Source: a candidate division WOR-1 bacterium RIFOXYB2_FULL_45_9 (GTDB lineage: Bacteria > Margulisbacteria > WOR-1 > O2-12-FULL-45-9 > XYB2-FULL-48-7). Taken from it: 64,000 nucleotides of DNA. The position numbers were made by a program, and so were the translations under genes. The notes under the pieces were generated by a model that was given only the letters and a program-made list of their open reading frames with translations, did no database searches and was not told where the DNA came from. The DNA lies in NCBI GenBank assembly GCA_001771575.1, contig MEUD01000001.1, positions 1,179,277-1,243,276 of the forward strand. Reading direction: 5' to 3'. Positions 1 to 64,000 of the stretch are shown piece after piece (within the stretch, counting starts at the first letter, position 1; every line of letters begins with the position of its first letter).

Positions 1-306
1 CCCGCCGCAAAGCTCCCTGATGTCCAGCTTTAAAAGCGACTCAACCCTGGAGACCATCTCCCGGGCCGCTTTGTTGGTAAAGGTGACCAGCATGATCCGA
101 TCGAGCGGCACCCCTGATTCCACCAGATAGGCGACACGGTAGGTGATGGTCCGGGTCTTCCCCGATCCAGCGCCGGCGATCACCAGCATCGGCCCGCCGG
201 GGGCGGTGACGATCGGGAGCTGTTCTTCGGTCAGCTCCTTTTGGTAGTTGATCTGGTAGTTCCTGGCCGCGCCAAAATAATTCTTTAATACGTACTTATG
301 TTCCAT
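1..306 (-). CDS. UvrD/PcrA-type DNA helicase, N-terminal part (truncated by window edge)
   Basis: Only the first 102 codons lie in the window; the gene runs off the left edge. The translated N terminus has a Q-motif region (LTEEQLPIV, residues 26-34), a Walker A motif GAGSGKT (45-51) and motif Ia [12 protein letters not shown], the start of a superfamily 1A helicase such as UvrD, PcrA or Rep. These act in nucleotide excision repair and in clearing stalled replication or recombination intermediates. The ATG at 304-306 is preceded 10 nt upstream by TATAAT, so the transcript may have almost no leader. The gene diverges from the aminotransferase at 380. UvrD, PcrA and Rep cannot be told apart from this fragment. 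Confidence 0.9.
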
Positions 307-316
307 GGGAATCGGC

Positions 317-322
317 ATTATA
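317..322 (-). promoter_or_regulatory. -10 hexamer of the helicase gene
   Basis: TATAAT on the minus strand ends 10 nt before the helicase ATG. One of a series of -10 boxes in this window placed very close to the start codon. Confidence 0.5.
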
Positions 323-379
323 ACAAATTGGTTGAAATTTCCCAAATGGCTGACGGATAACCATCTGGAGGCAAATTAT

Positions 380-1693
380 ATGTCAATAGTTGTAGTTAAG
401 CGGGTCACTGTTAACGGCTGTCAGGTCCGGGCCTTGCCAAGATCGATCGACTTTCGCAATAAAAATATGACCGGCGTCCGCTGTGAAACAAACAGAGGCG
501 AGGTTAGCCTCCGTCTTAGGGATTTCGACGGTGTCCCCTTGGTGCCATCGCTTGACCCGGGGGCATTCAGCCAAACTTTTGTTTGCGGCCCTGTCCTGGA
601 GAGGGCTGAAAAAGTGATCTCAAACGTGCCGGCAATCCGGTCGCGGCTTTTTCCAATGCCGTCCGCAAAGATTGATTTTGCCAATCTTCCATTCGGGCTC
701 AACGCTTCCGACGTTATGTTTGTCGCTCAAATAAAAAAAGGCGGGGAGTGGCGCTCCGTCCCAATCAATTCCTCTCTTTTCCCTTTTCAGGACCTCTCAT
801 TGAGCCCGGCGGCGCAGGTCATTCATTACGGGCAAACCGGCTTTGAGGGCGGGAAGGCCTATCGCTCATCCAAGGGAAGGATCGTCTCCTTCCGTCTGGA
901 AGAGAACGCCAAAAGACACGCCAGGACTTCCGCCAGGATCGCACTGACACCGATCCCGGCTGATTATTATCTGGAGGCGATTAAAGCGACTGTCTTGGCC
1001 AACAAACACCTACTCGCCCCTCCGGGATTGGGAGCGGCGCTGTATCTTAGGCCGACCCACTTTGGAAGCGGCCCGCAACTAGGGGTTGCCCCCGCTCCGG
1101 TCGAAACCTTCATGGTTTTTGTCAGCCCGGTCGGGCCGTATTTCAAGGGAGGTTTTACCGGGAAACCAATGCTCGTGGAAGAAAACTACCGGCGATCCGC
1201 CCCCGGCCTGATGGGAGACGTTAAGGTCGGCGGCAATTACGCCGGAAGCCTCCTCCCCGGCACACGGGCCAAAGCGAATGATTTTGCTGAAGTTATTTAT
1301 CTTGACGCAATGACCGGCAAAAATGTTGAAGAAGTCGGGGCCGCCAACGCCTTTTTTGTCGTCAATGGGGTATTATACACGCCAAAACTGACCGGGACGA
1401 TCCTCCCCGGCATTACCCGCGATAGCATTATCACCCTGGCCAGGGATATGGGAATTAAAGTGGTAGACGATCAGCCCTTGCCGCTTAAGTTCGCGCTTAA
1501 GGCGGATGAGGCATTTTGCACCGGCACCGCGGCCGTGGTCACCCCTGTCGGCTCAATTGCCAAAGGGGGGAAGAAAACAACTTTTAATAATGGAGAGGTT
1601 GGCCCGCTGACCCAAACCCTATACGAAACTCTGGTGGGAATTCAAGAAGAGAGGATCCCCGATCCTTATGGCTGGGTATACGTCATCGGCTAA
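380..1693 (+). CDS. ilvE: Branched-chain amino acid aminotransferase (PLP fold type IV) with N-terminal extension
   Basis: Catalyses reversible transamination of leucine, isoleucine and valine with 2-oxoglutarate in the cytoplasm. The C-terminal two thirds carry BCAT hallmarks: HYGQTGFEGGKAYR, LYLRPTHFGSGPQLGV, GNYAGSLL following the PLP lysine (about residue 282, GDVKVGGNY), and FCTGTAAVVTPVGSI. I take the ATG at 380 because GGAGG lies upstream; a longer in-frame ORF opens at 305 without a ribosome site. About 90 residues before the recognisable domain (which begins near LPFGLNASDVMFVAQ) match nothing I know, and the protein (437 aa) is longer than usual bacterial IlvE (about 310-360). It converges on nadC. 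Confidence 0.85.
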   Translation: MSIVVVKRVTVNGCQVRALPRSIDFRNKNMTGVRCETNRGEVSLRLRDFDGVPLVPSLDPGAFSQTFVCGPVLERAEKVISNVPAIRSRLFPMPSAKIDFANLPFGLNASDVMFVAQIKKGGEWRSVPINSSLFPFQDLSLSPAAQVIHYGQTGFEGGKAYRSSKGRIVSFRLEENAKRHARTSARIALTPIPADYYLEAIKATVLANKHLLAPPGLGAALYLRPTHFGSGPQLGVAPAPVETFMVFVSPVGPYFKGGFTGKPMLVEENYRRSAPGLMGDVKVGGNYAGSLLPGTRAKANDFAEVIYLDAMTGKNVEEVGAANAFFVVNGVLYTPKLTGTILPGITRDSIITLARDMGIKVVDDQPLPLKFALKADEAFCTGTAAVVTPVGSIAKGGKKTTFNNGEVGPLTQTLYETLVGIQEERIPDPYGWVYVIG

Positions 1694-1696
1694 AGC

Positions 1697-1710
1697 GTTC
1701 CACGTGGAAC
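1697..1710. promoter_or_regulatory. Degenerate parS-like palindrome
   Basis: GTTCCACGTGGAAC is a perfect 14-bp palindrome in the 24-nt gap between the convergent ilvE and nadC stops. It keeps the CACGTG core and GTT/AAC arms of the ParB site (TGTTTCACGTGAAACA), differing by T-to-C and A-to-G at symmetric positions and in the outermost bases. Two exact parS sites occur 24-27 kb away, which supports a ParB-binding role. It could instead be a loop-poor terminator hairpin, but there is no T-run. Confidence 0.45.
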
Positions 1711-1717
1711 TATTAGG

Positions 1718-2554
1718 CTAGTCTATCTTGAGGTTGACGTCCAGGGCTTTGGCCGAATGAGTGAGGGCGCCAACGGAGATGTAATCAACGCCTGTTTTGG
1801 CGATCCCTCGAATATTCCGCAGACCTATGCCGCCCGATGCCTCGGTCTCGATCCGCGCCTGCTTACACAACGCCACCGATTTTTTCAACTCCGCCAGGCC
1901 CATGTTGTCCAACAATATCCTGTCGGCCCCGGCCTCTATGGCCCCCCTAACTTCCGTTAGCGACCCGGCCTCGACCTCGACCTTCCTTTTTCCATAAAAT
2001 ATCCTGGCGGCATCGACCGCTTTTTCAATGGTCTTGGCTATTTTCAGGTGATTGTCCTTGATCAAAATCGCGTCATACAGGCCAAAGCGGTGGTTTTCTC
2101 CCCCGCCAAGTTTAACCGCCTGCTTTTCCAGGGAACGCCATCCGGGGATCGTCTTTCTGGTGTCTAGCAGCCTTGCTTTTGTCCCCTTGATCCTGGCGCG
2201 ATATTCGCCGGTTAGCGTCGCGATACCGGAAAGATGCTGAATAAAGTTTAAGGCGGCCCGCTCCCCGGTTAATATTCCCCTGGCCGGGCCTTTCAGCGTC
2301 GCGATCACCGCCCCCTTCTTGACTCTGGCTCCCTCCCTGACCCTGCTCGTCACCCTGATCCTTCTGTCTATTTGCCTGAATACTTCTCTGGCAATGTCGA
2401 GCCCGACAATTATCCCCTCTTCCTTGGCCGTCATTCTTGCCTCAACGTATTTTTCCTTTGGAACGGTCGCCTTTGTCGTAATGTCCCCTTCGCCAATATC
2501 TTCGATCAAGGCCATTTTAATTAGATGTTCGGTGCTTCTCTGTAATTTTTGCAT
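1718..2554 (-). CDS. nadC: Nicotinate-nucleotide pyrophosphorylase (carboxylating)
   Basis: Quinolinate phosphoribosyltransferase, the step that makes nicotinate mononucleotide from quinolinate and PRPP in de novo NAD synthesis. Motifs: ALIEDIGEGDITT near residue 15, GERAALNFIQHLSGIAT, LLDTRKTIPGWRSLEKQAV, GGGENHRFGLYDAILIKDNH (substrate-binding Arg/Lys/His cluster) and the C-terminal GVDYISVGALTHS. Its 278 aa are normal for the family. GAGGT precedes the ATG, which lies 4 nt after the cdsA stop, so it is the last gene of the pyrH-frr-uppS-cdsA-nadC run. nadA and nadB are not in the window. Confidence 0.96.
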   Translation of the reverse strand: MQKLQRSTEHLIKMALIEDIGEGDITTKATVPKEKYVEARMTAKEEGIIVGLDIAREVFRQIDRRIRVTSRVREGARVKKGAVIATLKGPARGILTGERAALNFIQHLSGIATLTGEYRARIKGTKARLLDTRKTIPGWRSLEKQAVKLGGGENHRFGLYDAILIKDNHLKIAKTIEKAVDAARIFYGKRKVEVEAGSLTEVRGAIEAGADRILLDNMGLAELKKSVALCKQARIETEASGGIGLRNIRGIAKTGVDYISVGALTHSAKALDVNLKID

Positions 2555-2558
2555 TTGT

Positions 2559-3359
2559 TTACCTCAATAATACCCAGACAACATAATAATACATTAAGGG
2601 AGCGGTCAGGACAAAAGAATCGATCCGGTCGAGAACGCCACCGTGCCCCGGCACGACATTTGACGAGTCTTTTACCCCGGCGTCCCTCTTGATCAGCGAC
2701 TCGATCAGGTCGGAGAACTGGCCGGTTATTCCGATCAGGGCGCCTAAGATCAAGGCATGCCAAAGGTCAAGCTGGGCGGTCCAGCTGAATATCCAGGCGG
2801 CAAGCAGGCAAACAATAAATCCCGAGATCGCCCCTTCCCATGTTTTTTTGGGAGAAATTGACGGGGCCAGGGGAGTATGGCCAAACGCCTTGCCGGCCAG
2901 ATAAGCGGCAATATCCATCGCCCAGATCGTAAAGACCAGGAAAAACAAATAACCGCCGTGATCGGTCAAGCTTCGGATAAATATTAAATAACTAAAGAAC
3001 CAGCCAATGTAGATCATTCCCAGAAGGGTCACCGCCACGTCAACGATCGTGTCTTTTTCTCTCTTCAGAAAGATACCGGAAACCAGCGCGATCGCCGCCG
3101 CGATTGTTAGGATCGCCGAATGAGCCGGCTCCCAACTCCTTTTCAAAGAATAGTATGAAAACATGATAAAGAACATGGTAATAATGTTCCCAACGTAATA
3201 AGCGGGGAAAAAACCTTTTTTCATCATCAAATTATAAAACTCATTGATCGAAAAAAGGGCTAAGACGAGGACCAGCAGTAAAAATGGCCAGCCGCCGTAA
3301 TAAATACAGCCTAAAATTATCGGCATGCCGATCGCGATCGTTATCGCCCGAAGTTTCAT
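2559..3359 (-). CDS. cdsA: Phosphatidate cytidylyltransferase
   Basis: Integral membrane enzyme that makes CDP-diacylglycerol from phosphatidate and CTP, the branch point of phospholipid synthesis. The 266-aa protein is mostly hydrophobic segments and ends with the CdsA signature region: SPKKTWEGAISGF, then SDLIESLIKRDAGVKDS and PGHGGVLDRIDSF (metal- and substrate-binding Asp and Lys/Arg residues). Its ATG overlaps the uppS stop as ATGA, indicating translational coupling. Confidence 0.95.
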   Translation of the reverse strand: MKLRAITIAIGMPIILGCIYYGGWPFLLLVLVLALFSINEFYNLMMKKGFFPAYYVGNIITMFFIMFSYYSLKRSWEPAHSAILTIAAAIALVSGIFLKREKDTIVDVAVTLLGMIYIGWFFSYLIFIRSLTDHGGYLFFLVFTIWAMDIAAYLAGKAFGHTPLAPSISPKKTWEGAISGFIVCLLAAWIFSWTAQLDLWHALILGALIGITGQFSDLIESLIKRDAGVKDSSNVVPGHGGVLDRIDSFVLTAPLMYYYVVWVLLR

Positions 3360-4072
3360 AGTTTCCCGTATCGCCGCTCTCTTTGCTGATAGGCGGCGAT
3401 CGCCTCTCTAAACTGCTCTCCGCGAAAATCGGGCCAGCAAACATCGGTTACGTAAATTTCCGAATAGGCTACCTGCCAAAGCAGGAAATTAGAAATTCTC
3501 ATCTCGGAAGCGGTCCTGATCAAGAGGTCCGGATCAGGAATGTCCCTGGTATAAAGGCGGGCTTGAATATCCTGTTCCGTTATCTCGTCGGCTCCGTTTT
3601 TTCCCCGCTCCGCGATCAGCTCGTTAACCGCGTCAACGATCTCCGCCCTGCCGCCGTAATTAACCATGATGTTCAGGGTATTCCCCGCCCCATTGGCGGT
3701 CTTGTCCATCGCCTGTTTCATTTTTTTTCGCAATTCATCGGAGAAGCGATCCAGCCGGCCTAAAAAACGGAGCCTGACCCCATTTTTGACCAGCTCCGCC
3801 ACTTCCCGGTCGATCGTCAGCGACAAGAGCTTCATTAGAAAATCGATCTCTTCTTTTGGCCGCCCCCAATTTTCGGTCGAAAAAGCGTAGACGGTCAAAT
3901 ACTTAACGCCCATCTCTCTGGACGCTTTTAAGACCTCGCGCAGAGACTTTGCCCCTTCGCGATGGCCGGCCGCTCTTGGGAGCCCCCGTTTTTTCGCCCA
4001 ACGGCCGTTCCCATCCATAATTATCGCTACATGTTCCGGGATATTTTTAGCGTCTCTTGTCACGGCAGGCAT
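3356..4072 (-). CDS. uppS: Isoprenyl (undecaprenyl) diphosphate synthase
   Basis: cis-Prenyltransferase that makes the C55 lipid carrier for peptidoglycan and LPS sugars. IIMDGNGRWAKKRGLPRAAGH (catalytic Asp and diphosphate-binding region) is near the N terminus, followed by YLTVYAFSTENWGRP; RTASEMRISNFLLWQVAYSE, DVCWPDF and a C-terminal QQRERRYG are present. I choose the start at 4072 (MPAVTRDAKNIPEHV, 238 aa) rather than an upstream ATG at 4129 because it overlaps the frr stop as TAATG and gives the family's usual N terminus. Confidence 0.95.
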   Translation of the reverse strand: MPAVTRDAKNIPEHVAIIMDGNGRWAKKRGLPRAAGHREGAKSLREVLKASREMGVKYLTVYAFSTENWGRPKEEIDFLMKLLSLTIDREVAELVKNGVRLRFLGRLDRFSDELRKKMKQAMDKTANGAGNTLNIMVNYGGRAEIVDAVNELIAERGKNGADEITEQDIQARLYTRDIPDPDLLIRTASEMRISNFLLWQVAYSEIYVTDVCWPDFRGEQFREAIAAYQQRERRYGKL

Positions 4073-4623
4073 TAAATTGAGAGGATTTCTTTTTCTTTGA
4101 CGGCGGCCAGGTGGTCGGCTTCGGCGCAATATTTATCGGTCAATTCCTGGATCTTTTTGTCCCATAGCTTCTGCTCGTCTTCGGTGATGCTCTTGTCGGT
4201 TTTTTTGGCCTTGAGCTCTTCCATCCCATCGCGCCTAATATTGCGGATCACAACTTTAGCCTCCTCGGCTTCCTTCTTGATTATCTTGGTCAGGTCCTTG
4301 CGTCTTTGCTCTGAAAGCTCCGGCAGGACCAGGCGAATAACCGACCCTTCGGTCTTTGGGGTCAAACCCAGATCGGAGGCCTGGATCGCTTTTTCGATCC
4401 CGATGACGGCGGTCTTATCGTAGGCGGTAATTTGCAATAGGCGCGGCTCCGGAACGGAGACTGACGCGACCTGCTTGAGCGGCACGGCCGATCCGTAATA
4501 ATCGACATGCAGATTGTCCAAAAGGGCCGGATTGGCCCGACCGGTCCTGATCCCGGAAAAATTCTTTTTTAACGCCTCGATCGACTTTTGCATCCCTAAC
4601 TCGCTGTTTTTAATCGTCTCCAT
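4072..4623 (-). CDS. frr: Ribosome recycling factor
   Basis: Splits post-termination 70S ribosomes together with EF-G. 183 aa, the usual length. Family features include SGIRTGRANPALLDNLHVDYYG, PLKQVASVSVPEPRLL, DLGLTPKTEGSVIRL and the C-terminal coiled helix (RRKDLTKIIKKEAEEAKVVIR). The start at 4623 (METIKNSEL) has GGGGGAAG just upstream; an ATG at 4647 in the same frame is less likely. Lies between pyrH and uppS in a common bacterial order, although rpsB and tsf do not precede pyrH here. Confidence 0.95.
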   Translation of the reverse strand: METIKNSELGMQKSIEALKKNFSGIRTGRANPALLDNLHVDYYGSAVPLKQVASVSVPEPRLLQITAYDKTAVIGIEKAIQASDLGLTPKTEGSVIRLVLPELSEQRRKDLTKIIKKEAEEAKVVIRNIRRDGMEELKAKKTDKSITEDEQKLWDKKIQELTDKYCAEADHLAAVKEKEILSI

Positions 4624-4633
4624 TGCTTCCCCC

Positions 4634-5353
4634 TTATTCCGCCTCAATTATCGTCCCGACCTTTTTCCCTAATGCTGCCGCCCTGATATTCCCGGGCTTA
4701 AGCAAATCGAGAACAAGGATCGGGATCTTATTGTCCATACAGAGCGAAACCGCGGTTGAATCAAGGACCCCCAGGCGCTTTTGAATGACTTCCATGTGGG
4801 TGATCCGGCTGAATTTTTTCGCGTCCTTGTGCTTCATCGGGTCCTTATCGTAAACGCCGTCAACCTTAGTCGCTTTGATAATTACGTCGACATCAAGCTC
4901 GGCGGCCCTCAAGGCGGCAGTGGTATCGGTCGAAAAATATGGGTTACCGGTCCCTGCCGCCAACACGACTACGCGTCCTTTTTCCATATGGCGGATCGCC
5001 CGGCGCCGGATGAACGGTTCGGCGACCGAACGCATATCGATCGCGGTTTGCACCCGGCAATTAACGCCTTGTTTTTCCAGCGCGTCCTGGATCGCCAATG
5101 AGTTAATGACCGTTGCCAGCATCCCCATGTAATCTCCGGTCGCCCGGTCTATCCCGTTGACCGCTCCGGCCACCCCACGAAAAATATTTCCCCCGCCAAC
5201 CACAACTGCTACCCCAACCCCGGAATCCTTTGCTAGTTTTATTTCCCTGGCAACGGTATGCAGGACTTTAAGGTCGATGCTCCCTTTTTGCTCCCCGCCC
5301 AGGATTTCGCCGGAAAGTTTGAGGAGGACCTTTTTATAAGTTGGCCTTGTCAT
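4634..5353 (-). CDS. pyrH: UMP kinase
   Basis: Hexameric amino-acid-kinase-fold enzyme that phosphorylates UMP to UDP. Motifs: [14 protein letters not shown] at the N terminus, [51 protein letters not shown] and [12 protein letters not shown]. 239 aa, normal. First gene of the minus-strand run that continues into frr, uppS, cdsA and nadC. A TATAAT box lies 9 nt upstream of the ATG, and the start is divergent from the sensor gene at 5385 with overlapping promoter elements. Confidence 0.96.
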
Positions 5354-5362
5354 GTCGTGAGG

Positions 5363-5375
5363 ATTATACTATAAT
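5363..5375. promoter_or_regulatory. Overlapping divergent -10 boxes (pyrH and sensor gene)
   Basis: On the minus strand TATAAT (5363-5368) lies 9 nt before the pyrH ATG; on the plus strand TATAAT (5370-5375) lies 9 nt before the sensor ATG. The two boxes are adjacent in a 31-nt divergent gap, so both transcripts would have leaders of only a few nucleotides. Confidence 0.5.
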
Positions 5376-5384
5376 TCCCCAGTC

Positions 5385-6425
5385 ATGGCAATGTACTTCC
5401 CATATTTTGAATTGGCCGCATCCCTGTTTATCTTGCTGTTGGCCTTTGAGATCTGGACCCGGCATTACGAGAATCAGCTCGCTCGTTTTTTTAGTTTTTT
5501 CGCCTTGGCCGCTTTTCTTTGCGCTATTTTAACCTATTCCTACCGGATCGCCTTCACGCTTGACATCGCTAGAGACATCAATCGGATCAGCGCTCTGCTT
5601 TGGGTCTTTATCTTTCCAATCTTTACGCATTTTGCTATTTTGTTCGCGAAAAAGGACAGTTTATTTAAAAACCCTTACAATTATCTGTGGCTCTATCTTC
5701 CCCCATCCATTATAGGGCTCTTCTTCTTGTTCACCGATTTGATGTACCAGCGTTACGAGATCCAAAATATTGGGATCGTCAGCCAGCCATCCGGTCTATA
5801 TTGGCTCTTCATTCTTGAGGCGTTGGTTTATTTTTCTTTGGGAGTGGGCCTTCTTTATTGGTATTCACGTGTCGCGCCGCAAAAAACCGAAAAAGACCAA
5901 GCCTACTTGATCGCCTTTGGCGCGACCCTCTCTTTTCTGGTCGGACTGGTCACTGATTTTGTTTCCCCTCTTCTCCTTGGTTACCGTTTTTTCCCTCCAA
6001 CCCTGATCTTTGATCTCGCGGTTATGAATTTCTTTATATTCATCGCGATGCGCTCCTATAGTCTTTTTGCCATCTCCCCTTCCCTGGCGGCCGACGACAT
6101 TATCGAAACCATGCCCGACGCCCTGATCGTGACCGACCTGGACGGGTGCGTTATTTTCATGAACGAAGAAGCAAAAAAGATCCTGCATGCCTCCGGCATC
6201 AACGTCTGTCACGTAATTTCCACTCTCTTCAAAAAACCGGCCGATTACGAAAAGCTATATGACGAAGTCGTCCGCAAGAAACAGCTTATTGAGCGTTTTG
6301 AGGCCGAACTCAAAGATCCGCTGGGAGAGACACTTCCCTCGCTGATCAACGCCCGCCTTCTCCGGGTCAGGGGCTTTGGCGAAACGATTGGGATCGTTTT
6401 CGTGATCCGCGACATCCGGGGCTGA
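5385..6425 (+). CDS. 7TM sensor domain protein with PAS domain, no kinase domain
   Basis: 346 aa. The N-terminal about 220 residues form roughly seven hydrophobic segments resembling the 7TM N-terminal region of some histidine kinases. A PAS-like domain follows (from about 232: IIETMPDALIVTDLDGCVIFMNEEAKKIL). Such proteins normally continue into HisKA and HATPase domains, but this one ends just after the PAS domain (GIVFVIRDIRG) at a TGA; 43 nt later mnmG begins. Either it is a natural sensor module acting through a partner, or the remnant of a kinase. No response regulator is nearby. Ligand unknown. Confidence 0.6.
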   Translation: MAMYFPYFELAASLFILLLAFEIWTRHYENQLARFFSFFALAAFLCAILTYSYRIAFTLDIARDINRISALLWVFIFPIFTHFAILFAKKDSLFKNPYNYLWLYLPPSIIGLFFLFTDLMYQRYEIQNIGIVSQPSGLYWLFILEALVYFSLGVGLLYWYSRVAPQKTEKDQAYLIAFGATLSFLVGLVTDFVSPLLLGYRFFPPTLIFDLAVMNFFIFIAMRSYSLFAISPSLAADDIIETMPDALIVTDLDGCVIFMNEEAKKILHASGINVCHVISTLFKKPADYEKLYDEVVRKKQLIERFEAELKDPLGETLPSLINARLLRVRGFGETIGIVFVIRDIRG

Positions 6426-6456
6426 TTTACCCCTCCATTTTTCCCTCTATTACTGA

Positions 6457-6462
6457 TATAAT
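6457..6462 (+). promoter_or_regulatory. -10 hexamer 6 nt before mnmG start
   Basis: TATAAT is followed by exactly 6 nt and then the mnmG ATG, without a Shine-Dalgarno sequence. Transcription would start at or beside the A of ATG, a leaderless arrangement. Confidence 0.6.
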
Positions 6463-6468
6463 TGTACG

Positions 6469-8247
6469 ATGAGGCCAATAACTTATAATGTCATTGTTAT
6501 CGGAGCCGGGCACGCCGGGATCGAAGCGGCCATGGCCTCTGCCAGGCTTGGTTGCAAAACCCTCCTTTTAACCATGAACATCGACACGATCGGCTTTATG
6601 TCGTGCAATCCGGCGATCGGCGGCCCGGCTAAATCCCAACTCGTCCGCGAAGTCGACGCGCTGGGGGGACTGATCGGGATCGCCGCCGACCTGACCTTTC
6701 TTCAAATGAAGACCCTTAATACCAACAAAGGCCCGGCAGTGCACGCCCTGCGAGCTCAATCCGACCGCCAGCAATACCACCAGGTCATGGAAAAGTTCCT
6801 TGAAGAACAGCCGAATTTAGACATCAAACAAGCGGAGGTAAAAGACGTATTAATTGCCCATGATCAAGTTGAAGGGGTCGCGACAGTTCTGGGAAATATT
6901 TATAGCGCCCCGAACGTGATCGTCACCACCGGGACCTTTCTAAAGGGGATAATTCACGTAGGAATGAACCACCAGGAGGCCGGCCGCATGGGTGAGGGCC
7001 CGGCTAATTTCCTTTCCAACTCATTGGCTAACGCCGGTCTATTGTTAGGCAGGCTTAAAACTGGGACCCCCGCACGCCTCAATCGCCGCTCGATCGATTT
7101 CTCAAAAATGTCGGTCCAACCGGGAGATGAGCCACCCCGGCAGTTTTCTTTTATTTGGGAATATAAACAATACAGCAAGGGACATGGAATGGAAAATCCT
7201 TCCCTCTCCCTGCCCCAAGTTCCTTGTCACCTCACCTGGACCAATGAAAAGACCCACGAGATAATTCGCGCTAATTTAGACCGCTCCCCCCTTTTCCAAA
7301 AGAAGATCAAGGGGGTTGGTCCTCGGTATTGCCCATCGATCGAAGACAAAGTTGTCCGCTTTCCGGAAAAGGATCGCCAGCAATGCTTTATTGAGCCGAC
7401 CGGCCGCTCGACCCTGGAAATGTACGCGCAAGGGATGTCGACCTCTCTGCCGGAGGACGTCCAGCTGGCGATGCTTCGCACGATGCCTGGGCTGGAGAAC
7501 GTGGAGATCATCAGGCCAGGATATGCCGTTGAATACGACTATGTCCTTCCTTCCCAGCTACGTTATACCCTGGAAACCAAGGCGATCTCCGGTCTTTTTT
7601 GCGCCGGTCAGATCAATGGGACCTCGGGTTACGAAGAAGCAGCGGCCCAAGGCTTGATCGCCGGAACGAATGCCGCCCTTAAACACCAGAATAAGGCCCC
7701 CCTAATTCTCTCCAGAGGAGACAGCTATATCGGCACCCTGATCGACGACTTGATCACCAAAGAAATATCCGAACCATACCGAATGCTCACCTCCCGTTCC
7801 GAATATCGTTTACTGCTAAGACAGGATAACGCCGATCTCCGACTGACCGAGATTGGGCATCGTACGGGTTTGATCTCGGAAGCGCGCTTCCAGGCGTTTC
7901 AAATCAAGAAAACCGCTCTGGCCGCCGGCCAGCCAATCTCTCCTGAAGTCGCCGAGCAAGTCGATATTTCCAGAAAGTACGAAGGATACATTGTCCGCCA
8001 ACTCGAGCAGATCGAACGCTTTAAGCGCCTGGAATCAAGGCCCCTCCCCTCTTCCTTTGACTATGCCGCCCTTAAGGGGCTTTCCACCGAGGCCCGGCAA
8101 AAACTAACCCGGCTCCAGCCGACCTCCGTTGGTCAGGCTTCGCGGATCGCCGGGGTCTCTCCGGCCGATATCGCCGTCCTTTTGGTCTGGCTTCAAGCCT
8201 GCGGTAGACAAAGCCATTCCTCCATGATAAAATTGGCCGCTGAATAG
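6469..8247 (+). CDS. mnmG: tRNA uridine-5-carboxymethylaminomethyl modification enzyme MnmG (GidA)
   Basis: FAD-dependent partner of MnmE that modifies U34 of tRNAs reading two-codon boxes ending in A/G. The dinucleotide-binding [10 protein letters not shown] lies near residue 12; [20 protein letters not shown], the tRNA-contact region around [14 protein letters not shown] and the C-terminal helical domain ([13 protein letters not shown]) are typical. 592 aa is slightly short of the common 620-630. mnmE is 20 kb away rather than adjacent, and gidB/rsmG-parA-parB do not follow; ompH comes next. Confidence 0.96.
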
Positions 8248-8260
8248 AGGAGGTGAGATC

Positions 8261-8719
8261 GTGAAAAAGCTAATATTAATCGCCCTAGCGGCAGTTTTCC
8301 TGGCCGGCGTCTCGCATGCCGCCATGGATACCATCGGCTACATTGACGTCCAAAAGGTGTTCAAAGAATACAAGGAAACCGATAAAGCCCAAAAAGAACT
8401 GTCGAAAGACGAAGAATCCTTCAAAAAAGAATTTGAAGACAGCCAAAAAAAGCTTGCGGACGCCGAAAAGAACGGCAAAAAGCCGGAAGAGCTCGAAAAA
8501 ATGAAAAAGGAGCTCGAAGAAAAGCTGGCCCCGAAACGGGATTCCCTGATCAAGAAAAACCAGGAAATGACCGGGAAGATCCAGGCCGCAATTCTTGAGG
8601 CCGTTAAAAAAGTCTCGAAAAAGGTCGGAGTTGATGTCGTCCTTGACAAGCAGGTCTTGATCGTCGGAGGAATGGACCTTACCGACATGGTCATTACCGA
8701 GCTAAATAAGAAGAAGTGA
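8261..8719 (+). CDS. OmpH/Skp-family periplasmic chaperone
   Basis: 152 aa with a signal peptide (KKLILIALAAVFLAGVSHA), then IGYIDVQKVFKEY, the typical start of mature Skp/OmpH, and a long charged coiled coil (about 45-100) that forms the tentacles. Skp holds unfolded outer-membrane proteins during periplasmic transit. It starts with GTG after AGGAGGTG, and its stop overlaps the lpxD GTG start (GTGA). The ompH-lpxD neighbourhood is classic for diderms, but bamA is not upstream here. Confidence 0.88.
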   Translation: MKKLILIALAAVFLAGVSHAAMDTIGYIDVQKVFKEYKETDKAQKELSKDEESFKKEFEDSQKKLADAEKNGKKPEELEKMKKELEEKLAPKRDSLIKKNQEMTGKIQAAILEAVKKVSKKVGVDVVLDKQVLIVGGMDLTDMVITELNKKK

Positions 8720-9633
8720 AACTAGCGGAGCTCGCCGGGATCGTTTCCGGCCAGGTCAGCGGCAGCGCTGATCTTACCGTCAATAAGGTTTCAACGATCG
8801 AAGAAGCCGGGGTTGGGGATCTTGTCTTTGTCCTTGAAGATAAAAACCTCATCCCGGCTTTTTCTTCCGCCGCTTCCGCCATCGCGGCCGCCAAGTTGCC
8901 GGACGATCTTCGGGGAAAGAGCGCTATTCTGGTCCAAAACCCTCGCCTCGCGCTCGCGAAAGCCCTGGCGGTTTTCTCGCCAAAAAAGCCCGTCTCCTTT
9001 ATTTCTGACCATTCAATCATCTCCCCCAGCGCCAAGCTTGGGAAAAATCCGACCATCCATCCTTTCGTCACCATTGGCGAAAACTGTGAAATTGGCGACA
9101 ACGTCACGATCTTCCCCAATGTCACGATCTACGACCGGGTCAAGATCGGAAGTAACGTGGTCATCCACGCCGGCGCCAGGATCGGGGTCGACGGCTTTGG
9201 TTTTGCCTGGGAAAACGACCAGCACGTCAAGATCCCCCAGATCGGAGAGGTGGCCATCGAGGACAACGTCGAGATCTACGCCAACGTCTGCGTCGCTCGC
9301 GGCACGCTGGGTACGACCCGGATCGGCAAAGGGACCAAGATCGACAACCTGACCCATATCGCGCATAACTGCGACATTGGCGAGAATTGCGCCATTACCG
9401 CCCTGGTCGGGTTTGCCGGCTCGGTCACTTTTGGCAAGCATGTGCAGGTCGGCGGCATGGCCGGGTTTAACGGACATATCACCGTCGGCGACAACGCCGT
9501 CGTTATGGCCAAAGCCGGGGTAACCAAAGACATTCCCGCCGATTCGGTTGTTTCCGGCTTCCCCGCCGAGGACCATCGCGAGCAATTGAAACAGCAGGCG
9601 GCACTAAAGAAACTGCTTAAAAAAACCGGCTAG
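8716..9633 (+). CDS. lpxD: UDP-3-O-acyl-glucosamine N-acyltransferase
   Basis: Third step of lipid A synthesis, adding the N-linked 3-hydroxyacyl chain from acyl-ACP. An N-terminal uridine-binding domain (1-95) precedes a left-handed beta helix of hexapeptide repeats from about 97 onward, with the catalytic His in DNLTHIAHN and the conserved GVDGFGFAW. At 305 aa it is shorter than the E. coli enzyme (341), mainly in the C-terminal helical extension. It begins with GTG overlapping the ompH stop. The lpxA, lpxB and lpxC genes lie 25 kb away. Confidence 0.93.
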   Translation: MKLAELAGIVSGQVSGSADLTVNKVSTIEEAGVGDLVFVLEDKNLIPAFSSAASAIAAAKLPDDLRGKSAILVQNPRLALAKALAVFSPKKPVSFISDHSIISPSAKLGKNPTIHPFVTIGENCEIGDNVTIFPNVTIYDRVKIGSNVVIHAGARIGVDGFGFAWENDQHVKIPQIGEVAIEDNVEIYANVCVARGTLGTTRIGKGTKIDNLTHIAHNCDIGENCAITALVGFAGSVTFGKHVQVGGMAGFNGHITVGDNAVVMAKAGVTKDIPADSVVSGFPAEDHREQLKQQAALKKLLKKTG

Positions 9634-9639
9634 CCTCGC

Positions 9640-10770
9640 ATGAACATCGCTTTTTTTATGGACTCATATAAGCCCTATATTTCCGGGGTGACCAACTCGG
9701 CCGAGATCCTGGCCAAAAACCTCCGCCGCCTTGGGCACCGGATTTATATCTTTGCCCCAGCTTACCCCGGGCACGTTGAGACCGACCCTGATATAATTCG
9801 CTTTCCTTCCATCGCCGGGGGGTACCCGAAATTCCGCCTCGCTATCCCGGTCATCCGGGAAATGCCGAGCGTCGACCTGATCCACGCGCATTCTCCGTTC
9901 CAATCGGGCTTGCTGGCCCGTTTTATCGCCCGGCAAAAAAAGGTCCCTTTGGTCTATTCCTTTCACACCTTCTTTACCCGCTATGCCCACTACGCCCGCT
10001 TCGTCCCGAAAGCGGCGGCCAAGCTGGGGATCGCGACCTACCTCAGGCAATACGCCAACGGGGCGGACCTGGTCATTGCTCCGTCCGAAATGGCCAGGCG
10101 CTATCTTCGACGTCTTACGGTAACCCGGCCGATCGAAATTGTCCCGTCCGGCGTTGAGACCGACTTGCTCCCGGAGTCGCTGGAAAAGACAAAAGAAGCG
10201 CTTCGGTCGAAATATAAAATTCCCCGCGACACGGTCGTGTTATTGTACGCGGGGCGCGTTTCAAAAGAAAAAAACATCCCCTTTCTCTTTAAATCATTTG
10301 AGCGCTTAAACCGCCGGGACGTCTACCTGATTATTGTCGGCAGTGGACCGCTAGACGCGGAGCTTGCCCGGCGTTCTCGCCGTCAAAAGAACATTATTTT
10401 TATTACCGATGTTTCATACCCGGGCATTCTGTCCCTCTACTCCATCGGCGATATCTTTTTATTTTCATCAATGACCGAGACCCAGGGAATGGTGATCGCC
10501 GAGGCCAAGGCCTCCGGCTTGCCGGTCGTCGCCCTTTTTGCCGGAGCGCTGACCGGCTCGGTCCGCTCCGGGATTGACGGCTATCTGGTCCCCCGCTCGC
10601 TCGCGGGCTTTACGGAACACGTTAGCCGTTTGATCGACGACCCCGCTCTCCGCCAAAAAATGTCCCGGGCCGCTCGAGCAGACGCGCTGGACCGGTTCGC
10701 CGCCCCGGCGGTTGCAAAAACCATTGAGACTCTTTATAATTCCATGGTCAAACGCTCTGGCGGTATTTAA
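9640..10770 (+). CDS. GT4-family glycosyltransferase
   Basis: 376 aa, GT-B fold. The N-terminal domain has DSYKPYISGVTNSAEILAKNL and HAHSPFQSGLLARFIAR, resembling diacylglycerol or phosphatidylinositol glycosyltransferases. The C-terminal domain has LLYAGRVSKEKNIPFLFKSF and the nucleotide-sugar-binding region SSMTETQGMVIAEAKASGLPVV (Glu of the E-x7-E motif). The probable acceptor is a membrane lipid, on the outer face of envelope genes (lpxD upstream, beta-barrel gene downstream); the exact sugar and acceptor cannot be told from sequence. Confidence 0.85.
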   Translation: MNIAFFMDSYKPYISGVTNSAEILAKNLRRLGHRIYIFAPAYPGHVETDPDIIRFPSIAGGYPKFRLAIPVIREMPSVDLIHAHSPFQSGLLARFIARQKKVPLVYSFHTFFTRYAHYARFVPKAAAKLGIATYLRQYANGADLVIAPSEMARRYLRRLTVTRPIEIVPSGVETDLLPESLEKTKEALRSKYKIPRDTVVLLYAGRVSKEKNIPFLFKSFERLNRRDVYLIIVGSGPLDAELARRSRRQKNIIFITDVSYPGILSLYSIGDIFLFSSMTETQGMVIAEAKASGLPVVALFAGALTGSVRSGIDGYLVPRSLAGFTEHVSRLIDDPALRQKMSRAARADALDRFAAPAVAKTIETLYNSMVKRSGGI

Positions 10771-10781
10771 GGAGGAGAGCA

Positions 10782-11501
10782 ATGAAGAAGTTAACCGTCT
10801 CTCTCGCGGCCCTCTTGTTGTTTTGCGGCGGGTTAGCCCACGCCTTCCCCAGCGTTTTCCCGACTTCTACCTTTAACGGACCTTCCGGCCTGGTCAGGCT
10901 CCCGTCCGCCGACGTCGTTCCTTATAAAAATTATAATTTTGGGATGAGCTACGGCTCAACCACCACTTCGCTCGCCTCCAGCACCGCCGATTCCGTCCTT
11001 TATTACTATATGAACATGGGGTCGTTCCATGGCCTGGAGATCGGGGTGGTCGGCGGGAACGACAAAACAACCAACAAATTGCGGGAAGGGGTCTTTGTCA
11101 ACATGAAGCTCTCACTTTCCGCCGATGAAGACTCCTACCCGCTCAAGGTCGCGCTCGGGGTTGAGAACCTTTTTTCCTACACCCAGACCGACGTCTATAT
11201 GGTCGCGACCAAATATTTCAAGCAGGGACCAAAGATGACCTTTGGCTTTATGGCGGATTTTCCCAACTACAAGTTTAGGCCCTTCGGCGTGCTGGGCGCG
11301 GAATTCCCAACCGCGGACACCTTTATTCTGGTCGGGGATTTTATGCTGGGGGAAAATCTTTCCCAACTCAACGCCGGGGCCAGGATCTATTTTTCCCCTA
11401 TATTCTGCCTGAACGTCAGCGGGCTCAACGTCCTTGACTCCAACACCGCGAAAGACCAGCGCTCCGTCTTGATCGGTTTTAGCTGGGCCAATCCGATCTA
11501 A
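10782..11501 (+). CDS. Predicted outer-membrane beta-barrel protein
   Basis: 239 aa with a signal peptide (KKLTVSLAALLLFCGGLAHA). The mature part is rich in Gly, Tyr and Phe with alternating polar and hydrophobic residues. It starts FNGPSGLVRLPSADVVPYKNYNFGMSYG, reminiscent of the start of YjbH-type barrels, and ends in an aromatic strand (VLIGFSWANPI). AGGAGG precedes the ATG. Its stop overlaps the hisC start as TAATG. No specific family recognised; a small 8-10 strand barrel is likely. Confidence 0.6.
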   Translation: MKKLTVSLAALLLFCGGLAHAFPSVFPTSTFNGPSGLVRLPSADVVPYKNYNFGMSYGSTTTSLASSTADSVLYYYMNMGSFHGLEIGVVGGNDKTTNKLREGVFVNMKLSLSADEDSYPLKVALGVENLFSYTQTDVYMVATKYFKQGPKMTFGFMADFPNYKFRPFGVLGAEFPTADTFILVGDFMLGENLSQLNAGARIYFSPIFCLNVSGLNVLDSNTAKDQRSVLIGFSWANPI

Positions 11502-12562
11502 TGGGGTTGATCCGCGAAACGGTTAACCAGTTAAAGGATTACGTCCCGGGGAAAACGCCAAGCGACCCGAAAGCGATCAAGCTCTCCTCCAATGAAAATC
11601 CGTTCGGCCCTTCGCCCAAAGCGATCGACGCCTTAAAAAAAGCGGCCGGTCACTCCCAGGTTTATCCGGACCAACGATCGCTTTCGTTGCGGGAAGCTTT
11701 GGGCCGGTCCTTTGGCCTGCCAGACGACTCGGTCATCGTCGGCAACGGCTCCGACGAGATCATGCTCATGATCGCGACCGCCTTTCTTTCCGCTGGAGAG
11801 GAGGCGCTCATCAGCCGAAACAGCTTCAGCCTCTACGAATTTATCACCCGCCTGCTCGATGGGCGGCCGGTTTTTGTCCCGCTAAATAATAATCACCAGG
11901 ACCTCGGGGCGATCGCGGCGGCAATTACCACGAAAACCAAGCTGATCTTTTTGACTAACCCCCACAACCCGACCGGAACGTACCTCCCGGCGACCGAGCT
12001 GGACGCCTTTCTTGCCAATGTGCCGCAGGAGGTGTTGGTGGTGATCGATGAGGCGTACGCCGAGTTCGCGACGGCAGCTGATTTTCCCAAATCGGTGGAA
12101 TTCATCAGGCGACAGCCAAACGTCATCGTTCTTAGAACGTTCTCAAAGTATTACGGACTGGCCGGCCTGCGAATCGGCTACGGCCTAGCGCGGCCGGAAT
12201 TGATCGCTCCGCTTTTCAAGATAAAGCTTCCTTTTAACGTCAATCACCCCGCGCAGGCGGCCGCCGAAGCGGCGCTGGCTGACAAGCGCTTTTTAGAAAA
12301 AACTTTGAGGAACAATCTCGACGGAAAAAAACAACTATATTCCGCCCTTGATTCTCTCGGCCTGAAATATACGAAGAGTGAGGCAAATTTTGTTTTCGTC
12401 GATCTAAAAAAACCGGCGGCCCATTTTTGCGAAGAAATGATGAGGCGAGGGGTAAGTGTTCGTCCGCTGACTTCGTTCGGTTTTCCGGAAGCGATCAGGG
12501 TGTCGATCGGGACAAAAGAACAAAACGCCCGCTTCATCTCCCAGCTAAAAACCGTTCTTTAG
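11501..12562 (+). CDS. hisC: Histidinol-phosphate aminotransferase
   Basis: PLP fold type I enzyme converting imidazole-acetol phosphate to histidinol phosphate. 353 aa. Motifs: KLSSNENPFGPSPKAI near the N terminus, GNGSDEIMLMIATAFL, NPHNPTGTYLP, VIDEAYAEF and the PLP lysine in RTFSKYYGLAGLRIGYG. No other his genes are nearby, so a broader role (aromatic aminotransferase) is possible. It overlaps the convergent gene at 12559 by 4 nt. Confidence 0.88.
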   Translation: MGLIRETVNQLKDYVPGKTPSDPKAIKLSSNENPFGPSPKAIDALKKAAGHSQVYPDQRSLSLREALGRSFGLPDDSVIVGNGSDEIMLMIATAFLSAGEEALISRNSFSLYEFITRLLDGRPVFVPLNNNHQDLGAIAAAITTKTKLIFLTNPHNPTGTYLPATELDAFLANVPQEVLVVIDEAYAEFATAADFPKSVEFIRRQPNVIVLRTFSKYYGLAGLRIGYGLARPELIAPLFKIKLPFNVNHPAQAAAEAALADKRFLEKTLRNNLDGKKQLYSALDSLGLKYTKSEANFVFVDLKKPAAHFCEEMMRRGVSVRPLTSFGFPEAIRVSIGTKEQNARFISQLKTVL

Positions 12563-13725
12563 GCCGCTTTCTCCAGTTGATAAAGAATGCCGTGGGTCGT
12601 CCCCAGATCGATCCGAGAGATCTTTTCCTGCCGGGCCAGCCTGGCGGTCGCTCGCGTAAGCTTATCGCCGTTAATTCTTCCCGGATAATATCCTTCCATT
12701 AAACCCAAAAACATCCGGAGAAACAAAGCCTTCCCCAATACGCCGGCGATCGATTTTTCCAGCCGGTCGACTCCGCCAAGAAAACGCTGAAAATCGCATA
12801 GCCGCGAATAGTAGGGCAAAGGAACGACGCCGGACTCAAAAAGGGCCCTTTCCCGATCGCTCTGGAGAGCGCCTGGCTCGTCATTAACCCGCCGCCAGAA
12901 AAGCGTTTCGGCTTCTTCAAATGTCCTCATCCCTTCGGTGTCGATGAGGTTGCCGTGAATTTCCACGTTGGCGGAATGTAGTGAAGAGTACCAGATCGGC
13001 TTGCGAATGTTTGTTCCGCCAACTATTCCTTCCCTTAAAGGATTATGGAGGGTATATCCCGCATCGTGTAATTTTCTAAGCTGTCTCCCCAGCCGCTCTC
13101 CGCTTTCGAATAAAAAGCGCTCAATCGATATCCCCTCAAGCTCGGCCAAAAACCTGGTCACTTCGACTGGAGAATCAATTCTTAGCCAGGGGAAATACCG
13201 GGCGTTTGACGTCTCGGCGCGATAAAGCTGTCCGTACCCTTCATAGACGGGGAAAAGATCGGCCAAATTGGTCGCGCCGCTTTCTATGGCTCCGATCATC
13301 CGCAGTCCCTCCGCTTCTTTCCGGGCGGCGGCATAAGAAAGGAGCCCTTCGGGATCGCCGGAATTTGGGTTCCTCTTGTCCTGGTTGAATTGCGGGGGCG
13401 TTTTTCCTTTAAACTCTATGACCTTCCCGTCGGCGGCGATGATCCACATTGCCCGTCGACTGTGGCTCTGGATCGCCATTTTAGGAAAGTAGCTCAACCT
13501 CTCTTCCCTGGTCAGCAGTTCCTCCATCTTCTCGCTGGTCAACAGGATCTTTTTGGCTGGATTGTATAATGCGATACCGTAGCCGGCGGTCCGGCCAATA
13601 ATCCCCTCCCGAAACGTTTCGGCCCTATTTAACTGGGAGGCCGTTATCCAGGGAAATAGTTGACGGAGATGGTGGCGGTATACGCCTCTTTCAACCTTTG
13701 CTTTTAAAGTTCCCGTCGTGTTCAT
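12559..13725 (-). CDS. Unrecognised protein with possible SelO/kinase-like motifs
   Basis: 388 aa, no signal peptide or membrane segment. I do not recognise the family. Two stretches resemble protein-kinase-like folds: VIEFKGKTPPQF (about 100-111), which recalls the glycine-rich region of SelO pseudokinases, and GRQLRKLHDAGYTLHN followed by SSLHSANVEIHGNLIDTEG, which has the order of a catalytic loop (His, Asn) and metal-binding Asp. The similarity is by eye and remote. It stands alone on the minus strand between hisC and gcvT. Its 5' flank carries a 16-nt element also found upstream of the gene at 39072. Confidence 0.55.
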   Translation of the reverse strand: MNTTGTLKAKVERGVYRHHLRQLFPWITASQLNRAETFREGIIGRTAGYGIALYNPAKKILLTSEKMEELLTREERLSYFPKMAIQSHSRRAMWIIAADGKVIEFKGKTPPQFNQDKRNPNSGDPEGLLSYAAARKEAEGLRMIGAIESGATNLADLFPVYEGYGQLYRAETSNARYFPWLRIDSPVEVTRFLAELEGISIERFLFESGERLGRQLRKLHDAGYTLHNPLREGIVGGTNIRKPIWYSSLHSANVEIHGNLIDTEGMRTFEEAETLFWRRVNDEPGALQSDRERALFESGVVPLPYYSRLCDFQRFLGGVDRLEKSIAGVLGKALFLRMFLGLMEGYYPGRINGDKLTRATARLARQEKISRIDLGTTHGILYQLEKAA

Positions 13726-13728
13726 CGT

Positions 13729-13744
13729 ATATATATCGTCATTT
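13729..13744 (-). repeat. 16-nt upstream element, copy 1
   Basis: Plus-strand ATATATATCGTCATTT (minus strand AAATGACGATATATAT) lies 3 nt upstream of the ATG of the unrecognised minus-strand gene. An identical 16-mer occurs at 39424-39439, in the same orientation upstream of another minus-strand gene. It contains a possible TATATA -10. Confidence 0.5.
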
Positions 13745-13769
13745 TCTTAACATAATTTCAAAATAGGTA

Positions 13770-13775
13770 TATAAT
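13770..13775 (+). promoter_or_regulatory. -10 hexamer 6 nt before gcvT start
   Basis: TATAAT followed by CAATAA and the gcvT ATG; no Shine-Dalgarno. Predicts a leaderless gcvT mRNA. The 56-nt intergenic space leaves no room for a glycine riboswitch. Confidence 0.6.
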
Positions 13776-13781
13776 CAATAA

Positions 13782-14837
13782 ATGCTAAAAAGAACCGTTT
13801 TGTATGAAAAACATCTTGCCTTAGGGGCAAAAATGGTCCCGTTTGGCGGCTGGGAAATGCCGGTCTCCTATCAGGGGATAATCAACGAGCACAAGGCGGT
13901 CAGGGAACGGGCCGGGCTTTTTGATATCGGCCATATGGGGCTCCTGCGGATCGGCGGAAAGGAGCTTCCCTTTTTGCAATCGCTCACCACCAACGACGCC
14001 TCTCTTTTGGCGGTCGGGCGCTGTCAATATTCCATCCTTTGCAATGAACGGGGCGGGACGGTCGACGACATCCTGCTCTATCGTTTTGCCGATCACTATT
14101 TAATAGTTTGTAACGCCAGCAACACCGACAAGGTCGTCGCCTGGCTAACGCAACATTCGTCCGGCAAGGTAGAAATAGCTCCGCTGATCAATCTCTGCGC
14201 GATTTCTCTTCAAGGCCCTCTCGCTCTGCCGCTAGCCGAAAAAGGACTGGGGTTTTCGCTTTCATCACTTAAAAGGAACCACACCGTCTCCGCCGCGCCA
14301 TTGATCGTCTCCAGGACCGGCTATACCGGCGAGGACGGGATCGAGCTGGTTTTGCCTAAAGAGCTTTGCCTGGATTATTGGGAAAAGTTTCTCGCTCTTG
14401 GTGCTGTTCCGTGCGGCCTTGGCGCGCGCGACACCCTTAGGCTTGAGGCCGGGCTCCCGCTTTATGGCCACGAATATGATGATGAAACCTCCCCTTTGGA
14501 GGCCGGTTACGCCTGGGCGGTAAAATTAAACAAAGGGCCCTTTATCGGCAAAGAGAGCCTGGCGCGTCGATCGGCCGCCTTGCCAAAAAGGCTTTTCGGC
14601 CTAAATGTCGAAGGCCGATCGATTCCCCGGCAGGGGAATCAGCTTTTTGACGAGGAGGGAAAAGAGGTCGGGACGGTGACCAGCGGGACTTTCTCCCCCA
14701 CTTTTTCACGGCCGATCGCTCTGGCCTACATTAACGATCCGGCCATCGCCATCGGATCAAGGATCTTTGTCAACATTCGCGGCGTCAAACAGGCAGCGGC
14801 AATTGTTGACAAAACGTTTTATAAGAGAGTAAAATAA
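13782..14837 (+). CDS. gcvT: Aminomethyltransferase (glycine cleavage T protein)
   Basis: Transfers the aminomethyl carbon from lipoyl-GcvH to tetrahydrofolate, releasing ammonia. 351 aa. Family landmarks are MPVSYQGIINEHKAVRERAGLFDI, GGTVDDILLYR, SRTGYTGEDGIELVLP, LGARDTLRLEAGLPLYGHE (folate contacts) and GTVTSGTFSPTF. First gene of gcvT - small membrane gene - gcvH - gcvPA. The resulting methylene-THF would feed FolD, encoded at 28.2 kb. Confidence 0.95.
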   Translation: MLKRTVLYEKHLALGAKMVPFGGWEMPVSYQGIINEHKAVRERAGLFDIGHMGLLRIGGKELPFLQSLTTNDASLLAVGRCQYSILCNERGGTVDDILLYRFADHYLIVCNASNTDKVVAWLTQHSSGKVEIAPLINLCAISLQGPLALPLAEKGLGFSLSSLKRNHTVSAAPLIVSRTGYTGEDGIELVLPKELCLDYWEKFLALGAVPCGLGARDTLRLEAGLPLYGHEYDDETSPLEAGYAWAVKLNKGPFIGKESLARRSAALPKRLFGLNVEGRSIPRQGNQLFDEEGKEVGTVTSGTFSPTFSRPIALAYINDPAIAIGSRIFVNIRGVKQAAAIVDKTFYKRVK

Positions 14838-14841
14838 CTTA

Positions 14842-15135
14842 ATGGATCCCAAAAAGTTTTATTATTATTCGATCGCCTTTGTTTCCCTTTTTATTCTGCT
14901 CTGGGGAGCCGCCGACCTTGCGAACACGTTAATCGGCTCCTTTTACCGCGCTCCGATGCCGTCGGCTGAACAAGGGATGGCGCCGGACGGCATGATGAGC
15001 GAACAAAACCTTGATGTCTACTACCAAAGAAAAATGCTCCTTGATCGATATTCCGACAGCCTGATCAGGCTCATTGTCGGTGGGGTGGTTTTTCTTTATG
15101 CCAAAAAACAAGCAGATGAACTGGAGAAGAGCTAA
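14842..15135 (+). CDS. Small membrane protein within the gcv operon
   Basis: 97 aa, two predicted membrane segments (about 8-28 and 74-90) separated by a polar Met-rich loop with many acidic residues (MPSAEQGMAPDGMMSEQNLD), and a charged tail ending in KKQADELEKS. Not recognised. It begins 4 nt after gcvT, and its stop overlaps the gcvH start as TAATG, so it is firmly part of the operon although it is not a known glycine-cleavage component. Confidence 0.65.
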   Translation: MDPKKFYYYSIAFVSLFILLWGAADLANTLIGSFYRAPMPSAEQGMAPDGMMSEQNLDVYYQRKMLLDRYSDSLIRLIVGGVVFLYAKKQADELEKS

Positions 15136-15512
15136 TGAATTACCCGGAAAACCTCAAATACACCAAGGAACACGAATGGGCCAAGGCGGATGGGCCGGCA
15201 GTCTTGGTTGGGATCACCGATTTTGCCCAGGACTCACTGGGAGACGTTGTTTACGTTGAATTGCCGCCGGTCGGCAAGGAGCTTTTGGCCGGGAAGGAAT
15301 TTGGCGTCGTTGAGTCGGTCAAATCAGTTTCCAGCCTTTTTGCCCCAATCAACGGTACGGTTGTTGAGGCAAATTCCGCGCTTGAAGGGAACCCGGCCCT
15401 CATCAATACGTCCCCTTACGCCGAAGGTTGGATCGTTAAAGTTAAGCCGGCCAATCCAGCCGATCTTAACGGATTGCTTTCCGCCACTGAATACCAAAAA
15501 ACATTGTCGTGA
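15135..15512 (+). CDS. gcvH: Glycine cleavage system H protein
   Basis: Lipoyl carrier protein that shuttles the aminomethyl group between P, T and L proteins. 125 aa, normal. KYTKEHEWAK at the N terminus, VGITDFAQDSLGDVVYVELP, and the lipoylation lysine in ESVKSVSSLFAPINGTV, followed by NPALINTSPYAEGWIVKV. Overlaps gcvPA by 4 nt. Confidence 0.97.
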   Translation: MNYPENLKYTKEHEWAKADGPAVLVGITDFAQDSLGDVVYVELPPVGKELLAGKEFGVVESVKSVSSLFAPINGTVVEANSALEGNPALINTSPYAEGWIVKVKPANPADLNGLLSATEYQKTLS

Positions 15513-16708
15513 GCGATCTTTTTGCCGGGATCCCCTCTTCGGTCAGGTTGACCGCTCCTCTTGAGCTCTCCCCCCCACTTAGCGAGCCGGAGCTTTTGAG
15601 TGAATTTCGTCGTCTAGCAGAACTCAATGACTCCCCATCTTTCCTTGGGGGAGGAAGCTACGAGCGCTTTATTCCAACAGCAGTCAAACACCTGATCGGG
15701 CGAGCTGAATTCTATACTGCATATACCCCTTATCAGGCCGAAGCAAGCCAGGGAACGCTCCAGGCCATATACGAATACCAGTCGCTGGTCTGCGCCCTAA
15801 CCGTCATGGAGGTCGCCAACGCTTCTCTGTATGACGGAGCAACCGCCCTGGCGGAGGCGGCTTTTATGGCGGTCCGACTGACCGGCCGCAAAGAAGTAGT
15901 TGTCTCTGGGGCGGTCAATCCTTTTTATCGCGATGTTCTTCGCACTTACTGTCGGGCCGCCGACCTTACTCTGCGCGAGATCCCTTATGAGCCCTCGACC
16001 GGCCGGACCGGAGCGGTTGATCGGCTGGGCAATAGCGCCTGTTTTATCATCCAACAGCCAAACTTTTTTGGCTCCCTGGAAACGGTCGCCGGGTTGGCCG
16101 AAAAAATCCACGCCGCCGGCGCGCTTTTTATTGTTTCCGCCGATCCTCTCACGCTTGGACTGCTCAAGGGTCCGGGGGAGTACGGGGCGGATATCGTGGT
16201 TGCCGAAGGTCAGGGGCTGGGAAATCCCCGATATTTCGGCGGTCCCGGCCTGGGTATTTTTGCGACAAAAAAATCGTTCGTCAGGCAAATGCCCGGCCGT
16301 GTCGTCGGCGCGACGACCGACCTTGATGGAAAACGAGGCTTTGTTTTGACCCTTTCAACCCGCGAACAGCACATCCGCAGAGAAAGAGCGACCTCAAATA
16401 TTTGCAGTAACGAGGCGCTCTGCGCGCTAGCCGCGGCGATCCATCTTTCTCTTTTAGGTAAAAATGGCCTGAAAAAAGCGGCCGGCCTTGCCCTGCAAAA
16501 GGCCGCCTATTTAAAACGCTCGATCCCTCCTTGGCGTCTCCTTTTTCCCGATACTCCCGTTTTCAACGAGTTGGCAATCAAGACCGATCGTCCGATCGGC
16601 CTTTCGCTTTCCCCTCACTATCCCGAGCTTGGCGAAGCAAGGCTGGTCTCCGTTTCCGAGCTTACTTCACTAGATGAGCTCGGCAAGTTAATCAGTGAAC
16701 TTTCATAA
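15509..16708 (+). CDS. gcvPA: Glycine dehydrogenase (decarboxylating) subunit 1
   Basis: N-terminal half of the split P protein. 399 aa with FLGGGSYERFIPTAVKHLIGR, YTAYTPYQAEASQGTLQAIYEYQS and TVMEVANASLYDGATALAEAA. Starts with GTG overlapping gcvH. The PLP lysine is in subunit 2 (GcvPB), which normally follows directly, but here the next gene is a thioredoxin-fold protein and no gcvPB exists in the window, so it must be encoded elsewhere. Confidence 0.93.
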   Translation: MSDLFAGIPSSVRLTAPLELSPPLSEPELLSEFRRLAELNDSPSFLGGGSYERFIPTAVKHLIGRAEFYTAYTPYQAEASQGTLQAIYEYQSLVCALTVMEVANASLYDGATALAEAAFMAVRLTGRKEVVVSGAVNPFYRDVLRTYCRAADLTLREIPYEPSTGRTGAVDRLGNSACFIIQQPNFFGSLETVAGLAEKIHAAGALFIVSADPLTLGLLKGPGEYGADIVVAEGQGLGNPRYFGGPGLGIFATKKSFVRQMPGRVVGATTDLDGKRGFVLTLSTREQHIRRERATSNICSNEALCALAAAIHLSLLGKNGLKKAAGLALQKAAYLKRSIPPWRLLFPDTPVFNELAIKTDRPIGLSLSPHYPELGEARLVSVSELTSLDELGKLISELS

Positions 16709-16753
16709 ATAAACAGGGAATGCTATAATTCGCGAAAATATCTGGAGGTCTTT

Positions 16754-17197
16754 ATGAAAAAAACACAATTATTATTCATGCTTGTCGGCGTGCTCGTTTT
16801 TGTCGTGATCGTTATACTTTTATTTTCCATGGGGAATACTGGTAAAAACCCGGAAATTCAGCTGGCTAAGCCGCATTCCATCGGGGAGCTCACCCCCTCG
16901 AAAGAAGCCGAAGCCGCGGGTAAGTTGCCTCGGGTAATAACCTTGTACCAAAAAGGGGAAGGCGAATCAGACCTGGCGGCGTTTGTTTCGCGCGAACTGG
17001 CCAAAGAAGGCAAACTGCTCGCCAGCTTTCGATCGATCAACGTAACGGAAGACCCGCAGGCGGCGGTTTACTATGGAGTGACCGAACACCCGACCATTGT
17101 TTTCATCCGGCCCAATGGCCGAATCTATCTAAAGCACGAGGGTTATCTCGACAAAGCCAAGATCAAAGCGCTAACTATGCAAGCGGCCGAAAAATAG
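16754..17197 (+). CDS. Membrane-anchored thioredoxin-fold protein lacking CxxC
   Basis: 147 aa: an N-terminal membrane anchor (about 5-27), a short linker, then a thioredoxin-like domain (about 55-145) with RVITLYQKG..., DPQAAVYYGVTEHPTIVFIRPNGR (the cis-Pro HPT loop) and GYLDKAKIKAL. There is no cysteine pair at the usual active site (LYQKGEGES instead of a WCxxC), so it is not an oxidoreductase; a binding or chaperone role is inferred. TATAAT and GGAGG precede the start, so it has its own promoter. Ends exactly where convergent gyrA ends. Confidence 0.65.
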   Translation: MKKTQLLFMLVGVLVFVVIVILLFSMGNTGKNPEIQLAKPHSIGELTPSKEAEAAGKLPRVITLYQKGEGESDLAAFVSRELAKEGKLLASFRSINVTEDPQAAVYYGVTEHPTIVFIRPNGRIYLKHEGYLDKAKIKALTMQAAEK

Positions 17198-21999
<4,802 letters not shown>

Positions 22000-22000
<1 letters not shown>

Positions 22001-23136
22001 TAAGCCGCCTCTTGGGTCCTTATAGGCATCACAATATATAGGTAATCGGTCTGATCTGCCGGCCTGATCACGCCCGGGCTTAATCCTTCCGAAAATTCGA
22101 GCATAACATTTTCCGACGCCAGCGACTCCAAGACATCAGAGATCAATCTGACGTTGAACGAAACCCTGACCTTCTCGCTTCCTTCTATCTCCGCCTCCAA
22201 CCCTTCATCGAAGCTGCCGACATCTGGTGTATGGGCCGATAAGTGCAATTTACTCCCTTTAACCTCAAACATCGTTACGTTCGCCGATCCCGAAGCGATA
22301 ACCGCTCCTCTTTCCGCGGCGCTCAAAAGCTCTTTTCGATTGATCTTTACTTTGGTTGAACACTTTTTAGGCACAACCTGCTTATAATCCGGGAATTTTC
22401 CCTGGATCACTCTTGAAACCAAATAGACATCGCCACAATTGAAACTTACCTGATCGTTAGACACGGTTATTTTTACCGTATCACAGTTCTTAAGGTCTAG
22501 AATCTTGATCAATTCGTTCATTGCTCTCGCAGGAACGATTATACTGACCCCCTCCGCCCCTCCAACGACTTTTTCTCCCCTTTTCGCCAATCTATAGCCA
22601 TCGGTGGCGACCAGCCTCATATTCGAATTGTCCCCACTTATACCGCTTTTTCCAAATTCTACTAATATTCCGGTTAAAACATATTTATCTTCACTGCTCG
22701 ATACCGAAAATATCGTATGTTTGATCATAGAGGCAAAAACTTTCGCGTCAACAGTAATGGTCTTTCCGTCTTTTACCTTTGGAAGTGATGGAAATTCATC
22801 CGCCGGCAAAGAGTGAAGATTAAAATGGGAGCTTTCGTAGCTTATTTTTACCGTTTTATTCTCCCCGACCTTAAAATTTATGCTTGTGTCGGGAAGTTTT
22901 GAGACTATTCCGCTTAGCGTCTTTGCCGGCAATAAAAATGAACCTTCCTTGGAAACGTTTGCCTTAACAAACAGCTCAATTCCCATTTCCAGGTTGTTTG
23001 CCGATAATTTTAATCCTGTTTTGCTCAATTCAAAAAGAATATTGCCGATAATTGGGAGCGTGCTTCTGGTGGCGACAATTTTTTCAACCGTTGATACCCC
23101 GCTTTGCAACTCTTTTTTTTCGCAACTGAATTCCAT
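22000..23136 (-). CDS. dnaN: DNA polymerase III beta sliding clamp
   Basis: 378 aa, three repeated clamp domains. MEFSCEKKELQSGVSTVEKIVATRSTLPIIGN is the typical start; LPADEFPSLP, TDGYRLAKR, and the C-terminal hydrophobic cleft with VMPIRT are present. AGGAGGAAGG precedes the ATG. Separated from dnaA by a 195-nt AT-rich gap that contains an 18-bp inverted repeat. Confidence 0.97.
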
Positions 23137-23331
23137 AACCTTCCTCCTCTTAACCTACTTGTCCAAGGGCCTTAGTATTATAGTATATTTAAGAATAGTA
23201 GTAAAAGAGTTTGTAGAAATGTTGAAAAATCAATTAAAAGCTTTCAATAAGCTAAAAGATATTCAACGATTTCAACAGCCCTAACAAACTTCTGTTAACA
23301 AGTATTTTTTAAAATACTTGTTAACAGACTT
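23137..23331. other. AT-rich dnaN-dnaA intergenic region
   Basis: 195 nt, strongly AT-rich, with the palindrome described separately and a single loose DnaA-box match TTTTACACA at 23330-23338, which overlaps the dnaA stop. No perfect TTATCCACA box is seen. It is a classical place for an origin, but the better DnaA boxes lie near folD. Confidence 0.4.
23291..23328. repeat. Perfect 18-bp inverted repeat after dnaA
   Basis: Arms 23291-23308 and 23311-23328 are exact reverse complements around a TT centre. Each arm carries GTTAAC and the centre is A/T only. It begins 3 nt after the dnaA stop. There is no T-run beyond the stem on the dnaA strand, so it is not a textbook terminator; a protein-binding palindrome, a cruciform near the origin or a processing signal in a dnaA-dnaN transcript are alternatives. 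Confidence 0.7.
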
Positions 23332-24705
23332 TTACACAGCCTTAGGTGTGAACTTTTTAATAGTATTTCTGATCTGTTTAACCGCGTCGCCGATCTCCAC
23401 GTTCCCCTTAAGTTCGGCCTTAATTTTTGAAAAAGCGTGAAGAACGGTGGTATGATCGCGGCCGCCAAATCCCTCCCCTATTTTAGGCAGTGAGGCATTG
23501 GTCATTTCCCGGGAAACAAACATCGCGATCTGTCTGGCGGTAGCGATCTTTTTGGTCCTATCTTTAGCGTCAATATCTTCGGCCTTAATGCCAAAATATT
23601 CTGCGGTTATCTTTTTAATAAGATCGATCGAGATGTTTTGGTCTTCTTTTTGAGAATTGAGGATATCACGGAGGACCTGGTCGACAAGTGAGATGGATAT
23701 CTCAATGTTGTTCAATGAAGCGTAAGCGACGATCCTGATTAAGGCCCCTTCAAGTTTTCGAATATTGGAAATGATCTTGCTGGCGATAAGAGAAAGGATA
23801 TCATCAGAAATGTTAATGCCGCTTAACTCGGCTTTCTTTTTTAAGATCGCAACCCGGGTCTCAAAATCCGGGGCCTGAACGTCAGCGGTCAAACCCCATT
23901 CGAAGCGGGAACGGAGCCTTTCTTCAAGAGTTGGGATCTCTTTGGGCGGGCGGTCCGAGCTGACGACAATCTGCTTGTTCGCCTCATAAAGAGCGTTAAA
24001 TGTATGGAAAAATTCTTCCTGGGTCCGCTCTTTACCGGCAATGAATTGAACGTCGTCCACCAGCAGGACGTCAATTGAGCGGTATTTGTTGCGAAACTGA
24101 ACGGTTTTATCGTCACGGATGGAGTTGATCAGCTCATTGGTGAACATTTCCGAGGTGATATACAGCACCTTGGCTTTATGGTTGCGGGATTCAACGCGAT
24201 GGCCGATCGCTTGCATCAAATGAGTCTTGCCTAACCCCACCCCACCGTAAAGGAAGTATGGATTATAAGCGGTAGCCGGACTTTCGGCCACCGCCAGAGC
24301 GGCGGCGTGGGCAAAACGATTTCCCTGTCCGATAACAAAGGTTTCAAATGTATAGCGCGGATTAAGGTAAGGATTGGCCGGCCGCGTCGGTTTTTTTGGC
24401 GCGGCCTCCACGCTTAAATGGGCTTCGATCAGCGGAGTGGTAAAAAGGTCCTCGCTGCCGACGACAAAGCTCACGCTTTTTATATTAGAACATACCGAGC
24501 GCGCTTCCTGTTCAAGCAAGGTAACGCAGTGTTTGGAAAGCCAATTTTTTATAACGTCTCCGGGAACGGCAATTTCCAGATTGCCGCGCTCAACGGAAAC
24601 CGGCTTCGAAGAGGTAACCAATGTTTCGTAAATCGGTTTGTTTAAGCTCTTCTCCAGCGAAGCCAGGATTTGATTCCAGATAAGATTGATATCAAAATCA
24701 GCCAT
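23332..24705 (-). CDS. dnaA: Chromosomal replication initiator protein DnaA
   Basis: 457 aa. Domain I (WNQILASLEKSLNKPIYETL...), a short linker, the AAA+ domain with Walker A GGVGLGKTHL, Walker B LLVDDVQF and ERLRSRFEWGL, and domain IV with the DnaA-box recognition signature GGRDHTTVLHAFSKI. I choose MADFDINLIW at 24705; an upstream ATG at 24777 would add 24 atypical residues. A TATACT box lies about 20 nt upstream. Diverges from rpmH across about 113 nt, in the usual origin-proximal order. Confidence 0.97.
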   Translation of the reverse strand: MADFDINLIWNQILASLEKSLNKPIYETLVTSSKPVSVERGNLEIAVPGDVIKNWLSKHCVTLLEQEARSVCSNIKSVSFVVGSEDLFTTPLIEAHLSVEAAPKKPTRPANPYLNPRYTFETFVIGQGNRFAHAAALAVAESPATAYNPYFLYGGVGLGKTHLMQAIGHRVESRNHKAKVLYITSEMFTNELINSIRDDKTVQFRNKYRSIDVLLVDDVQFIAGKERTQEEFFHTFNALYEANKQIVVSSDRPPKEIPTLEERLRSRFEWGLTADVQAPDFETRVAILKKKAELSGINISDDILSLIASKIISNIRKLEGALIRIVAYASLNNIEISISLVDQVLRDILNSQKEDQNISIDLIKKITAEYFGIKAEDIDAKDRTKKIATARQIAMFVSREMTNASLPKIGEGFGGRDHTTVLHAFSKIKAELKGNVEIGDAVKQIRNTIKKFTPKAV

Positions 24706-24818
24706 AAAAGGTAGTGTTTGAGTATAACAAGAAGATGGACAATATTCAAGGCTTATCGACGAAAAAAAGGTTGACATTAAAATCTAAAATCGAGTATAAT
24801 TAAACCAGAGGGAAAATT

Positions 24819-24956
24819 ATGACAAAAAGAGAATATCAACCGCACGTAAAAAGCAAAAAAACGACCCATGGATTTCGATCTAAAATGAAAACCAAGGGCG
24901 GCCGCCGGGTGATTGCCAACCGTCGGAAAAAAGGAAGAAAGCGGCTTGCTCCCTAA
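24819..24956 (+). CDS. rpmH: 50S ribosomal protein L34
   Basis: 45 aa, very basic. [20 protein letters not shown] followed by a [20 protein letters not shown] core is diagnostic of bL34. TATAAT at about 24795 and GAGGG before the ATG. The rnpA start lies inside its last codons in another frame. Confidence 0.97.
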
Positions 24957-25266
24957 AAAGGCAAGACTTTCGAAAAACGTAAAACAAGTTCTCGAAAAAC
25001 AAGATTTGCGCATACATACCCCACTATTCACACTTGTCGCAACGGAGAATTTCTTGGACTTAAATAGAGCAGCGGTAATCTGTTCAAGGAAAGTTGGCAA
25101 TGCGGTAAAACGGAACAGGATACGACGAAAAATCGTCAGCACTTTAAATATATCAAGCAATAACGGCAAAAAATACGACATGGTGTTTATTGCCAGCCCA
25201 AACGAAGGCCCTTTTGAGAAATACAAGGAACTGGTTGCTGGCGTGATCATAAAATTGGGGAAATGA
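24946..25266 (+). CDS. rnpA: Ribonuclease P protein component
   Basis: 106 aa. The RNR motif region [17 protein letters not shown] binds the RNase P RNA to help mature tRNA 5' ends. The start is uncertain: TTG at 24946 ([12 protein letters not shown]) overlaps the rpmH end by 11 nt and follows AAGGAAG; a TTG at 24913 would overlap rpmH further. The overlap resembles, to a lesser degree, the rpmH/rnpA overlap known in Thermus. The yidD ATG overlaps its stop as ATGA. Confidence 0.93.
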
Positions 25267-25472
25267 AAACGATCTTTCTTTTGATGTTAAGGATTTACGT
25301 TAGAGCAAAAGAGCTTTTCCCGAGAAATAGTTGTAGATATTACCCGAGCTGTTCAATATATATGGAACAAGCAGTGGTTAAACATGGATTATTTGCCGGT
25401 TTATGGCTCGGAATTAAGCGTATACTTAAATGCAATCAGCTTTTCCCTGGTGGCTATGATCCAGTTCCGTAA
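25263..25472 (+). CDS. yidD: Membrane protein insertion efficiency factor YidD
   Basis: 69 aa. The family core is clear: CRYYPSCSIYMEQAVVKHG, then GLWLGIKRILKCNQLFPGGYDPVP at the C terminus. A small membrane-associated protein that aids YidC-dependent insertion. Translationally coupled to rnpA and followed at once by a parS site. Confidence 0.95.
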   Translation: MKTIFLLMLRIYVRAKELFPRNSCRYYPSCSIYMEQAVVKHGLFAGLWLGIKRILKCNQLFPGGYDPVP

Positions 25473-25473
25473 A

Positions 25474-25489
25474 TGTTTCACGTGAAACA
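25474..25489. promoter_or_regulatory. parS site 1
   Basis: TGTTTCACGTGAAACA, an exact match to the ParB-binding consensus, embedded in a longer AT-flanked palindrome (25472-25491). It lies between yidD and yidC in the origin region, the usual place for centromere-like parS sites. Confidence 0.93.
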
Positions 25490-25522
25490 TTTTATAATGC
25501 CTAAGAGGCAGAAGGAGATAAA

Positions 25523-26158
25523 ATGGACTACTTAACCAACATAATGTTAGAAATAGTAAAGTTTTTTTACGCGATCGGGGGGCATAATTACGGACTTGCA
25601 ATTATTTGGCTTACCATAGCCGTAAATATTGCATTATATCCATTAACGGTCTCCTCAATTCAACAGATGGCCGCAATGCAGAGAATACAGCCAATGATGC
25701 AAAAGATTCAAGATAAACACAAGGAAAACCCGCAACAACTGCAAAAAGAAATGATGGATTTATATAAAATTGAGAAGGTTAACCCGTTAGGCGGATGTCT
25801 TCCAATGATACTAAAAATCCCGGTTTTTTTGGCCCTGTTTTTTGCTCTGCAAAGCAAGGAGTTCCTGGCGCTGATAGGGGACAATAACGGGTTTTTGTGG
25901 ATATCCAATATTGCAAAGCCTGACCCAACGTTTGTAATGGTGATATTAATTGCGGTTTCGACTTACTTAATGCAAAAATCAATGCCGAGCACAGCCGCAG
26001 GTAGTCAAATGCAGATAGTAACCTGGATGATGCCGATATTTATCGCTTTTATTAGTATTTCATTTTCGGCAGGACTCCAGATATACTGGGTTGTTTCGAA
26101 CATGATTGGGTGGGCACAGCAGGTGTATATTGTAAATAGCATGAAAAGGACGAGATAG
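25523..26158 (+). CDS. yidC: YidC/Oxa1 membrane insertase, short form
   Basis: 211 aa, the conserved Oxa1 core with about five membrane segments and the cytoplasmic hairpin QPMMQKIQDKHKENPQQLQKE. NPLGGCLPMILKIPVFLALFFALQ is typical. It lacks the large periplasmic P1 domain usual in diderm YidC. At the position of the conserved groove arginine (E. coli ITFIVRGIMYPLT) it has asparagine: LTIAVNIALYPLT, residue 35. AGAAGGAG precedes the ATG. Operon rnpA-yidD-yidC-jag. Confidence 0.92.
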   Translation: MDYLTNIMLEIVKFFYAIGGHNYGLAIIWLTIAVNIALYPLTVSSIQQMAAMQRIQPMMQKIQDKHKENPQQLQKEMMDLYKIEKVNPLGGCLPMILKIPVFLALFFALQSKEFLALIGDNNGFLWISNIAKPDPTFVMVILIAVSTYLMQKSMPSTAAGSQMQIVTWMMPIFIAFISISFSAGLQIYWVVSNMIGWAQQVYIVNSMKRTR

Positions 26159-26184
26159 TAATATAGAAATATTGGAGGAAAAGC

Positions 26185-26811
26185 ATGAAATCAGTAAAGA
26201 TGAAAGGTAAAAATGTTGAAGAAGCCACAAAGGCGGCAGTTGCGGTCCTTGGGATTGACAGAGAGAAGGTTGAAATTAAGGTAATTACTGAAGGAAAGGC
26301 TGGAATGATGGGCTTGATCGGGGGGGAAGAGGCGGAGGTTGAGGCAATAGTCAAAGAGAGCGGGGCGGAAGAAGCAAAGCAAATCCTGCAAAACATTTTG
26401 GACAAAATGGGCTTTATGGCAATGACCGAAATATCGTCAGAAAATGGTGACAATGTGGTGATTTCGATAAAAGGGGAGGACATGGGGCGGATAATTGGGA
26501 AATCCGGGTCGATGTTGAAATCGCTCGAAACATTGATAAACGCGATGATCTGGAAATTTATGGGAAAAAGATATCATATTTCAATTGATGCCGGCGGCTA
26601 TAAGGACAAAAGAGAGCAAGCGCTACAGAGATTGGCGGCTGATGTTGCGGATGAAGTGGCTAGGACCGGCGAAAGCAAGGCGATGCCCAGGCTGGAGCCA
26701 AGCGACAGACGCATTGTTCATTTGTTTTTACAAGAAGATGGCCGGGTTAAAACATTTAGCGAAGGCGAAGGAAAGGATAGAAAGCTGATCGTTGCCCCAA
26801 AAGAAGTGTAA
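26185..26811 (+). CDS. jag: Jag/KhpB RNA-binding protein
   Basis: 208 aa. Jag_N domain (1-55, with GMMGLIGGEEAEVEA), a type II KH domain (about 85-145, DMGRIIGKSGSMLKSLETLIN) and a C-terminal R3H domain (RLEPSDRRIVHLFLQED). KhpB proteins bind many RNAs and affect cell division and envelope synthesis. GGAGG precedes the start; its stop directly abuts the mnmE ATG. Confidence 0.93.
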   Translation: MKSVKMKGKNVEEATKAAVAVLGIDREKVEIKVITEGKAGMMGLIGGEEAEVEAIVKESGAEEAKQILQNILDKMGFMAMTEISSENGDNVVISIKGEDMGRIIGKSGSMLKSLETLINAMIWKFMGKRYHISIDAGGYKDKREQALQRLAADVADEVARTGESKAMPRLEPSDRRIVHLFLQEDGRVKTFSEGEGKDRKLIVAPKEV

Positions 26812-28137
26812 ATGTTTGCGGATACGATCGTCGCGGTTAGCACTGGTCCTGTAGCCGGACCAATAGCCCTTATACGAATAACGGGCCCAAATAGTCTTAA
26901 AATATTTTCGAAACTATTTTCCGCAAGGAAAAAGCTATCGCCACGCAATATTTACCACGGATGGATCACCAACCCAAAGAACAATGAGCCTGTCGATGAA
27001 ATTCTTGCTTGGTGTTTTCTCCCCCCAAAATCATTTACCGGCGAAGAAATGGTTGAGATCAGCTGTCACGGAAGCCCTCAAATCGTTAAAGAGATAATAG
27101 AAATATTTATTGAGAACGGTGGAAGATTGGCCGGAAGGGGAGAGTTCACAAAAAGGGCGTTTATAAATGGTAAGTTGGACCTGACGCAGGCGGAGGCGAT
27201 TATTGACCTGATTGAGGCGAAGACAGAAAAGAGCGCGTCATCAGCAAGAAGCCAGCTTATGGGAGAACTGAAGAGGTTGATCGAAGGGATAAGAGAAAAA
27301 GTAAAACAAATCCTGATGAAGATTGAGGCGACGCTTGATTTTCCAGACGATATTGAAGAAATAGTATCCCCGGAAGAAATCAAAAAAATCATTTCGGAAA
27401 TTGATGACACAATAAAAACCTCAAAATACGGGAAATTGGTTAGAGAGGGGATAAGCCTTGCGATAATTGGTCGGCCAAATGTCGGCAAGTCTAGTCTTTT
27501 GAATTTATTGCTCAAGGACGAAAGGGCTATTGTGGCCGATATCCCGGGAACAACCAGAGATACGATCGAAGAGCAAATTAATGTGCGGGGCTACTTAATT
27601 AATCTTGTTGACACGGCCGGCCTTCATAATTTAGAGGTAGGCGCGGTTGAGAGCATGGGGATGAATAGAACCAGGGCCGCGGCAAGCGAGGCTGATATAA
27701 TTCTTTTCGTCTGTGAGGCCACAGATCCGTTTAACAATGATGACAATCGAATCTTGTCCTCAATTGATGTAAAGAAGGCAATATATGTTGTTAACAAGAC
27801 CGATCTACGGGGCTATCAGGCAAAAGAGGGAGAAGTCGGCCTCTCCATTGTTAATCGAATAGGCATCGTTGAATTGGAAGATCGAATTGTAGAGAAAATT
27901 GAGAATATTGTTGAGCCAAGGGAGTATGGCGGCATTAATGAAAGGCAAAAGGAGCGACTGATAGTCGCAGAAAACGCCCTCAAGAGAGGCGCTGCTGGCA
28001 TTAACGCTAAGGCTACGCTTGAAATGATAGCAATTGACATTAAAGAAGGCTTTGATGCCCTTGGAGAGATAACGGGGCAAGAAGGAACAGAAGAAGTTAT
28101 TGCCGGGATATTTGACAGATTTTGTGTAGGGAAGTAA
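26812..28137 (+). CDS. mnmE: tRNA modification GTPase MnmE
   Basis: 441 aa. N-terminal folate-binding dimer domain ([22 protein letters not shown]), helical domain, and inserted G domain with [12 protein letters not shown] (G1), [10 protein letters not shown] (G2), DTAG (G3) and NKTD (G4). It ends in FCVGK, the conserved C-terminal cysteine motif needed for activity. Works with MnmG (at 6.5 kb) on tRNA wobble uridines. Starts immediately after jag without a gap. Confidence 0.97.
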
Positions 28138-28150
28138 GATAGCCAGAGAT

Positions 28151-28166
28151 TGTTTCACGTGAAACA
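28151..28166. promoter_or_regulatory. parS site 2
   Basis: TGTTTCACGTGAAACA, exact consensus, inside a 20-bp palindrome (28149-28168). Second perfect ParB site, 2.7 kb from the first. Confidence 0.93.
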
Positions 28167-28200
28167 ATGTGAAAAGCAAAAATATAAGAAAAAATGAGCC

Positions 28201-28209
28201 TGTGGATAA
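28201..28209 (-). promoter_or_regulatory. DnaA box 1
   Basis: TGTGGATAA on the plus strand, i.e. TTATCCACA on the minus strand, an exact high-affinity DnaA box. Confidence 0.75.
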
Positions 28210-28213
28210 GGAG

Positions 28214-28222
28214 TGTGGATAA
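28214..28222 (-). promoter_or_regulatory. DnaA box 2
   Basis: Second exact TTATCCACA (minus strand), same orientation and 13 nt from the first, just before the folD ATG. Confidence 0.75.
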
Positions 28223-28225
28223 GTA

Positions 28226-29080
28226 ATGGCAGAAATTATTAATGGAAAAGCGGTTGCGTTAAAAATAAAGGGAGAGGTTGCGGAACGGACAAAGGCTCTA
28301 ATAAACGAAAAGAGAGTGTCGCCTAAGCTGGTGGTGGTTTTGGTGGGAGACGACCCAGCGTCAAAAACGTACGTTCGCAATAAAGAGCTTGGCTGTGCTG
28401 AGGTTGGAATCCTATCTAAAACAGTCCGGCTCCCTTCGAATACGACGGAAAAAGAGCTTATTGAGCAGATAAGGGCCCTAAATAACGCGCGAGATGTTCA
28501 TGGGATTCTTCTTCAGTTACCCTTGCCTAAGGGAGTAAACGAGGTTAAGGTTCTTAACGAAATATTGCCAGAAAAGGATGTTGATGGCCTCCATCCTGTA
28601 AATATGGGTAAACTAATTAAGGGGGAGGCTGACGGCTTTACCCCCTGCACACCGCAAGGGATTATCGAACTTATCTTATCCACAGGCCAGGAAATAAGCG
28701 GTAAGGAAGCGGTTGTTATTGGCAGAAGCAATATTGTTGGCAAACCGATCGCTTTATTGCTTCTTCAGCATAACGCGACAGTTACCGTTTGTCATTCAAA
28801 GACGAAGGGACTGGAGACGGTTTCCAGAAGAGGGGAGATCCTGGTGGCCGCCATCGGCCGCGCGGAAGCAATTAAGGGGGAAATGGTTAAGGAAGGGGCC
28901 ATAGTGATTGATGTTGGAATAAACAGGGTTAATGGCAAGCTAAAAGGGGATGTGGAGTACGATAGCGCGGCTGAAAGGGCTAGCTATATAACGCCAGTTC
29001 CAGGTGGGGTGGGGCCAATGACGATCGCAATGCTGTTACGGAACACGATCAAAGCGGCCGAACTATTGGCCTCGAAATAA
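28226..29080 (+). CDS. folD: Methylenetetrahydrofolate dehydrogenase / methenyltetrahydrofolate cyclohydrolase
   Basis: 284 aa bifunctional C1 enzyme, NADP-type. VLVGDDPASKTYVRNKELGC (catalytic Tyr/Lys), LLQLPLPKGV, DVDGLHPVNMG, GRSNIVGKPIALLL (Rossmann) and TPVPGGVGPMTIAMLL. Would process methylene-THF from the glycine cleavage system. Two DnaA boxes overlap its upstream region. Its end overlaps the convergent rseP end by 18 nt. Confidence 0.97.
   Translation: MAEIINGKAVALKIKGEVAERTKALINEKRVSPKLVVVLVGDDPASKTYVRNKELGCAEVGILSKTVRLPSNTTEKELIEQIRALNNARDVHGILLQLPLPKGVNEVKVLNEILPEKDVDGLHPVNMGKLIKGEADGFTPCTPQGIIELILSTGQEISGKEAVVIGRSNIVGKPIALLLLQHNATVTVCHSKTKGLETVSRRGEILVAAIGRAEAIKGEMVKEGAIVIDVGINRVNGKLKGDVEYDSAAERASYITPVPGGVGPMTIAMLLRNTIKAAELLASK
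28676..28684 (+). promoter_or_regulatory. DnaA box 3, inside folD
   Basis: Exact TTATCCACA within the folD coding region, opposite orientation to boxes 1 and 2 and about 460 nt away. May be chance, but it adds to the local cluster. Confidence 0.4.
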
Positions 29081-30109
29081 GCGTAGGAGATCGCTAAGCG
29101 TAACCACGGCCATTAACAACAAAAGCAGGGTAAAGCCTATAGAATTGACCCGATATTCAAGCTGTTCATCCACGGGACGTTTTGTGACTAGTTCCCACAG
29201 ATAAAATATGATCCTCCCTCCATCCAAGGCGGGAAGCGGAAGCAGGTTCAGCACCCCAACGTTAACGCTAATAAAAGCGGTGAAATAAACAAGTGAAGCC
29301 AGGCCGGATTGGGCGTATTTCCCGGTTATTTGGGCGATGCCAACCGGTCCGGCAAGATCGAAAAGTGAAACGCCTCCGGTAATAAGTTGCCAAACCACAA
29401 AGAGAACAGAAAAAACCATTAAATAAGTTTGTTGAAAGGCGAGAAAAATAGCGTTAAATGGGCTGACCTTTTCAAATAATGGTTTAGGCGAAAAACCGAG
29501 CAAGGAAACTTTTAGGCGGGGGTTGTTCTTGGGGGTGGCGGTCAAGAGCAACTTTTCTTTCCCTCGTTGAACGGAAAGCTTGAGAGGCTTTTCAGGGCTT
29601 TGGTGGATGTAGCTGATCGCGTCATCCATTTTATCGAAACGCTTTCCGTTAATAGAAAGTAGCTTGTCGCCGACTTTAAGGCCGGCCGCTTCGGCGGGGG
29701 AGTTGCGGTTGATCACGCCGATCTCATTTGAGGCGCCAATTGGATTGCCAAAAAAGCTAAGATAAAGCGTGAGAATGAAAAATGCGACCACGATGTTCAT
29801 CCCAGGACCGGCAAAGACCGCCTTAAGCTTTTGAATGGGTGGCTTGGATTGGATCTTTTCGTTGTCGGGGACCGCATTATCTTCTTCAGTGTTGTTTTCC
29901 CCGGCCAAACGGACAAAAGCAAGGATGGGGATTGAGTTTAATGAGTAGCAGGTGCCGTTTCGAGTGACGGAAAACAATTTTGGGCCAAAGCCAATGCCAA
30001 ACTCAAGGACCCGGATGCCGACCCGTTTGGCCCAAATGAAATGTCCAAGCTCGTGGGCGACCGCGATAATAGTAAAGACGATAAGAAAAGAAACAATAGA
30101 AATTAACAT
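29063..30109 (-). CDS. rseP: RseP-type site-2 zinc metalloprotease
   Basis: 348 aa membrane protease. The zinc motif HELGH is in the first membrane segment (VAHELGHFIWAKRVG), a single PDZ domain lies at about 130-210 (GLKVGDKLLSINGKRFD), and the second catalytic motif is LNLLPLPALDGGRII. Cleaves membrane-bound anti-sigma factors or signal peptides. Only one PDZ domain, unlike the two of E. coli RseP. Follows the Gfo/Idh gene with a 7-nt overlap. Confidence 0.93.
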   Translation of the reverse strand: MLISIVSFLIVFTIIAVAHELGHFIWAKRVGIRVLEFGIGFGPKLFSVTRNGTCYSLNSIPILAFVRLAGENNTEEDNAVPDNEKIQSKPPIQKLKAVFAGPGMNIVVAFFILTLYLSFFGNPIGASNEIGVINRNSPAEAAGLKVGDKLLSINGKRFDKMDDAISYIHQSPEKPLKLSVQRGKEKLLLTATPKNNPRLKVSLLGFSPKPLFEKVSPFNAIFLAFQQTYLMVFSVLFVVWQLITGGVSLFDLAGPVGIAQITGKYAQSGLASLVYFTAFISVNVGVLNLLPLPALDGGRIIFYLWELVTKRPVDEQLEYRVNSIGFTLLLLLMAVVTLSDLLRLFRGQ

Positions 30110-31020
30110 GCGTTTTTTACCTCTTCCGCTAATTTAATAGCTCGAATTGCGGCCAGTGCGTCATTGTCGGTTGTCGTATTTCCTTTAATAGCGGCCAAAA
30201 AAGCTGTGAGCTCGGAAGTTAGCTGATCAACCGATGAAACGGGGGTAGTAGACGGAACGGGTGATGAAAAGTCGCGCAAGTAGATGACCTTGTGAAGCAG
30301 GTCGGCCTCAATGACCTGTTTTTCGGTGGTGACCGAGATTTTGCGCTGGCGATCTTCGGCGGTCCTATCCCCAGAAACGCGGGCAATAACCCCGGACTTG
30401 TAAACGATCGTCGAGGAAACGCGGTCAAGAAAACGGCTTTTGATCTTTTTTCCTTCGGCGCGCAACTCTTCGCGCTCAAAAGGGACAAGGATGTTCAGCA
30501 GATCAAGGTCATGGATCATCATGTCAAAAATAACGTCGGTATCGCTGATCCGGGAGGGAAAAGGGCTAAAGCGCTTAATATCAACGCCAATGATCTTTTC
30601 ACCTTTGATCAGCCGCTTAAGCTTGATAAACGCCGGATTAAAGCGTTCAATAAAGCCAACTTGCAGAATAACTCCTTTTTCCTTGGCCAGGAGAGAGAGG
30701 GTTTCGGCATCGGCAGAACGGCCGGTAAAGGGCTTTTCAAGAAGAACATGCTTGTTTTGGGCAAGGGCGTCAGTCGCGATAGTTAGGTGCGTCTTAGTTG
30801 GGGTAACGATGCTGACCGCGTCAACTTCGGGAAAAAGATCGAGATAATCGCTGAAATGGGCGATCCCGTGGCTCGCGGCAAGGTTTTCCGCGATAATGGG
30901 GTCTTTATCGGCAAGCCCAACCAGTCTTATCCCGCTAAGACCGGCGGCAATTCGGAGGTGGTTCTGGCCCATTGATCCGGCGCCGATAACGCCAAACTTT
31001 AAGCCTCGCCCTTTTATCAT
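30103..31020 (-). CDS. Gfo/Idh/MocA-family oxidoreductase, probable UDP-GlcNAc 3-dehydrogenase (GnnA-like)
   Basis: 305 aa. Rossmann start KFGVIGAGSMGQNHLRI, the conserved EKPF (LLEKPFTGRSADAE) and a C-terminal domain with FDMMIHDLDLLNIL. Members oxidise sugars or nucleotide sugars with NAD. Its 4-nt overlap with a DegT aminotransferase and nearness to lpxB-lpxA match the gnnA-gnnB arrangement known for making UDP-2,3-diamino-GlcNAc for lipid A. The family assignment is firm; the GnnA role is inferred from context. Confidence 0.72.
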   Translation of the reverse strand: MIKGRGLKFGVIGAGSMGQNHLRIAAGLSGIRLVGLADKDPIIAENLAASHGIAHFSDYLDLFPEVDAVSIVTPTKTHLTIATDALAQNKHVLLEKPFTGRSADAETLSLLAKEKGVILQVGFIERFNPAFIKLKRLIKGEKIIGVDIKRFSPFPSRISDTDVIFDMMIHDLDLLNILVPFEREELRAEGKKIKSRFLDRVSSTIVYKSGVIARVSGDRTAEDRQRKISVTTEKQVIEADLLHKVIYLRDFSSPVPSTTPVSSVDQLTSELTAFLAAIKGNTTTDNDALAAIRAIKLAEEVKNAC

Positions 31021-32123
31021 TTCTTAAAAAAAGACTCGATGGCAGAGCAGACCTGATCAAGCTCTTCTTCCTTAATTTCAGGGAAAATAGGGAGTGAAAG
31101 TACCTCTGTTTGCGCCTTCTCGCTCTCAGGCAAGGAGCCGGGTTTGTAGCCAAGGAAGGCAAAGGCGGACTGAAGGTGTAAAGAAAGGGGATAGTAAACC
31201 ATCGCTCCAATCCCTTTTTCTTTCAAATAGGCCAACAAAGCTTCTCGCCGAGAGGTTCGAATGGTGAATTGGTTAAAAACATGCTTGGCTTTGGGGTGAA
31301 TATGGGGGAGGGTTATCCCTGTCAGGGAACCAAGGCGGCGGAAATAATAATCCGCGTTCTTCCGTCGAGATGAAGAGAGAAGGTCGAGATATTGAAACTT
31401 GACCTTAAGTACGGCGGCCTGTAGTTCGTCAAGGCGACTGTTGTATCCGACCAATTCATAATAATATGTTTTGCGGCTGCCATGGCCGCGCAATACTTTG
31501 ATCTCGTCGGCAACTTGAGGGTCGCTGGTGACTACCATGCCGCCGTCGCCAAAACAACCAAGGTTCTTGGTCGGGAAAAACGACAGACAGCCGGCATCGC
31601 TAGTCGAATTAACGGGTTTGCCGTCAAACTCCGCGCCAATCGATTGACAACTATCCTCGATCACTTTTAGGTTGTATTGCTTGGCCAGGGCCATAATCGT
31701 CACCATATCGGCAGGTTGGCCATATAAATGGACTGGGAGGATCGCTTTAGTCTTTTTGGTGATCTTCCGTTCGATCAAATTAGCCGAAAGGTTAAAGGTA
31801 TTAGGCTCAATATCAACAAAAACAGGGGTTGCGCCAATATAGCCGATCGCTTCGGCTGTTGCCACAAAGGTAAAGGGGGAGGTGATGATTTCGTCTCCCC
31901 TTTTTACCCCGCAAGCTCTAAGGGCCAGATGGATCGCGTCGGTTCCGGAGGCAAGCCCAATGGCAAAGGACGCTTTTGAAAAAGCGGCGACCTCCCGCTC
32001 CAGGCTCGCGACATTTTCTCCAAGAATAAAACGCCCGGAGTTAATAACGTCGGTAATAGCCGCGTCAAGCTCGGCGCGATGAGATTCATTTTGTCGGGTA
32101 ATGTCAAAAAAGCTGACCGTCAT
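31017..32123 (-). CDS. DegT/DnrJ/EryC1 sugar aminotransferase, probable GnnB-like
   Basis: 368 aa PLP enzyme. GLASGTDAIHLALRACGVKRGDEII, FTFVATAEAIGYIGATPVFVDI, EDSCQSIGAEF, the PLP lysine in FFPTKNLGCFGDGGMVV, and YNSRLDELQAAVL. Such enzymes aminate keto-sugars on nucleotides; with the downstream oxidoreductase it would convert UDP-GlcNAc to UDP-GlcNAc3N. A TATAAT box exactly 6 nt before the ATG gives it a promoter separate from lpxB. Alternative: synthesis of another amino sugar for surface glycans. Confidence 0.75.
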   Translation of the reverse strand: MTVSFFDITRQNESHRAELDAAITDVINSGRFILGENVASLEREVAAFSKASFAIGLASGTDAIHLALRACGVKRGDEIITSPFTFVATAEAIGYIGATPVFVDIEPNTFNLSANLIERKITKKTKAILPVHLYGQPADMVTIMALAKQYNLKVIEDSCQSIGAEFDGKPVNSTSDAGCLSFFPTKNLGCFGDGGMVVTSDPQVADEIKVLRGHGSRKTYYYELVGYNSRLDELQAAVLKVKFQYLDLLSSSRRKNADYYFRRLGSLTGITLPHIHPKAKHVFNQFTIRTSRREALLAYLKEKGIGAMVYYPLSLHLQSAFAFLGYKPGSLPESEKAQTEVLSLPIFPEIKEEELDQVCSAIESFFKK

Positions 32124-32129
32124 AAATGA

Positions 32130-32135
32130 ATTATA
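32130..32135 (-). promoter_or_regulatory. -10 hexamer 6 nt before the DegT gene
   Basis: TATAAT on the minus strand, six nucleotides from the ATG; leaderless arrangement. Lies in the 177-nt AT-rich gap between lpxB and the DegT gene, in which I see no other feature. Confidence 0.6.
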
Positions 32136-32300
32136 ACATAAAATGAATAATTCAAAAGAGTGCGCGGAGATTAATTATAAATATTGAACAATTATCATCA
32201 CCAAGATGATCTTTCAGAAAAAGGAACCAACAAAATAGTATAAGGCATAATATGGGCAAAAAAACGAGGAGCAAAAATTATGCAGGAAAACAGGTGATGA

Positions 32301-33431
32301 TTAAAACCGATTTAGGATCGCGCGGGCAACGTTGGGAATTACTCCCGGAGAACCCAACTCGCCCTTTAGTTGAGAAAATGATGCGAGCATTTTATCGTTG
32401 GGTTGGCGAAGCAACGAAACGGCCGATCGAGATAAATTTAGCGGAGATAGGTTGGACATCACCAGCTCGGGAACGACAAGCTTATCAAGCAAAAGGTTGA
32501 TCATGCAAAAATATTTGATCTTCCGGTCGATATTTAGTAGGTATTTCCCGACGAGAAAGGTCAGGGGAGAGAGTTTGTAGGCCATAATATTTGGGATTGA
32601 TAAAAGAGCCGCCTCCAGGTTGATCGTGCCGGAGGCGCAAATCGCCAGATCACAAACCGAAAGAGCGTTGTAGGTGTCGTCAATAATAATCTTGCAGTTT
32701 AGCCCGGCAAAAGCCTCTTCGACGGTTTTAAGATATAGAGGAGAAGAGAGTGGCAGAATAAAAGAGGTGCCGGGGATCGATCTCTTGATCAGGCGAGCAG
32801 TTTCTGAAAAAATGGGAACGAGAGAGCGGATCTCGTGCGCCCGGCTTCCGGGACAGAGCGCGACAATAGGGCCGGAGGAACTGGAAAGGCCGAACTTTTC
32901 GAGCAGGGAGACTTTTGAGCCGCTAGAGTGGACAATATCAATAAGCGGATGTCCGTAATAGACCACATTGTTTCCGAACGCGCGAAACTTGGTGAATTCT
33001 TTTTGAAATATAGCGATGACCAGATCGACAGAGCCCAATACGCTCTTTGTTCCCTTGTCGCTTCCCCAGAGCCATTCTTGAGGGGCAATATAATAAACGG
33101 TTTTAATGCCGACTTTTTTGCAGAACCTGGCGAGCGGGAGATTAAAGCCTTGAGAGTCGATAAGAATGACCAGGTCGGGCCTTTCCGACAGAATTAAGGC
33201 TTTGGCTTTTCTAAAGGAACGATAGATCGAGAAAAGGTTGGGTAAGGCCTCAAAAATTCCAACGCTGCTGCGAGGGCTAATATCAAGTCGGATGTCTACC
33301 CCGGCCAGGGCCAGGCGTTTAGATCCAATGCCAAAAAAAGTCAGACCGCTAGCCTGGCGGCGAAGCTCTTTGACCAGAAGAGAACCATGGAGGTCTCCGG
33401 AGAGTTCTCCGGCCGACACCATTATTTTCAT
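32301..33431 (-). CDS. lpxB: Lipid-A-disaccharide synthase
   Basis: 376 aa GT19 enzyme joining UDP-2,3-diacyl-GlcN and lipid X. MVSAGELSGDLHGSLLVKEL, FFGIGSKRLALAGVDI, VYYIAPQEWLWG, YYGHPLID, CPGSRAHEIRSLVP and the C-terminal CASGTINLEAALL with NLLLDKLVVPEL are characteristic. Its ATG overlaps the fabZ-lpxA stop (ATGA). Confidence 0.95.
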   Translation of the reverse strand: MKIMVSAGELSGDLHGSLLVKELRRQASGLTFFGIGSKRLALAGVDIRLDISPRSSVGIFEALPNLFSIYRSFRKAKALILSERPDLVILIDSQGFNLPLARFCKKVGIKTVYYIAPQEWLWGSDKGTKSVLGSVDLVIAIFQKEFTKFRAFGNNVVYYGHPLIDIVHSSGSKVSLLEKFGLSSSSGPIVALCPGSRAHEIRSLVPIFSETARLIKRSIPGTSFILPLSSPLYLKTVEEAFAGLNCKIIIDDTYNALSVCDLAICASGTINLEAALLSIPNIMAYKLSPLTFLVGKYLLNIDRKIKYFCMINLLLDKLVVPELVMSNLSPLNLSRSAVSLLRQPNDKMLASFSQLKGELGSPGVIPNVARAILNRF

Positions 33432-34699
33432 ATGCCTAGTTCTGGAATATCGGGGAGGAGCAGGTCATCGGACTCTTCTTCGATTGCGGTCTTTTTGCTG
33501 ATCCCTCGCTTGCTTTCGGTTTCCAGGAAGGTAAGGATCTGGACGATCTCCGGCAATTGGCGGAGACGTTTTTTTATCTCGGCGGCCGCTTCAGCGGTAT
33601 TTTTTCCGGATTCATAGATCAGCTTAAAGGCTTTTTTAATTTCAGATGTGGCGTCAATGGGAATACCGCGGCGTTGAAGGCCGATTGAGTTGATCCCGCG
33701 GACTTGCGAGGGGCTTCCGTCGACGAGCATGAATGGCGGGATGTCCTGTGTAACCTTGGATTGGGCGCCGACCATTGCCAGTCGGCCGATCCTTACGAAT
33801 TGATGGATACCGGCCATCCCGCCGATCGTCGCTTGATCGCCGATCTCGGTGTGACCGGCAAGCCCAACATAGCCGCCAATAACGACCTGGTTGCCGATCC
33901 GGCAATTATGAGGAATGTGCGCGTGAACCATGATGTAATTGTCGTTACCAATGACCGTCTTTCCTCCTTCGCCGGAAGGAAGATGGATGGTCACGAATTC
34001 GCGGATAATATTTTTGTCTCCGATAACGACCTCGTTATTCTCTCCTTTGTACTTAAAGTCCTGGGGAGGGACGCCGATCGTTACCCCCTGATAAAGAGTG
34101 TTTTCTTTGCCAATGGTCGTTTGGCCCGCGATCGAGCAATAAGCTCCAACCTTAGTCTTCTCTCCGATCTTGACGTTAGGGCCGATGACCGAATACGGGC
34201 CAATATCTACTCCTTTGGCTATTTGAGCGGTTGGGTGAACGGTGGCGGTCGGGTGGACCTTGGCTTCGCCGGTATCAACCAGAGAAAACATAAATTCCCC
34301 TTCGGTCACCACTTCGTTGTTGACCAGCGCCCGCCCTTTCATTTTTCCAAGCGGGCCCCGGATCCAAACGGTTTCAACTTCAAAGATCAATTGGTCGCCC
34401 GGAACGACCGGCTTGCGAAACCTGACGTTGTCAATCCCGGCAAAATAGACGATCTTTCCAGCGGAAGTGGCGGAGCGCAAGGCCATAACGACCCCAACCT
34501 GGGCGATCGCTTCGATGATCAAAACGCCAGGCATGACGGGATGGCCGGGAAAATGCCCCTGAAAATGTGCTTCGTTCATGGTGACGTTCTTGAGGGCGAC
34601 CGCTCTTTTCCCTTCTTCAAGCTCCAGGACCTTGTCGATAAGGAGAAAAGGGAACCGGTGGGGAATAGTTTTCATGATTTCTTTGATATCAATGACCAT
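33428..34699 (-). CDS. FabZ-LpxA fusion: hydroxyacyl-ACP dehydratase / UDP-GlcNAc acyltransferase
   Basis: 423 aa. Residues 1-145 are a full FabZ hot-dog domain (IPHRFPFLLIDKVLELE with the catalytic His, HFPGHPVMPGVLIIEAIAQ with the catalytic Glu). Residues 150-405 are LpxA, starting at VHPTATVHPTAQIAKGVDIGP with hexapeptide repeats, the catalytic His in IREFVTIHLPSG, HAHIPHNCRIG, GGMAGIHQF and the C-terminal LKLIYESGKN-type helices. A tail of about 25 acidic residues follows. GGAGG precedes the ATG. The two domains compete for or share 3-hydroxyacyl-ACP; in many genomes they are adjacent separate genes. Confidence 0.92.
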   Translation of the reverse strand: MVIDIKEIMKTIPHRFPFLLIDKVLELEEGKRAVALKNVTMNEAHFQGHFPGHPVMPGVLIIEAIAQVGVVMALRSATSAGKIVYFAGIDNVRFRKPVVPGDQLIFEVETVWIRGPLGKMKGRALVNNEVVTEGEFMFSLVDTGEAKVHPTATVHPTAQIAKGVDIGPYSVIGPNVKIGEKTKVGAYCSIAGQTTIGKENTLYQGVTIGVPPQDFKYKGENNEVVIGDKNIIREFVTIHLPSGEGGKTVIGNDNYIMVHAHIPHNCRIGNQVVIGGYVGLAGHTEIGDQATIGGMAGIHQFVRIGRLAMVGAQSKVTQDIPPFMLVDGSPSQVRGINSIGLQRRGIPIDATSEIKKAFKLIYESGKNTAEAAAEIKKRLRQLPEIVQILTFLETESKRGISKKTAIEEESDDLLLPDIPELGI

Positions 34700-34717
34700 T
34701 GAAAGCCTCCTTATTAT

Positions 34718-35533
34718 TTAAGCCGTCAGGATCTTTTGGACTAATTGAGCGTTGAGGGCGTGCCCCGCTTTGTTGGCCTTGAACCACCCCTTGATAGGCC
34801 GTCCTAATAAAGCGAGGTCGCCGATTAGGTCCAGTATTTTGTGACGAACCGGTTCATCGACAAAGCGAGGGGTGTTGACCGCCCCTTTTTCGGACAAGAT
34901 CAGAGCATTTTCGGAAGAAGCGCCTCTTCCCAGGCCCCGAGCGGTCAGTTGCTCAAACTCTTCGACAAAGCCAAAGGTCCTGGCGGGGGCGATCTCCTCT
35001 TTAAACGACTGATTTCCAAGGGAAAAACTATAAGCCTGTTCTCCCAGGGAGTTAAATATTATCATGAAATCGACCTTAAATCCATTGAAGGGGAAGGCTT
35101 CGATAGAGGAGCTCCCAGACTCAACCAGCAGTCGCCTTGAGAGAACTATCGGTTGTTTATCCAGACTTTGCCGGACAACCCCGGCCTTTTCCAGCGCGAC
35201 AATGAAAGGGAGGGCGCTTCCGTCAAGAATGGGGAGCTCTTCCCCTTCAACTTCAATGATTAAATTGTCGATCCCGAGCCCATAGGCGGCCGCTAAAAAA
35301 TGCTCAACGACCGCGATCTTCCCAAGGGTTGTCCCGCGTTCAGTCCTGGTAATATTGCCGGCGACCGCGCGGATAAGCTGACCGTCCTTTGAGAATGAAA
35401 TTCCAGACGATGGGCCAGCCGGGCAAACGGTCATTTTGGAGAGAAGGCCGGAATGAATGCCGATCCCTTCAATGGCAAATGGCCGGGCGATCGTGGTTTG
35501 TTTATCTAGGCTCTGGCCGGGCGATTGGGACAT
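34718..35533 (-). CDS. lpxC: UDP-3-O-acyl-N-acetylglucosamine deacetylase
   Basis: 271 aa zinc enzyme, committed step of lipid A synthesis. IEGIGIHSGLLSKMTVCPA, the zinc/catalytic region VEHFLAAAYGLGIDNLIIEV, PILDGSALPF, ARTFGFVEE, and RHKILDLIGDLALLG (zinc His and Asp) with a final KAGHALN. Slightly shorter than the E. coli protein (305). Its 5' end overlaps the vanW end by 32 nt. Confidence 0.95.
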   Translation of the reverse strand: MSQSPGQSLDKQTTIARPFAIEGIGIHSGLLSKMTVCPAGPSSGISFSKDGQLIRAVAGNITRTERGTTLGKIAVVEHFLAAAYGLGIDNLIIEVEGEELPILDGSALPFIVALEKAGVVRQSLDKQPIVLSRRLLVESGSSSIEAFPFNGFKVDFMIIFNSLGEQAYSFSLGNQSFKEEIAPARTFGFVEEFEQLTARGLGRGASSENALILSEKGAVNTPRFVDEPVRHKILDLIGDLALLGRPIKGWFKANKAGHALNAQLVQKILTA

Positions 35534-36833
35534 TTGATTTTTCTCCGTAGAGTTTATAATAGCTTTTAATAACTTCTTGTTTTATGATCATTCCGCTTGA
35601 ATTATACACTCTGCGGGTTGTTTCGGTCCTGAAGGGGCTGTCGGCGGCCAGGACCTGGCTAACGGAAGCAGGGCGGTAGCCAAGTCCGGGTTGGAGCAAA
35701 AAGACCTTGATCGGAGAAAACTCAACTTTTTTTCCGGTCGGCGTTCCGTAGACTCTGAACGAGAGCCGTTTATTGGTTGCCTCCGCTTTGATCAGCAATG
35801 GATAAGGGGTGTCATTTTTAAACTTGAGATCGACAGATGGGGGGTAGATCGCGGCGTCCCGCCCCAATGGGTAAATATTGAAATAAAAGGAATGGCTCGC
35901 CCTTTGTAAGATCTCCAGATCGGCCAGAGTTACGGCATTATATAGCGTTGTACCGATCTGGCAGGTCCCTCCCCCCAGCATTGGAACAAGCTCGCCATTG
36001 TAAATGACAAACGCCTCTTTAAACCCACGCTCCGGGGTAAAATCGCCAATCTTTCCTCCCAGGGCAAAGATTTCCCCAGGAAGAAGCAGTGTCCCATCAA
36101 GCCAGGAGGCGATCAGTTTGATATTATGGATCCGATTTGGGGAATCATGCCTGCCGTAATATGTTGTGTAAGCCGATAAACGAAAAGCGGGGGGGTGGGC
36201 CCGGAGCATGGCTTCGGTGATCTTTGGGATTTCATAATCAAAGATCAATGGAAATATCGAGTTCCCTTTGGCCAGCCCTTCGTGAAACGCCTTCACCGTT
36301 TCAACGATCCTAAGGGTACGGCCCGGGTCGTCGCTTTCAATATGATACCCTCCGGTCCTTTCGTCAAGAAGGATCGAGGCGTCTTTAGCGGTAGACAGGG
36401 TTTTCGCGTAAAGACCGGTAATAGCGTCCAACAGCTGTTTGTCATTGACCCCAACGATGACCGGGAAATACATCGACTCTTTAGATAAGCGGTCTTTTAG
36501 GTTTGTAACGTAGCCCTTTTTGCGAAGTTGATTGAAAGCGGAGCGAACAGATTCTTTTAAATTGATGTAAATCCCGAGGTCGTCTGGTTGAAAGGAATAA
36601 CGGACCTTCCCAGCCTCAAAAGTAACAACGGCAGAGTAAACATCGTCAGCCCCTAAAGATTCAAGCTTTTCATAGGCCTGGATCTGGTCGAGACCGGAAA
36701 CGTCTACTCTGCCGATAAAGGTTCGATACGGAAAAAGCTCGGTACTGCGCAGGTAATCATAAACAACAAAAACACCGGTAATGATTACCGAAATAGCCGC
36801 AAATAGCGCCAGGGTGAAGAGTAACTTTTTCAA
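35502..36833 (-). CDS. VanW-family protein with N-terminal peptidoglycan-binding-like domain
   Basis: 443 aa. N-terminal membrane anchor or signal (KKLLFTLALFAAISVIITGVFVV), a YoaR/PG_binding_4-like region (about 40-210) and a VanW domain (about 235-370) with LLPGEIFALGGKIGDFTPERGF, LVPMLGGGTCQIGTTLYNAV and a PLGRDAAIYPPSVDLKF stretch. Molecular function unknown; linked to the cell envelope. It starts with TTG directly after the tuf stop, without a clear Shine-Dalgarno, so coupling to tuf translation is likely. Sits between tuf and lpxC. Confidence 0.85.
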   Translation of the reverse strand: MKKLLFTLALFAAISVIITGVFVVYDYLRSTELFPYRTFIGRVDVSGLDQIQAYEKLESLGADDVYSAVVTFEAGKVRYSFQPDDLGIYINLKESVRSAFNQLRKKGYVTNLKDRLSKESMYFPVIVGVNDKQLLDAITGLYAKTLSTAKDASILLDERTGGYHIESDDPGRTLRIVETVKAFHEGLAKGNSIFPLIFDYEIPKITEAMLRAHPPAFRLSAYTTYYGRHDSPNRIHNIKLIASWLDGTLLLPGEIFALGGKIGDFTPERGFKEAFVIYNGELVPMLGGGTCQIGTTLYNAVTLADLEILQRASHSFYFNIYPLGRDAAIYPPSVDLKFKNDTPYPLLIKAEATNKRLSFRVYGTPTGKKVEFSPIKVFLLQPGLGYRPASVSQVLAADSPFRTETTRRVYNSSGMIIKQEVIKSYYKLYGEKSNVPIARPEPR

Positions 36834-38033
36834 TTACTCAATAATTTTTGTTACCGCGCCGGCCCCAACGGTCCTGCCCCCTTCGCGGATCGCGAAGCGC
36901 ATCCCGTCCTCGACCGCGACGTCGGTGATCAACTCAACGGTCATGGTAATGTTGTCCCCAGGCATGACCATTTCCACTTTATCCGGAAGTTTGATCTCTC
37001 CGGTAACGTCAGTGGTACGGACAAAGAATTGGGGTTTATACCCGTTGAAAAATGGGGTGTGACGTCCCCCTTCTTCTTTGGTAAGGACGTAGACCTGGGC
37101 TTCGAACTTTTTGTGCGGCTTGATCGAGCCGGTCTTGGCGAGGACCATGCCGCGCTGAAGTTCTTCTTTCTCGATGCCGCGGAGGAGAAGTCCAACGTTG
37201 TCGCCGGCGATCCCTTCGTCAAGCAGTTTGCGGAACATTTCGATCCCGGTGACGACCGTCTTTTTGTGGGAGCCGAGACCGATGATCTCAACCTCTTCTC
37301 CAACCTTGACCCGTCCACGGTCGATACGTCCGGTTCCGACGGTGCCGCGCCCGGTGATGGTGAAGACGTCCTCAACGGACATCAGGAAGGGCTGGTCGAG
37401 CGGGCGTTGCGGGTCGGGGAGATAAGAATCAAGCGCGTTCATTAAATCCCAGATTGGCTTAACTTCCGGAGAATCCTTCGGCTTGTTGCAGTTTTCCAAA
37501 GCTTTTAGCGCGGAGCCGCGGACAAAAGGAATATCGTTCCCGGGGAAATTGTACTTGGTCAAAAGATCCCTGGTTTCGACTTCAACCAGGTCGATCAGTT
37601 CAGGATCGTCAACCATATCAACTTTATTGAGGAAAACAATGATCTTGGGAACGTTGACCTGGCGAGCGAGAAGAATATGTTCGCGGGTCTGGGGCATGGG
37701 GCCGTCGGCGGCGGAAACAACCAGGATCGCGCCATCCATTTGAGCGGCGCCGACGATCATGTTTTTAACGTAGTCCGCGTGTCCCGGGCAGTCAATGTGG
37801 GCGTAATGCCGTTTTTCGGTCTCGTATTCGACGTGGGCGATCGCGATAGTGATACCGCGGGCCTTTTCTTCCGGGGCGGAGTCGATCTCGTCAAACTTCT
37901 TTGCTTTGGCCATGCCGGCATTAGCCAGGACGCTGGTGATAGCCGACGTTAGGGTCGTCTTTCCGTGATCGACGTGACCGATCGTTCCAACGTTAAGATG
38001 GGGCTTTTTCCTCTCAAACTTTTCTCTTGCCAT
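36834..38033 (-). CDS. tuf: Elongation factor Tu
   Basis: 399 aa. GTPase motifs [33 protein letters not shown] and GSALKALE; domains II and III intact, ending [20 protein letters not shown] precedes the ATG. A consensus promoter lies between it and tRNA-Thr, a common partner upstream of tuf in bacteria. No fusA, rpsL or rpsG nearby. Confidence 0.98.
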
Positions 38034-38080
38034 GTTTCCTTACCTCCGTAAATTTATTTATCGACACAATATAGGGTGAA

Positions 38081-38109
38081 ATTATAACCAAATCCGCTGG
38101 AATTGTCAA
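38081..38109 (-). promoter_or_regulatory. Consensus sigma70 promoter of tuf
   Basis: Minus strand TTGACA (38104-38109), a 17-nt spacer and TATAAT (38081-38086): a perfect -35/-10 pair, consistent with very high expression of EF-Tu. Leaves a leader of about 40 nt with GGAGG before the start. Confidence 0.9.
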
Positions 38110-38116
38110 TCGAAAA

Positions 38117-38189
38117 AGCCCGCGACCGGGATCGAACCGGTGACCTCGTCCTTACCAAGGACGTGCTCTACCAACTGAGCTACACGGGC
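38117..38189 (-). tRNA. tRNA-Thr (GGT)
   Basis: On the minus strand the acceptor GCCCGTG pairs with CGCGGGC; D arm GCTC...GAGC; anticodon stem CGTCC/GGACG with loop TTGGTAA, anticodon GGT; T arm ACCGG TTCGATC CCGGT. The discriminator reads T and CCA is not encoded. A TATAAT box at 38199-38204 provides a promoter overlapping the pyrE end. Upstream of tuf. Confidence 0.96.
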
Positions 38190-38198
38190 ATAATGGCA

Positions 38199-38204
38199 AT
38201 TATA
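38199..38204 (-). promoter_or_regulatory. -10 hexamer of tRNA-Thr
   Basis: TATAAT, 9 nt upstream of the mature tRNA 5' end, abutting the pyrE stop codon. Confidence 0.55.
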
Positions 38205-38720
38205 TCAAAAAAAGTCGGACTTTTTAAGGAGGGGATCGAAAGTGTAGGCCTTAAGCGCTTCCGCCGCCCCTTCTTCTCTGTCGACAACGGAGATGACCTT
38301 AACAACCGAGGCGCCGGCCGCTTCGACTGCGGCGATCGCTTGAAGAGCGGAGGCCCCGCTGGTTGACACATCTTCGACAACAACCACCTTCCAACCGGGC
38401 TGAAGATGTCCTTCAATCTTTTGTTTGGTCCCGTGTTCTTTTTCTTTTTTTCTGACAATAAATCCCGGGATATCCCCCAAAGTGACCACAGCTGACGTTA
38501 TCGGGTCGGCCCCAAGGGTCAGTCCGCCAATCGCCTGAACATTCAGTCCGCGAATTTTTTCCAGAACGATCTTCCCGATCAATCTGGCCCCCTCGGGGTG
38601 GAGCGTAACCCGGCGGCAGTCAATGTATAAGTTGCTTTTTTTCCCTGAAGAGAGAGTGAACTCACCGGTTTTAACGGCGGAGATGTTTTTGAATAAGGCA
38701 AGTAGTTCTTTGTTTGGCAT
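38205..38720 (-). CDS. pyrE: Orotate phosphoribosyltransferase
   Basis: 171 aa. Makes OMP from orotate and PRPP. GEFTLSSGKKSNLYIDCRRV, IGGLTLGADPITSAV, FIVRKKEKEHGTKQKIEG and the PRPP motif VVVVEDVSTSGASALQA. Short relative to E. coli PyrE but within the range of the family. TATAAT lies 8 nt upstream of the ATG. A bidirectional-looking terminator separates it from the upstream small membrane gene. Confidence 0.95.
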   Translation of the reverse strand: MPNKELLALFKNISAVKTGEFTLSSGKKSNLYIDCRRVTLHPEGARLIGKIVLEKIRGLNVQAIGGLTLGADPITSAVVTLGDIPGFIVRKKEKEHGTKQKIEGHLQPGWKVVVVEDVSTSGASALQAIAAVEAAGASVVKVISVVDREEGAAEALKAYTFDPLLKKSDFF

Positions 38721-38728
38721 GACAAGTG

Positions 38729-38734
38729 ATTATA
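38729..38734 (-). promoter_or_regulatory. -10 hexamer 8 nt before pyrE
   Basis: TATAAT on the minus strand with only 8 nt to the ATG and no Shine-Dalgarno; near-leaderless. Confidence 0.5.
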
Positions 38735-38738
38735 ACAC

Positions 38739-38770
38739 AAACAGAGCCGCCGGCTAAGGCGACTCTGTTT
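38739..38770 (-). terminator. Stem-loop terminator after the small membrane gene
   Basis: Arms AAACAGAG-CGCC and GGCG-CTCTGTTT form an 11-12 bp stem with one mismatch and a short loop; followed by TTTT on the plus side and TTTG on the minus side. It lies between the small membrane gene and the pyrE promoter. Confidence 0.65.
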
Positions 38771-38790
38771 TAATTGTTGGCGAAAGGAGG

Positions 38791-38955
38791 TTAGTCAGCG
38801 ATCAGGGCGAAGGCGATCACTCCGCAAAGAACAAGAAAGAATCCCAGCCCGCCTCGGACCAAAGCAAGAAGGTCTCCCCACCAAAGATAAACCAGCCAGG
38901 CGCCGATCAAAACCAGCGAAACCCCGATCAAGGCCTTAATGAGCTTTGAAGCCAT
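38791..38955 (-). CDS. Small two-helix membrane protein
   Basis: 54 aa: MASKLIKALIGVSLVLIGAW, a Trp-rich turn (VYLWWGDLL), a second hydrophobic helix (GGLGFFLVLCGVIAFALI) and AD end. AGGGGGG lies 7-12 nt upstream of the ATG, and a terminator follows, so it is probably a real independent gene. No family recognised. Confidence 0.6.
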   Translation of the reverse strand: MASKLIKALIGVSLVLIGAWLVYLWWGDLLALVRGGLGFFLVLCGVIAFALIAD

Positions 38956-39041
38956 ATAAAATACCCCCCTATTTAGTGTTATCGGAATTATATCAGTAGG
39001 CGAGTAAAAAAGGCAAGAAAAACCCCAGGCAGTTAAACTGG

Positions 39042-39056
39042 TTGCTTAGTAAGCAA
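39042..39056. repeat. Small palindrome downstream of the secreted protein gene
   Basis: TTGCTTA-G-TAAGCAA, extended by GGTTG/CAACC with a mismatch. Position suits a weak terminator for the gene ending at 39072, but it lacks a T-run directly after it. Confidence 0.35.
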
Positions 39057-39071
39057 TCAACCTAAAAATGG

Positions 39072-39407
39072 TTATTTTTCTGCCGGGGCTTTATCTTTGT
39101 TTGTTAGTGCGACTTTTTCGGTCGCTTTTCGCTCACGTTCAGCCAGTATTTCGCCGACCGGGATCTTGGTCCAGCCGACATAAGTGTAACTGAACGGTCC
39201 GATGCTGTAGGAGATCTTGACCTTATACCAGTTTCCATCAAGCGACATATCGAGCATTTTCACTTCAATCGGAATAGAATATACTAAATTTGAGTCCTCC
39301 GATGGGGCGGTATAAAGTTCCTTTACGGGGATTTCCATTCCCTTATCCGCCGCCAGAGCCGGGGCCAATAAAACGGCTAAAATCGCTATAATAAAGGCAT
39401 ATTTCAT
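39072..39407 (-). CDS. Small secreted protein, possible SH3-like fold
   Basis: 111 aa. The signal peptide (MKYAFIIAILAVLLAPALAA) follows AGAGGT, which is why I start at 39407 rather than the ATG at 39437. The mature part has short beta-like segments (VKELYTAPSEDSNLVYSIP, MLDMSLDGNWYKVKIS) of the kind seen in bacterial SH3 domains, then a charged tail rich in Lys/Glu/Ala. Function unknown; lies downstream of the AsmA-like gene. Confidence 0.65.
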   Translation of the reverse strand: MKYAFIIAILAVLLAPALAADKGMEIPVKELYTAPSEDSNLVYSIPIEVKMLDMSLDGNWYKVKISYSIGPFSYTYVGWTKIPVGEILAERERKATEKVALTNKDKAPAEK

Positions 39408-39423
39408 ATCTAAACCTCTCTGC

Positions 39424-39439
39424 ATATATATCGTCATTT
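39424..39439 (-). repeat. 16-nt upstream element, copy 2
   Basis: Identical to 13729-13744, in the same orientation relative to its downstream minus-strand gene; contains a possible TATATA -10 box. Confidence 0.5.
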
Positions 39440-39465
39440 GTACGGGGAAACTTGCGCTAAATTAA

Positions 39466-39476
39466 GGGGGGGGGGG
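39466..39476. repeat. 11-nt poly-G tract
   Basis: Eleven consecutive G on the plus strand (C on the transcribed strand) immediately after the AsmA-like stop codon. Either a slippage-prone tract between two genes or a sequencing/assembly length uncertainty. Confidence 0.8.
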
Positions 39477-39477
39477 A

Positions 39478-41334
39478 TTACTTATTAAAGAGTTTTTTAA
39501 GCTGATCTTTGGCTTCTTCGGCTAATCGCTTTTTTCCTTCTTCCGCCTTTGCCTTGGCCTCAGCCTCGATCCGGGCCGCTTCTTCTTTGGCCTTATTTTC
39601 AATCTCGACCTTCTTGGCCTCGATTTTAAGTTTAACTTTACCGACCGCGGCGTCGATCGGCTTGTCCAGAATAGGGAAGGGGAGCGGTTTTTTTAAGCTC
39701 CCTTTTAATTCAAGGGTTAGCTCCAGCCAGTTGTCCTTGTCGCGCAGAAGATTGTATTCCCGTGAGAGTCCTTTGGTGGCGTCCGGGGAGGCCCGCAGGA
39801 CAAGGCGGTTTCCCGCGATAAAAACCTGCCTCGCCAGGTCAAGGCCGCCGTTGAATTTTATGTTTAGGTCGTTGTCTCGCAGGTCCAGCCCTTTGACCGA
39901 GGCGACCATTTTACTGAAAGAAAAATCAGCCGATAAACTGTTTAAGGAAAGGTCTTGTTTTAAGGAGGTGGCGCCGATCTTTTCCGCGATCGCGTCGATT
40001 GTCTTCAGCCGTTTTAAGACCCCATTTTTTAGCGAGAGTGAGCCGCTGGCGGTCAAATTATTCAGCAGGGCGGGGGGTTCGACACCGCTCCCGGAGAGCG
40101 AGAGGGAAAGATCGAGCTTTCCGTTGACTTTGTCAACTAAATCCTGGCTGTCCGGGAGAGAGGCTAAAAGACCGGATGCCAGATCGTTAACAAATTTAGT
40201 CGAATCGAAATTGGACAACTTTAGATCGGAAACCGCATAAGCAAGGCCGGGGACGTTTAGGTTAATTGTCGCTTTGCCCGACATGGTCCCGCCGTAAATC
40301 GCGACCTCTTTAAGGTTGAGGCTGGCGACCTTTTGCTTCAAAGCAAGAGAAGCGTCGATCTTGTCGACCCGAAAGCCTTGAAAACGGATGTTGCTGGCGG
40401 CAACCGATCCCTTAAGTCCAATTTTGGCCGGGATCGACCTGGCCGCTTGATTGATGGTCGCGGTCAGCGCTCCGGGGGAAGCCTTTTTTTTAGGAGCAGC
40501 TGATGGTCCGGAGAAAAGGGCCAGAAGCGGGTCGACCTCGAGACCGCTGGAACGGAGGACAAAGTCCAACTGGGGGGCAAGCTTCCAGGAGGAGATGGAA
40601 AGATCTCCGGAGAGTGTTTCATTGGCCACGGACAAGGCCAGGTTGGAAATGACGATCGTTTCTTTGGGGAGGTTAAGTCCGATCCTGGCGCTTAGCCCAA
40701 GCGGGATCTCTTTGCCGCCATAGACGACGATCGCGGACGATTTGAAGTCGATCGGACGGATCATAGCCAGCTCAAAGCCCGAAATATTAAGATTGAAATC
40801 CTTAAGTTCGTTTTTGCTTTTCGCGGCCCGATCAAGATAAACAACCCGTCCGCCGCTAATAGAAAAGCTGGTGACAAAAAGATCAAAGGGGGCCTTGGCG
40901 GGAGCTTTTCCTTTTACCTTCGGCTTTGGCCTGTCGTCTCCCTGGGTGAGGTCGGAAAAATTAAATTCACCGTTGGCTGATTTTTCAATATATACGGCCG
41001 GTTTAACCAGTCGTAATTCCTTGACGATCAATTGCCTGGAAAAAATAGGCCAAAAAGCGTAACGGAGGTCGATTGATTCGGCGGCAACAAAGATTTGGCC
41101 GGAATAACCCCGGCGCTCGCTGATCGTCAACCCTTTTAGGCGGATCCCGGAAAACAGGTCAAAGGCGACCGAGTCGATCTTGACCTCCCGGTGGAGGGAC
41201 TCGGATAGTTTTTGCGCGGCAAAGTCCTTGATCTTTTCCAGGGGGAAAATGAACGGCAGGGCGGCCGCCCCAACGATCAACAAGATTAATAAGCCGCCGA
41301 GGAGAAAGGCGAGCCACTTAAAGGCTTTTTTCAT
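39478..41334 (-). CDS. AsmA-family envelope protein
   Basis: 618 aa. One N-terminal membrane segment (KKAFKWLAFLLGGLLILLIVGAAALPF), then FPLEKIKDFAAQKLSESLHREVKIDSV and GIRLKGLTISERRGY, the typical AsmA start, and a long beta-rich periplasmic region with an AsmA_2-like C-terminal part (LNNLTASGSLSLKNGVLKRLKTIDAIAEK). The last about 60 residues are a Lys/Glu/Ala helix. AsmA-like proteins are bridge-like lipid transporters between inner and outer membranes. The stop is followed directly by a poly-C run on the coding strand. Confidence 0.82.
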   Translation of the reverse strand: MKKAFKWLAFLLGGLLILLIVGAAALPFIFPLEKIKDFAAQKLSESLHREVKIDSVAFDLFSGIRLKGLTISERRGYSGQIFVAAESIDLRYAFWPIFSRQLIVKELRLVKPAVYIEKSANGEFNFSDLTQGDDRPKPKVKGKAPAKAPFDLFVTSFSISGGRVVYLDRAAKSKNELKDFNLNISGFELAMIRPIDFKSSAIVVYGGKEIPLGLSARIGLNLPKETIVISNLALSVANETLSGDLSISSWKLAPQLDFVLRSSGLEVDPLLALFSGPSAAPKKKASPGALTATINQAARSIPAKIGLKGSVAASNIRFQGFRVDKIDASLALKQKVASLNLKEVAIYGGTMSGKATINLNVPGLAYAVSDLKLSNFDSTKFVNDLASGLLASLPDSQDLVDKVNGKLDLSLSLSGSGVEPPALLNNLTASGSLSLKNGVLKRLKTIDAIAEKIGATSLKQDLSLNSLSADFSFSKMVASVKGLDLRDNDLNIKFNGGLDLARQVFIAGNRLVLRASPDATKGLSREYNLLRDKDNWLELTLELKGSLKKPLPFPILDKPIDAAVGKVKLKIEAKKVEIENKAKEEAARIEAEAKAKAEEGKKRLAEEAKDQLKKLFNK

Positions 41335-41346
41335 AAATCGGCCTCT

Positions 41347-41553
41347 TTATTTCGATTTCGTCAGCTTCTGGATCAAGGCCTTGATGGGGCAGTATCCGGC
41401 GAGGCCGGTCAGCATTAAAATAACGCCGAAAATTAAAAGTAGCCAGACAAGAATGGCGGCCATTGGAACATAAGTGGCGACAAGCAGAAGTCCGCCCCCC
41501 AAGATGATCCGGATAAAGCGCTCCGTCGTCGATTGGTTCTTTTTAATTTCCAT
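41347..41553 (-). CDS. DUF2892 (YgaP-like) small membrane protein
   Basis: 68 aa. NQSTTERFIRIILGGGLLLVA followed by a second hydrophobic stretch and LTGLAGYCPIKALIQ matches the DUF2892 transmembrane pair (N/E-R-x-x-R start, GxCPxY/L end). GGGAGG lies before the ATG at 41553, favoured over 41577. Function unknown. Upstream of the AsmA-like gene on the same strand. Confidence 0.78.
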   Translation of the reverse strand: MEIKKNQSTTERFIRIILGGGLLLVATYVPMAAILVWLLLIFGVILMLTGLAGYCPIKALIQKLTKSK

Positions 41554-41672
41554 AGCCGCCTCCCGTGAAAATATCAAACGATAAGAAAGTATAAACGCAA
41601 TGGCAGGCTATGTAAAGGGAAAATGCCGGGAAAAGATCTGAAATCAAAAGGCCGATTGACCGATAAAAAAAC

Positions 41673-42773
41673 ATGAGCTTCACGGTGGGAAAAACACGGC
41701 CAAAAGACAACCGGCGGTACGCCTCGCCATATTATTTGCACGGCGAAAATCTATTTTTACGCCGAAACGGCAGAGAGGCGTTCGTTAAAAAGATCTCATC
41801 GGTGGCGGGCTGGATCCCCAATAAAGGGGCGGTTATCCTTGCTCCCGGGATCGCGTGCAACGCCAACCTCTTTAGGGTCATGAGAGATGGGGAGTGTTTG
41901 ACCTTCGACCACGCCGCTTCATTCGCCAACCTTTTGGCCAGTTCCGGCTATCAGGTCTATCTTTGGCACTACAGTTCTTCGCAGAGGATCATGGAGCGAT
42001 ATGTTTCCCGGGAATGTCGGGAGAGCCAGCAGTACGGCAAAAAATATCGTGTCCCATCGTCGCTCGGGTTTGACCAGTTGACGCGGGATGAAATGCCAAT
42101 GGTCCTTGACCTGGTTTGTCAAAACTCCGGACGGGAAGAGGTCTCCTGGATCGGCTTTAGCATGGGGGGGATGCTCGCCTACGCATATTTAGCCTGCAAG
42201 GAAGATAAGCGGATAAACAATTTGATCACCATTGGGAGCCCGGTCTCTTTTCCGACCAGATTGCCAAAGGCGATCGCCCACGCCAATCGGGCCGTTAACG
42301 CGCTGATCTCGGAGCGGTTCGTGATGCTGAGCGGCCTATTAAAGTATCTTCCACAAGGCTTGTTAAGGCTTGATCCGTTGGTGAGCTTTTTATATAACCC
42401 GCGCAACGTTTCTGACGGAGCGTTGGAGTCGTTTTTCAGCAAGATCGTCGAACCGATCCCGGCCGGGCAGGAAAGGTCTTTTAGCCGGTTCATTCGAAAC
42501 GGCTTTGCATCTCTCGACGGAAGGGACGATTATTTGGAAGGGATGCGGCGGATCAAGGGGAAAGGGGTAAACACCCTTTTCTTTTATGGACAAGTCGATC
42601 AGCTGGCGGTTCCCAATAGCGTCATGCTGGCACACGAGATCATTTCGCCGGATAACAGACGGAACCTGATCGAGGTGAAAGGATCGGGGCATAACGACCT
42701 GGTGATCGGACTTGGATCGGCGGAAGACGTTTGGGAGCCTTCCCTTGAATGGCTTGAAGAGATGGGAAAGTGA
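41673..42773 (+). CDS. Alpha/beta hydrolase
   Basis: 366 aa. Oxyanion region VILAPGIACNANLFR, nucleophile elbow WIGFSMGGMLAYAYL (Ser), Asp in FFYGQVDQLAVP and His in VKGSGHNDLV: a complete triad. The lid region between is long. Resembles lipases and the alpha/beta hydrolases related to PHA synthase subunits; substrate unknown. No signal peptide is visible. Downstream is a secreted lysozyme-like protein. Confidence 0.75.
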   Translation: MSFTVGKTRPKDNRRYASPYYLHGENLFLRRNGREAFVKKISSVAGWIPNKGAVILAPGIACNANLFRVMRDGECLTFDHAASFANLLASSGYQVYLWHYSSSQRIMERYVSRECRESQQYGKKYRVPSSLGFDQLTRDEMPMVLDLVCQNSGREEVSWIGFSMGGMLAYAYLACKEDKRINNLITIGSPVSFPTRLPKAIAHANRAVNALISERFVMLSGLLKYLPQGLLRLDPLVSFLYNPRNVSDGALESFFSKIVEPIPAGQERSFSRFIRNGFASLDGRDDYLEGMRRIKGKGVNTLFFYGQVDQLAVPNSVMLAHEIISPDNRRNLIEVKGSGHNDLVIGLGSAEDVWEPSLEWLEEMGK

Positions 42774-42806
42774 AATTTCTTCATTAATAGTGCCGATAAC
42801 TAATTA

Positions 42807-43523
42807 ATGATTAAACACAAGCTATGGTTGGTCCTTTTACTTATCGTTTTTATCGGTTGGTCGGCTTCGGCCAAAGATCTGCGGGCGGTCAAGCTCAAGC
42901 GGTTCCTTGGCCGTTATCAATTTAGCCCGCTTCGCGGACATGAGCATGAAATCCTTTATTGTGCGGATAAGTTTGGGATCGACTACCGGTTGTACATCGC
43001 GATCGCCGGGGCCGAAAGCACTTACGGTAAAAGATATCCGACAACCCGGAAAAATTTGACCGGTCATTGCAACGGGGATACGAGCTTCGAATCGATCTAT
43101 TCCAATATCTACAAGACCAGCCAGTTGATCGGGACCAGGGATTGGTATAAAAAATATCGAAAGACCAAGAACATTTGGGACCTGGTCTATGTTTACAAAG
43201 GGGTCCCCCCTTACGACCATTACGTAAAGAACCTTCGCTATGTTTTTGACACTATCGCGTCGATCTCCGTTGAAGACATCAAAAAGGAAGAAGCGGCCTG
43301 GCTGGCGAGGACCAATTCTCCGGAGTACCGGGTGGAGCTAAAGAAAAAATTCCAGGCGGAGGAGCTGGCGGCCTGGAGCGCCCGTCGCTACGACAAATTT
43401 GAGTCGGGGAAAACCATCACGGTAAACATTAGACAGGAAGCCGCCCGGGCTCCCGGGATCAAGCCGCTAAAACAAAACGTCTTTGTTTCCAGGGACGAGT
43501 TTAAGAGCGCGGACGTTTTTTGA
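42807..43523 (+). CDS. Secreted lysozyme-fold (transglycosylase-like) protein
   Basis: 238 aa with a signal peptide (IKHKLWLVLLLIVFIGWSASA). The core YCADKFGIDYRLYIAIAGAESTYGKRYP resembles the catalytic helix of lytic transglycosylase and glucosaminidase folds, with Glu in GAEST as the likely acid. The 120-170 region (WDLVYVYKGVPPYDHYVKNLRYVFDTI) fits the family. The C-terminal half is charged and unrecognised. Peptidoglycan is the probable substrate. Overlaps the convergent flavin reductase by 23 nt. Confidence 0.65.
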   Translation: MIKHKLWLVLLLIVFIGWSASAKDLRAVKLKRFLGRYQFSPLRGHEHEILYCADKFGIDYRLYIAIAGAESTYGKRYPTTRKNLTGHCNGDTSFESIYSNIYKTSQLIGTRDWYKKYRKTKNIWDLVYVYKGVPPYDHYVKNLRYVFDTIASISVEDIKKEEAAWLARTNSPEYRVELKKKFQAEELAAWSARRYDKFESGKTITVNIRQEAARAPGIKPLKQNVFVSRDEFKSADVF

Positions 43524-44079
43524 CGGAAAAACCAAACCTCCCCAGTTGTTTCCCCAGGGCATAATAGTGACCGTGAGAGTAGGCGATCAGGTCGGCCGCT
43601 TGCAGGTTGAGCGCCCCTTTTTTGTCGATCAGCTTTTTGTCGGCGTGGATCGCCAGCACCTTGGCCAGGAACATGTCGTGTGAGCCCAGAGAGACAATAT
43701 CGGTGACCCGGCACTCAATGTTGACCGGGCTTTCGGCGATCAACGGGGCTTTAACATGCTCGGCTTTTTCGGTGGTCAGTTTGAGGTGGAAAAACTTGTT
43801 TGTTTCCCTTCCCGACTTTACCCCGCAATAATCAGTGGCAAAGGCCAATCGCTTGGTGGCAAGATTAATAACGAATTCCCCGGTCCTTTTAATGATCTGG
43901 TGGGAGTAGCGGGATGGCCTGATGGAGGCATAGGCCATGGCCGGTTCGCTGTTAACCGTGCCGGTCCAGGCGACGGTAATAATATTGAAGTTTTCTTTTT
44001 TATCCCCGCACGAGACCATGACCACCGGAGCGGGATAAAGCATTGTTCCTGGTTTCCAGATCGCTTTCCCCTGTTTCAT
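43501..44079 (-). CDS. Flavin reductase-like domain protein
   Basis: 192 aa, FMN-binding split barrel: YPAPVVMVSCGDKKENFNIITVAWTGTV, PAMAYASIRPSRYSHQIIKRTGEFVINL, DYCGVKSGRETNKF and ECRVTDIVSLGSHDMFLAKV are typical of the NAD(P)H:flavin reductase-like family in anaerobes. GGAGAG precedes the ATG. Located 2 nt after maf in the same direction. Confidence 0.87.
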   Translation of the reverse strand: MKQGKAIWKPGTMLYPAPVVMVSCGDKKENFNIITVAWTGTVNSEPAMAYASIRPSRYSHQIIKRTGEFVINLATKRLAFATDYCGVKSGRETNKFFHLKLTTEKAEHVKAPLIAESPVNIECRVTDIVSLGSHDMFLAKVLAIHADKKLIDKKGALNLQAADLIAYSHGHYYALGKQLGRFGFSVKKRPRS

Positions 44080-44081
44080 TG

Positions 44082-44648
44082 TTATCTCTCCATTTCTTTA
44101 ATAAGGCCGGCAAGCCTGATTATGGGGAGCCCAATGACGTTGTCGTAGTCTCCGTCGACTTTTTCAACAAAGCCTTCCTCCAGCTCTTGGATCCCATAAG
44201 CCCCCGCTTTGTCGAGCGGCCGGCCGGTCGCGACGTAATCGGCGATCAGCTTGTCAGGGACCGGCTTCATCCTGACGATGGTTGTTTCATATCCGGAGCG
44301 GCATTCCATGGAGTCGGAATTTACGACGGCGAAGCCGGTAATGACCCGGTGGCTCCGGCCAGAGAGACCCTGCAGCATGGCGGCCGCTTCAGAGTTGTCT
44401 TTTGGCTTGCCAAGGATCCGATCGCCGAGAACGACGATCGTGTCGGCGCCGATGATCAATGACCCTTTTTCTTTTTTTGCCACCGATTTGGCCTTGGCGA
44501 TGGCCGCCTTTTCGGCAAAGTCTTCCGGCGAAGCGGCGACGACGGCCTCTTCATTGACGTCGCTAACGACCACTTCAAACGTTGGAGCGATCTTTTTAAG
44601 CAGTTCTTTGCGGCGCGGCGAAGCGGAAGCGAGAATTATTTTTGTCAT
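44082..44648 (-). CDS. maf: Maf-family nucleotide pyrophosphatase
   Basis: 188 aa. KIILASASPRRKELL at the N terminus, IGADTIVVLGDRILGKP, GLSGRSHRVITGFAV and DKAGAYGIQELEEGFVEKVDGDYDNVIGLP. Hydrolyses non-canonical or modified nucleoside triphosphates; some members restrain septum formation. TATAAT lies exactly 6 nt before the ATG. Confidence 0.95.
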   Translation of the reverse strand: MTKIILASASPRRKELLKKIAPTFEVVVSDVNEEAVVAASPEDFAEKAAIAKAKSVAKKEKGSLIIGADTIVVLGDRILGKPKDNSEAAAMLQGLSGRSHRVITGFAVVNSDSMECRSGYETTIVRMKPVPDKLIADYVATGRPLDKAGAYGIQELEEGFVEKVDGDYDNVIGLPIIRLAGLIKEMER

Positions 44649-44913
44649 ATGGGGATTATAGCAGAAGTAAAGAGAATCCAGACAGTGCCTTGATGGATAA
44701 GAAGATGGTTAAAGAAAAGGGGACATTCCTTCCTTTTAAGAGGGATAAATAACTAAATAAAGTGAAATTTATCCTTATAAATGAAGAGATAAATGTATAT
44801 TGACAGATATCGTGCCTGAGAGCATAATTTTATCATAAATGGGTTCCAAAGGTTCCCACCCGGCGAAAAAACTCTTTATGGGTTTTGCCATTGGCTAGTC
44901 GGGTGGGTCGTTT
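44649..44913. other. AT-rich intergenic region with a long-loop inverted repeat
   Basis: 265 nt without a convincing gene. Contains the maf -10 box, an AAAAGG...CCTTTT repeat at about 44715-44740, and near its right end CCCACCCG (44857-44864) paired with CGGGTGGG about 38 nt later, followed by TCGTTTTT. The last could terminate transcription on the plus strand or form the left boundary of the island; I cannot assign it. Confidence 0.4.
44655..44660 (-). promoter_or_regulatory. -10 hexamer 6 nt before maf
   Basis: TATAAT on the minus strand followed by six nucleotides and the maf ATG; no Shine-Dalgarno. Confidence 0.6.
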
Positions 44914-45594
44914 TTAATAGTAGTAAGTAGCCCCTGAAGAGAAAATGTCAAACTCACTTTTAATATTCCTTTTTACAAGATTATATGGCCGCAGATCCGA
45001 AGAGATTTTCCAATCGCCGTACTTTTTATAAATTGCCCAACAACAATAATCTGCTGCTTGTAAATAAAAATTGGACTCACTATTGTGAAAATATATATGA
45101 TATGGTTTTTTATTGTGATTGTACTGTCTAGCTAGAAAGATTTTAATGCTTTTTATTAGTGCCTCAGTGCGCCTACTCAGGTTTATTTTGGAGAGATAAA
45201 TTATTATTTTCCCTATGCGATTTTCATCGTATCTATTTAAAATATACTGCAATAAAGCGGAATCAAATCTTGTATAAAATTGTACGTTGTTCCTTAGACT
45301 GGGGTGTGTTTTTGCTTTTTCAACAATAACGGAGTCTATTTCAAAGTCATTATTGTTTAATATATTGTAGACTTGATCCCGTACGACTTGTTTGTCTTCA
45401 GTTGCGTGAAACACCTCAAGGCCGTCCCCATCAACATTTAATGTGTGTTTTAATTTGTGGAATTCTTCGCACATCTTATATGGCTGGGCGGTTGTTAAAG
45501 AGGTAAGGATATAATATTTCTTCCCTTTTGGGGAAAAATTAAAGTCCCCACTTTCGTCAATAAATATATAAATATTGTTTTTTGATGTTACCAT
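44914..45594 (-). CDS. DUF3800 domain protein
   Basis: 226 aa. IYIFIDESGDFNF at the N terminus is the family signature (conserved Asp-Glu-Ser-Gly-Asp), and the C-terminal half has QAADYCCWAIYKKYGDW, also typical. DUF3800 proteins have an RNase H-like pattern of acidic residues and are scattered in mobile and defence-rich regions; function unproven. Base composition is much more AT-rich than both flanks, a sign of recent acquisition. TATAAT occurs about 24 nt upstream of the start. Confidence 0.82.
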   Translation of the reverse strand: MVTSKNNIYIFIDESGDFNFSPKGKKYYILTSLTTAQPYKMCEEFHKLKHTLNVDGDGLEVFHATEDKQVVRDQVYNILNNNDFEIDSVIVEKAKTHPSLRNNVQFYTRFDSALLQYILNRYDENRIGKIIIYLSKINLSRRTEALIKSIKIFLARQYNHNKKPYHIYFHNSESNFYLQAADYCCWAIYKKYGDWKISSDLRPYNLVKRNIKSEFDIFSSGATYYY

Positions 45595-45640
45595 GTGTTT
45601 TGCCGACTTAAATTATTATAACATGGCCATTTATGGCAGA

Positions 45641-45687
45641 GTTGCTCCGCTTCTTAGAGAGAAAGCGGCAACCCAATAATTATTGGG
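45641..45687. repeat. Two adjacent palindromes
   Basis: An imperfect stem GTTGC-CCGCTT/AAAGCGGCAAC (45641-45672), then a perfect 16-bp palindrome CCCAATAATTATTGGG (45672-45687). They start the palindrome-rich stretch that fills the 420 nt between the DUF3800 gene and tRNA-Tyr; no credible gene lies in that stretch. Confidence 0.7.
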
Positions 45688-45761
45688 CGATGAGGTGTCG
45701 CAATTAATGAGAATCTTTATATTAGGAGCGTTGCTTGCCTTGGGTAGGGATTTGTCCTCCG

Positions 45762-45872
45762 CCCCGGCTGGGGCCGGGGGCTCCGGGACATGGCATTTTT
45801 CTTCGTTCGCTGCACCCCGACTAGGGTCGGGGGTGTCGCTCACTTATCCTCGCCAGCTCGGCGAAAAATGCC
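45762..45872. repeat. GC-rich hairpins, one nested in a longer inverted repeat
   Basis: CCCCGGC/GCCGGGG (45762-45779). A second, CACCCCGAC/GTCGGGG-GTG (45813-45834), lies inside an outer pair GGCATTTTTC (45792-45801) and GAAAAATGCC (45863-45872), exact 10-bp reverse complements. The nesting looks like a palindromic element inserted into an older stem. Confidence 0.75.
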
Positions 45873-45877
45873 TTTCC

Positions 45878-45943
45878 TTCCCTGCGTCCGCTTGGGGCGG
45901 ACGAGCGCATAAAAAAATGGAGAGGGAAGCCCGCCTCCGGCGG
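45878..45943. repeat. Hairpins of the GTCCGC/GCGGAC type
   Basis: GTCCGC-TTGGG-GCGGAC (45886-45902) and CCGCC-TCC-GGCGG (45931-45943). The first sits between CTTCCCT and AGGGAAG, again a nested arrangement. The GGCGG/CCGCC core is shared with the insertions in the broken tRNA-Tyr. Confidence 0.7.
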
Positions 45944-45978
45944 ACTATCCTCTGGCATGCTCACTTCGTTCGTCTGCC

Positions 45979-46017
45979 GTTCGCTTCGCGAACGCCAAAT
46001 TTGTGGAACAAATTTGG
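45979..46017. repeat. Two palindromes at the 3' flank of tRNA-Tyr
   Basis: GTTCGC-TTC-GCGAAC (45979-45993) and CCAAATTTGT-GGA-ACAAATTTGG (45995-46017). The second overlaps the last bases of tRNA-Tyr; in the tRNA direction it could fold just past the 3' end and mark processing or termination. Confidence 0.7.
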
Positions 46018-46097
46018 AGAGGGAAGGATTTGAACCTTCGAAGGCGTTAGCCGTCTGATTTACAGTCAGATGCGTTTGACCACTTCGCTACCTCTCC
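46015..46097 (-). tRNA. tRNA-Tyr (GTA), intact copy
   Basis: Minus strand: acceptor GGAGAGG/CCTCTCC plus discriminator A; anticodon arm with loop CTGTAAA, anticodon GTA; long class II variable arm (GGCTAACGCC); T arm AAGG TTCAAAT CCTT. CCA not encoded. The GIY-YIG reading frame enters from upstream and stops inside the variable arm, so mRNA and tRNA overlap by about 51 nt on the same strand. Confidence 0.96.
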
Positions 46098-46352
46098 ATA
46101 ATTATCAAGTTGCAGTAGGCGTTTAAGCTCTTCACGGCCTTGGCCTGACTTGAGAAATCGTTCCCGTCTCATTGCCTCGGCCCGAGTATTATACCGTTCC
46201 CGATGAATCAAAGTCCACGGTTTGCGGCCTTTGGTATATCTTGAGCGCCCTTCATTGTGCTCTATTAGTCGTCGGTCAGGATCAGAAGAGTTGCCGACAT
46301 ACAATGTGCCAAAAGAAATACTTTTTAAGACATAAGTCCAGAACCCCACCAC
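46047..46352 (-). CDS. GIY-YIG endonuclease-domain protein fused in frame into tRNA-Tyr
   Basis: 101 aa. WTYVLKSISFGTLYVGNSSDPDRRLIEHNEG holds the GIY-YIG core (catalytic Tyr and Arg), and RRERFLKSGQGREELKRLL the catalytic Glu and the domain end. The last 16-17 residues (GEVAKWSNASDCKSDG) are a translation of the 5' half of the downstream tRNA-Tyr. AGGGGG lies before the GTG start. Stand-alone GIY-YIG proteins are widespread; substrate here unknown. Placement between a broken and an intact tRNA-Tyr suggests a selfish or tRNA-linked element. Confidence 0.8.
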   Translation of the reverse strand: MVGFWTYVLKSISFGTLYVGNSSDPDRRLIEHNEGRSRYTKGRKPWTLIHRERYNTRAEAMRRERFLKSGQGREELKRLLQLDNYGEVAKWSNASDCKSDG

Positions 46353-46402
46353 AACTGCCCCCTAAAAAACGAATTTAAAAACTTATTTGAAAGTTGTTAA
46401 AA

Positions 46403-46496
46403 CCGTCTGATTTATCCTCCAGAGGCGGATGTCCCCATCCGCCTGCGGCGGACGTTTGACCACTTCCCTGCCCGCCTTTGGCGGGGCTACCTCTCC
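46403..46496 (-). pseudogene. Broken tRNA-Tyr 5' half with two palindromic insertions
   Basis: Matches the intact tRNA-Tyr in three blocks: 46487-46496 (acceptor strand), 46453-46466 (D arm) and 46403-46414 (anticodon loop and 3' stem). Between them are a 20-nt insertion with CCCGCC-TTT-GGCGGG, and a 38-nt segment with AGGCGGAT-GTCCCC-ATCCGCCT and TCCGCC-TGC-GGCGGA that replaces the anticodon-stem 5' strand. The 3' half of a tRNA is absent. It lies just downstream of a consensus promoter. Confidence 0.85.
46423..46485. repeat. Palindromic elements inserted in the tRNA-Tyr remnant
   Basis: AGGCGGAT/ATCCGCCT (46423-46444) overlapping TCCGCC-TGC-GGCGGA (46438-46452), and CCCGCC-TTT-GGCGGG (46471-46485). 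The interrupted tRNA sequence shows they are insertions, not ancestral structure. Confidence 0.8.
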
Positions 46497-46513
46497 ACTC
46501 GCTGTCGCTTGTT

Positions 46514-46542
46514 ATTATCAAATGACCAATGATAAATGTCAA
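46514..46542 (-). promoter_or_regulatory. Consensus promoter upstream of the tRNA-Tyr remnant
   Basis: Minus strand TTGACA (46537-46542), a 17-nt spacer and GATAAT (46514-46519). The remnant's 5' end is 17 nt further on. Probably the original tRNA-Tyr promoter, which would now transcribe remnant, GIY-YIG gene and intact tRNA as one RNA. Confidence 0.8.
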
Positions 46543-46608
46543 ATTTATCTTTCAAGAAACCGTTTATCGAAGACGAGAGTCTAGGGCATAAATCTAGGCG
46601 TTCACAAA

Positions 46609-46665
46609 TTTTAAGAGAGCAGCCCGCTAAAGCTGTTCGCTTGGCGGGCTGGCTCTCTTTTAAAA
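46609..46665. repeat. Nested inverted repeat
   Basis: Outer pair TTTTAAGAGAGC (46609-46620) and GCTCTCTTTTAAAA (46652-46665); inner pair AGCCCGC (46621-46627) and GCGGGCT (46644-46650). The outer stem with its T-run looks like a terminator for the upstream minus-strand genes that has been split by a palindromic element. No gene is seen between 46353 and 46688 apart from the tRNA remnant. Confidence 0.75.
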
Positions 46666-46688
46666 AGTCAAAAAAGAACAAGAAAAGT

Positions 46689-46817
46689 TTATTTCCGTTT
46701 TTTGCTTTTCTTTCTGCCGCGAGCCATCTTGGCGCGGGAGATATCCCCATTCTTGTCGATGAAATAAAGATATCCTTTTTCTTTCTTGATGCCGCACTTC
46801 ATAACTTTTTCTGCCAT
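46689..46817 (-). CDS. Small basic protein coupled to the SpoU methyltransferase
   Basis: 42 aa: MAEKVMKCGIKKEKGYLYFI, then DKNGDISRAKMARGRKKSKKRK. The Lys/Arg-rich tail suggests nucleic-acid or ribosome binding. GGGAGGTG lies inside the end of the upstream methyltransferase gene and the ATG is 4 nt after that gene's stop, so translation is almost certainly coupled. I do not recognise a named family. Confidence 0.65.
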   Translation of the reverse strand: MAEKVMKCGIKKEKGYLYFIDKNGDISRAKMARGRKKSKKRK

Positions 46818-46820
46818 TTG

Positions 46821-47336
46821 CTATTCACCTCCCCGTTGCCGAAGAACTTCGTACAGGACAATCCCTGTGGCGACCGACGCGTTGAGGGAATTAATTCTTC
46901 CTCGCATGGGAAGCCGGACAACTTCAGAGCAGCGCTCTTTGACCAATCGGGAAACCCCGTTCCCCTCGCTGCCGATGACAAAAGCGGCCGGCCCCTTATA
47001 GTCACGGGTATTATATAATGCCTTCCCGTCTATTTCAACAGCGAAAACGGGAATCAGCTCGTCTTGAAGCTGGCGGACCGCCTCGGCGATGTTGGGAACA
47101 CGAACGACCGGCACGAACTCCGCCGCCCCGGTCGAGGTTTTAACGACGGTATGGGTGACCGGGACCTGCCGCGCTTTGCGGATAATAACGGCGTGAACCC
47201 CGGCGGCTTCGGCTGTGCGCAGGATCGCGCCAAAATTATGCGGATCCTCGATCCCGTCAAGGATCAGGAGAAAAGGGGGCTCGCCCCGTTCCTCCGCCAG
47301 CGCAATGACATCGTCCAGCGAGTGATAATTAAACAT
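46821..47336 (-). CDS. SpoU (TrmH/RlmB) RNA 2'-O-methyltransferase, catalytic domain only
   Basis: 171 aa. Motif 1 LDGIEDPHNFGAILRTAEAAG, motif 2 AAFVIGSEGNGVS and motif 3 RLPMRGRINSLNASVATGIVLYE form the SPOUT knot and SAM site. The N-terminal L30e-like substrate domain of RlmB (about 75-90 residues) is missing: only about 20 residues precede motif 1, and upstream is the aminotransferase with an 8-nt overlap. Target, 23S rRNA or tRNA, cannot be decided. Confidence 0.88.
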   Translation of the reverse strand: MFNYHSLDDVIALAEERGEPPFLLILDGIEDPHNFGAILRTAEAAGVHAVIIRKARQVPVTHTVVKTSTGAAEFVPVVRVPNIAEAVRQLQDELIPVFAVEIDGKALYNTRDYKGPAAFVIGSEGNGVSRLVKERCSEVVRLPMRGRINSLNASVATGIVLYEVLRQRGGE

Positions 47337-48531
47337 CGCGCAAAGCCGCCCCGAAGATCTTTAGCGCGAGATCGATCTCTTTTTTTGAAACATTAAGGGG
47401 AGGGATAAAGCGAACAACGGAGCCATCCTTGCCGGTCGAGATCAGCAGTAGGCCGTGGGCCAGGCAGAGGTCGATAACTTTTCTGGCCGCCGCGCTGTTT
47501 CCAAGGTCGACCCCGATCAGCAGGCCCAAACCTCGCAGTTCTTTGACTAACGGGAAGGAAGCCTTTAGCTTGGAGAGCTCGTTCATCAAATATCGGCCAA
47601 GCTTGGCCGTGTTAGCAAGCAGTTTTTCTTTTTTGATCGTTTCAATAGTGGCGATCGCCGCGGCACAGCAAACAGGGTTGCCGCCAAACGTGCTTCCATG
47701 GGCCCCGGGGGACCATTTGGCCATTAATTCCTGGCTGGCGACACAGGCGCCAAGCGGCAGTCCGGATGCCAATCCTTTGGCCAGGACTAAAATATCCGGG
47801 ACAATCCCCTCGTGTTCGCAGGCAAGCCATTTGCCGGTATGGCCCATCCCTGTTTGGACCTCATCGACTATTAATAATGTATTATACTTATCACAAAGCG
47901 CCCGGACTCCTTTGAGAAATCCGGATGGAGGAACAACGTAGCCCCCTTCGCCGAGAACCGGCTCAATTATTACTCCGCCGATCTTCCAGTCGTTTTCTTT
48001 TAATAATCCTTCGACCAGGAGAAGGTCGAAGGGCGCGATGTAGACTTCCGGCAAAAGCGGCTCATAGCCTTCCCGATATTTCATTTTTGAAGTGGTGACT
48101 GAAAGCGCTCCCAGGGTCCGGCCGTGAAAGCCCCCCTGGAAGGCGATGATCCCCGGTTTTTTGGAGGCAAATTTGGCCAGCTTTATCGCCGCTTCAACCG
48201 CTTCGGCCCCGCTCTGGCAGAAGAACGACTGGGCTTTTTTGATCGGCACGATCTTACGCAATTCTTCCGCCAGCTTGACGTATGGCTCGTAAAGGGCGAC
48301 GCCGACGCAAGCGTGGATCAGGCGATCGAGCTGTTTTTTCGCCGCGGAGACAACTTTGGGGTGGCAATGGCCAAGAATGTCGCAGGCGATTCCGGTGGCG
48401 AAATCAAGGTATTTTTTCCCTTGGTCATCATAGACGTAGCTCCCCCTTGCCTTGGCAACGGAAAAGCCGGCGTGATATCTGGCCAGGACGGGAGAAAGGA
48501 CTTTTTTCCCTCGATTTTCAAGCTTATTCAT
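47329..48531 (-). CDS. Class III aminotransferase (acetylornithine/4-aminobutyrate type)
   Basis: 400 aa PLP enzyme. YVYDDQGKKYLDFATGIACDILGHCHPKVV, FFCQSGAEAVEAAIKLAKF, IAFQGGFHGRTLGALSVT, IIEPVLGEGGYVVPP, LLIVDEVQTGMGHTGKW and the PLP lysine in ILVLAKGLASGLPLGA. ArgD and GabT-type enzymes share these motifs; no arginine genes are adjacent, so the substrate is open. TATAAT lies 8 nt before the ATG, back to back with the protease promoter. Confidence 0.85.
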   Translation of the reverse strand: MNKLENRGKKVLSPVLARYHAGFSVAKARGSYVYDDQGKKYLDFATGIACDILGHCHPKVVSAAKKQLDRLIHACVGVALYEPYVKLAEELRKIVPIKKAQSFFCQSGAEAVEAAIKLAKFASKKPGIIAFQGGFHGRTLGALSVTTSKMKYREGYEPLLPEVYIAPFDLLLVEGLLKENDWKIGGVIIEPVLGEGGYVVPPSGFLKGVRALCDKYNTLLIVDEVQTGMGHTGKWLACEHEGIVPDILVLAKGLASGLPLGACVASQELMAKWSPGAHGSTFGGNPVCCAAAIATIETIKKEKLLANTAKLGRYLMNELSKLKASFPLVKELRGLGLLIGVDLGNSAAARKVIDLCLAHGLLLISTGKDGSVVRFIPPLNVSKKEIDLALKIFGAALRDV

Positions 48532-48539
48532 AGTATTTA

Positions 48540-48565
48540 ATTATACTGCAGTTATGTGTTATACT
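48540..48565. promoter_or_regulatory. Divergent -10 boxes (aminotransferase and protease)
   Basis: Minus-strand TATAAT at 48540-48545, 8 nt from the aminotransferase ATG; plus-strand TATACT at 48560-48565, 7 nt from the protease ATG. Both transcripts in this 41-nt divergent gap would be nearly leaderless. Confidence 0.5.
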
Positions 48566-48572
48566 CAAGGCG

Positions 48573-50783
48573 ATGCGCAGGACAGCCATAGCGATAATTT
48601 TAGCGATTTTTTTGGCCGCGAGCGTAATTGCCGAGATCACTCCGGGGCAAGTCATCGTTAAATTTAAGCCGGGCGTATTTTCCTCCCCAGTCCCCGCGGG
48701 AGCTATTTCATCGGCCACGATCGGGGCCGCTTCGATCAGAGCGCTTAGCGAGAAGCACGGAATTTACCGCTACAAACAGATCTATAGTGAGGCGCTAAAA
48801 GTTCGCCCGGATTGGAAGCACCTCGAGAATGATTATATTTTATTTTTTCCTACCGCCGAAAGCCCGTCAAAAATAATCGATGAATTTAAAAAAGACCAGA
48901 ACGTTGTCGCCGCGCATGTTAACGGCGTGATCAGGGCGTTTCAGGTTGCGCCAAACGACACTTATTTTGGCCAGGAGTGGGGACTGACCAAGATCAGCGC
49001 GCCAAACGCTTGGGATAGGACGACCGGCACGGCATCAAATATTGTAGCGGTTATGGATACGGGGTTGAACTATAACCACGAAGATATCGTCGGGAAAGTC
49101 GATCTGACCCATGCCAAAGACCTTTACAATGGAGACAACGATCCTATGGACGATAACGGTCACGGCACCGCTATTTCCGGGGTGATCGGCGCGATATCTA
49201 ATAATAGTAAAGGGATCGCCGGAGTTGATTGGCAGGTGACGATCCTGCCGATCAAGGTCCTTAACCGGGACGGGGTTGGCGATCCGTCGACGATCAGCGC
49301 CGGCCTGGCTTATCTTGCCGCGTTAAAATCTTCGGGGGTCAATATTGTCGCCGCGAACTTGAGCCTGGGTCAATATAACGACGGCTCCGACCGGTACTTG
49401 GAAGAAAATCCGGCAAACATGAGAGACCGCTGTCAGGAGGCGTATGACCAGGGGATCGTTATTGTCGCCGCGGCGGGGAACGGCAGTGTCGACTGGAACA
49501 CATATCCCGCATATTACCCGACGGTCCTGGCGGTCTCGGCAACGGCAACAGACGACAAACGTTCGGTCTGGTCCGGAATTGACGAGCAAACTTTTAAAAC
49601 GCAGGGATCAAATTACGGGAGCTGGGTTGATGTCGCCGCTCCGGGAACAAATATCTTTAGCATGAACAAGGATGGAAGTTATAGCGCCGGTTGGAACGGG
49701 ACCTCCCTGGCCGCTCCCTTTGTTGCCGGCGCCGTCTCTTTATTAAAGGCGGCAGAAACGACGCTAACCAACGCGCAGATCATGGATCGGCTAAAGAAGA
49801 CTGCCGATCCGATCGATGATCTGCAGGAGCCGACCTATAAAGGGCTTTTGGGGAGTGGACGGCTTAACCTAAGCCAGGCGGTGACCGGGTTAATAACCGA
49901 GATCAGCGCTCCAATAAGCGACAGCTATTTAAAAGGAGTGGTTGAGATCCATGGGACGGCGAGCGGGTGGAACTTTGCCGGCTATACGATCGAGGCATAC
50001 CGCGCGACATCTCTGGAAACAATTGTGGCGCAAAGCGCGCTGGAGGTTGAAGGGGGACTTTTGGCCAGCTGGAACACCGGCGGGATTAATGGGGAGATAA
50101 CATTAAAGCTTAGGGCCTCTTCAACAACCGGGGGATCTTCTGAATCAAGTACCATTGTAATTATTGACAACACACCGCCGGACGTGGTAGTAACCTATCC
50201 GACAGCTGGCGGCTCGATCGAGGGAAGGGTTACCATTGCCGGGCGCGCGACCGATGAAAATTTGCAAAATTACGTTATTGACTATGGGGAGGGTGCGTCA
50301 CCGGCTTATTATCAAACGCTGGGGACATTTTACGCTTCGGCCAGTGGGGCCTTGGCCACCTGGGAAACGACCGGCTTAAGCGGCCCTTATGTTTTACGGC
50401 TGACCGCGACCGATAAAGCGGGAAATGTGTCTACCTCGGCGTTGTCGGTCAATATTACCAGGGTCGCGTCATCCCTTTCTCCGGGAGTCCTTACCTTTGC
50501 TTTGCCAAACCCGTTCGATCGCAGGCTTGGCGCGAGCACGACGTTTTATTATCAATTACCAGCGAATGCGAACACCTCGGTCAATCTTTTTGACCTTGGG
50601 GGAAATATGATCTGGCAAAAGAGCTACCTTGCCGGTGAGAACGGAGCCAAGGCAGGAGAGAATAATCCGGCCTGGGACGGAAAAAATCTTTTTGGCGCGA
50701 ACGTTCAAACCGGGGTTTATTTATATCAAATAGTGTCCGACCGCAAGGTTGTTGGCCGCGGCAAAGTTATCATCCTCAATTAA
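48573..50783 (+). CDS. Secreted subtilisin-like (S8) protease with FlgD-like C-terminal domain
   Basis: 736 aa. Signal peptide (RRTAIAIILAIFLAASVIA), an inhibitor-type propeptide (PGQVIVKFKPG..., about 25-125), S8 domain with triad Asp in VAVMDTGLNYNHED, His in DDNGHGTAISGVIG and Ser in WNGTSLAAPFVAGA, two Ig-like domains (about 445-625, each with NTPPDV- or ATDKAGN-type turns) and a final FlgD-Ig-like domain (YYQLPANANTSVNLFDLGGN ... GVYLYQIVSD). Probably exported and held at the cell surface. It ends 4 nt from the convergent SprA-like gene. Confidence 0.87.
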   Translation: MRRTAIAIILAIFLAASVIAEITPGQVIVKFKPGVFSSPVPAGAISSATIGAASIRALSEKHGIYRYKQIYSEALKVRPDWKHLENDYILFFPTAESPSKIIDEFKKDQNVVAAHVNGVIRAFQVAPNDTYFGQEWGLTKISAPNAWDRTTGTASNIVAVMDTGLNYNHEDIVGKVDLTHAKDLYNGDNDPMDDNGHGTAISGVIGAISNNSKGIAGVDWQVTILPIKVLNRDGVGDPSTISAGLAYLAALKSSGVNIVAANLSLGQYNDGSDRYLEENPANMRDRCQEAYDQGIVIVAAAGNGSVDWNTYPAYYPTVLAVSATATDDKRSVWSGIDEQTFKTQGSNYGSWVDVAAPGTNIFSMNKDGSYSAGWNGTSLAAPFVAGAVSLLKAAETTLTNAQIMDRLKKTADPIDDLQEPTYKGLLGSGRLNLSQAVTGLITEISAPISDSYLKGVVEIHGTASGWNFAGYTIEAYRATSLETIVAQSALEVEGGLLASWNTGGINGEITLKLRASSTTGGSSESSTIVIIDNTPPDVVVTYPTAGGSIEGRVTIAGRATDENLQNYVIDYGEGASPAYYQTLGTFYASASGALATWETTGLSGPYVLRLTATDKAGNVSTSALSVNITRVASSLSPGVLTFALPNPFDRRLGASTTFYYQLPANANTSVNLFDLGGNMIWQKSYLAGENGAKAGENNPAWDGKNLFGANVQTGVYLYQIVSDRKVVGRGKVIILN

Positions 50784-50787
50784 ATCC

Positions 50788-53700
50788 TTAGAAGTTCAGC
50801 GTTCCTTCAAAAGAAAAGAGGCTGGCGGTAAAGTCGTCATTTGAATTGGAGAGATTGTGATATTCCACGTTCTTCAGCGAGGCCAGCAGGGAAATGTTGG
50901 ACATGACCGGATTGTCGACCGGGATATTAATGTTCAGACCAAGGGATTGGGTCCGCTTTTTGATGTTGAGTGTCTGTAACACACCGCTTTGGACTTCTCC
51001 GCCGTTTGATTCATCGGACAACTCATAAACCAGCGAGCCCCAGCTGAAAAGCTGGTAGTTGGCTTTACTGTTGATGACCGTTTTATCAAGGGTGTTTCTG
51101 GCGATCAGGTCGTAGGTTTTTTTCAGGTTATAGTCAGCGCTCACGCTAAGTTTTGGAATGGCGTTAAATGTCAACGAAGCGGAGATGGTGTCATTCCTGG
51201 TTTCGGTGGTGACCGGGGAGGTTACGGCGTCATTATTGTTCTTATAGTCTTCGCGGCTGTAGCCGATGCTGATCGGCAGGACCGGGATTGGGGTTAGAGA
51301 CATGGTATATCCTTGTGAAAGCGACTTGGTAAAAGTGCTGATCTGCGTGTTGCCGGAAGGGGCGCGCTGGATCGCGTCGGAGAGAGCGAAGCGGGACGAG
51401 AGTGAAATCGCCCGGAAGGAAAACACCGACCAGCTGGCGTCCCCCGCTTTGGTCCGCCCGGATGTTTTAAACGCCGAGCCTGTTTCCGGGATCGCTTCGC
51501 TCCGCGAATAGCTACCACCGAAAGTCAGCCAGCCAAAAGGAAGATATTTACCGCTAATTGCCGATCTCTCGGTGCGCGGGTTCTCCTGGTTGAGGACGTA
51601 AGAGACGCGTTCCTGGCGGTTGTGGTCGAGCGATCCCGAGAGCCAGCTGATCGGTTGCAGGTCCATGTGATAGGTTTCGTTCAAGGTGTCGGAGCGTGCT
51701 TCCGGGGTTGGCAGATACTTTCGTTCAAAGTGCTCCTGGCGGGAGGCTTGTGCGGTCCAGGACTGGAAACGGCCCAGGCTTAGCCCAACCAGGTTGAGAG
51801 AGAGGGAATAGGAATTGTCCTGAATATTGGTTCTGGCCGTTTCCGCCTCAATCGAGTTCTTGGTGGTGGGCTCGCTTTCTTGATGGTCAAGGCTGAAGGA
51901 GGCGTTTTTGGTCAAACTGCCGCTGACGTTGTAATGGAACGCCCTGGAGAGCGAGGTTGTCAGATTGGTCTTATCCACGACGTCGGTCTTGGACTGGCTA
52001 AAGCTAACGTCCCCTTTGGTCGCGATAGAAAGCTCTCCTCTGGAGAAAGGGAGGGGGGTGACGCTGGCGGAATATGAGTCTTGATCGTTATCGCTATTAT
52101 GCAAAGAGGTCGGGGTCGCTGGATCGTCAAGAGAGGTGAATTTGCGGTAACTGAAGCCGATAGCCGCCAGTCCATTGGGATTAACGCTGGTCGAGATCGA
52201 ATGGTCCCAGCTCCGGGAAAACTTATCGTGCGTGGTCCCAATGGGGCTCTGGTTGTATTTGTACGCGTAAGAAGTGCTTAGGGAATGGAACCCTGGGGCG
52301 AGGCTCAGGTTGTATTCCTCGGATTCCGACCCGGCGCCGGAGGCGGCCGATCCCAAGGGAGAAAAATCAAAACCGACTTTTCTGGTCGAACCGCTAAGAG
52401 CCAACTTATTGTCAAACAGGGAAACGCCGGCGCCCAAACGAAACGCGGTGTCCGATTTGACGCCGGTAACACTGGTGGCGCCGGCCGGGTCCTGGTACAT
52501 GTATTCCACGACGATAGCGTCAGCGGACGAAGGGGTTATGTAATAGAAGGAAAGATTGATGGTCCGTTTGTCCGGATTGCTGATGAAGTAATCCGCTTCT
52601 TTGTTGAGGAGCAGATTGTTGACGTAAACCCGGTCACTGCCATCGATAATGTCCCCGGGGGAGGTAATAACGTAGTTTTTGGTCCCGTTCCCCCGGAAGC
52701 TTTCGAGGCTGGTGTCTCCGATCATTACCTGGTCGGATTCGCTCTTGGCCCACGACGAGTCGATATTGAAAACGTCGCCGATCTTAAAGCTTCCGTCAAC
52801 TCCGATCGCCGACATAGAGATGTCTTCGTTGGTGTCGGTTGAGGGGGGGACGTACTGGTAGATCATTTGGAAGTTAGTGGTCGGTGACAAGAAATTGTTA
52901 AAAGTTATCGATGAGTTGTCTTTGTTATAATTAAAGAAATATCCAGAGTCTCCCGCGTTGGCTTCAAAACTGGAATTACGCACGTAAGTGGTGATGACCG
53001 ACGAGCCCTGTTCCCAAACCTGGATCGTTTCCGACCCGGGGACAATATCCTTTACATTCCTTAAATAATATGGCCCCTGGGAGCCGTTGCCGACGCCGGA
53101 ATATTTGCCGACGATCCCTTTTTTGTAGGTATAAGCTACTGTTACTTCATCGGATGGGAGGATGCTGTTGTTAATAAAGGCGATCGTTCCAGTTCCATAG
53201 CCGTCGGTCAGGTCGGTCCGGTCGTTAATATAGGCCAGCTTGACGTTGGGGGTGGTTATCGCGTAACCGGTCGCCGGATCAACGGAAGTTGTTGGAATAA
53301 TGTAATCAGCCTCCCAGCTCATCAGGGCGCTGACCCCTCCCCGCAGGACCCTGACGGTGATGGTGGCTTCGGTGGTTGGGGGGACCGGGCGGTTGGTAAG
53401 GTAGGCAACGTTCCCCTTATTGATTATGTCCTGGCCGCTGAATTGGTCGATCGCCGTAGATGTTGGCGCTCCCCCTCCCTTTTTCGCGCTCTCCTTTAAG
53501 TAGGTGACCCCGACCTTCATTTCTTTAGGAAATTTAGATGGAGCCTCTTGCAGGATGGCCACTATGTTATGTTTATATGAAATGAAAATCGTTGAAGTTG
53601 GGCCAATTACCACACCGAACAGTAGCTGGCCGGTCTTATAATTGATGGTGTAGTCAAGATCCCGCACGAACAATTTGCCGTCAACCATGACCCGCTCGCT

Positions 53701-54858
53701 TTCCGGGACGATCTCCGAGTACCTGGTATTATACGGACCGCGGCTCCCCATGCCGGGGATCGATTCACTTTCGGAAGATGTCTGATGGAATCGATATTCC
53801 ACGGAGAGAGCCTCTTCGGTTGAAGGGAGAAACCTGGTCAGCAGTTTGATCTCCCCGGAGTCGTAGCGGATAATATAGTCTTCGTTCTTTTTGAGCTTGG
53901 TCCCCATAAAGGTCAGAGTTTCGCTGAACTTGATCAGAGGTGAATTCTTCAGGCGATATTGGCCGAAGGCCTCGTTCTCCTGGATAAAAGCGTCAGATGA
54001 ACCAATGGTCGGAAATGTTTCCCTGACCGAGGTGACCAGAGGTTCCGGCTTTGGCTCCGGTTTGCCGATCTTTTCCGGGTCAACGGTAAACCGCGATTGC
54101 CACCCAAAGAAGTCACGGCGCGACAAAGAAGGGAAGAACAGGTCGATAATGTTGGTGTATTCATAGCTGTATTTAAATTCATCGGTCTGGCTCAACTGGC
54201 GGGTAAAGGTGATTTTTCCTTCAAAATAATCGATCGTATAGTCGGCATTGCGGACCATGACGTTATTGTTCAACAGGACAACTTCCGATCCTTCGACGAT
54301 CCCCCCGTGGCCTAAATTGTAGGGGCCGGGCGTATTGTTCCCCTTCTGCGAGGTCAGGGCCTGGGTCTGGCTTTTTAGTTTGGCGGAAGGGACGACCGTG
54401 ACGTCGTACCAGGAATCTTTCGACGTCAGCATGACGCCGTTCAAGGTTTTGGAGGCCGAAACAAATTCATTGCCGGAAAAAGTGGCGTTAATATCGCCGA
54501 ATGAAAGTTCGGTGTTGTAGTATTTGACCTTGACGTCAAAGCGCTCCGGAGACTCCGGTTGCTGTTCAAGGTCATAGCTGACGGAGAGGTCTTTGGAGAG
54601 CTGGCCGAGGATCCGCAGCTGAAGGCGCTCCTGCCAGGGGCCGCCGCTATAAGTTGGGTAAAATCCCCCTAACTGGGAAAGAGCGTTGAAGTATTGTTTG
54701 TCGGGTGATACGGAAACGTTTTTGGTCTCGTACTTTTTATATCCGGAAATATCGATCTGGGGGTAGGTTTCAGACTGCGCCATGGCTGGGGCCACAGTGA
54801 ACCATAGCGCCGCCGACAGCACAAACAGAGCCCTAGTTGTGGCTTTGACTGTTAACAT
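50788..54858 (-). CDS. Very large SprA-like outer-membrane protein
   Basis: 1356 aa with a signal peptide ending near APAMAQ. After ELSFGDINATFSGNEFV (a SprA-like FGD element, about 118-134), a module recurs about five times in the first 800 residues: GPYxLxxxxIVxGSExVxxxxxxxxRxxDYxIDY with a GxIxF strand and a YxY end (about 179-237, 299-358, 375-432, then near 600-670 and 725-790). The C-terminal 500 residues are amphipathic Ser/Thr-rich strands and end in FSFEGTLNF, a barrel-type last strand. SprA is the giant type IX secretion pore, but other T9SS genes are not here. ATG at 54858; follows fabF by a few nt. Confidence 0.65.
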   Translation of the reverse strand: MLTVKATTRALFVLSAALWFTVAPAMAQSETYPQIDISGYKKYETKNVSVSPDKQYFNALSQLGGFYPTYSGGPWQERLQLRILGQLSKDLSVSYDLEQQPESPERFDVKVKYYNTELSFGDINATFSGNEFVSASKTLNGVMLTSKDSWYDVTVVPSAKLKSQTQALTSQKGNNTPGPYNLGHGGIVEGSEVVLLNNNVMVRNADYTIDYFEGKITFTRQLSQTDEFKYSYEYTNIIDLFFPSLSRRDFFGWQSRFTVDPEKIGKPEPKPEPLVTSVRETFPTIGSSDAFIQENEAFGQYRLKNSPLIKFSETLTFMGTKLKKNEDYIIRYDSGEIKLLTRFLPSTEEALSVEYRFHQTSSESESIPGMGSRGPYNTRYSEIVPESERVMVDGKLFVRDLDYTINYKTGQLLFGVVIGPTSTIFISYKHNIVAILQEAPSKFPKEMKVGVTYLKESAKKGGGAPTSTAIDQFSGQDIINKGNVAYLTNRPVPPTTEATITVRVLRGGVSALMSWEADYIIPTTSVDPATGYAITTPNVKLAYINDRTDLTDGYGTGTIAFINNSILPSDEVTVAYTYKKGIVGKYSGVGNGSQGPYYLRNVKDIVPGSETIQVWEQGSSVITTYVRNSSFEANAGDSGYFFNYNKDNSSITFNNFLSPTTNFQMIYQYVPPSTDTNEDISMSAIGVDGSFKIGDVFNIDSSWAKSESDQVMIGDTSLESFRGNGTKNYVITSPGDIIDGSDRVYVNNLLLNKEADYFISNPDKRTINLSFYYITPSSADAIVVEYMYQDPAGATSVTGVKSDTAFRLGAGVSLFDNKLALSGSTRKVGFDFSPLGSAASGAGSESEEYNLSLAPGFHSLSTSYAYKYNQSPIGTTHDKFSRSWDHSISTSVNPNGLAAIGFSYRKFTSLDDPATPTSLHNSDNDQDSYSASVTPLPFSRGELSIATKGDVSFSQSKTDVVDKTNLTTSLSRAFHYNVSGSLTKNASFSLDHQESEPTTKNSIEAETARTNIQDNSYSLSLNLVGLSLGRFQSWTAQASRQEHFERKYLPTPEARSDTLNETYHMDLQPISWLSGSLDHNRQERVSYVLNQENPRTERSAISGKYLPFGWLTFGGSYSRSEAIPETGSAFKTSGRTKAGDASWSVFSFRAISLSSRFALSDAIQRAPSGNTQISTFTKSLSQGYTMSLTPIPVLPISIGYSREDYKNNNDAVTSPVTTETRNDTISASLTFNAIPKLSVSADYNLKKTYDLIARNTLDKTVINSKANYQLFSWGSLVYELSDESNGGEVQSGVLQTLNIKKRTQSLGLNINIPVDNPVMSNISLLASLKNVEYHNLSNSNDDFTASLFSFEGTLNF

Positions 54859-54868
54859 CAAGTGTTTT

Positions 54869-56113
54869 TTATGAGACGTGTTTTTTAACGATCAGGGTCG
54901 CGTTATGCCCGCCGAAACCGAATGACTCGGAGAGGGCGGTGTTAATGGTCATTTTCCTGGCTTGATTGGGGACATAATCAAGGTCGCAATTGGGGTCAGG
55001 GTTTTCGTAATTAACGGTTGGCGGGGCCAAGTCGTTTTGGATCGAGAGGACCGTGGCGATAAATTCGACCGCGCCGGAGGCGCCGAGCAAGTGACCGATC
55101 ATTGATTTGTTTGAACTGATCGCCAGCTTGCGGGCGTGATCGCCGAAAGCGGTCTTAAGAGCCATGGTTTCGTATTTGTCGTTTAATTCAGTTGATGTGC
55201 CGTGGGCGTTAATATAGTCGATCTGTTCCGGCCGGAGCCCCGCGTCTTTGAGCGCGGCCAGGATCGCCCGGGAAGCTCCTTCGCCTCCCGGCGCCGGCGC
55301 GGTGATATGGTTGGCGTCGCCGCTCATGCCGTAGCCGATAATTTCCGCGTAAATTTTGGCGCCGCGTGCCTTTGCTGATTCAAGTGATTCTAAAACAACT
55401 ATTCCCGCCCCTTCGCCCATGACAAACCCGCTCCGTTCCTTGTCAAAAGGACGGCTTGCTTTAAGAGGTTCGTCATTTCGCGCGCAGAGCGCCCCAGCAG
55501 CGGTAAAGCTCGCCAGGCCAAGCGGGGTGATTGACGCTTCGGTCCCGCCGGCGAGCATCGCTTTGGCGGCTCCTCGTTCGATGCATTTGTAGGCTTCGCC
55601 GATGCTGTTGGTCCCGGAAGCGCAGGCGGTAACGACGCAGGAGTTTGGACCTTTTGCTCCAAGAATGATCGAGCTGTACCCCGCCGCCATATCGGCGATC
55701 ATGAATGGAACGGTGAAAGGAGATATCCGGCTTGGCCCTTTTTCGTGAAGGGTTCTAGCCGCTTCCTCAAGAAAATCAAGTCCCCCAATGCCGGAGCCGA
55801 TCGTTACGCCGATGTCGTTGGCGTTGTCCGGTCCGATAACAAGGCCGGCGTCGGAAGCCGCCAGCCTGGAGGCGGCGACGGCGAACTGGATGAAACGGAC
55901 CAGGCGGCGGGCGTCTTTTTTGTCTAAATATTGGGAAGGATCGAAATCTTTGACTTCGGCCGCGATCTTGACGTCGAAGCCGCTGGTGTCAAAGCGGGTG
56001 ATCTTGTCGATCCCGCTCTTTCCGGCGACAAGATTTTGCCAGAACAGCTCTTTGCCGATACCGATCGGAGAAACCACTCCCAATCCGGTAACCACTACTC
56101 TTGAAGTGGTCAA
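54869..56113 (-). CDS. fabF: 3-oxoacyl-ACP synthase II
   Basis: 414 aa condensing enzyme. RVVVTGLGVVSPIG at the N terminus, catalytic Cys in VVTACASGTNSIGEA, His in INAHGTSTELND, Lys/His in SNKSMIGHLLGASGAVE and the Gly-rich end ESFGFGGHNATLIV. Begins with TTG overlapping the FabK-like stop (TTGA). Last fatty-acid gene of the operon before the outer-membrane protein. Confidence 0.96.
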   Translation of the reverse strand: MTTSRVVVTGLGVVSPIGIGKELFWQNLVAGKSGIDKITRFDTSGFDVKIAAEVKDFDPSQYLDKKDARRLVRFIQFAVAASRLAASDAGLVIGPDNANDIGVTIGSGIGGLDFLEEAARTLHEKGPSRISPFTVPFMIADMAAGYSSIILGAKGPNSCVVTACASGTNSIGEAYKCIERGAAKAMLAGGTEASITPLGLASFTAAGALCARNDEPLKASRPFDKERSGFVMGEGAGIVVLESLESAKARGAKIYAEIIGYGMSGDANHITAPAPGGEGASRAILAALKDAGLRPEQIDYINAHGTSTELNDKYETMALKTAFGDHARKLAISSNKSMIGHLLGASGAVEFIATVLSIQNDLAPPTVNYENPDPNCDLDYVPNQARKMTINTALSESFGFGGHNATLIVKKHVS

Positions 56114-57069
56114 GACTGGGCCTCCTCAAACTCTTTTACGATCTCGGCCACGATTTTGGCGGCCGGTTTAATGGTCCGGTCGGGGATCTTCCAGATATAC
56201 TCGCCGGAAAAGACCACTCCATTGTCGACGTCGCCGACCTGCGCGTTTTTAAGCGCCTGGATAATGCAGTACTCGTATGAGCAATGTTTAAGACAAAAGT
56301 CGCAGCCGACCGGTTTCGGGGCCGATTTGCCGATGATCTTAGCGACCAGCGCGGTTTTTATCGCCCGTCCGGGCATGCCGACCGGCGAAGAGATCTTGAC
56401 GATGTCGTCTTTGGTCGCTTTTTGATAAACTTCTTTAAAGGCCGGGGCGGCATTGCATTCTTCCGACAGGACAAATCGGGTCGCCATTTGGACCCCGTTG
56501 GCCCCGGCTTTTAAAGCTTTGAGCATTTCCGCGCCATTGATGATGCCGCCGGCGGCGATGACCGGAAGCTTGACCGCCTGCCGAACCTCCGGGAGGATTT
56601 CCCAGATGGAGCGGTCTGTCCCAAGGTGTCCGCCGGCTTCGACTCCTTCGACCACGATGGCGGTTGCGCCAAGCTTTTCAGCGGTCGCGGCCAGCCGGCC
56701 GGTGGAAACGATCGAGACGATGGGGGTGTTGCCTTCTTGCCCGACTTTAAAGATATCGCGCGAGAAGCCAGCCCCGCTGATGATCAGGTCGATCTTTTCC
56801 TGGATCGCGGTCTGGACCAGCTCAAAAAATTCACGGGCGGCAAACATGATGTTGACCGCAACAATCCCGCCTGCCGCCCGTTCACGAGCTATTCTGATCT
56901 CTCTGCGAAGTTCATCAAGAGCCATGCCAGAAGCGCCGATCACGCCGATCGCTCCGGTCGCAGCGACCGCGCCGGCCAGCGCGCCGGTGGAGATGCGAAC
57001 GGCCATTCCCCCCTGGATTATCGGGAGCTTTGCCGTGTATCTGCCAATGGTCAATTCTGGTAAGTTCAT
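56110..57069 (-). CDS. FabK-like enoyl-ACP reductase II / nitronate monooxygenase-family flavoprotein
   Basis: 319 aa FMN TIM barrel: LPIIQGGMAVRISTGALAGAVA, GIVAVNIMFAAREF, IVVEGVEAGGHLG (catalytic His region), PVIAAGGIINGAEM and GANGVQMATRFVLSEEC. A four-cysteine cluster CDFCLKHCSYEYC near residue 260 occurs in clostridial-type members too and may bind metal. Position between acpP and fabF, with no FabI, argues for enoyl-ACP reductase activity; family members also include nitronate monooxygenases. Confidence 0.82.
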   Translation of the reverse strand: MNLPELTIGRYTAKLPIIQGGMAVRISTGALAGAVAATGAIGVIGASGMALDELRREIRIARERAAGGIVAVNIMFAAREFFELVQTAIQEKIDLIISGAGFSRDIFKVGQEGNTPIVSIVSTGRLAATAEKLGATAIVVEGVEAGGHLGTDRSIWEILPEVRQAVKLPVIAAGGIINGAEMLKALKAGANGVQMATRFVLSEECNAAPAFKEVYQKATKDDIVKISSPVGMPGRAIKTALVAKIIGKSAPKPVGCDFCLKHCSYEYCIIQALKNAQVGDVDNGVVFSGEYIWKIPDRTIKPAAKIVAEIVKEFEEAQS

Positions 57070-57073
57070 GATT

Positions 57074-57319
57074 TTACTTCTTTCCGTGAGCCATCACGTA
57101 ATTAATCGTGTCACCGATAGTCTTGATCTTTTCCGCGTCTTCGTCCGGGATCTCCATGCCGAAGGCTTCCTCCAGGGCCATAACCAGCTCGACCGTGTCG
57201 AGCGAGTCGGCGCCTAAATCATTGACAAAGGAAGACTCTCGGGTAATTTCCGATTCTGAAACACCCAGTTGTTCCGCGACAACTTTTTTAACCGCTTCAA
57301 AAGCTTTTTGTTCGTCCAT
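57074..57319 (-). CDS. acpP: Acyl carrier protein
   Basis: 81 aa, acidic. [21 protein letters not shown] includes the 4'-phosphopantetheine serine (DSL); [14 protein letters not shown]-type helix 3 follows (here [19 protein letters not shown]). Central carrier of the fab operon. GGGGGTGA precedes the ATG. Confidence 0.97.
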
Positions 57320-57351
57320 TCCGTCACCCCCTTCTTGATAATGTCGACTGA

Positions 57352-58095
57352 CTACATGTACATGCCGCCGTTGACCGCCAATACCTGGCCGGTTATATAA
57401 TCGGCTTCAGGGCTGGCCAGGAAAACAGCCGCGTTGGCGATATCGTCAGGCGACCCGAGCTTCCCCATGGGAATCTGGGCCAGCATCTTCTGTTTAACTT
57501 CGTCGGACAGTTTCTTGGTCATATCGGTGTCGATAAACCCGGGCGCAATCGCGTTGGCGGTGATGTTGCGGGACGCGAGCTCCCGCGCAATCGTTTTCGT
57601 AAAGGCGATCACGCCCCCCTTGGTTGCTGCGTAGTTGGCCTGGCCAAAATTACCCATCTGGCCAACAATGCTGGCGATTGAGATTATTCTACCGTATCGT
57701 TGTTTCATCATCAAGGTGGAAACTACTTGCGAGCAGTTGAACACCCCGCTCAAATTAACTGCGACCACCGCGTCCCATTCTTCCTTTTTCATCCTGATCA
57801 AAAGGTTGTCTTTGGTGATCCCGGCGTTATTGACCAGGATGTCGATCCGTCCAAAATGTTTGTGGGCTTCGGCGACCCCGGCCTGAACGTCGGACAGGTC
57901 GGCCACGTTCGTTTTGATGGGAAAGGTTTTAACGCCAAGCTTCCCGATCTCGTCGGCGGTTTGCCTGGCAAGGTCCAGGTTAATATCGGAGACAATGATA
58001 TTGGCCCCCTCATTGGCAAAGGCGACGGCGATCGACTTGCCAATCCCTTGAGCGGCACCGGTGATGAAAGCGACTTTATCAGTTAACCTCTTCAT
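57352..58095 (-). CDS. fabG: 3-oxoacyl-ACP reductase
   Basis: 247 aa short-chain dehydrogenase. [19 protein letters not shown] (NADP site), [17 protein letters not shown], catalytic [21 protein letters not shown] (Ser-Tyr-Lys) and [24 protein letters not shown] at the end is classical FabG. Overlaps the fabD end by 17 nt. Confidence 0.96.
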
Positions 58096-58951
58096 ATGAA
58101 ATTACCTCCACGTTTGCTGATATTTTTTTGATCAAGCCCGCTAAGACCTTGCCGGGCCCGACTTCAATGAATTTCGAGACGCCTTCGTCAATCATGTTCT
58201 TGACCGAATCTTCCCAGAGGACCGATCCGGTCACCTGCCGGACCAGCAGTTCCTTGATCTTTCCGCCGTCCGTGACCGGCCTGGCGGTGATGTTGGAATA
58301 AACCGGGAGCCTGGCGTTATTAATGGTAATTGCCGCGAGCCGCTCGCTCAATTTGTCGGCGGCCGGTTTCATTAAGGGACAATGGAAAGGAGCGGAAACC
58401 GGCAAAGGGATAATGCGCTTAACGCCGGCTGATTTAAGTTTTTCTCCGGCGAGAGCGACGCTTTCTTTTTTTCCGGAGATCACGACCTGGCCGGGGGAAT
58501 TGAAGTTGGCCGGCCAGACGTTGCCGATCTCAAGGCAGATGCTGATGATCGTTTCTCTCTCTCCCCCCAAGAGGGCCGCCATTGCTCCCGTTCCTTCCGG
58601 CACGGCTTCTTGCATGAAGCGACCACGCTGGTTTACGGTCCTGACCCCGTCTTCAAATGAGATTGAACCAGCGGCGTAAAGGGCGGAATATTCTCCCAGG
58701 CTATGTCCGGCGACAACGTCTGGCTTTATCCCTTTTTTAATTAAAAGATCATAAGCCGCCGCGCTGACGGTAAAAATCGCCGGTTGCTGGACCTCGGTCC
58801 GTTTTAATTCCTCTTCCGGTCCTTCCAGGCAGATCTTTTTAAGATCAAAGCCAAGAAGCCGGCTGGCACGATCAAGATGTTCTTCCGCGAAACCTTTCCC
58901 CATGCCAACGGCCTGCGACCCCTGACCGGGGAAAACGAAGGCAAGTTTCAT
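58079..58951 (-). CDS. fabD: Malonyl-CoA:ACP transacylase
   Basis: 290 aa. FVFPGQGSQAVGMGKGF at the N terminus, nucleophile in VAGHSLGEYSALYAAG, the Arg in GRFMQEAVPEGTGAM, and His in VSAPFHCPLMKPA. Loads malonyl groups on AcpP. Downstream of etfA with a 26-nt gap. Confidence 0.96.
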   Translation of the reverse strand: MKLAFVFPGQGSQAVGMGKGFAEEHLDRASRLLGFDLKKICLEGPEEELKRTEVQQPAIFTVSAAAYDLLIKKGIKPDVVAGHSLGEYSALYAAGSISFEDGVRTVNQRGRFMQEAVPEGTGAMAALLGGERETIISICLEIGNVWPANFNSPGQVVISGKKESVALAGEKLKSAGVKRIIPLPVSAPFHCPLMKPAADKLSERLAAITINNARLPVYSNITARPVTDGGKIKELLVRQVTGSVLWEDSVKNMIDEGVSKFIEVGPGKVLAGLIKKISANVEVISYEEVN

Positions 58952-58977
58952 ATAAAATAACCGCCTGTTGGGCTGAT

Positions 58978-60198
58978 TTACTGGCGCAATTCTTTGAGCT
59001 TCCTGGTTAGAAGCGGGATAATCTCCAGAACATCAGCGACAATACCGTAAGTCGCTACTTTGAAGATCGGAGCGTCGGGGTCTTTATTGATAGCGACAAT
59101 GGTGTCGGCGCTTTGCATCCCGACCAGGTGTTGTATTTTTCCGGATATCCCGCAAGCGATATAGAGCTTGGGAGAGACGGTTTTGCCAGTTTGTCCGACC
59201 TGGTGATGGGCGGATATCCAGCCGGCGTCAACGGTGGCCCGGGAAGCGCCGACCGCTCCCCCCAGAAGGGCCGCCAGTTCTTCAAGCATGGCGAAATTTT
59301 TGGAGTCGCCGATGCCGCGGCCGCCGGAAACAATTATCTCCGCCTCCGCCAGGTTGACCTTGACGCTTTCGTCCTGGACGATATCGAGCAATTTAACGAC
59401 AAGGTCCTCTTTGTTCAGGACCGGGCTGAATTTAATGAGCTCCCCCGCCGCCGGCTTGTCGAGAGGAGATTTTTTAAAGACCTTGGGGCGGACCGTCGAC
59501 ATCTGCGGCCGATGGTTGGGCGAAACAATTGTTGCCATGATGTTGCCGCCAAAAGCCGGGCGGGTTTGTTGAAGGATCTTTTTCTCCGGATCGATCGCCA
59601 GGCTGGTGCAGTCGGCGGTCAGTCCGGCGCCGATCCGGATCGCCAGCCGGGCGGCCAAGTCGCGCCCCTGGGTGGTCGCACCGAGCAGGAAAATCTCCGG
59701 CTTATGCTTGGTGATCGCTTCCGCGATCGCCCGGGTATAAGGTTCGGTGTGGTAATGTTTTAGTTCCTGGTGGGTAATAAGATAGACCTTGTTGGCGCCA
59801 AAACGATACAAGTGTTCAACCTCGTCCTCGATATTTTGGTCGCCGCAAAGCACTGCGGCGAGCTCGCATTTCAGGTCGGCCGCCAGCTTTCGTCCCTCGG
59901 AAAGAAGTTCATAGGTGACCGACTGGATCTTTCCTTCCCTTTGTTCGGCAAAAACCCAGACGTTCTTATAAGCGGAAAGGTCTTTAGCGGCTGTCAGCTC
60001 TTTTTTAAGTTCGATGGCGCCAAATTTACATGTCGCCACGCAGGCGCCGCAGAGGGTGCAGACGTCAAGGTTTATGGAGGCCTTTTTTTTCGGTTTGGCC
60101 TCCGCCTCCATTTCGATCATGCTGATCGCCGCGAAGGGGCATCCTTTGACGCACAAAGTACAGCCAGTGCATTTATCAAGCAAAATTTTAATGCTCAT
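58978..60198 (-). CDS. etfA: Electron transfer flavoprotein alpha subunit with N-terminal ferredoxin domain
   Basis: 406 aa. Two 4Fe-4S motifs at the N terminus: CTGCTLCVKGCPFAAI (about 10-25) and CTLCGACVATCKFGAI (about 47-62). The ETF domain follows, with the FAD-binding end SGGRGIGDSKNFAMLEELAALLG, GASRATVDAGW, HQVGQTGKTVSPKLYIACGISGKIQH and AINKDPDAPIF. Ferredoxin-fused EtfA is found in anaerobes and may pass electrons between ferredoxin and the flavins. Partner EtfB and acyl-CoA dehydrogenase are directly upstream. Confidence 0.95.
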   Translation of the reverse strand: MSIKILLDKCTGCTLCVKGCPFAAISMIEMEAEAKPKKKASINLDVCTLCGACVATCKFGAIELKKELTAAKDLSAYKNVWVFAEQREGKIQSVTYELLSEGRKLAADLKCELAAVLCGDQNIEDEVEHLYRFGANKVYLITHQELKHYHTEPYTRAIAEAITKHKPEIFLLGATTQGRDLAARLAIRIGAGLTADCTSLAIDPEKKILQQTRPAFGGNIMATIVSPNHRPQMSTVRPKVFKKSPLDKPAAGELIKFSPVLNKEDLVVKLLDIVQDESVKVNLAEAEIIVSGGRGIGDSKNFAMLEELAALLGGAVGASRATVDAGWISAHHQVGQTGKTVSPKLYIACGISGKIQHLVGMQSADTIVAINKDPDAPIFKVATYGIVADVLEIIPLLTRKLKELRQ

Positions 60199-60212
60199 TT
60201 AGATATCCTTAA

Positions 60213-61001
60213 TTAAACTAGTTTGCGTTCTTTGAGTTTGCCGATCAAGGCGGCCGCTATTTCGGCCGGTTCCCCGGCGAGCATCTCGCCTCCGCCTTTT
60301 GGCGGCGGCGAAAAGATCTTGACCACTTTGGTTGGCGAACCGTTAAGACCGATATTTTTTGGGTCGGCGGAAATATCCTGGGCGCTCAAGGTCTTGATCT
60401 CCGCTTTTTTCGCTTTCATCATTCCCTTTAATGAAGGGAGCCTGGGTTCGTTGATCTGTTTGACCACCGTAACCAGGCAGGGGAGTGGGATCGAAACGAT
60501 CTCGTTGACTTCTTCGAGCAGTCGTTCGACTTTGAGTTCCTGTGTCCCAGCTTCGGCGCCGATCTTCACGGCGAAGGTGACCTGGGGGAGATTTAGCCAC
60601 TCCGCAATGCCGGGGCCGACCTGGGCAGTGTCGCCATCAACGGCCTGTTTGCCGCATAGGATCAGGTCAAAGTGCCCGATCTTTTTGATCGCTTGGGCGA
60701 GAGTGTAAGAGGTTGCCCAGGTGTCTGAACCGGCAAAAGCCCGGTCGGAAATAAGATAAACTTCATCCGCTCCCATGGCGATCGCGGTCCGGAGCGCCTC
60801 GGTCGCTTGCGGCGGGCCCATGGTAATGACGACGACCTTTCCTCCATGCTGGTCACGAAGCTGAAGGGCCGCTTCAAGGGCGTTTTCGTCCATGGGGTTG
60901 ATGATCGAGGGAACGCCATCGCGGACCAGGGTGTTGGTTTCCGGATTGATCCTGACCTCGGTCGTATCGGGGACCTGTTTAATGCAGACAACGATATCCA
61001 T
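60213..61001 (-). CDS. etfB: Electron transfer flavoprotein beta subunit
   Basis: 262 aa. IVVCIKQVPDTTEVRINPETNTL, NPMDENALEAALQL, GPPQATEALRTAIAMGADEVYLISDRAFAGSDTWAT, and LILCGKQAVDGDTAQVGPGIAEWL (nucleotide/FAD contacts). Forms a heterodimer with EtfA. Starts 1 nt after the acyl-CoA dehydrogenase stop. Confidence 0.96.
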   Translation of the reverse strand: MDIVVCIKQVPDTTEVRINPETNTLVRDGVPSIINPMDENALEAALQLRDQHGGKVVVITMGPPQATEALRTAIAMGADEVYLISDRAFAGSDTWATSYTLAQAIKKIGHFDLILCGKQAVDGDTAQVGPGIAEWLNLPQVTFAVKIGAEAGTQELKVERLLEEVNEIVSIPLPCLVTVVKQINEPRLPSLKGMMKAKKAEIKTLSAQDISADPKNIGLNGSPTKVVKIFSPPPKGGGEMLAGEPAEIAAALIGKLKERKLV

Positions 61002-61002
61002 G

Positions 61003-62160
61003 CTACTTCTTGGCGCTTTCCTTGATCAGCGCCAGGCCGATCTGGTTTCGTTGGATCTGATTGGTCCCTTCATAGATCTGGGTGATCTTGGCGTCGCGAG
61101 CCATTTTTTCGACCGGATATTCTTTCATGTAGCCATAGCCGCCAAAGATCTGGATTGCGTCGATAGTTACCTTCATGGCGACGTCGGAGGCAAAAAGTTT
61201 TGCTTCGGAAGCTGGAAGAGTGAAATCCTTGTGTCCAGCGTCGATCATTTTTGCCACGGCATAAACCAGCGCCCGGGCCGCTTCCACCTGGGTCGCCATA
61301 TCGGCCAGCATATGCTGGATTGCCTGCAGGCTGATGATCGGTTGCCCAAACTGAACTCTCTGCTTCGCGTATTTGATCGCCTCATCAAGGGCTCCTTGCG
61401 CGATCCCCACTGCTTGTGCTCCGATCCCCGGCCTGGTCATGTCCAGGGTCTTCATGGCTACGATAAATCCCATTCCTTCTTTCCCCAGCAGTTGGCTCTT
61501 GTGGATCTTACAGTCCTGGAAGACCAATTCGCGGGTGGCGGAACAGCGGATCCCCATTTTATTCTCCTTCTTGCCGAAGGTGAAACCCGGGGTCCCTTTC
61601 TCCACGATGAAGGCCGACGCGCCGCGAGGACCTTTGGTCTTGTCGGTGATCGCGATAACGGTGTAAGTATCGGCTTCTCCTCCGTTGGTGATCCATTGCT
61701 TGGTTCCGTTAAGAATATAGTAATCCCCGCTTTTTACGGCAGTTGTTTCCAGTCCGGCGGCGTCAGATCCGGCGCTCGCTTCGGTCAAGCCGAACGCGGC
61801 CAATTTTTTTCCAGCGGCAATTGGGGGCATATATTGTTTTTTCTGTTCTTCGGACCCAAAAAGCAAGATAGGGGTAGAGCCCAGGGCGGAGGCGGCAAAG
61901 GTAACTCCAACCCCCCCGCAAATTCGGCTGATCTCTTCGGTCGCTAGGCAAAAGTTGAAAACGCTGACCCCCATTCCTCCATACGCTTCATCAATGTAAA
62001 GGCCGCAGAGGTCGGCGTCAGAGAAGGCTTTTAGGGCTTCCCACGGAAACTCTCCGGTTTCGTCCCATTCAGCCCTTTTAGGTAGAGCTTTTTCAATTGA
62101 AACCTTGCGGGCCAGATCGCGGATCATCTTTTGTTCCTCGGTCAATAAGTAATCCAGCAT
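61003..62160 (-). CDS. Acyl-CoA dehydrogenase (short-chain/butyryl-CoA type)
   Basis: 385 aa flavoprotein. LTEEQKMIRDLARKVS start, FGLTEASAGSDAAGLET and YILNGTKQWITNGGEAD (FAD/substrate), QVEAARALVYAVA, IQIFGGYGYMKEYPVEKMARD and the catalytic Glu in QIYEGTNQIQRNQIG. Interacts with EtfAB. In a fatty-acid synthesis operon it may act in reverse (crotonyl to butyryl) or in beta-oxidation; substrate chain length is not certain. Confidence 0.92.
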   Translation of the reverse strand: MLDYLLTEEQKMIRDLARKVSIEKALPKRAEWDETGEFPWEALKAFSDADLCGLYIDEAYGGMGVSVFNFCLATEEISRICGGVGVTFAASALGSTPILLFGSEEQKKQYMPPIAAGKKLAAFGLTEASAGSDAAGLETTAVKSGDYYILNGTKQWITNGGEADTYTVIAITDKTKGPRGASAFIVEKGTPGFTFGKKENKMGIRCSATRELVFQDCKIHKSQLLGKEGMGFIVAMKTLDMTRPGIGAQAVGIAQGALDEAIKYAKQRVQFGQPIISLQAIQHMLADMATQVEAARALVYAVAKMIDAGHKDFTLPASEAKLFASDVAMKVTIDAIQIFGGYGYMKEYPVEKMARDAKITQIYEGTNQIQRNQIGLALIKESAKK

Positions 62161-62173
62161 TTCTACTTTCCTC

Positions 62174-63133
62174 CTACCAAATGATAGCGTTAGCCCCGTA
62201 AGTCAAACCAGCCCCAAAGCCAGACAAGATGACGAGGTCGCCGCTTTTTATTTTCCCTTCAGCCGCCGCCTCGTCAAGAGCGAGGGGAACAGAAGCCGCT
62301 GAGGTATTTCCGTATTTGTGGAGATTAACATAAACTTTTTCTTTTGACAACCCCATTTTCTTGATCACATGGTCAATAATTCTGATATTTGCTTGATGAG
62401 GAATTAACAGGGTGATGTCGGAAAGGCCGCGTCCGGCCCCTTTTAGGACCTCATTCACCGAAGATTCAAGGGCACGGACGGCGAATTTAAAAACTTCCCT
62501 GCCGTCCATCCGAATAAATCGTCCATGCTTGTTTTCCGGGTCGCGACTGCCGCCGCCAGGCATGACCAGTGATTGCCCCAGCCATCCTTCGGCTTTCCAG
62601 AAATTGCTTATGACCCCATGGTCCTGGTCGGCCTTTAGGACGACCGCTCCGGCGGCATCGCCAAAGAGGATGCAGGTCCCCCGGTCGGTCCAATCCAAAT
62701 ATTTGGTGAGAGTGTCGGCGCCGACCAGCAGAATGGTTTTATGACGCCCCGCTTCGATCAGACTGCTTGCGACCGCAAGGCCGTAGTTGAAGCCGGCACA
62801 AGCGGCAGATAGGTCAAAGGCGGCCGCGTTCACTGCTTTAAGTTTATCCTGCAAGATGCAGGCTACGGAAGGGAAGAGGGTGTCCGGCGAGGTAGTACAA
62901 ACAATGATGACCTCTATCTCCTCCGGCGAGACCTTTGCTTTGGCAATAGCCTTTTCCGCGGCGACGATCGCCAGGTCTGAGGTCGCGGTCGCTTCGCTGG
63001 AGACCCGACGTTCAATGATCCCGGTCCGTTCCCTGATCCATTCGTCGGAGGTGTCCACAAGCTTGGCCAGGTCGTGGTTGGTTACTATTTTTTCCGGAAC
63101 ATGGGAGCCGGTCCCGATGATCCTGGCTTTCAT
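62174..63133 (-). CDS. fabH: 3-oxoacyl-ACP synthase III
   Basis: 319 aa initiating condensing enzyme. GTGSHVPEKIVTNHDLAKLVDTSDEW, catalytic Cys in FDLSAACAGFNYGLAVA, His in LIPHQANIRIID and Asn in KYGNTSAASVPLAL. Overlaps the plsX stop by 4 nt (ATGA). Initiates chains by joining an acyl-CoA with malonyl-ACP. Confidence 0.97.
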   Translation of the reverse strand: MKARIIGTGSHVPEKIVTNHDLAKLVDTSDEWIRERTGIIERRVSSEATATSDLAIVAAEKAIAKAKVSPEEIEVIIVCTTSPDTLFPSVACILQDKLKAVNAAAFDLSAACAGFNYGLAVASSLIEAGRHKTILLVGADTLTKYLDWTDRGTCILFGDAAGAVVLKADQDHGVISNFWKAEGWLGQSLVMPGGGSRDPENKHGRFIRMDGREVFKFAVRALESSVNEVLKGAGRGLSDITLLIPHQANIRIIDHVIKKMGLSKEKVYVNLHKYGNTSAASVPLALDEAAAEGKIKSGDLVILSGFGAGLTYGANAIIW

Positions 63134-64000
63134 TGTTTAGCCTCGATCTTGGAGATCCGTCCGACCAGGTCCTGTTGAACCGCTTCCATGGTCGCGCGGA
63201 TCGCGTTTTTAAACGCCTTGGCCTTCGCCCGGCCGTGCGCCTTAAAAACCACTCCGTTTATTCCGAGCATGGGGGCGCCGCCGTATTCGTCGTAATCGGT
63301 CCGTTTCTTTATGCCGGCGAAAGCGGGGAGGAGAAGAAAGGCCGCAAAATAGGTGATCGGGTTTTTCGTCAATTCCTTTTTAAAAAGATCGAGCAGAAAA
63401 CTGCTGACCGATTCGCCATATTTTAGGATCAGATTGCCGACAAAACCGTCGCAGACCACGACATCAATTTCACCGGCGAACATCTCTTTTGGTTCGACAT
63501 TGCCAAGGAAATTGATGGGAGAGTCCTTGAGAAGCGGCCAGGCTTCGGTCACCAGCTCGTTCCCTTTTTCTTTTTCTTCGCCGATGTTCAGCAGTCCGAC
63601 CCTGGGCGACTTGTAATGCATGACGCATTCGCAATACTGGGCGCCCATCTCGGCAAATTGTTTGAGCTGTTTTGCTTTGCAGTCTGAATTCGCGCCAATG
63701 TCTAAGACCAGCACCGGCCGCTTTTTAGTCGGAAAGAGTCCGGCGATAGCCGGGCGTTCAATGCCAGGGATCCGGCCGAGTCCAAAAAGGGAGGCGGTCA
63801 TCAGGGCCCCGGTATTTCCGGCCGAAACGACTGCCGCGGCCTCTTGTTTTTTGACCAGGGAAACGGCGACGTTGAGCGAGGAGTCTTTTTTTTGCTTGAC
63901 CGCGGAGACCGGGGCTTCGTTGTTGGCGATCACCTCTTCCGCGTTGACGACGGAGAGAGCCCCTCTTTTTTTATACTTGGAGAGTTCTTTGTTGATCTTG
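63130..64000 (-). CDS. plsX: Phosphate acyltransferase PlsX (5' end cut by the window edge)
   Basis: At least 289 residues; the reading frame stays open to the right edge and lacks its usual MGGDHAP start, so the gene is N-terminally truncated by the window. AAVVSAGNTGALMTASLFGLGRIPGIERPAI, VLVLDIGANSDCKAKQLKQFA, GLLNIGEEKEKGNELV and VVCDGFVGNLILKYGES are PlsX landmarks. Makes acyl-phosphate from acyl-ACP for phospholipid synthesis. First visible gene of the fab operon. Confidence 0.96.
   Translation of the reverse strand, partial: KINKELSKYKKRGALSVVNAEEVIANNEAPVSAVKQKKDSSLNVAVSLVKKQEAAAVVSAGNTGALMTASLFGLGRIPGIERPAIAGLFPTKKRPVLVLDIGANSDCKAKQLKQFAEMGAQYCECVMHYKSPRVGLLNIGEEKEKGNELVTEAWPLLKDSPINFLGNVEPKEMFAGEIDVVVCDGFVGNLILKYGESVSSFLLDLFKKELTKNPITYFAAFLLLPAFAGIKKRTDYDEYGGAPMLGINGVVFKAHGRAKAKAFKNAIRATMEAVQQDLVGRISKIEAKQ

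Follow-up and report, generated by a model that had tools for sequence, protein, structure and literature searches.

Free-standing GIY-YIG genes at tRNA genes are already known, the described case being SegB. SegB of the T-even phages (T4/T6) is a free-standing GIY-YIG homing endonuclease whose gene lies amid the phage tRNA genes (PMC2988022). Recent work on the T6 enzyme showed by SITE-seq that it cuts in tRNA genes, with RAWTSGAAC as the preferred motif, and that the segmental amplification of the tRNA-Tyr region in T6 requires SegB (PMC13096335). What does this motif correspond to? Its reverse complement is GTTCSAWTY and, judged by sequence, the motif is the T-loop of a tRNA read on the opposite strand; this identification is made here, the terms T-loop and T-arm not being used in PMC13096335. 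The motif occurs exactly in 79 of 179 intact tRNAs, and in 111 of them if A is permitted at S. Other known systems share single traits with the locus described below. In fungal mitochondria, in the Allomyces atp6 case, a free-standing homing endonuclease reportedly supplies the replacement for part of the gene that it interrupts; insertion into an essential gene is said to be tolerated there, likewise, through duplication of the missing part, the targets being mitochondrial protein genes. The truncated atp6 and atp9 copies of S. borealis are not linked to a nuclease in the accessible part of their description. Mitochondrial DNA also harbours double-hairpin elements, GC-rich hairpin pairs that are scattered over the genome and inserted in RNA genes. 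Lastly, integrases classically insert at tRNA genes and duplicate the gene's 3' end.

How does our locus compare with these systems? It lies in the window, the whole 64,000-nt stretch of DNA analysed here, from a candidate division WOR-1 bacterium. Like SegB, elements of the window type combine a free-standing GIY-YIG gene, lying between genes beside its target and outside any intron or intein, with tRNA genes; the cuts and the amplification known for SegB come from phage. Unlike SegB, they sit on bacterial chromosomes, encode proteins of only 80-100 aa, are found with most tRNA isotypes and in four phyla, and leave hairpin-bearing tRNA fragments next to an intact copy. Compared with the mitochondrial double-hairpin elements, their hairpins are bacterial, occupy exact loop positions of tRNA and tmRNA, and are linked to a nuclease family. 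The arrangement has the look of a family of mobile elements that reside in tRNA genes and had not been described before. In the open-licence literature we found no account of bacterial chromosomes on which GIY-YIG genes are accompanied by tRNA fragments, nor a description of the multi-phylum chromosomal setting, of tRNA duplication at either end or of hairpins at loop positions. On the minus strand of the window, a SpoU methylase gene and a small gene (MAEKVMKCGIKKEKGYLYF...) are followed by a promoter, a broken 5' copy of tRNA-Tyr, the GIY-YIG ORF and an intact tRNA-Tyr, past which come a hairpin-rich linker and a 12-nt copy of the tRNA 3' end:

46514..46542, minus strand: native tRNA-Tyr promoter TTGACA-17-GATAAT, 11 of 12 matches; conserved in the same-genus locus L047, where it abuts an intact tRNA
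46486..46497, minus strand: broken 5' copy, block 1, tRNA positions 1-12, TGGAGAGGTAGC, exact match
46467..46485, minus strand: 19-nt hairpin insert CCCGCCAAAGGCGGGCAGG, costing no tRNA base; -10.7 kcal/mol, z -4.0
46453..46466, minus strand: broken 5' copy, block 2, tRNA positions 13-26, GAAGTGGTCAAACG, exact match
46415..46452, minus strand: 38-nt double hairpin TCCGCCGCAGGCGGA-TGGGGACA-TCCGCCTCTGGAGGA in place of tRNA positions 27-36; -25.1 kcal/mol, z -4.2
46403..46414, minus strand: broken 5' copy, block 3, tRNA positions 37-48, TAAATCAGACGG, exact match
46047..46352, minus strand: GIY-YIG nuclease ORF, 101 aa from GTG, domain at residues 4-70 (PF01541, 49.6 bits)
46015..46097, minus strand: intact tRNA-Tyr(GTA), Rfam 67.8 bits
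45930..46013, minus strand: hairpin-rich linker with 3' terminus TCCGCCGGAGGCGGG; its final 50 nt, 3' copy included, are 96% identical to L047rc 2313-2362
45918..45929, minus strand: second copy of the 12 nt at the tRNA 3' end, CTTCCCTCTCCA, running into the native downstream flank TTTTTTTATGC; 23 nt equal the tRNA/flank junction of L047
45745..45903, minus strand: hairpin-rich stretch beyond the native 3' end, closing with CAAATCC; 93% identical to L047 and resembling a stretch in L027

The promoter is the top-scoring one of the region, and the three blocks behind it (12, 14 and 12 nt) are colinear with the 5' half of tRNA-Tyr, GC-rich hairpins standing between them. The blocks were placed by exact-match chaining, as a MAFFT alignment misplaced them. 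A second possible start, TGGACT-18-TATAAT at 46217-46188, could serve the intact tRNA. Blocks 1 and 2, 26 nt in all, are contiguous in tRNA-Tyr and are split by the 19-nt hairpin in the broken copy; the replaced positions 27-36 are the 5' strand of the anticodon stem and part of its loop. Of 1268 control stretches taken from the window, just 3 contain even one exact tRNA-Tyr match of 12 nt or longer, so three colinear blocks behind a promoter are not a product of chance. The final codons and the stop of the ORF lie inside tRNA-Tyr (46047-46097), and the genome has no tRNA-Tyr besides the intact copy. Such ORFs frequently have their stop codon within the tRNA gene that comes next (the window, L018, L020, L021). 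The promoter, the three blocks, the ORF and the complete tRNA had been reported in an initial annotation, and are borne out by the promoter score, the exact in-order matches, PF01541 and Rfam; the hairpins filling the gaps and the 12-nt 3'-end copy (45929-45918) had been overlooked. Directly downstream of the element lies a DUF3800 gene (44914-45594).

What did the site look like without the nuclease gene? In L047 the upstream context is that of the window (same SpoU gene, small gene and promoter), and an intact tRNA-Tyr sits directly behind the conserved promoter, with neither GIY-YIG gene nor 5' fragment. Directly behind this tRNA come TTTTTTATGC and a stretch rich in hairpins, both of which lie after the 12-nt 3' copy in the window; the two sequences are identical for 23 nt over the junction of 3' copy and flank, then 93% identical across 163 nt. 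As the intact tRNA of L047 abuts the same promoter, the 5' fragment of the window is the 5' end of the old gene. Given that the flanks are continuous with L047, the old tRNA-Tyr gene extends over the interval that begins with the broken 5' copy and closes with the 12-nt 3' copy, and the intact tRNA-Tyr of the window borders native DNA on neither side. This agrees with the earlier proposal that the broken copy is the original gene at its old promoter, and supports a second one, that the intact tRNA-Tyr relies on a duplicated 5' part. The accompanying idea that the native 3' half stayed in use has to be amended: the bases after the intact tRNA are not the native 3' flank, which follows the separate 12-nt copy, so plain retention of that half does not describe the intact tRNA. 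The native 5' half is indeed broken, as was thought, yet not by mere decay, for its D-arm and anticodon arm received hairpin inserts, a feature of dozens of other loci too.

A single insertion carrying a whole tRNA and two successive duplications would both explain the arrangement in the window. A two-step origin, in which a 5' duplication with the nuclease gene was followed by a 3'-end duplication with a hairpin, is likely because each kind of duplication is found separately elsewhere. L047 has an additional tRNA 3' copy downstream (CAAGTCC, hairpin, CTTCCCTCTCCA), so the tRNA-Tyr site was struck more than once. The comparison with close relatives suggested by the initial annotation gives several states of the site. 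L047 offers the empty allele expected for a free-standing homing endonuclease; L048, from another genus of the same family, has two broken halves and an intact tRNA at the same locus and lacks the GIY-YIG gene; the outgroup loci L049 and L051 have the tRNA with neither a GIY-YIG gene nor visible copies.

The search for relatives of the window protein covered 57 genomes from its own phylum and a genome collection, and an 18-row profile was run on phylum samples of members of the Patescibacteria, Bacteroidota and Acidobacteria. Among the 211 GIY-YIG domains (180 loci) of this sample, which was collected partly by a profile made mostly from tRNA-linked members, 121 have a tRNA on the same strand at most 150 nt away and none has one on the opposite strand. 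The partner tRNAs span most isotypes. The UPF0213-like GIY-YIG genes of the window's phylum serve as a natural control for this link: their branch shows no attachment to tRNA genes, with one lying nearby for 1 of 12 members, compared with 42 of 57 among the others. On the far side of the GIY-YIG gene, 84 of 112 testable loci match their own tRNA exactly over 12 nt or more (median 17), as opposed to 0.9% when tRNAs of other isotypes are used; in the other 28 testable loci a clear far-side tRNA fragment was not found. In the window's phylum and in Patescibacteria, the GIY-YIG gene mostly precedes the intact tRNA and the fragment is a 5' part upstream of it. Bacteroidota and Acidobacteria mostly show the mirror order of intact tRNA, GIY-YIG gene and 3' fragment, and on one Bacteroidota contig (L185 1186-3952) eight GIY-YIG units stand in tandem, and after each of them comes a tRNA 3' fragment that contains a hairpin. 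At least four bacterial phyla share the arrangement of GIY-YIG gene, intact tRNA and broken tRNA with hairpins exactly in its loops. A 5' half duplicated by a nuclease-bearing element, initially regarded as unusual, is the usual form upstream of GIY-YIG genes in the window's phylum; a search for further GIY-YIG genes with partial tRNA copies had also been suggested initially. Elsewhere in the window genome (G000:C1:110584 and 113271; L207 and L208) there are tRNA-Ser(gct) 3' fragments with double hairpins, with no GIY-YIG gene detected within the stretch examined.

The window protein belongs to the GIY-YIG superfamily, its family being invariant for Y, Y-x-G, R, H and E; no fitting NCBIfam model was found for it. 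The closest solved structures are of UPF0213/YhbQ type (1zg2, E ~3e-16; 1ywl, ~1e-15) and then SLX1 (~1e-6), structure-specific nucleases. The tRNA-linked proteins, of about 80-100 aa, lack the additional DNA-binding region that known homing endonucleases have. Orthology with T-even SegB was not recovered by tblastn against phages: at 1e-4 the matches were from Listeria, Staphylococcus and Microcystis phages and one uncultured phage record, with T-even phages absent, and a single-protein search found no relatives in viral contigs. On a tree of 107 GIY-YIG domains the partner isotype changes 53 times against a shuffled mean of 77 (0 of 200 shuffles as low), which suggests that the isotype is inherited along the tree, while jumps also occur between close relatives; with few supported branches in the tree, both are to be read as trends. 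One such jump lies within a single genome, between L007 (Tyr) and L103 (Gln), whose DNA is 75% alike over the ORF and ~55 nt upstream, a double hairpin in the T-loop included.

And what of the hairpins? At 94 insert junctions in tRNA fragments, 78 inserts fold as hairpins better than shuffles (z<-2), and 65 are inserted with no loss of tRNA bases. They are located in the D-arm, T-loop and anticodon arm and are often double. Fifteen, spread over seven isotypes and three phyla, come immediately behind the T-loop TTC. Many others lie in D- or anticodon arms, which are not known to have a SegB-like motif; those of the window all do so, no T-loop insert being preserved there. The insertion zone is weakly clustered on the GIY-YIG tree (22 changes, 27 in shuffles, 1 of 200 as low). 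Hairpins of the type TCCGCCN3GGCGGA, whose density within 300 nt of GIY-YIG genes is 17 times that of the flanks, replace tRNA-Tyr positions 27-36 also in L019 and L020 (Tyr), and the corresponding segment in L010 and L011 (Arg, Acidobacteria). A second type, TCCCG..CGGGATCCCG..CGGGA, is present in 17 of 20 relatives, a reversed control pattern giving no match. Of its 53 distinct matches, a few of which overlap one another and some of which come from loci chosen for their GIY-YIG gene, 21 sit precisely at the GTTC^RA of a copied tRNA or tmRNA, 13 more in or near tRNAs and 19 elsewhere. At the many loci with T-loop inserts, the hairpin site in the bacterial fragments would be the very site favoured by a SegB-type enzyme. 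Most of the sampled double hairpins have no adjacent GIY-YIG gene, so that independent movement is possible. In the simplest cases of this kind (L235, L237, L241, L247, L255), an intact tRNA or tmRNA is followed by a short spacer and then by its 3' end once more, the T-loop of which contains a double hairpin; in the tmRNA duplicates at L235 1501-1588 and L241 1501-1582, which adjoin the intact gene, the hairpin sits precisely in that loop. At L229 (~1501) a double hairpin interrupts the T-loop of a tRNA-Gln, and the short contig piece holds no intact copy.

We consider the locus to be, probably, a chromosomal, free-standing, SegB-like GIY-YIG homing-endonuclease element living in tRNA genes. 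Its anatomy, the occupied and empty alleles, the recurrence and the hairpins placed exactly in loops are established by the sequences, whereas cleavage, mobility and the part played by the hairpins are inferred. The small nuclease would cut a tRNA gene in a loop, often in the T-loop at GTTC^RA and otherwise in the D- or anticodon loop. Recombinational repair of the break would import the nuclease gene, or a hairpin, and at the same time duplicate part of the tRNA gene, leaving one whole copy and preserving gene function. As the tRNA is essential, selection would retain only outcomes that leave a whole tRNA. The other copy would persist as a 5' fragment upstream (window's phylum, Patescibacteria) or as a 3' fragment downstream (mostly Bacteroidota and Acidobacteria). 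The loop hairpins of this residual copy probably block re-cutting of the fragment and probably lower the loop-out recombination that would delete the element. Against this reading, a single genome has the T-loop motif in many of its tRNA genes, and some further factor would have to shield these and the intact copy. The small proteins without the DNA-binding region, the 28 loci with no clear far-side fragment, the inserts in D- and anticodon arms and the double hairpins away from GIY-YIG genes also count against it. A more far-reaching version, to which we lean somewhat less than half-way, is that a minimal GIY-YIG nuclease opens tRNA-like genes, tRNA and tmRNA, at their loops in several phyla, that the double hairpins are its non-autonomous passengers, which enter exactly at GTTC^RA and neither add nor remove target bases, and that the gene is regenerated by partial duplication. 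If true, tiny nucleases and hairpins at tRNA genes, with either tRNA end duplicated, would form a separate and widespread class, and essential single-copy tRNA genes would become safe harbours. This would account for a conspicuous share of the small GIY-YIG genes and tRNA fragments of Patescibacteria and Bacteroidota, would connect the freshly mapped phage enzyme SegB with a chromosomal counterpart, and would make bacterial hairpin mobility testable at a defined target site.

Could the hairpins be the true mobile element? In this main rival, double hairpins move independently into tRNA and tmRNA loops with partial gene duplication, and GIY-YIG genes merely follow, settling in dispensable tRNA pieces. 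The spread of one double-hairpin pattern over 17 of 20 relatives fits this, as does the fact that most sampled copies are GIY-less, many of them positioned at GTTC^RA where the 3' end of a tRNA or tmRNA has been duplicated next to the intact gene. Genes that merely settle there would nevertheless hardly be so tightly positioned and invariably co-directional with the tRNA, a setting that the UPF0213-like branch lacks. The 17-fold enrichment of TCCGCCN3GGCGGA ties hairpins to GIY-YIG genes, and the hairpins alone encode no enzyme. We thus regard this account as unlikely, and prefer the nuclease-borne element. A quite improbable reading is that the unit is not mobile at all, the GIY-YIG protein acting on tRNA (RNA cleavage, defence or a toxin-antitoxin function) with the fragment as a decoy or regulatory RNA. 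The constant same-strand order, the overlap of ORF and tRNA and the five GIY-YIG genes found after RNase P RNA would suit such a unit; its patchy presence at syntenic sites, the many isotypes, the mirrored layouts and GIY-less remnants such as L048 would not. Very improbable, and contradicted by the recurrence, is a plain tandem duplication with decay that caught a small nuclease gene by chance: tandem tRNA copies and their decay are common, but chance would not yield the strand bias, own-tRNA fragments so far above the control, or hairpins placed exactly at GTTC^RA with no base lost in unrelated tRNAs and phyla. Group I introns and tRNA-targeting integrase elements both use tRNA genes, but the intact tRNA-Tyr is uninterrupted, the window has no Rfam intron match and no integrase-like ORF lies between the tRNA copies (in line with the initial view of a nuclease-bearing element rather than an integrase), which leaves this last explanation with next to no likelihood.

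Some GIY-YIG genes accompany other RNA genes. In five genomes a GIY-YIG gene lies 78-266 nt downstream of RNase P RNA on the same strand (L036, L038, L042, L068, L072). At RNase P- or tmRNA-linked GIY-YIG genes a duplicated RNA fragment was not found, which confines the fragment rule to tRNA (and to hairpins in tmRNA copies). Some loci of the RNase P-linked group have repeated CCAACTT...AAGTTGGTGTGGGG terminator-like hairpins. At another locus, L085 413-1134, group I intron matches overlap a GIY-YIG ORF.
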